DNA from: an uncultured Methanobrevibacter sp.
GTDB taxonomy: Archaea > Methanobacteriota > Methanobacteria > Methanobacteriales > Methanobacteriaceae
DNA length: 10,764 bases
NCBI GenBank assembly: GCA_946611495.1
Contig: CAMODR010000020.1
Span: 1 to 10,764 of the forward strand
Direction of reading: 5' to 3'
Shown: positions 1-10,764 of the stretch, piece by piece
Numbering within the stretch: the first letter of the stretch is position 1
Layout: each line of letters starts with the position of its first letter
Made by a program: the position numbers and the translations under genes
The notes under the pieces: model-generated
The model's input: only the letters and a program-made list of their open reading frames with translations
Told to the model about the DNA's origin: nothing
The model's database searches: none

Positions 1-65
1 TAAAATCATGCTATTTTAAGATTCTAGCTAAAATCATGCTATTTTAAGAATATGGCTTTAATATT
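1..65 (-). repeat. Tandem degenerate copies of the mrtA 3' end, downstream of mrtA
   Basis: A 21-bp exact direct repeat lies at 1-21 and 29-49. The motif CTATTTTRAGAWT recurs at 11, 39 and 66, a spacing of 28 and 27 bp. The copy at 66 is the end of mrtA itself, including its TAG stop. Read on the minus strand, 40-11 matches the last 30 nt of mrtA (95-66) at 24 of 30 positions and is still translatable, as SMILARILK-stop against [13 protein letters not shown]. This looks like tandem duplication of the end of the gene. No clear hairpin or U-tract terminator for the operon is visible before the window edge. Confidence 0.75.
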
Positions 66-1742
66 CTATTTTGAGAATGCAGGTAAAATTATGCTTCTTT
101 CACCATCAGCCTCAAATTCTCTTAATGCACCTTTAGCGATACATTTTCTAGGATGTTCAAAGTCGAAGGATAAATTCTTATCAGCAAATGCAATTTTAAT
201 TAATGGGTTTACACAGAATGCGTCTCCTCTTGCAGCGTGTGGTGCTTGAGCGATTCCAGCATATTCTGGTTGGTGTCCCACATTCATTGCATAGTTAGGA
301 TAGTTTGGTCCTCTTAGTTCATGGATCAATCCTTCATCACTTCTAATGGATAATGAGTTAGCTGCTCCACATTGGTCCTGCAAGTCATAACCATAGAATC
401 CTAATCTGCTGTGGGCTTCCTTATGTTCAATCATACTGAGGTACCAACCGTTCACTCCAGCATTTGAGTTTCCTGTTGCGAATGCTACGGAACATCCTGC
501 AGCAGCAGAAATTACTGATGCTCTTTGAGAACCTCCGAAATGGTCTTCAAGTAATGTTGGGATTTCATATTGTTCTAATCCGTAAATTGTGACTTCAGTA
601 GCAATATCCTTCACATTATCGAAATTAGCTTCCGCTTGACACATTCCATAATTTTCCTCTACATAATCTTTTCCATAGTAAATGAAATCATCCAATATAT
701 CATCAGTATAAGTTGCACTTGCGTATTGGGTGAAACCTACACCTCCAGACATGTATGAACCTAACCATACTTGGTCGTATAATGTTGCTGCTCCACCAAT
801 TACTTCTAATGTGATTTCGGCAGGGTCCTTACTGATTCTTGATGTTTGAATCATATCAGCAAATATTCCAAATGGAACTCCACCAGGTTCATTAGCTCCT
901 CTTGCACGTCTTGCAGGTAATATTGCTGCCATACCAATTACGTCTGCGTGTTTAGCAGCATATGAAAAGTCTGCAATCGCTGCTTCTCCAGCACATAAGC
1001 TGTATGCAGTAATGAAACTCATACCAATTTGCATAGCTGACCATCGAGATACGGTACCACCATCACAAGCTCTAACAACTAATGTTGGTACTCTACTAAC
1101 TTGATAAGTCTTGTTTCCAACATATTCCTTAAGCATTTCAGCTTGCTCTTCAGGGAATTCCTTGTTGATATCAATCAATACTCTTTTATCGAGTTCATCA
1201 GCTAATTCATCATTTCCAGTGAAGATTTTTGCGTAACAGTCTGATGCAAGTCCTGGGTGCACTTCCACCATGTGTTCTTGAACTACAGCTCCTCCAGGAA
1301 GTGCATGGTTAATTGTTTCCATATATTCATTGATTGTTTCCGGAGTAACCTCTACACCTAACCTTTCTTGCAATACTGAATGTGCTGTATCCATACCTAC
1401 AATTACAGTTCTTTTTATATCATCCACTAATTGTTGGATAGCAGCATTGTTACAGAAGTGTAAGTCGTCTCCTTCAACATAATCTTCAGTACCTGATATC
1501 TTATAACTCATTAATTGTCTTTGTCCTAAAGGCACACCAATGTCAGGGTTATAAAAAGGCATGTTGTCTCTTTTTTTAGCTAAGTCATTTGCAGCATCAA
1601 AAAATTCTCTTTTACGGGCAGATTGTTTCCACCCATCAAAACAGTAAAAACTGGTTTGTTGGTTTTCTTGGTCTTCACCTTTAAATTTTTTAGTTAATGC
1701 ATCTAGAAAACGTTTATTTTCCAGTTTTTCTCCTTTTGCCAT
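66..1742 (-). CDS. mrtA: Methyl-coenzyme M reductase II, alpha subunit (MrtA)
   Basis: Catalytic alpha subunit of the cytoplasmic alpha2beta2gamma2 nickel-F430 enzyme that converts methyl-CoM and CoB to methane and heterodisulfide. At 558 residues it is full length and slightly longer than McrA (about 550). Visible landmarks, with the McrA equivalent in brackets, are Gln155 in VVQEHMVE (the F430 nickel ligand, Gln147), Lys264 and His265 in YAAKHA (CoB binding; N-methyl-His257), Arg278 and Arg279 in PARRARG (CoB-binding Arg270; methyl-Arg271), Tyr340 in GFTQY (Tyr333), Gln406 (Gln400), Gly451 in FYGYD (thioglycine 445), Asp456 (Asp450) and Cys458 (Cys452). All catalytic residues are therefore present. 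Its ATG overlaps the mrtG stop codon by one base (TAATG), and AGGTGAT in the end of mrtG serves as ribosome binding site. The call of isoenzyme II rests on the operon lacking mcrC, the long gamma subunit, and the [13 protein letters not shown] variant of the active-site segment. Confidence 0.97.
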
Positions 1743-2539
1743 TAGTCATCACCTAATCTCTTTTTTAAATCGTTTTTAAATACATTTAATCCAAAACCAC
1801 CTTCAGTACGGGAAGTGTGTATATTTTCCACTACTTCTACAAGTTCTTTATCGGTTCTTAAACCGATGTTATCTTCCCTATAAATTGTAGTGATTTCATT
1901 AAGATAATCTTCTGGAAGTGGCTCTCCAACGTCTACACCTTCGTCAAGAAGACGACCTACTTGGTCCTTAATGTACATGACATGGCCTGTTTCCTCATCA
2001 AAAATGTATCTTTGCAATCCATCAAACATCAATCCATTTTCGTCTAGCCTTAATGAGTGTCCATGCACTGTTGCACCTCTCATACCTGACCTTGCTGGAT
2101 CAAACATATCTGTTTCAACTAACTCTTTGGAAATTTTTTCCAAGTCAGACTCTCTTATTTCAATAACTTGTCTTCCAGATAATGTTCCTGTATCTACTCC
2201 TCTGTATCTCCACATGTAAGTCCTTGCTCTGTCATATGGTTGTGCAGGAGCGTTATACATGGAATCTGCAAATTGAATATATCTTACACGAATTCCTTCT
2301 TTAGCTCCGTGAATAGGTTCAACTAATTCTCTTACAGGGTCTTCATTCAAGTCCATTTCGTCTAATGGAGGGTGTACTTTTTTATAGTCTTGTCCAGGGT
2401 TTCTATGTCCTAAAATGTTTACAAGCCCTTCATCGGAAATTTCTCTGATAACTTTTAATTTATGTTCAGGGTTCATATGCTTTCTTCTATTTTCAGCAAT
2501 TCTTGTTTCTCCTGGACAAAATTGAGCATTATATGTCAT
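1742..2539 (-). CDS. mrtG: Methyl-coenzyme M reductase II, gamma subunit (MrtG)
   Basis: Gamma subunit, 265 residues. This is longer than McrG (about 249) and fits the MrtG isoform. The F430-contacting segments are intact: TLSGR at 119-123 (Leu120, Ser121, Arg123, equal to Leu117, Ser118, Arg120 of the Methanothermobacter enzyme) and ATVHGHS at 156-162 (Val158, His159, His161, equal to Val155, His156, His158). The start is set by TAAGGTGA, which overlaps the mrtD stop and sits six bases before the ATG. The stop overlaps the mrtA start. In mcr operons a mcrC gene would lie between D and G; here only nine bases separate them, so mcrC is genuinely absent. Mrt presumably borrows McrC from a mcr operon elsewhere. 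Confidence 0.97.
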
Positions 2540-2548
2540 TTTTTCACC

Positions 2549-3064
2549 TTAAATCATATTTATTGTGTCGGAACTACGAGCGTTTGAATCAACCATGCCC
2601 ACATATCTGTCATCTATAGCACTTTCAAAGTTAGTGCCATATTTTAAGTAATCACTTACAGTGGTTTGAGTTTTAGTGAAAATACCAATCATTAAAATAT
2701 ATTTGCAAGGCAAAGTTTCATCAAGTATTGTTTCAATAGACTCCATAATTTCATTTAATAGTTTTACATCGACAGTTAAAATTATCTCTCCAATGAGTAA
2801 TCTTAAATCAATATTTTGATTCTTGATTTTGATGCTTTTTCTATATTGGTGGTTCACTGGTGTTCCTCTTGCAGGTCCATAGTAAACAGTTTTTGGTAAT
2901 GAAGGACCATGTACTATCCCTCTTATGAGTCCATCAAGTTCAAAAATTTTATTTAATACTTTTTCAGCAGTTTCTGGCTTCAGAAATCTATGAGGAAATA
3001 TTTTTATGTCAATGATTTCACATTTTTCCTCTTCAGTATTAAGCTTATTTTCTTCAGTGCTCAT
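2549..3064 (-). CDS. mrtD: Methyl-coenzyme M reductase operon protein D (MrtD)
   Basis: Homologue of McrD, 171 residues, a non-structural protein of MCR operons thought to act in assembly or maturation of the reductase; its exact role is inferred from the family. The N-terminal 15 residues are Glu-rich and low in complexity, followed by the family core IDIKIFPHRFLKPETAEK (about 18-35) and the segment GLIRGIVHGPSLPKTVYYGP (45-64). No catalytic residues are obvious. The RBS TAAGGGGA merges with the mrtB stop, nine bases before this gene, so the two are translationally close. The chain contains few Cys (15 and 120), so it is not an iron-sulfur protein. Confidence 0.94.
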   Translation of the reverse strand: MSTEENKLNTEEEKCEIIDIKIFPHRFLKPETAEKVLNKIFELDGLIRGIVHGPSLPKTVYYGPARGTPVNHQYRKSIKIKNQNIDLRLLIGEIILTVDVKLLNEIMESIETILDETLPCKYILMIGIFTKTQTTVSDYLKYGTNFESAIDDRYVGMVDSNARSSDTINMI

Positions 3065-3073
3065 TATTTCCCC

Positions 3074-4405
3074 TTAAATCTCTTCTTTAATTTTTCCTGC
3101 ACCTTCTGCTACAAATTTAATAGGTTCCCTTAATGTGTCAATGGTACTGTATACTGTACCAATCAATCCAGAGGTTCTTTCAACTGAAAACATTTGTGTT
3201 CCAGCATCCAAACACATAGCCACTGCTGCACAAGGTATTGCATAACCTTTACTGTGTCTTGTAACTACGTGGTTTCCGTGGAAAGTACCTGGACCTCCTC
3301 CACCATAAATAGAGTGGGAGAAGAAACTAAATCCTACACCTACACCTTCGGTTCTACCATAGTCTACACCAGGCAATCCAGTTTCATATTCAAGGATGTC
3401 ATTGTAATAAAGTACAGTTGAAGCTACTGCTTGAGCTGCTCTTGCAGCACCACAGTTAACAATGTTTGCTGCTAATAATCCTGCTGCAGCATATGCGTTC
3501 CATAATGCCCAGTCTACAGGTTCATACATGTCATATCCAGAGTTCATTTTTTTAGCAACTCTAATGACTCCATCTTCTACAGCTCTGCCTACAAGAGTTT
3601 GAATTACAGTACCTACACTTCCTTTACCATTTTCCTTAACTAAATCATAAACTAGGTTGTTTGCATTTAATCCTTGGAATGCTAATCCTAATAAATGGCT
3701 ACGTTCATAAGCTCCAGTTGCGTCTCCAGTTTCAAACATTGCAGTCTGTTCCATAATTGAAGATAATGCAGCTGCATTTAAAGTATTTTTATTTGTAATA
3801 GCGACTACGTGGTTTGCCATAACGTTCCTAAGACCATATCCTAATCCTTCAAAAAGTACTGGAGGTCCTAAGATTGCACTTATGTTTCCACCGCTTAAGT
3901 CGATTGTTTGAGGATAGGATCCCATAACTGCAGTTTTCACTGTTGATGCATCAAATATGCTGACATCAAATGTGTCAATAATTGATTGTGTTACTGCTGC
4001 CCCTGTCACTAATGAGGATACAGTATAATCTCCTGCCATCTTTATTCTTTCATTAGGGACTTGGACTAAAAGTTGGTTTCCACCATTGATTAATGAAACT
4101 TCAGTGTCATCCTTGTCACTGATTCTTACCATTTTTCTAATTTTGTCTGCAAGTATATCTGCATTTTCAGTAATTGGTAAATCTAATTCACGTCCAGGGA
4201 TAAATCTTCCTTTTCCTCCTAATGCTCCAGTTTTAAGCCCTTTTTCTATCCCACTTAAGTTTACTGCAACAGATCTTTTAATGTTATAAATAATATTTGC
4301 AATTGCAGGATTTCTCATAGGGCTTATTGCTTCTAATGGGACATCAGATTCTAATAGTTTACCATTAAAATCGTATAAATCTATCTTGTCATCATATATT
4401 GGCAT
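3074..4405 (-). CDS. mrtB: Methyl-coenzyme M reductase II, beta subunit (MrtB)
   Basis: Beta subunit, 443 residues, the usual length. The active-site segment [22 protein letters not shown] at 358-379 carries Phe361, Tyr367 and His379, which coincide in number with the substrate-channel and CoB-contact residues of the Methanothermobacter enzyme. The N-terminus [12 protein letters not shown] is typical of the family. First gene of the operon: its ATG is preceded by TTAAGGTG with a five-to-six-base spacing. Order B-D-G-A on one strand, with gaps of nine bases or less, indicates one transcript. Upstream lies a 1.47-kb AT-rich region with repeats, so the operon promoter must be in that stretch. 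Confidence 0.97.
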
Positions 4406-4492
4406 TTTTGCACCTTAAATTTTTTTTAAAAATAAATATAGAGAAATTTTAAAGAATTGATTTTATTCAAGCAAAACTCTTTTAATGAATTT

Positions 4493-4517
4493 GGTATAAT
4501 TTTTCACTATATTTTCG
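4493..4517 (-). promoter_or_regulatory. Possible proximal mrt promoter (BRE/TATA-like)
   Basis: On the minus strand the segment reads CGAAAATATAG followed by AAAAATTATACC, resembling an archaeal BRE plus TATA box. It would place the transcription start near 4480 and give a leader of about 75 nt. In DNA this AT-rich such boxes arise by chance. A distal candidate at 4978-5043 competes with this one. Confidence 0.3.
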
Positions 4518-4600
4518 TTAGAATCTTTATCGTGTTTAAGACTAATTTTGATAATTTTAAATGTTTCCATCAGTCAATCAGATATCTTAACAACCTTTTT

Positions 4601-4652
4601 GTGAATTTTGTTTGTGAATTTTGTTTGTGAATTTTGTTTGTGAATTTTGCAG
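4601..4652. repeat. 13-bp direct repeat array GTGAATTTTGTTT, about 4 copies
   Basis: Three exact head-to-tail copies of GTGAATTTTGTTT start at 4601, 4614 and 4627, followed by a fourth diverging copy (GTGAATTTTGCAG) at 4640. The array lies about 200 bp upstream of mrtB. Similar sequences flank it, AATCAGATATC (from 4577) and AATCAGGATATC (from 4671). A close relative of the array lies at 5478-5540 in the same orientation. Too short and spacerless for CRISPR. Confidence 0.9.
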
Positions 4653-4977
4653 TGTGTTTTGTCGAATTTAAATCAGGATATCATTAAAAATTTCTCTATG
4701 GTTTTTATAACTTTTTACAAATCCTTTAATTATTTGAAGTAGAACTAAATTTAAAATGGATTGGAAAAAGCTATAATTATTTATAAATGTTTATCAAGAT
4801 TGAATTTATAAAGATTATATTTTGAAAATTAAAATATTGTTTTTTAAACATATTTAATCTTCAATTTTCCCATTTTTTAATAAAAATGTTTTTTATTTAA
4901 AAACATTTATTTTCATTAGTTCTAATTTAATTTAAAAGGATTTTCACTGTAAAAAGGCATATAAAAACAATATTTAT

Positions 4978-5043
4978 TGATTATTTTTATTAAATAATCA
5001 TTTGTTTATATTAAGTAATACATATATATACTTTTTTATTACT
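4978..5043 (-). promoter_or_regulatory. Composite promoter-like module pointing at mrt (module 1)
   Basis: Read on the minus strand: left arm AGTAATA, a TATA-like run TATATATA (5022-5030), right arm TATTACT ending at 5014, a 13-bp gap, then a perfect inverted repeat TGATTATTT-N5-AAATAATCA (5000-4978). The two AGTAATA/TATTACT arms are 16 bp apart. A start site 25 bp from the TATA box would fall at about 5000, the first base of the inverted repeat. Module 3 (6457-6520) has the same spacing throughout. If used for mrt, the leader would be about 595 nt, which is long. Confidence 0.45.
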
Positions 5044-5348
5044 GAAATTTTTTTATAAATTTCTTATTTTTATCCTTTTTAGTTTTAAGTTTTTTAAAGT
5101 TCATTTTTATCTTTTATAAGATTATTTATGCTTATTTAGAAGAAATAAGTTGATTTAAATTATTTTTTATATTTATTAAAATTTTATTTAATTTATTTAA
5201 ATTTAATTAATTTTTCTTAATTTTCTTTTTAATATTTAATTTATCTTTATAATTTAAAAATAAATTCTAAATAAACTTATTTTTTATTTCAGAACTCAAT
5301 CTATTTCAATTTTATTTTTTTATTTGAAATTTTAGATAATTTTTAATA

Positions 5349-5378
5349 AGTAATACTTTTTTTATATTTTGTATTACT
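5349..5378. repeat. AGTAATA-N16-TATTACT inverted repeat (element 2)
   Basis: Arms AGTAATAC and GTATTACT are exact reverse complements over 8 bp with a TATA-like spacer. The following 25 bp (AATTTTTTATAAAAGAATTT) closely match the sequence after element 4 at 6844. On the minus strand an inverted repeat ATTTCAA-N14-TTGAAAT (5330-5303) follows 18 bp after the element, resembling the layout of the promoter modules. Confidence 0.7.
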
Positions 5379-5477
5379 AATTTTTTATAAAAGAATTTTT
5401 TTATTTTTTCTGATTTTATTATTCCATAAAAGAATTTGAAAAATTATTTCTTTTTTTATGGGAAATATAATTTATTT

Positions 5478-5540
5478 GTGGATTTTGTTAGTGAATTTTG
5501 TTAGTGAATTTTGTTAGTGAATTTTGTTTTGAATTTTGAT
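5478..5540. repeat. 13-bp direct repeat array GTGAATTTTGTTA, about 4.8 copies
   Basis: Units start at 5478 (GTGGATTTTGTTA), 5491, 5504, 5517 (GTGAATTTTGTTT) and a partial fifth at 5530. The consensus differs from the array at 4601 only in the last base. Both arrays have the same period and orientation, 877 bp apart, so they are one family. Possible roles are multiple binding sites for a regulator or a simple minisatellite. Confidence 0.9.
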
Positions 5541-5680
5541 CAAGCTTTTATTTTTATGGTGAATTAGAGGGCAATTAATATTTACAAAAGGTTTAATAAA
5601 TTGAATTAAAAAATAAGAATTAAAAATTTAAAATGGGGATTATGAAAAGAATATAATTATTTTATTGTTTTAAAAAGATA

Positions 5681-5757
5681 ATTGAATTAAAAATAATTGA
5701 ATTAAAAATAATTTAATTAAATAATTTAATTAAATAATTTAATTAAATAATTAATTA
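5681..5757. repeat. Low-complexity AT tandem repeats (15-bp x2, then 13-bp x4)
   Basis: Two exact copies of ATTGAATTAAAAATA (5681, 5696) lead into AATAATTTAATTA repeated at 5707, 5720 and 5733, plus a copy one base shorter at 5746. The array is pure A/T from 5700 on apart from the G at 5699. It probably reflects replication slippage; it would also melt easily. Confidence 0.85.
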
Positions 5758-5810
5758 AATATTTGAATTTACGATAATTTGATGAAAGATAAATGGATAA
5801 GATATGTTAA

Positions 5811-5840
5811 AACAATATTAATAAAAACAATATTAATAAA
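5811..5840 (-). terminator. 15-bp direct repeat, possible U-rich terminator of hypA
   Basis: AACAATATTAATAAA occurs twice in tandem, 32-61 bp beyond the hypA stop. On the transcribed minus strand this gives runs such as TTGTTTTTATT and TTGTTTTAAC. Archaeal termination often needs only U-tracts, so this is a fair but unproven candidate. Confidence 0.4.
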
Positions 5841-5871
5841 TAAACATTATATTAAATTAGCATAATTAACA

Positions 5872-6234
5872 TTATTGTTCTATAGTTATGTTGCCAAGGA
5901 TTATGTCATTTCCATCAAGTACATTAACTCTATGGCTTCCACATTCTGGACATAGGACCATAGGAATCATCTCTTTATCAATTTTATCTATTTGCCCGTT
6001 AAAATCACAGTTGTAACATTTGATACTGGCATCAGTTTCATTTATATATAAATTTGCATTTTCAGCTATTGTGCCTTTAGATAATATATTAAAAATAAAA
6101 TTCAATTGATCCTCTGTAATCTGATTTAGCTTTCCTATTTCAACATTGATTTCGGTAATTTTTTGTGCATTATACTCTTCAGCGGTTTCTAAGGATAAGT
6201 TAAGAATATTTTGCACTATAGTTGCCTTATGCAT
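5872..6234 (-). CDS. hypA: Hydrogenase nickel incorporation protein HypA
   Basis: HypA/HybF family metallochaperone, 120 residues, the usual length (about 110-125). It delivers nickel to [NiFe]-hydrogenase maturation together with HypB. The zinc-binding domain is complete: Cys73-x2-Cys76 (CYNC) and Cys95-x2-Cys98 (CPEC). The nickel site uses Met1 and His2, so the start is fixed by function, and GGGAG seven bases upstream supports it. Residue 3 is Lys where the family nearly always has Glu (MHE), a residue needed for nickel binding in characterised members, so metal affinity may differ. The segment EIGKLNQITEDQLNF (32-46) matches the helix after the conserved EIG. It stands alone, with no hypB next to it and wide AT-rich gaps on both sides. 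Methanogens need nickel for both hydrogenases and F430, but HypA is known only for the hydrogenases. Confidence 0.94.
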   Translation of the reverse strand: MHKATIVQNILNLSLETAEEYNAQKITEINVEIGKLNQITEDQLNFIFNILSKGTIAENANLYINETDASIKCYNCDFNGQIDKIDKEMIPMVLCPECGSHRVNVLDGNDIILGNITIEQ

Positions 6235-6427
6235 AAAATACTCCCTATATATTTTTAAATAAGAGTAAAAGATTAAATATGAATTAATAGTTATAAATTA
6301 AATTGTAGCTGGCTATTTAAAAACAAAAACTCACATTTAACATCTTTAAACTCTTAAATTTTACTCTATTTATTAGTTTTTTAAATAATTTCATATATTT
6401 ATTTTATCCAGGAAAATATATGAATAC

Positions 6428-6450
6428 ACAATTGCTTGGCATACAATTGC
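6428..6450. repeat. Direct repeat ACAATTGC, 15 bp apart
   Basis: ACAATTGC occurs at 6428-6435 and 6443-6450, each containing the palindrome CAATTG. It lies in the least AT-rich island between hypA and flpC, just downstream (minus strand) of the inverted repeat of module 3. If hypA is transcribed from module 3 it would be in the leader. Confidence 0.5.
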
Positions 6451-6456
6451 AAGGGA

Positions 6457-6520
6457 TGATTATTGTTTTAATAATCAATTCATAGTTAATAGTAATAATT
6501 ATATAAAGTTTTTTATTACT
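6457..6520 (-). promoter_or_regulatory. Composite promoter-like module pointing at hypA (module 3)
   Basis: On the minus strand: AGTAATA, 16 bp including the strong TATA box CTTTATAT (6508-6501), TATTACT ending at 6491, a 13-bp gap, then TGATTATT-N5-AATAATCA (6477-6457). The expected start, about 25 bp from the TATA box, falls at 6475-6480, at the edge of the inverted repeat. AAAAACTTTATAT-N3-TATTACTA is shared exactly with the flp module on the other strand. The spacing equals that of module 1. A hypA leader of about 240 nt would result. Confidence 0.5.
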
Positions 6521-6811
6521 ATCATTTTTTTTAAATTTAATGAGATGTATTTATTTGAATTAAAAGCTTTATTTTTAGCTTAATTTTTTAAATATGCTTT
6601 ATTTAACTCTTATTTTTTAATAATGCTTGTTATTTGTATTTTTTATAATTTGTTAAAAATCTTATAAAATGGTGGAAAATAAGTTATATTATTAAATAAT
6701 TTTTAAAATAGTTTTATTTTTTAAAATTTTAATTTTTTAAACTAATAATAACTATTTACTTTATATTTATCTATAAATTTATTTTTAATTGAATATAATT
6801 TATTTAAAATT

Positions 6812-6845
6812 TTTGTAATACTTTTTTATAAATTTTTATTACAAA
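6812..6845. repeat. TGTAATA-N16-TATTACA inverted repeat (element 4)
   Basis: Arms TTTGTAATA and TATTACAAA are exact reverse complements over 9 bp; the core arms are again 16 bp apart with TTTATAAA in the spacer. The sequence after it (AAATTTTTTATAAAA) matches that after element 2. Confidence 0.7.
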
Positions 6846-6881
6846 TTTTTTATAAAAAAATTTTTTTTAAAAAAATATTTT

Positions 6882-6901
6882 TATTCTTTTATAAAAGAAT
6901 A
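6882..6901. repeat. Perfect 20-bp palindrome
   Basis: TATTCTTTTATAAAAGAATA is its own reverse complement. It abuts the 28-bp tandem repeat at 6903. Part of it (ATAAAAGAAT) recurs downstream of element 2 near 5387 and 5426. It could be a dimeric protein binding site, although long palindromes are commoner by chance in A/T-only sequence. Confidence 0.6.
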
Positions 6902-6902
6902 T

Positions 6903-6958
6903 TAATACTAATTTTAAAAAAAGTATTACTTAATACTAATTTTAAAAAAAGTATTACT
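6903..6958. repeat. 28-bp exact tandem duplication (elements 5 and 6)
   Basis: Two identical 28-bp units (6903-6930, 6931-6958). On the minus strand each reads AGTAATA, 16 bp, TATTA, so each is a copy of the AGTAATA-N16-TATTACT element with its second arm cut into by the next unit. A short inverted repeat TTAGAT-TTT-ATCTAA (6964-6978) follows. Confidence 0.8.
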
Positions 6959-7272
6959 AATTTTTAGATTTTATCTAATTAAAATTATATATGAAAAAAT
7001 ATTTTATTTGCCTTTAATTTCTAAAATTATTTTTTATATTTCTTTATTTTCATAAAAAAATCCTAAAAATTAAGTAAATTTTTATTTAATCTTTTTAGAA
7101 TAAATTTTATTTTTGTTATGGTTATTACTATTGTGTATTAAAGTTAATTTTATCCTTTAAATTGAATTCAATATCATAAAAAGTTTTAATTTTTAAAAAT
7201 ACAAATAATTTATCTTTATTTTTTTAATTTAACCATTGTTTTATATCTGAAAATATGCAAATTTTTCAAAAA

Positions 7273-7330
7273 CTTTATATGAGTATTACTAATTATATAA
7301 AAAGTGTTATTGATAACTTTATCGAATAAC
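7273..7330 (+). promoter_or_regulatory. Promoter-like module of the flp operon with hairpin operator
   Basis: TATA box CTTTATAT (7273-7280), three bases, TATTACT (7284-7290), 15 bp, then an interrupted inverted repeat (7306-7330): GTTATTGATAA and TTATCGAATAAC pair in two blocks of 6 and 5 bp with one bulged G. The predicted start (about 7303) is at the edge of the inverted repeat. The core matches the hypA module at 21 of 24 positions. A second TATA-like sequence ATTATATAAA (7292-7301) overlaps the gap. The leader to flpC would be about 200 nt. Confidence 0.5.
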
Positions 7331-7504
7331 ATGTTTCTTTATTTTTATTGATTTAGGTATTTTCGCGTAATTAATAGGATAAAGAAAAAAATAGAGAATA
7401 AATTTCCTAATTTAAGTTTTTATATTGTGCTGCCTATCTATTGGACTTGGGATGGCTTTGATATGAATTTTTAAATTTGGAAAAATTTTGGAGATTGATA
7501 TTTT
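7331..7504 (+). other. Probable flp leader with a less AT-rich island
   Basis: If transcription starts near 7303, this is 5' untranslated RNA. The segment 7428-7465 (around TGCTGCC, TTGGACTTGGGATGGC) has clearly more G and C than its surroundings, and GCC/GGC could pair. It matches no riboswitch that I recognise. An alternative TATA-like box GTTTTTATATTG (7416-7427) would start transcription near 7450 and shorten the leader to about 55 nt. The ribosome binding site is GGAG at 7490-7493. Confidence 0.35.
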
Positions 7505-8581
7505 ATGTTAGACATAAAACATACAATATGTCCTTCATGTTCTGTAGGATGCGGTTTAAACATTGTTTCAAAAGATGGAGCAGTTGTTGGAACCTACCCA
7601 TATAAGAGACATCCTATAAACGAAGGTAAAAATTGTTTAAATGGTCGAGATTCCATATTGCAATTTGAAGATTCAATTGAGAAGGCTTCTTTTGTAAAAA
7701 ACAATGAACTTGAGGAATCTGATAACGCATCTGTAATCAAAGCGATTAAAGATCAGTTAGCTTCCATTGATGCTAGTGATTTAGCTATCATCTGTTCTGG
7801 AAACAATACAAATGAAGAGCTTGATAAGATCATTGAATTTGCGAATGCATATGGATGTGAAAAAATAGGATTTTATGGATCTAATTTCCCTAATTTTTCA
7901 GGTGAACTCGCAAGCTATGATGATATAAATAAAGCAAGCACTGTCCTTGTTATTGGAGACATTTATAGAGAAAATCCTTTATTGGCTAGAAGAGTTGTAT
8001 TATCTAAGGAGAATGGCGGAAAACTCATCAATATTGATGATGTGGAAAAATCCATCACTTCCCTAAATGCAGATGATTTCATTCAATTCACTGATGACTT
8101 TAATGACAAAGTCGCTAGCGTTAAGGATCAACTAGATGAAAACTCTGTTATTATCGTTAACAAATTATCTAGTAAAGATGACTTTGCGGTTATAGAAGAA
8201 TTATCTAAAGAAAGCAATGCAAAGTTATTGCCTGTTTTCAATGCTCCTAACACTAAAGGTGCTATGAACAGATTAGATTCATTAGATTGCGATGAGATTA
8301 GGAACATTATTGACGACTCTAAAGTACTTATTGTTGTTAAGGATAACTTATTAGATTACTTATCTGAAGATGACATTAAAGGAAAAAGCTTTATTGTAAA
8401 TATTTCTAATGAGAAAAATCGTTTCGCTGAACTTTCAGATATTGTCCTTCCAGGAAAGTCCTGGGCTGAAAAGGAAGGAACTTTCACAAACTGTGAAGGT
8501 TTGGAACAAAGTTTCATCATATCTGCAGAATGTGATAATGATAATCTAAGTGAAATAGAAATATTCGATGAGCTTGCTTAA
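7505..8581 (+). CDS. flpC: FdhA-like protein FlpC, reduced molybdopterin-oxidoreductase homologue
   Basis: Homologue of the alpha subunit of formate dehydrogenase, 358 residues against about 680 for FdhA. The N-terminal [4Fe-4S] motif is intact: Cys9-x2-Cys12-x3-Cys16-x27-Cys44. The Lys that normally follows the last Cys by two positions is Asn46 (CLNG). There is a Rossmann-like segment INKASTVLVIG (141-151) followed by NPLLARRV, and the family signature SDIVLPGKSWAEKEGTFTN (311-329). The Cys/Sec molybdenum ligand expected before the Rossmann segment is missing (GFYGSNFPNF, 122-131, has no Cys), and the C-terminal pterin-binding domain is absent. It is therefore unlikely to oxidise formate; an electron-transfer or structural role, as with NuoG, is more likely. 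The reading frame is clean and ends 13 bases before flpB, so this is its natural length and not a broken gene. GGAG lies 11 bases upstream of the ATG. The symbol rests on recalled similarity to flpECBDA. Confidence 0.8.
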   Translation: MLDIKHTICPSCSVGCGLNIVSKDGAVVGTYPYKRHPINEGKNCLNGRDSILQFEDSIEKASFVKNNELEESDNASVIKAIKDQLASIDASDLAIICSGNNTNEELDKIIEFANAYGCEKIGFYGSNFPNFSGELASYDDINKASTVLVIGDIYRENPLLARRVVLSKENGGKLINIDDVEKSITSLNADDFIQFTDDFNDKVASVKDQLDENSVIIVNKLSSKDDFAVIEELSKESNAKLLPVFNAPNTKGAMNRLDSLDCDEIRNIIDDSKVLIVVKDNLLDYLSEDDIKGKSFIVNISNEKNRFAELSDIVLPGKSWAEKEGTFTNCEGLEQSFIISAECDNDNLSEIEIFDELA

Positions 8582-8585
8582 TATC

Positions 8586-8591
8586 GGTGAT
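8586..8591 (+). promoter_or_regulatory. Ribosome binding site deciding the flpB start
   Basis: GGTGAT is fully complementary to the archaeal 16S rRNA 3' end and lies four bases before the ATG at 8595. This favours 8595 over the in-frame ATG at 8568, which overlaps flpC and has no such site. Confidence 0.8.
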
Positions 8592-8594
8592 ATC

Positions 8595-9749
8595 ATGAGT
8601 GACAAATTTATTCTTGCTAAAAGTAAAGAAAATGAAATAACTGATAGCGGAGCATGTGGAGGAGCAGTAAGTTCTATTTTTCAATATTTATTAAGTAATG
8701 ATATAGTTGACGGTGTATTAACTCTTAATAAAGGTGACGATGTATACGATGGTGTTCCAAGACTTTTGACTGATGCAAGTGAAGTCATTGAAACCTGTGG
8801 CTCATTGCATTGTGCACCTACAATGGTTGGAGATTTAATTTCCGATTATTTGGCTGATGAAAAAATAGCAGTGGCAGTTAAACCTTGTGATGCAAAAGCT
8901 ATTAATGAATTGGTAAAAAGACACAGAATTGACGGAGATAAAATTTTCACTATCGGTTTAAACTGTGGAGGTACAGTTAGACCTGAAGTTGCACAGGAAA
9001 TGATAGAGAAATTTTATGAAGTTGACCCATCCAGAGTCGTAAAGGAAGAGATTGATAAAGGTAAATTCATCATTGAACTTGACGATGGTGAAGAGATTGG
9101 AATCAAGATTGATGACTTGGAAGAAGAAGGTTACGGACGTCGTGATAATTGTCAAAGATGTGAACTTAAGGTTCCACGTAATGCTGACATATCATGTGGT
9201 AACTGGGGTTCTGAACCTGGTTGGACCTTTGTTGAAATCAACACTGAAAAAGGTCAAGAACTAATTGACGGAGCTGTATCCGGAGGATTTATTGAAACTA
9301 AAGCCCCTTCAGAAAAAGCAATGGAAATTAGGGATAAGGTTGAAAACATCATGATTAACATGGGTAAAAAGTCCACAGCAAAACAATTGGATACTGAAGC
9401 CTTAACTATCGAAGAGTGGGAAAATCAGTGGAATAAATGTATAAAATGTTTTGCATGCCGTGATATTTGCCCTATCTGTTGGTGTAATGAATGTGAACTT
9501 GAAAAGCCTTATTTCAAGGATGATAAGCAAGCACCTCCTGATCCTTTAGGATTCCATGGTGTAAGATTATCTCATATGAGTCCAAGCTGTGTAAATTGTG
9601 GTCAATGTGATGACGTATGTCCAATGGAAATTCCAGTATCTAAGTTATTCCATAAGTTACAAGTTAAGTATCAGGATGAAACTGGATATGTTGCTGGTAT
9701 TGGCGATGAAAAGCCTCCATTATACAGTCCACAAAAAGAGAACTTTTAA
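8595..9749 (+). CDS. flpB: F420-type FdhB/FrhB homologue with two C-terminal ferredoxin clusters (FlpB)
   Basis: 384 residues from the chosen start. The first 270 residues are the FrhB/FdhB domain, which in this family binds FAD and F420 and an iron-sulfur cluster: DSGACGGAVSS (17-27), VAVKPCDAKAINEL (93-106), IGLNCGG (120-126) and the cysteines of DNCQRC (186, 189) with Cys201 in DISCGNWG. The C-terminus has two [4Fe-4S] motifs, CIKCFACRDIC (Cys282, 285, 288, 292) and CVNCGQCDDVC (Cys332, 335, 338, 342), with the extra CWCNEC segment seen in FdhB proteins. It has the length of a complete FdhB, unlike its reduced partner FlpC. Likely role: cytoplasmic electron transfer between F420 and the FlpC/FlpD chain. 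Direct F420 binding is inferred from the family. Confidence 0.9.
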   Translation: MSDKFILAKSKENEITDSGACGGAVSSIFQYLLSNDIVDGVLTLNKGDDVYDGVPRLLTDASEVIETCGSLHCAPTMVGDLISDYLADEKIAVAVKPCDAKAINELVKRHRIDGDKIFTIGLNCGGTVRPEVAQEMIEKFYEVDPSRVVKEEIDKGKFIIELDDGEEIGIKIDDLEEEGYGRRDNCQRCELKVPRNADISCGNWGSEPGWTFVEINTEKGQELIDGAVSGGFIETKAPSEKAMEIRDKVENIMINMGKKSTAKQLDTEALTIEEWENQWNKCIKCFACRDICPICWCNECELEKPYFKDDKQAPPDPLGFHGVRLSHMSPSCVNCGQCDDVCPMEIPVSKLFHKLQVKYQDETGYVAGIGDEKPPLYSPQKENF

Positions 9750-9764
9750 TTGGAGATGAATATT

Positions 9765-10166
9765 ATGGCAGAAGATGTTAAAATTGTAGGTTTTTGTTGT
9801 AATTGGTGTTGTTATGGTGGTGCTGATACTGCAGGTACTGCACGTATGCAATATCCTCCAAATGTTAGAATTATAAGAGTAATGTGTTCTGGAAGAATCA
9901 ATCCTTCTATGATCTTCAAGGCATTTAAAGAAGGCGCTGATGGTGTTTTCGTAGGCGGTTGTCACATTGGTGACTGTCACTATGATGCTGGTAATTACAA
10001 ATGGAATAGAAGAGCATTGATGACTAAGGATATCATAGAAGAATTTGGAATCAATAAGGAAAGATTCAGATTTGAATGGATTTCCGCTTCTGAAGGAGAA
10101 AAATTCCAAAGAACTATGAAAGAATTTTATAATACCATTAGTCAACTTGGACCAAGAAATAAATAA
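9765..10166 (+). CDS. flpD: MvhD-like [2Fe-2S] electron-transfer protein (FlpD)
   Basis: 133 residues, the full length of the MvhD family, which passes electrons from hydrogenase or formate dehydrogenase to HdrA of heterodisulfide reductase. Family signature: [37 protein letters not shown] (8-44) with Cys11, 12, 15, 16 and 41, then [10 protein letters not shown] (64-73) with Cys66 and Cys71. These Cys supply the [2Fe-2S] cluster. The ATG at 9765 is chosen over TTG 9750 and ATG 9756 because GGAG (9752-9755) lies upstream and because [10 protein letters not shown] aligns with family N-termini. It lies 15 bases after flpB, in the same operon. It is called flpD and not mvhD because it follows flpC-flpB and no mvhG follows in the remaining 598 bases. 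Without the paralogue to compare, mvhD itself cannot be fully excluded. Confidence 0.88.
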
Positions 10167-10196
10167 TTAGACTGTTGAACAATTGAAAAATATAAA

Positions 10197-10229
10197 TTTT
10201 TAAAAAAAGATTTTGTATTAAGTTTTTTT
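10197..10229 (+). terminator. U-rich terminator of the flp operon
   Basis: Runs of T at 10197-10201, 10211-10214 and 10223-10229 begin 30 bases beyond the flpD stop. Archaeal RNA polymerase terminates at such U-tracts without a hairpin. No stable stem precedes them. Confidence 0.5.
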
Positions 10230-10252
10230 AAATAAAAAATTTAGCTATATAT

Positions 10253-10269
10253 ACTTCTAAGAAAGAAGT
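10253..10269. repeat. Short inverted repeat ACTTCT-N5-AGAAGT
   Basis: Perfect 6-bp arms with a five-base loop, directly after the TATA-like TATATATA (10245-10252). It could be an operator or a 3' RNA hairpin of the flp transcript; chance is also plausible. Confidence 0.4.
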
Positions 10270-10408
10270 TAGACCATATTATTGTATCTAATTCCAAAAA
10301 AAAAACAACAAAACATTAAAAAAAGTTATTCTCTAAATTTCAGATAAAAAGAAGATTTAATAATTCAAATCAAATCAATCAATAATTTAAATTATATTTC
10401 AAATCATC

Positions 10409-10431
10409 TATAATATTCGGCCAATATTATA
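10409..10431. repeat. Perfect inverted repeat with GC centre
   Basis: Arms TATAATATT and AATATTATA, 9 bp each, around CGGCC. The five G/C bases stand out in a stretch otherwise nearly free of them. TTATATAAATTTAA follows at once and resembles a TATA box, so the repeat may be an operator for a plus-strand gene beyond the window. Confidence 0.55.
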
Positions 10432-10720
10432 TAAATTTAATTTAAATTTTATTAAATCTTCTCAAATCCCAATTAAAATTATTTTAGCTCATAATTAAAT
10501 CTTAATTTGAATTTTATTCATTTTTTGATTTAATTATTTATTTTAATTGGGTTTTATTAAATATTTATATTTAATAAAAATGAGTTTTTTATAGTTATAT
10601 AATAATTATTCTTCGAGCATTATATAATACTATTTATTAATTTTTTTAAATTTTGTATTACTTTTCACGTGTTTCTCTTTTTTTATATTAACTTTTTTGA
10701 TTATTTTCTAAATTTTTATT

Positions 10721-10764
10721 TTCATATCATAACTTATTTTCATATCATAACTTATTTTCATATC
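10721..10764. repeat. 18-bp tandem repeat running off the window end
   Basis: TTCATATCATAACTTATT occurs at 10721-10738 and 10739-10756, and TTCATATC begins a third copy at 10757. The array continues beyond the window, so its copy number is unknown. Confidence 0.85.

Follow-up and report, generated by a model that had tools for sequence, protein, structure and literature searches.

Genes of the mrt-hypA-elp locus

The locus described here, from a Methanobrevibacter genome, raises the question whether one regulator could tie together the genes for MCR isoenzyme II, for nickel insertion and for a set of electron-transfer proteins that the initial annotation had called Flp. In the window, which is the whole stretch of 10,764 nucleotides that was analysed, these genes are arranged as follows:

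66..1742, minus strand: mrtA, matched best in the PDB by MCR isoenzyme II
1742..2539, minus strand: mrtG (TIGR03259)
2549..3064, minus strand: mrtD (TIGR03260)
3074..4405, minus strand: mrtB, MCR II beta (TIGR03257)
5872..6234, minus strand: hypA, nickel metallochaperone (TIGR00100, above cut-off)
7505..8581, plus strand: flp gene for ElpA, a truncated FdhA-like protein
8568..9749, plus strand: flp gene for ElpB, FrhB/FdhB-like
9750..10166, plus strand: flp gene for ElpC, an MvhD homologue

When tested for MCR II, the best PDB chains were 5a8w and 5a8r with 1040 and 1037 bits, while the best chain named MCR I reached 873 bits; by sequence comparison, the mrt genes of the window are closer to Mrt than to Mcr. 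ElpA (358 residues) gives a full-length match to a solved chain of 342 residues named formate dehydrogenase alpha. By similarity, Flp is the ElpABC module as defined in the available part of PMC12350162, an FdhA-like subunit without the molybdopterin part together with FdhB-like and MvhD-like partners.

TATA boxes nested in an inverted repeat

The three transcription units had been proposed to share one promoter layout, and this layout is present at mrt, hypA and flp with a TATA box, 2-3 nt, TATTACT, 13 nt and an inverted repeat in this order. The motif AAAAACTTTATAT-N3-TATTACTA is common to hypA and flp and matches exactly. Chance occurrence does not account for the pattern, given that TATTACT is found 11 times in the window compared to 3.4 expected (sd 1.7) and that none of 200 shuffles reaches 11, and the layout at all three genes is kept in the intergenic regions of relatives. 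The promoters read as follows:

5014..5043, minus strand: putative mrt operator-promoter, an exact AGTAATA-N16-TATTACT with the TATA box inside at about 5023-5030
6491..6520, minus strand: putative hypA operator-promoter, AGTAATA-N16-TATTACT with the TATA box inside at about 6500-6507, exact in four of four genomes
7274..7290, plus strand: flp/elp promoter, TATA (TTTATAT) followed by the TATTACT right half-site only

At mrt and hypA, TATTACT forms the right arm of a longer inverted repeat, AGTAATA-N16-TATTACT, which spans 30 bp and encloses the TATA box. The core GTAATA-N16-TATTAC of the mrt site is exact in all four genomes that have the mrt-hypA-elp cluster. The flp promoter carries the right half-site alone, with no left arm. 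The connection of TATTACT to this longer repeat had been absent from the initial annotation.

Across 19 congeneric genomes the exact repeat is found 37 times, the reversed pattern six times. Pooling the arms over all spacings from 4 to 34 gives only 125 versus 108 occurrences, and the excess therefore lies at N16. In the genome G001, 26 sites with at most one mismatch compare with seven reversed ones, but 164 with 165 if up to two mismatches are allowed, so that looser matches are mostly noise. The combination of TATA box and TATTACT, TTTATATNNKTATTACT, is counted 32 versus 4 times on both strands of the 19 genomes, and mrt, hypA, and flp account for three of the four copies in a relative whose genome is 99% complete. 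It is very unlikely that TATTACT is a mere extended promoter element accompanying some TATA boxes. Its distance to the TATA box is indeed fixed at several promoters, including those of surface-protein genes, but the second, inverted arm at N16 and the small number of zero to four copies per genome speak against this reading. Because the operator is conserved and rare genome-wide, the proposed common control of mrt, hypA, and flp by a single regulator is well supported at the sequence level.

The repeat near the predicted transcription start

The inverted repeats that follow TATTACT had been regarded either as operators at +1 or as 5'-terminal RNA hairpins. They are located at:

4978..5000, minus strand: inverted repeat 13 nt downstream of TATTACT, perhaps an RNA hairpin at the 5' end of the mrt transcript, in four of four genomes
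6457..6477, minus strand: inverted repeat, perhaps an RNA hairpin at the 5' end of the hypA transcript, in four of four genomes
7304..7332, plus strand: inverted repeat, perhaps an RNA hairpin at the 5' end of the flp/elp transcript, in all eight genomes with enough sequence

The operator role was not retained for these repeats, the main operator being most plausibly the repeat that straddles the TATA box, while their conservation was. The +1 repeat resembles an RNA hairpin at the 5' end more than an operator, as its two arms change together at flp, with compensatory changes in the window and in G003. A minimum free energy of -4.0 or lower is found for all 12 promoters (three genes in four genomes) compared to 7.4% of 7102 background windows. 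An Rfam scan of the window retrieved no family at its gathering score. The +1 repeat probably constitutes a separate RNA layer, a 5' hairpin rather than an operator.

Distal copies and half-sites

Further copies of the repeat or of its half-sites are found upstream of each promoter:

5349..5378, minus strand: distal copy of the mrt operator at a distance of 335 bp upstream, exact in the window
6814..6843, minus strand: distal hypA operator copy, 323 bp upstream, core GTAATA-N16-TATTAC exact
6924..6958, plus strand: two TATTACT half-sites (6924 and 6952), 360 and 332 bp before the one at the flp/elp promoter
7123..7129, plus strand: a further TATTACT half-site, also upstream, with a distance of exactly 161 bp to the one at the flp/elp promoter

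Three relatives have the distal mrt copy with one or two mismatches at 333-335 bp, and the distal hypA copy is found at 322-323 bp in four of four genomes. Ten genomes of the genus have elpA, and the upstream comparison covers eight of them, the upstream sequence of G005 and G009 being too short and the second elpA copies of G001 and G015 being left out. The 161-bp distance is kept in all eight; an exact TATTACT is found at 331-332 bp in seven and at 358-360 bp in six, the remaining ones being degenerate.

Genes behind the sites

By manual count, 20 of the 37 exact sites in the genus either represent the distal mrt copy or stand before a nickel, hydrogenase, or methanogenesis gene. The core is exact at the hmd promoter in eight and at the hcgG promoter in seven of ten examinable genomes of the genus, and the hmd gene of G009 has no clear site upstream. 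Upstream of mrt the core is exact in four of five cases (four mrt starts and G018, with the G014 fragment left out). Upstream of mcr, which encodes isoenzyme I, the best core match has at least two mismatches in all ten genomes within the spans scanned (209 bp in G005, 483 bp in G007, 511 bp in G010, and 1200 bp in the others). The sites of G001 with at most one mismatch (22 non-tandem, of which 20 were viewed and C3:33949 and C37:13050 left out) are found, among other places, before hmd, hcgG, mrt, and hypA, and also upstream of genes for a nikA-like substrate-binding protein (120 bp), CbiM (426 bp), and CfbA (304 bp). CfbA is the F430 nickelochelatase. Among nickel uptake genes, a site is found upstream of the nikA-like gene, identified by a scan in G001 and G002 and by reading the adjoining sequence in G007 and G025, and upstream of CbiM in G001; the NikA-like proteins behind the sites do not reach the NikA cut-off set by NCBIfam.

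Many sites are located upstream of long surface-protein (adhesin-like) genes. Near CbiM of genus g9 the sites lie 52-112 bp before surface-protein genes, one of them overlapping, and CbiM, which is divergent, is 432-794 bp away. In G001 and G013 the CobN/DUF2149 cluster is followed by a site instead of being preceded by one. A MarR gene and frhA also have exact sites upstream. G025, which belongs to genus g6, has exact sites before a nikA-like gene and before hcgG/hmd. It is the only genome with an exact site among 30 hmd loci of other genera, all other resolved promoters having at least two mismatches (11 loci have no resolved hmd start and one has almost no upstream sequence). At the family level, 20 stretches matching the repeat were examined. 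Names given here from reading the sequence are CbiM-like (L143-L158), DUF2149-like (L147/L151/L306), adhesin-, MFS-, TBP-, and mtd-like, some of them backed by families.

These targets bear on what the regulator senses. Control by an H2-responsive regulator would explain a site common to mrt and hmd, since hmd, mrt, flp, and frhA are all genes of H2 metabolism and Mrt responds to H2 according to the available parts of PMC3087415 and PMC12350162. However, the nikA-like, CbiM, and CfbA genes have no evident reason to follow H2 and a candidate H2 sensor was not found. H2 control is unlikely and, in view of the sites at transporter genes and CfbA, ranks below nickel. The MarR-family gene (L073:3348-3839), which has an exact site of its own, was first taken as the regulator and dropped on its distribution. 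Autoregulation would fit the exact upstream site in five of the six genus genomes with a close orthologue, and the best PDB matches of the product include MarR proteins. But close orthologues are present in only six of 19 genus genomes and absent from the site-rich G001 (99% complete) and G002 (95%), and no site is found within 300 bp in G014 and in all 24 loci fetched from other genera. It is hardly credible that this protein is the regulator.

NikR as candidate regulator

The evidence points to NikR as the likely regulator and to nickel as the likely signal. Fifteen of the 19 genus genomes encode NikR, and no nikR match was found in the window's own genome, which is 62.8% complete. NikR is near-universal in the family and its presence therefore has no discriminating power; G013 and G017 encode NikR and yet show no site excess (3 versus 6 and 7 versus 6 reversed). 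The nickel ligands H76, H87, H89, and C95 are kept in the alignment of all 29 recovered sequences, the N-terminal DNA-binding strand is present, and the best solved chain is 2bj1, a nickel responsive regulator. The upstream region of nikR itself contains a weak match, with one mismatch in G013 and two to three elsewhere in the genus.

The E. coli NikR operator of nikABCDE, GTATGA-N16-TCATAC in the available part of PMC7055735, is likewise a two-fold repeat with an N16 spacer, a 28-bp core, and outer GTA/TAC, and also serves a nickel uptake target. In contrast to it, the repeat described here straddles an archaeal TATA box and its targets include methanogenesis enzymes. The proteins agree in R3 of the beta-strand and in all four nickel ligands and differ in archaeal S5/S7 in place of T5/T7. 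PMC545781, as far as available, predicts NikR signals of 27-28 bp with drifting arms for other lineages. Among these, the delta-proteobacterial GTGTTAC-N13/14-GTAACAC resembles the repeat in overall length and belongs to a predicted repressor of a nickel-independent hydrogenase, but has another arm sequence, and the enzyme is an iron-only hydrogenase and not Hmd. The arm GTAATA agrees with either GTATGA or GTGTTAC at four of six positions.

In Methanothermobacter marburgensis, nickel limitation increases Hmd, HcgG, Elp, and the nickel transporters, decreases Frh, and reduces Mrt to about 50% and Mcr to about 10%, according to the accessible part of the 2025 Nature paper PMC12350162. The increased proteins correspond to genes tied to the operator here. 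However, Mrt falls in that species, and the accessible part of that report names no operator or regulator. The sites at frhA and mrt thus run against a NikR operator, since Frh and Mrt fall there under nickel limitation.

A NikR-type site that senses another metal, cobalt or zinc, is quite improbable. The names CbiM and CobN suggest cobalt, and one Methanothermobacter NikR adjoining a zinc transporter is suspected of zinc sensing in the available part of PMC3087415, but hypA, CfbA, hmd, and elp all have to do with nickel or its replacement and hycI is found close behind nikR in G003, two genes away.

On balance it seems reasonably probable that the archaeal nickel repressor NikR uses AGTAATA-N16-TATTACT as its operator and controls low-nickel genes by release. 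If nickel is plentiful, the NikR tetramer would bind both arms flanking BRE/TATA at about -44 to -15 and block TBP/TFB. If nickel is scarce, NikR would let go, and MCR isoenzyme II, HypA, and the nickel-free electron module Elp would be made; the same would apply to [Fe]-hydrogenase with hcgG, a gene for its cofactor, and to the proteins of nickel uptake. The single half-site of the flp promoter would be held jointly with the phased upstream half-sites. That NikR binds and represses, that these genes respond to nickel, that distant sites cooperate or loop, and what the hairpin does are inferred from the patterns described above.

A probable switch for living on little nickel

The 2011 review PMC3087415, in its available part, treats nickel control of hmd and frh transcription with NikR homologues as candidates and without an operator. 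NikR sites were studied in eight methanogens by Rodionov 2006, as cited in the available part of PMC10617489, and part of this regulon may therefore already be in print. In the literature on NikR with methanogens, archaea, hmd, and nickel limitation, Rodionov 2006 not included, no operator linking NikR to mrt, elp, or hmd was recognised. The repeat is probably part of a switch for living on little nickel. For nickel sensing in methanogens and the switch to the nickel-free Hmd/Elp route, the repeat offers a concrete operator sequence, NikR a candidate for the repressor, and the genes behind the sites a list of targets in gut methanogens, and an MCR isoenzyme is placed in a likely nickel regulon, which has a bearing on livestock methane. 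A wider scheme is tentative at best, in which one nickel repressor of Methanobrevibacter might run a whole nickel-saving programme (MCR isoenzyme II, HypA, Elp, Hmd/HcgG, the F430 chelatase, nickel uptake, and surface proteins that scavenge metal) by way of operators that enclose the TATA box. Distal half-sites at the conserved distances of 161, 322/323, and 331-335 bp might then build a looped or chromatin-like complex of the repressor, and 5' hairpins might add a second layer at the mrt-hypA-elp cluster.

A minor class of the repeat with N18 spacing is also present in the genus. One of its sites is located upstream of an MFS-like gene, and a second factor may act on this class.

Operator structure and frequency

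The order TATA box, TATTACT and inverted repeat, which the initial annotation had described upstream of mrt, hypA and flp, is borne out at all three genes by the window sequence. In the mrt and hypA promoters, TATTACT forms the right arm of the repeat AGTAATA-N16-TATTACT (the operator; core GTAATA-N16-TATTAC), and the TATA box lies between the arms. The flp promoter has the right half-site only.

Genes and exact operator copies in the window
mrtBDGA, minus strand
hypA, minus strand
three genes initially called flp, plus strand
5014-5043, exact AGTAATA-N16-TATTACT
5349-5378, exact AGTAATA-N16-TATTACT
6491-6520, exact AGTAATA-N16-TATTACT

The best match of mrtA is MCR isoenzyme II, and mrtB has its nearest named relatives in Methanobrevibacter MAGs (94%). 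Going by the definition in passages of PMC12350162, the flp genes fit ElpA (FdhA-like, 358 aa), ElpB (FrhB/FdhB-like) and ElpC (MvhD homologue); they are called elp here. According to the same passages, the Elp proteins replace the nickel hydrogenase Mvh in Methanothermobacter marburgensis when nickel is scarce.

A scan of 19 congeneric genomes gave 37 exact N16 repeats versus 6 of the reversed pattern. Pooling spacers of 4 to 34 gives 125 versus 108, so that there is no overall excess at spacings other than N16, and N18 copies are present at some conserved promoters. Part of the initially proposed pattern, TTTATATNNKTATTACT, is likewise non-random, with 32 versus 4 occurrences. Four of these copies belong to the relative G001, three of them at mrt, hypA and elp and the fourth at an adhesin-like gene. 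The window's own genome has three, one at an adhesin-like gene and the others at hypA and elp. In 180 kb taken as nine arbitrary 20-kb stretches there were 4 intergenic sites with two mismatches and none with at most one. Allowing up to two mismatches, G001 shows no excess (164 versus 165 reversed), and weak sites are therefore only counted where they are conserved.

Conservation at mrt, hypA and elp

Comparison of the orthologous regions revealed core-exact mrt and hypA operators in all four genomes with the cluster (the window's own genome, G001, G002, and G015). Both operators have a second copy farther upstream in 4/4 cluster genomes, at a distance of 333-335 bp for mrt (with 1-2 mismatches in the relatives) and of 322-323 bp for hypA. 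The operator is absent from all ten mcr upstream regions scanned and from a fifth mrt-like operon in G018. This operon (L226) is divergent (77% McrB identity) and directly follows a gene reading like mtd. By eye, tandem GTGAATTTTGTTT-like repeats are seen in the long AT-rich mrt leader (window 4598-4650), with a second set at 5476-5540, upstream of the distal operator copy.

At elp, all eight genomes with enough upstream sequence keep TATTACT together with a TATA-like box, and exactly 161 bp farther upstream each of them has TATTACT again; further copies are found at 331-332 bp in seven and at 358-360 bp in six of the eight. These regions align gap-free over 340 columns, the commonest base averaging 71% versus 56% at random offsets, and the half-site spacing is thus kept partly along with the sequence. 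The most diverged region is that of G003.

A possible hairpin near the predicted transcription start

The inverted repeat 13 nt downstream of TATTACT is indeed located at the predicted +1. Of the two roles initially proposed for it, operator or 5' RNA hairpin, the second suits the elp data better than a fixed protein site would. All 12 promoters (three genes, four genomes) fold at -4.0 or below compared to 7.4% of background windows, and the elp promoters have stems of 8-10 pairs in 8/8 cases. The elp arms TGTGATT/AATCACA are changed to TGTTATT/AATAACA in the window and to CGTTATT/AATAACG in G003. Because both arms change together, an RNA hairpin would fit better. At the same offset a hairpin is found in none of six hmd and one of six hcgG promoters, and is therefore largely specific to the mrt-hypA-elp cluster.

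Further operator sites

The genes hmd and hcgG are arranged back to back with one operator site apiece, also in the window's own genome (L238). Among ten examinable genomes the core is exact in eight at hmd (one mismatch in G015, no site in G009) and in seven at hcgG (one mismatch in G008 and G015, none in G009). G001, which is 99% complete, contains 26 sites with at most one mismatch versus 7 reversed. Four of the 26 form one tandem repeat, and 20 sites were viewed.

The 20 G001 sites viewed, by the gene that follows
Before hypA (two copies), mrt, mch, hmd, hcgG, mtrH paralogue
Before a nikA-like SBP, P-loop gene behind nikA-like operon, CbiM, CfbA (NF033198, 1e-68), PF01497 binding protein
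Before three adhesin-like genes, one behind a CobN/DUF2162/ExbB cluster
Without evident link: TBP-like gene, three near L259:4019-4168, L261

The one-mismatch site L263:3952-3981 of G001 lies upstream of a gene that resembles, by reading, that of the TATA-binding protein. A second mtrH adjoins the mtr operon (L064:2717-5357, L088), with an exact operator between both mtrH genes in G001 and G015.

Nine genomes together have 131 sites with at most one mismatch versus 62 reversed; G013 and G017 show no excess at this threshold. Within the family, 57 of 138 genomes contain an exact site, and 20 such stretches were examined. In G025, sites precede a nikA-like gene and also lie between hcgG and hmd. 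Five sites of genus g9 have a long surface-protein gene on one side (at 52-112 bp, one overlapping) and a divergent CbiM-like gene on the other (at 432-794 bp); by distance the surface-protein gene is the nearer target. Long adhesin-like surface protein genes repeatedly have the operator or its N18 form shortly upstream (L068, L092, L094, L142-L146, L148, L151, L264, L304), and CbiM or CobN-type genes often adjoin. Perhaps these are metal-scavenging surface proteins. Nine genomes keep a related TATA-TATTACT block that has a surface-type protein gene on one side and an MFS-like gene of 460 aa on the other (L296-L303, L307; e.g. L296:2657-2690). In five of the nine it comes with a core-exact left arm at N18, and a second factor could possibly be behind this block.

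The candidate regulator

The core has the same geometry as the Escherichia coli NikR operator. NikR arms vary among lineages at a near-constant overall length of the signal, and in Desulfovibrio NikR is the predicted repressor of a nickel-independent hydrogenase (passages of PMC545781), which parallels hmd here. NikR is encoded once in 15 of the 19 genomes of the genus and was found in 125 of 138 family genomes, and the four nickel ligands and R3 are conserved in all 29 sequences recovered. No nikR was found in the window's own genome, whose assembly (291 contigs, the window being C20) is 62.8% complete. In G003, hycI is located two genes behind nikR.

A MarR-family protein was considered as regulator and set aside. 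Its gene (L073:3348-3839, L076, L082, L086, L089), which adjoins carboxymuconolactone-decarboxylase-like genes, has an exact operator just upstream in five of the six Methanobrevibacter genomes having it. Both G001 and G002 lack the gene, which is therefore more likely a target.

Nickel-dependent repression by NikR is the most likely reading of these promoters. With the TATA box near -30, the operator arms would span roughly -44 to -38 and -21 to -15. A NikR tetramer bound there would thus keep TBP/TFB off the promoter; nickel would cause repression and its limitation release. However, an exact site is also located 0.4 kb upstream of frhA in G005, and Frh falls in M. marburgensis under nickel limitation. 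Sites at surface-protein genes, the MarR gene and, as N18, the MFS-like gene also speak against this reading. A further point against it is that, according to passages of PMC12350162, nickel limitation in M. marburgensis lowers Mrt itself to about 50% (Mcr to about 10%).

NikR and its operator geometry are already known, and methanogen NikR sites have been studied earlier (Rodionov 2006, as cited in a passage of PMC10617489). The search listings and passages covered gave no earlier description that places a NikR-type operator at mrt-hypA-elp and hmd-hcgG. In genus g3 (L159, L160), an exact repeat stands in front of a gene for a winged-helix-type regulator, and L160 also has, by eye, a CsoR/RcnR-like gene close by.
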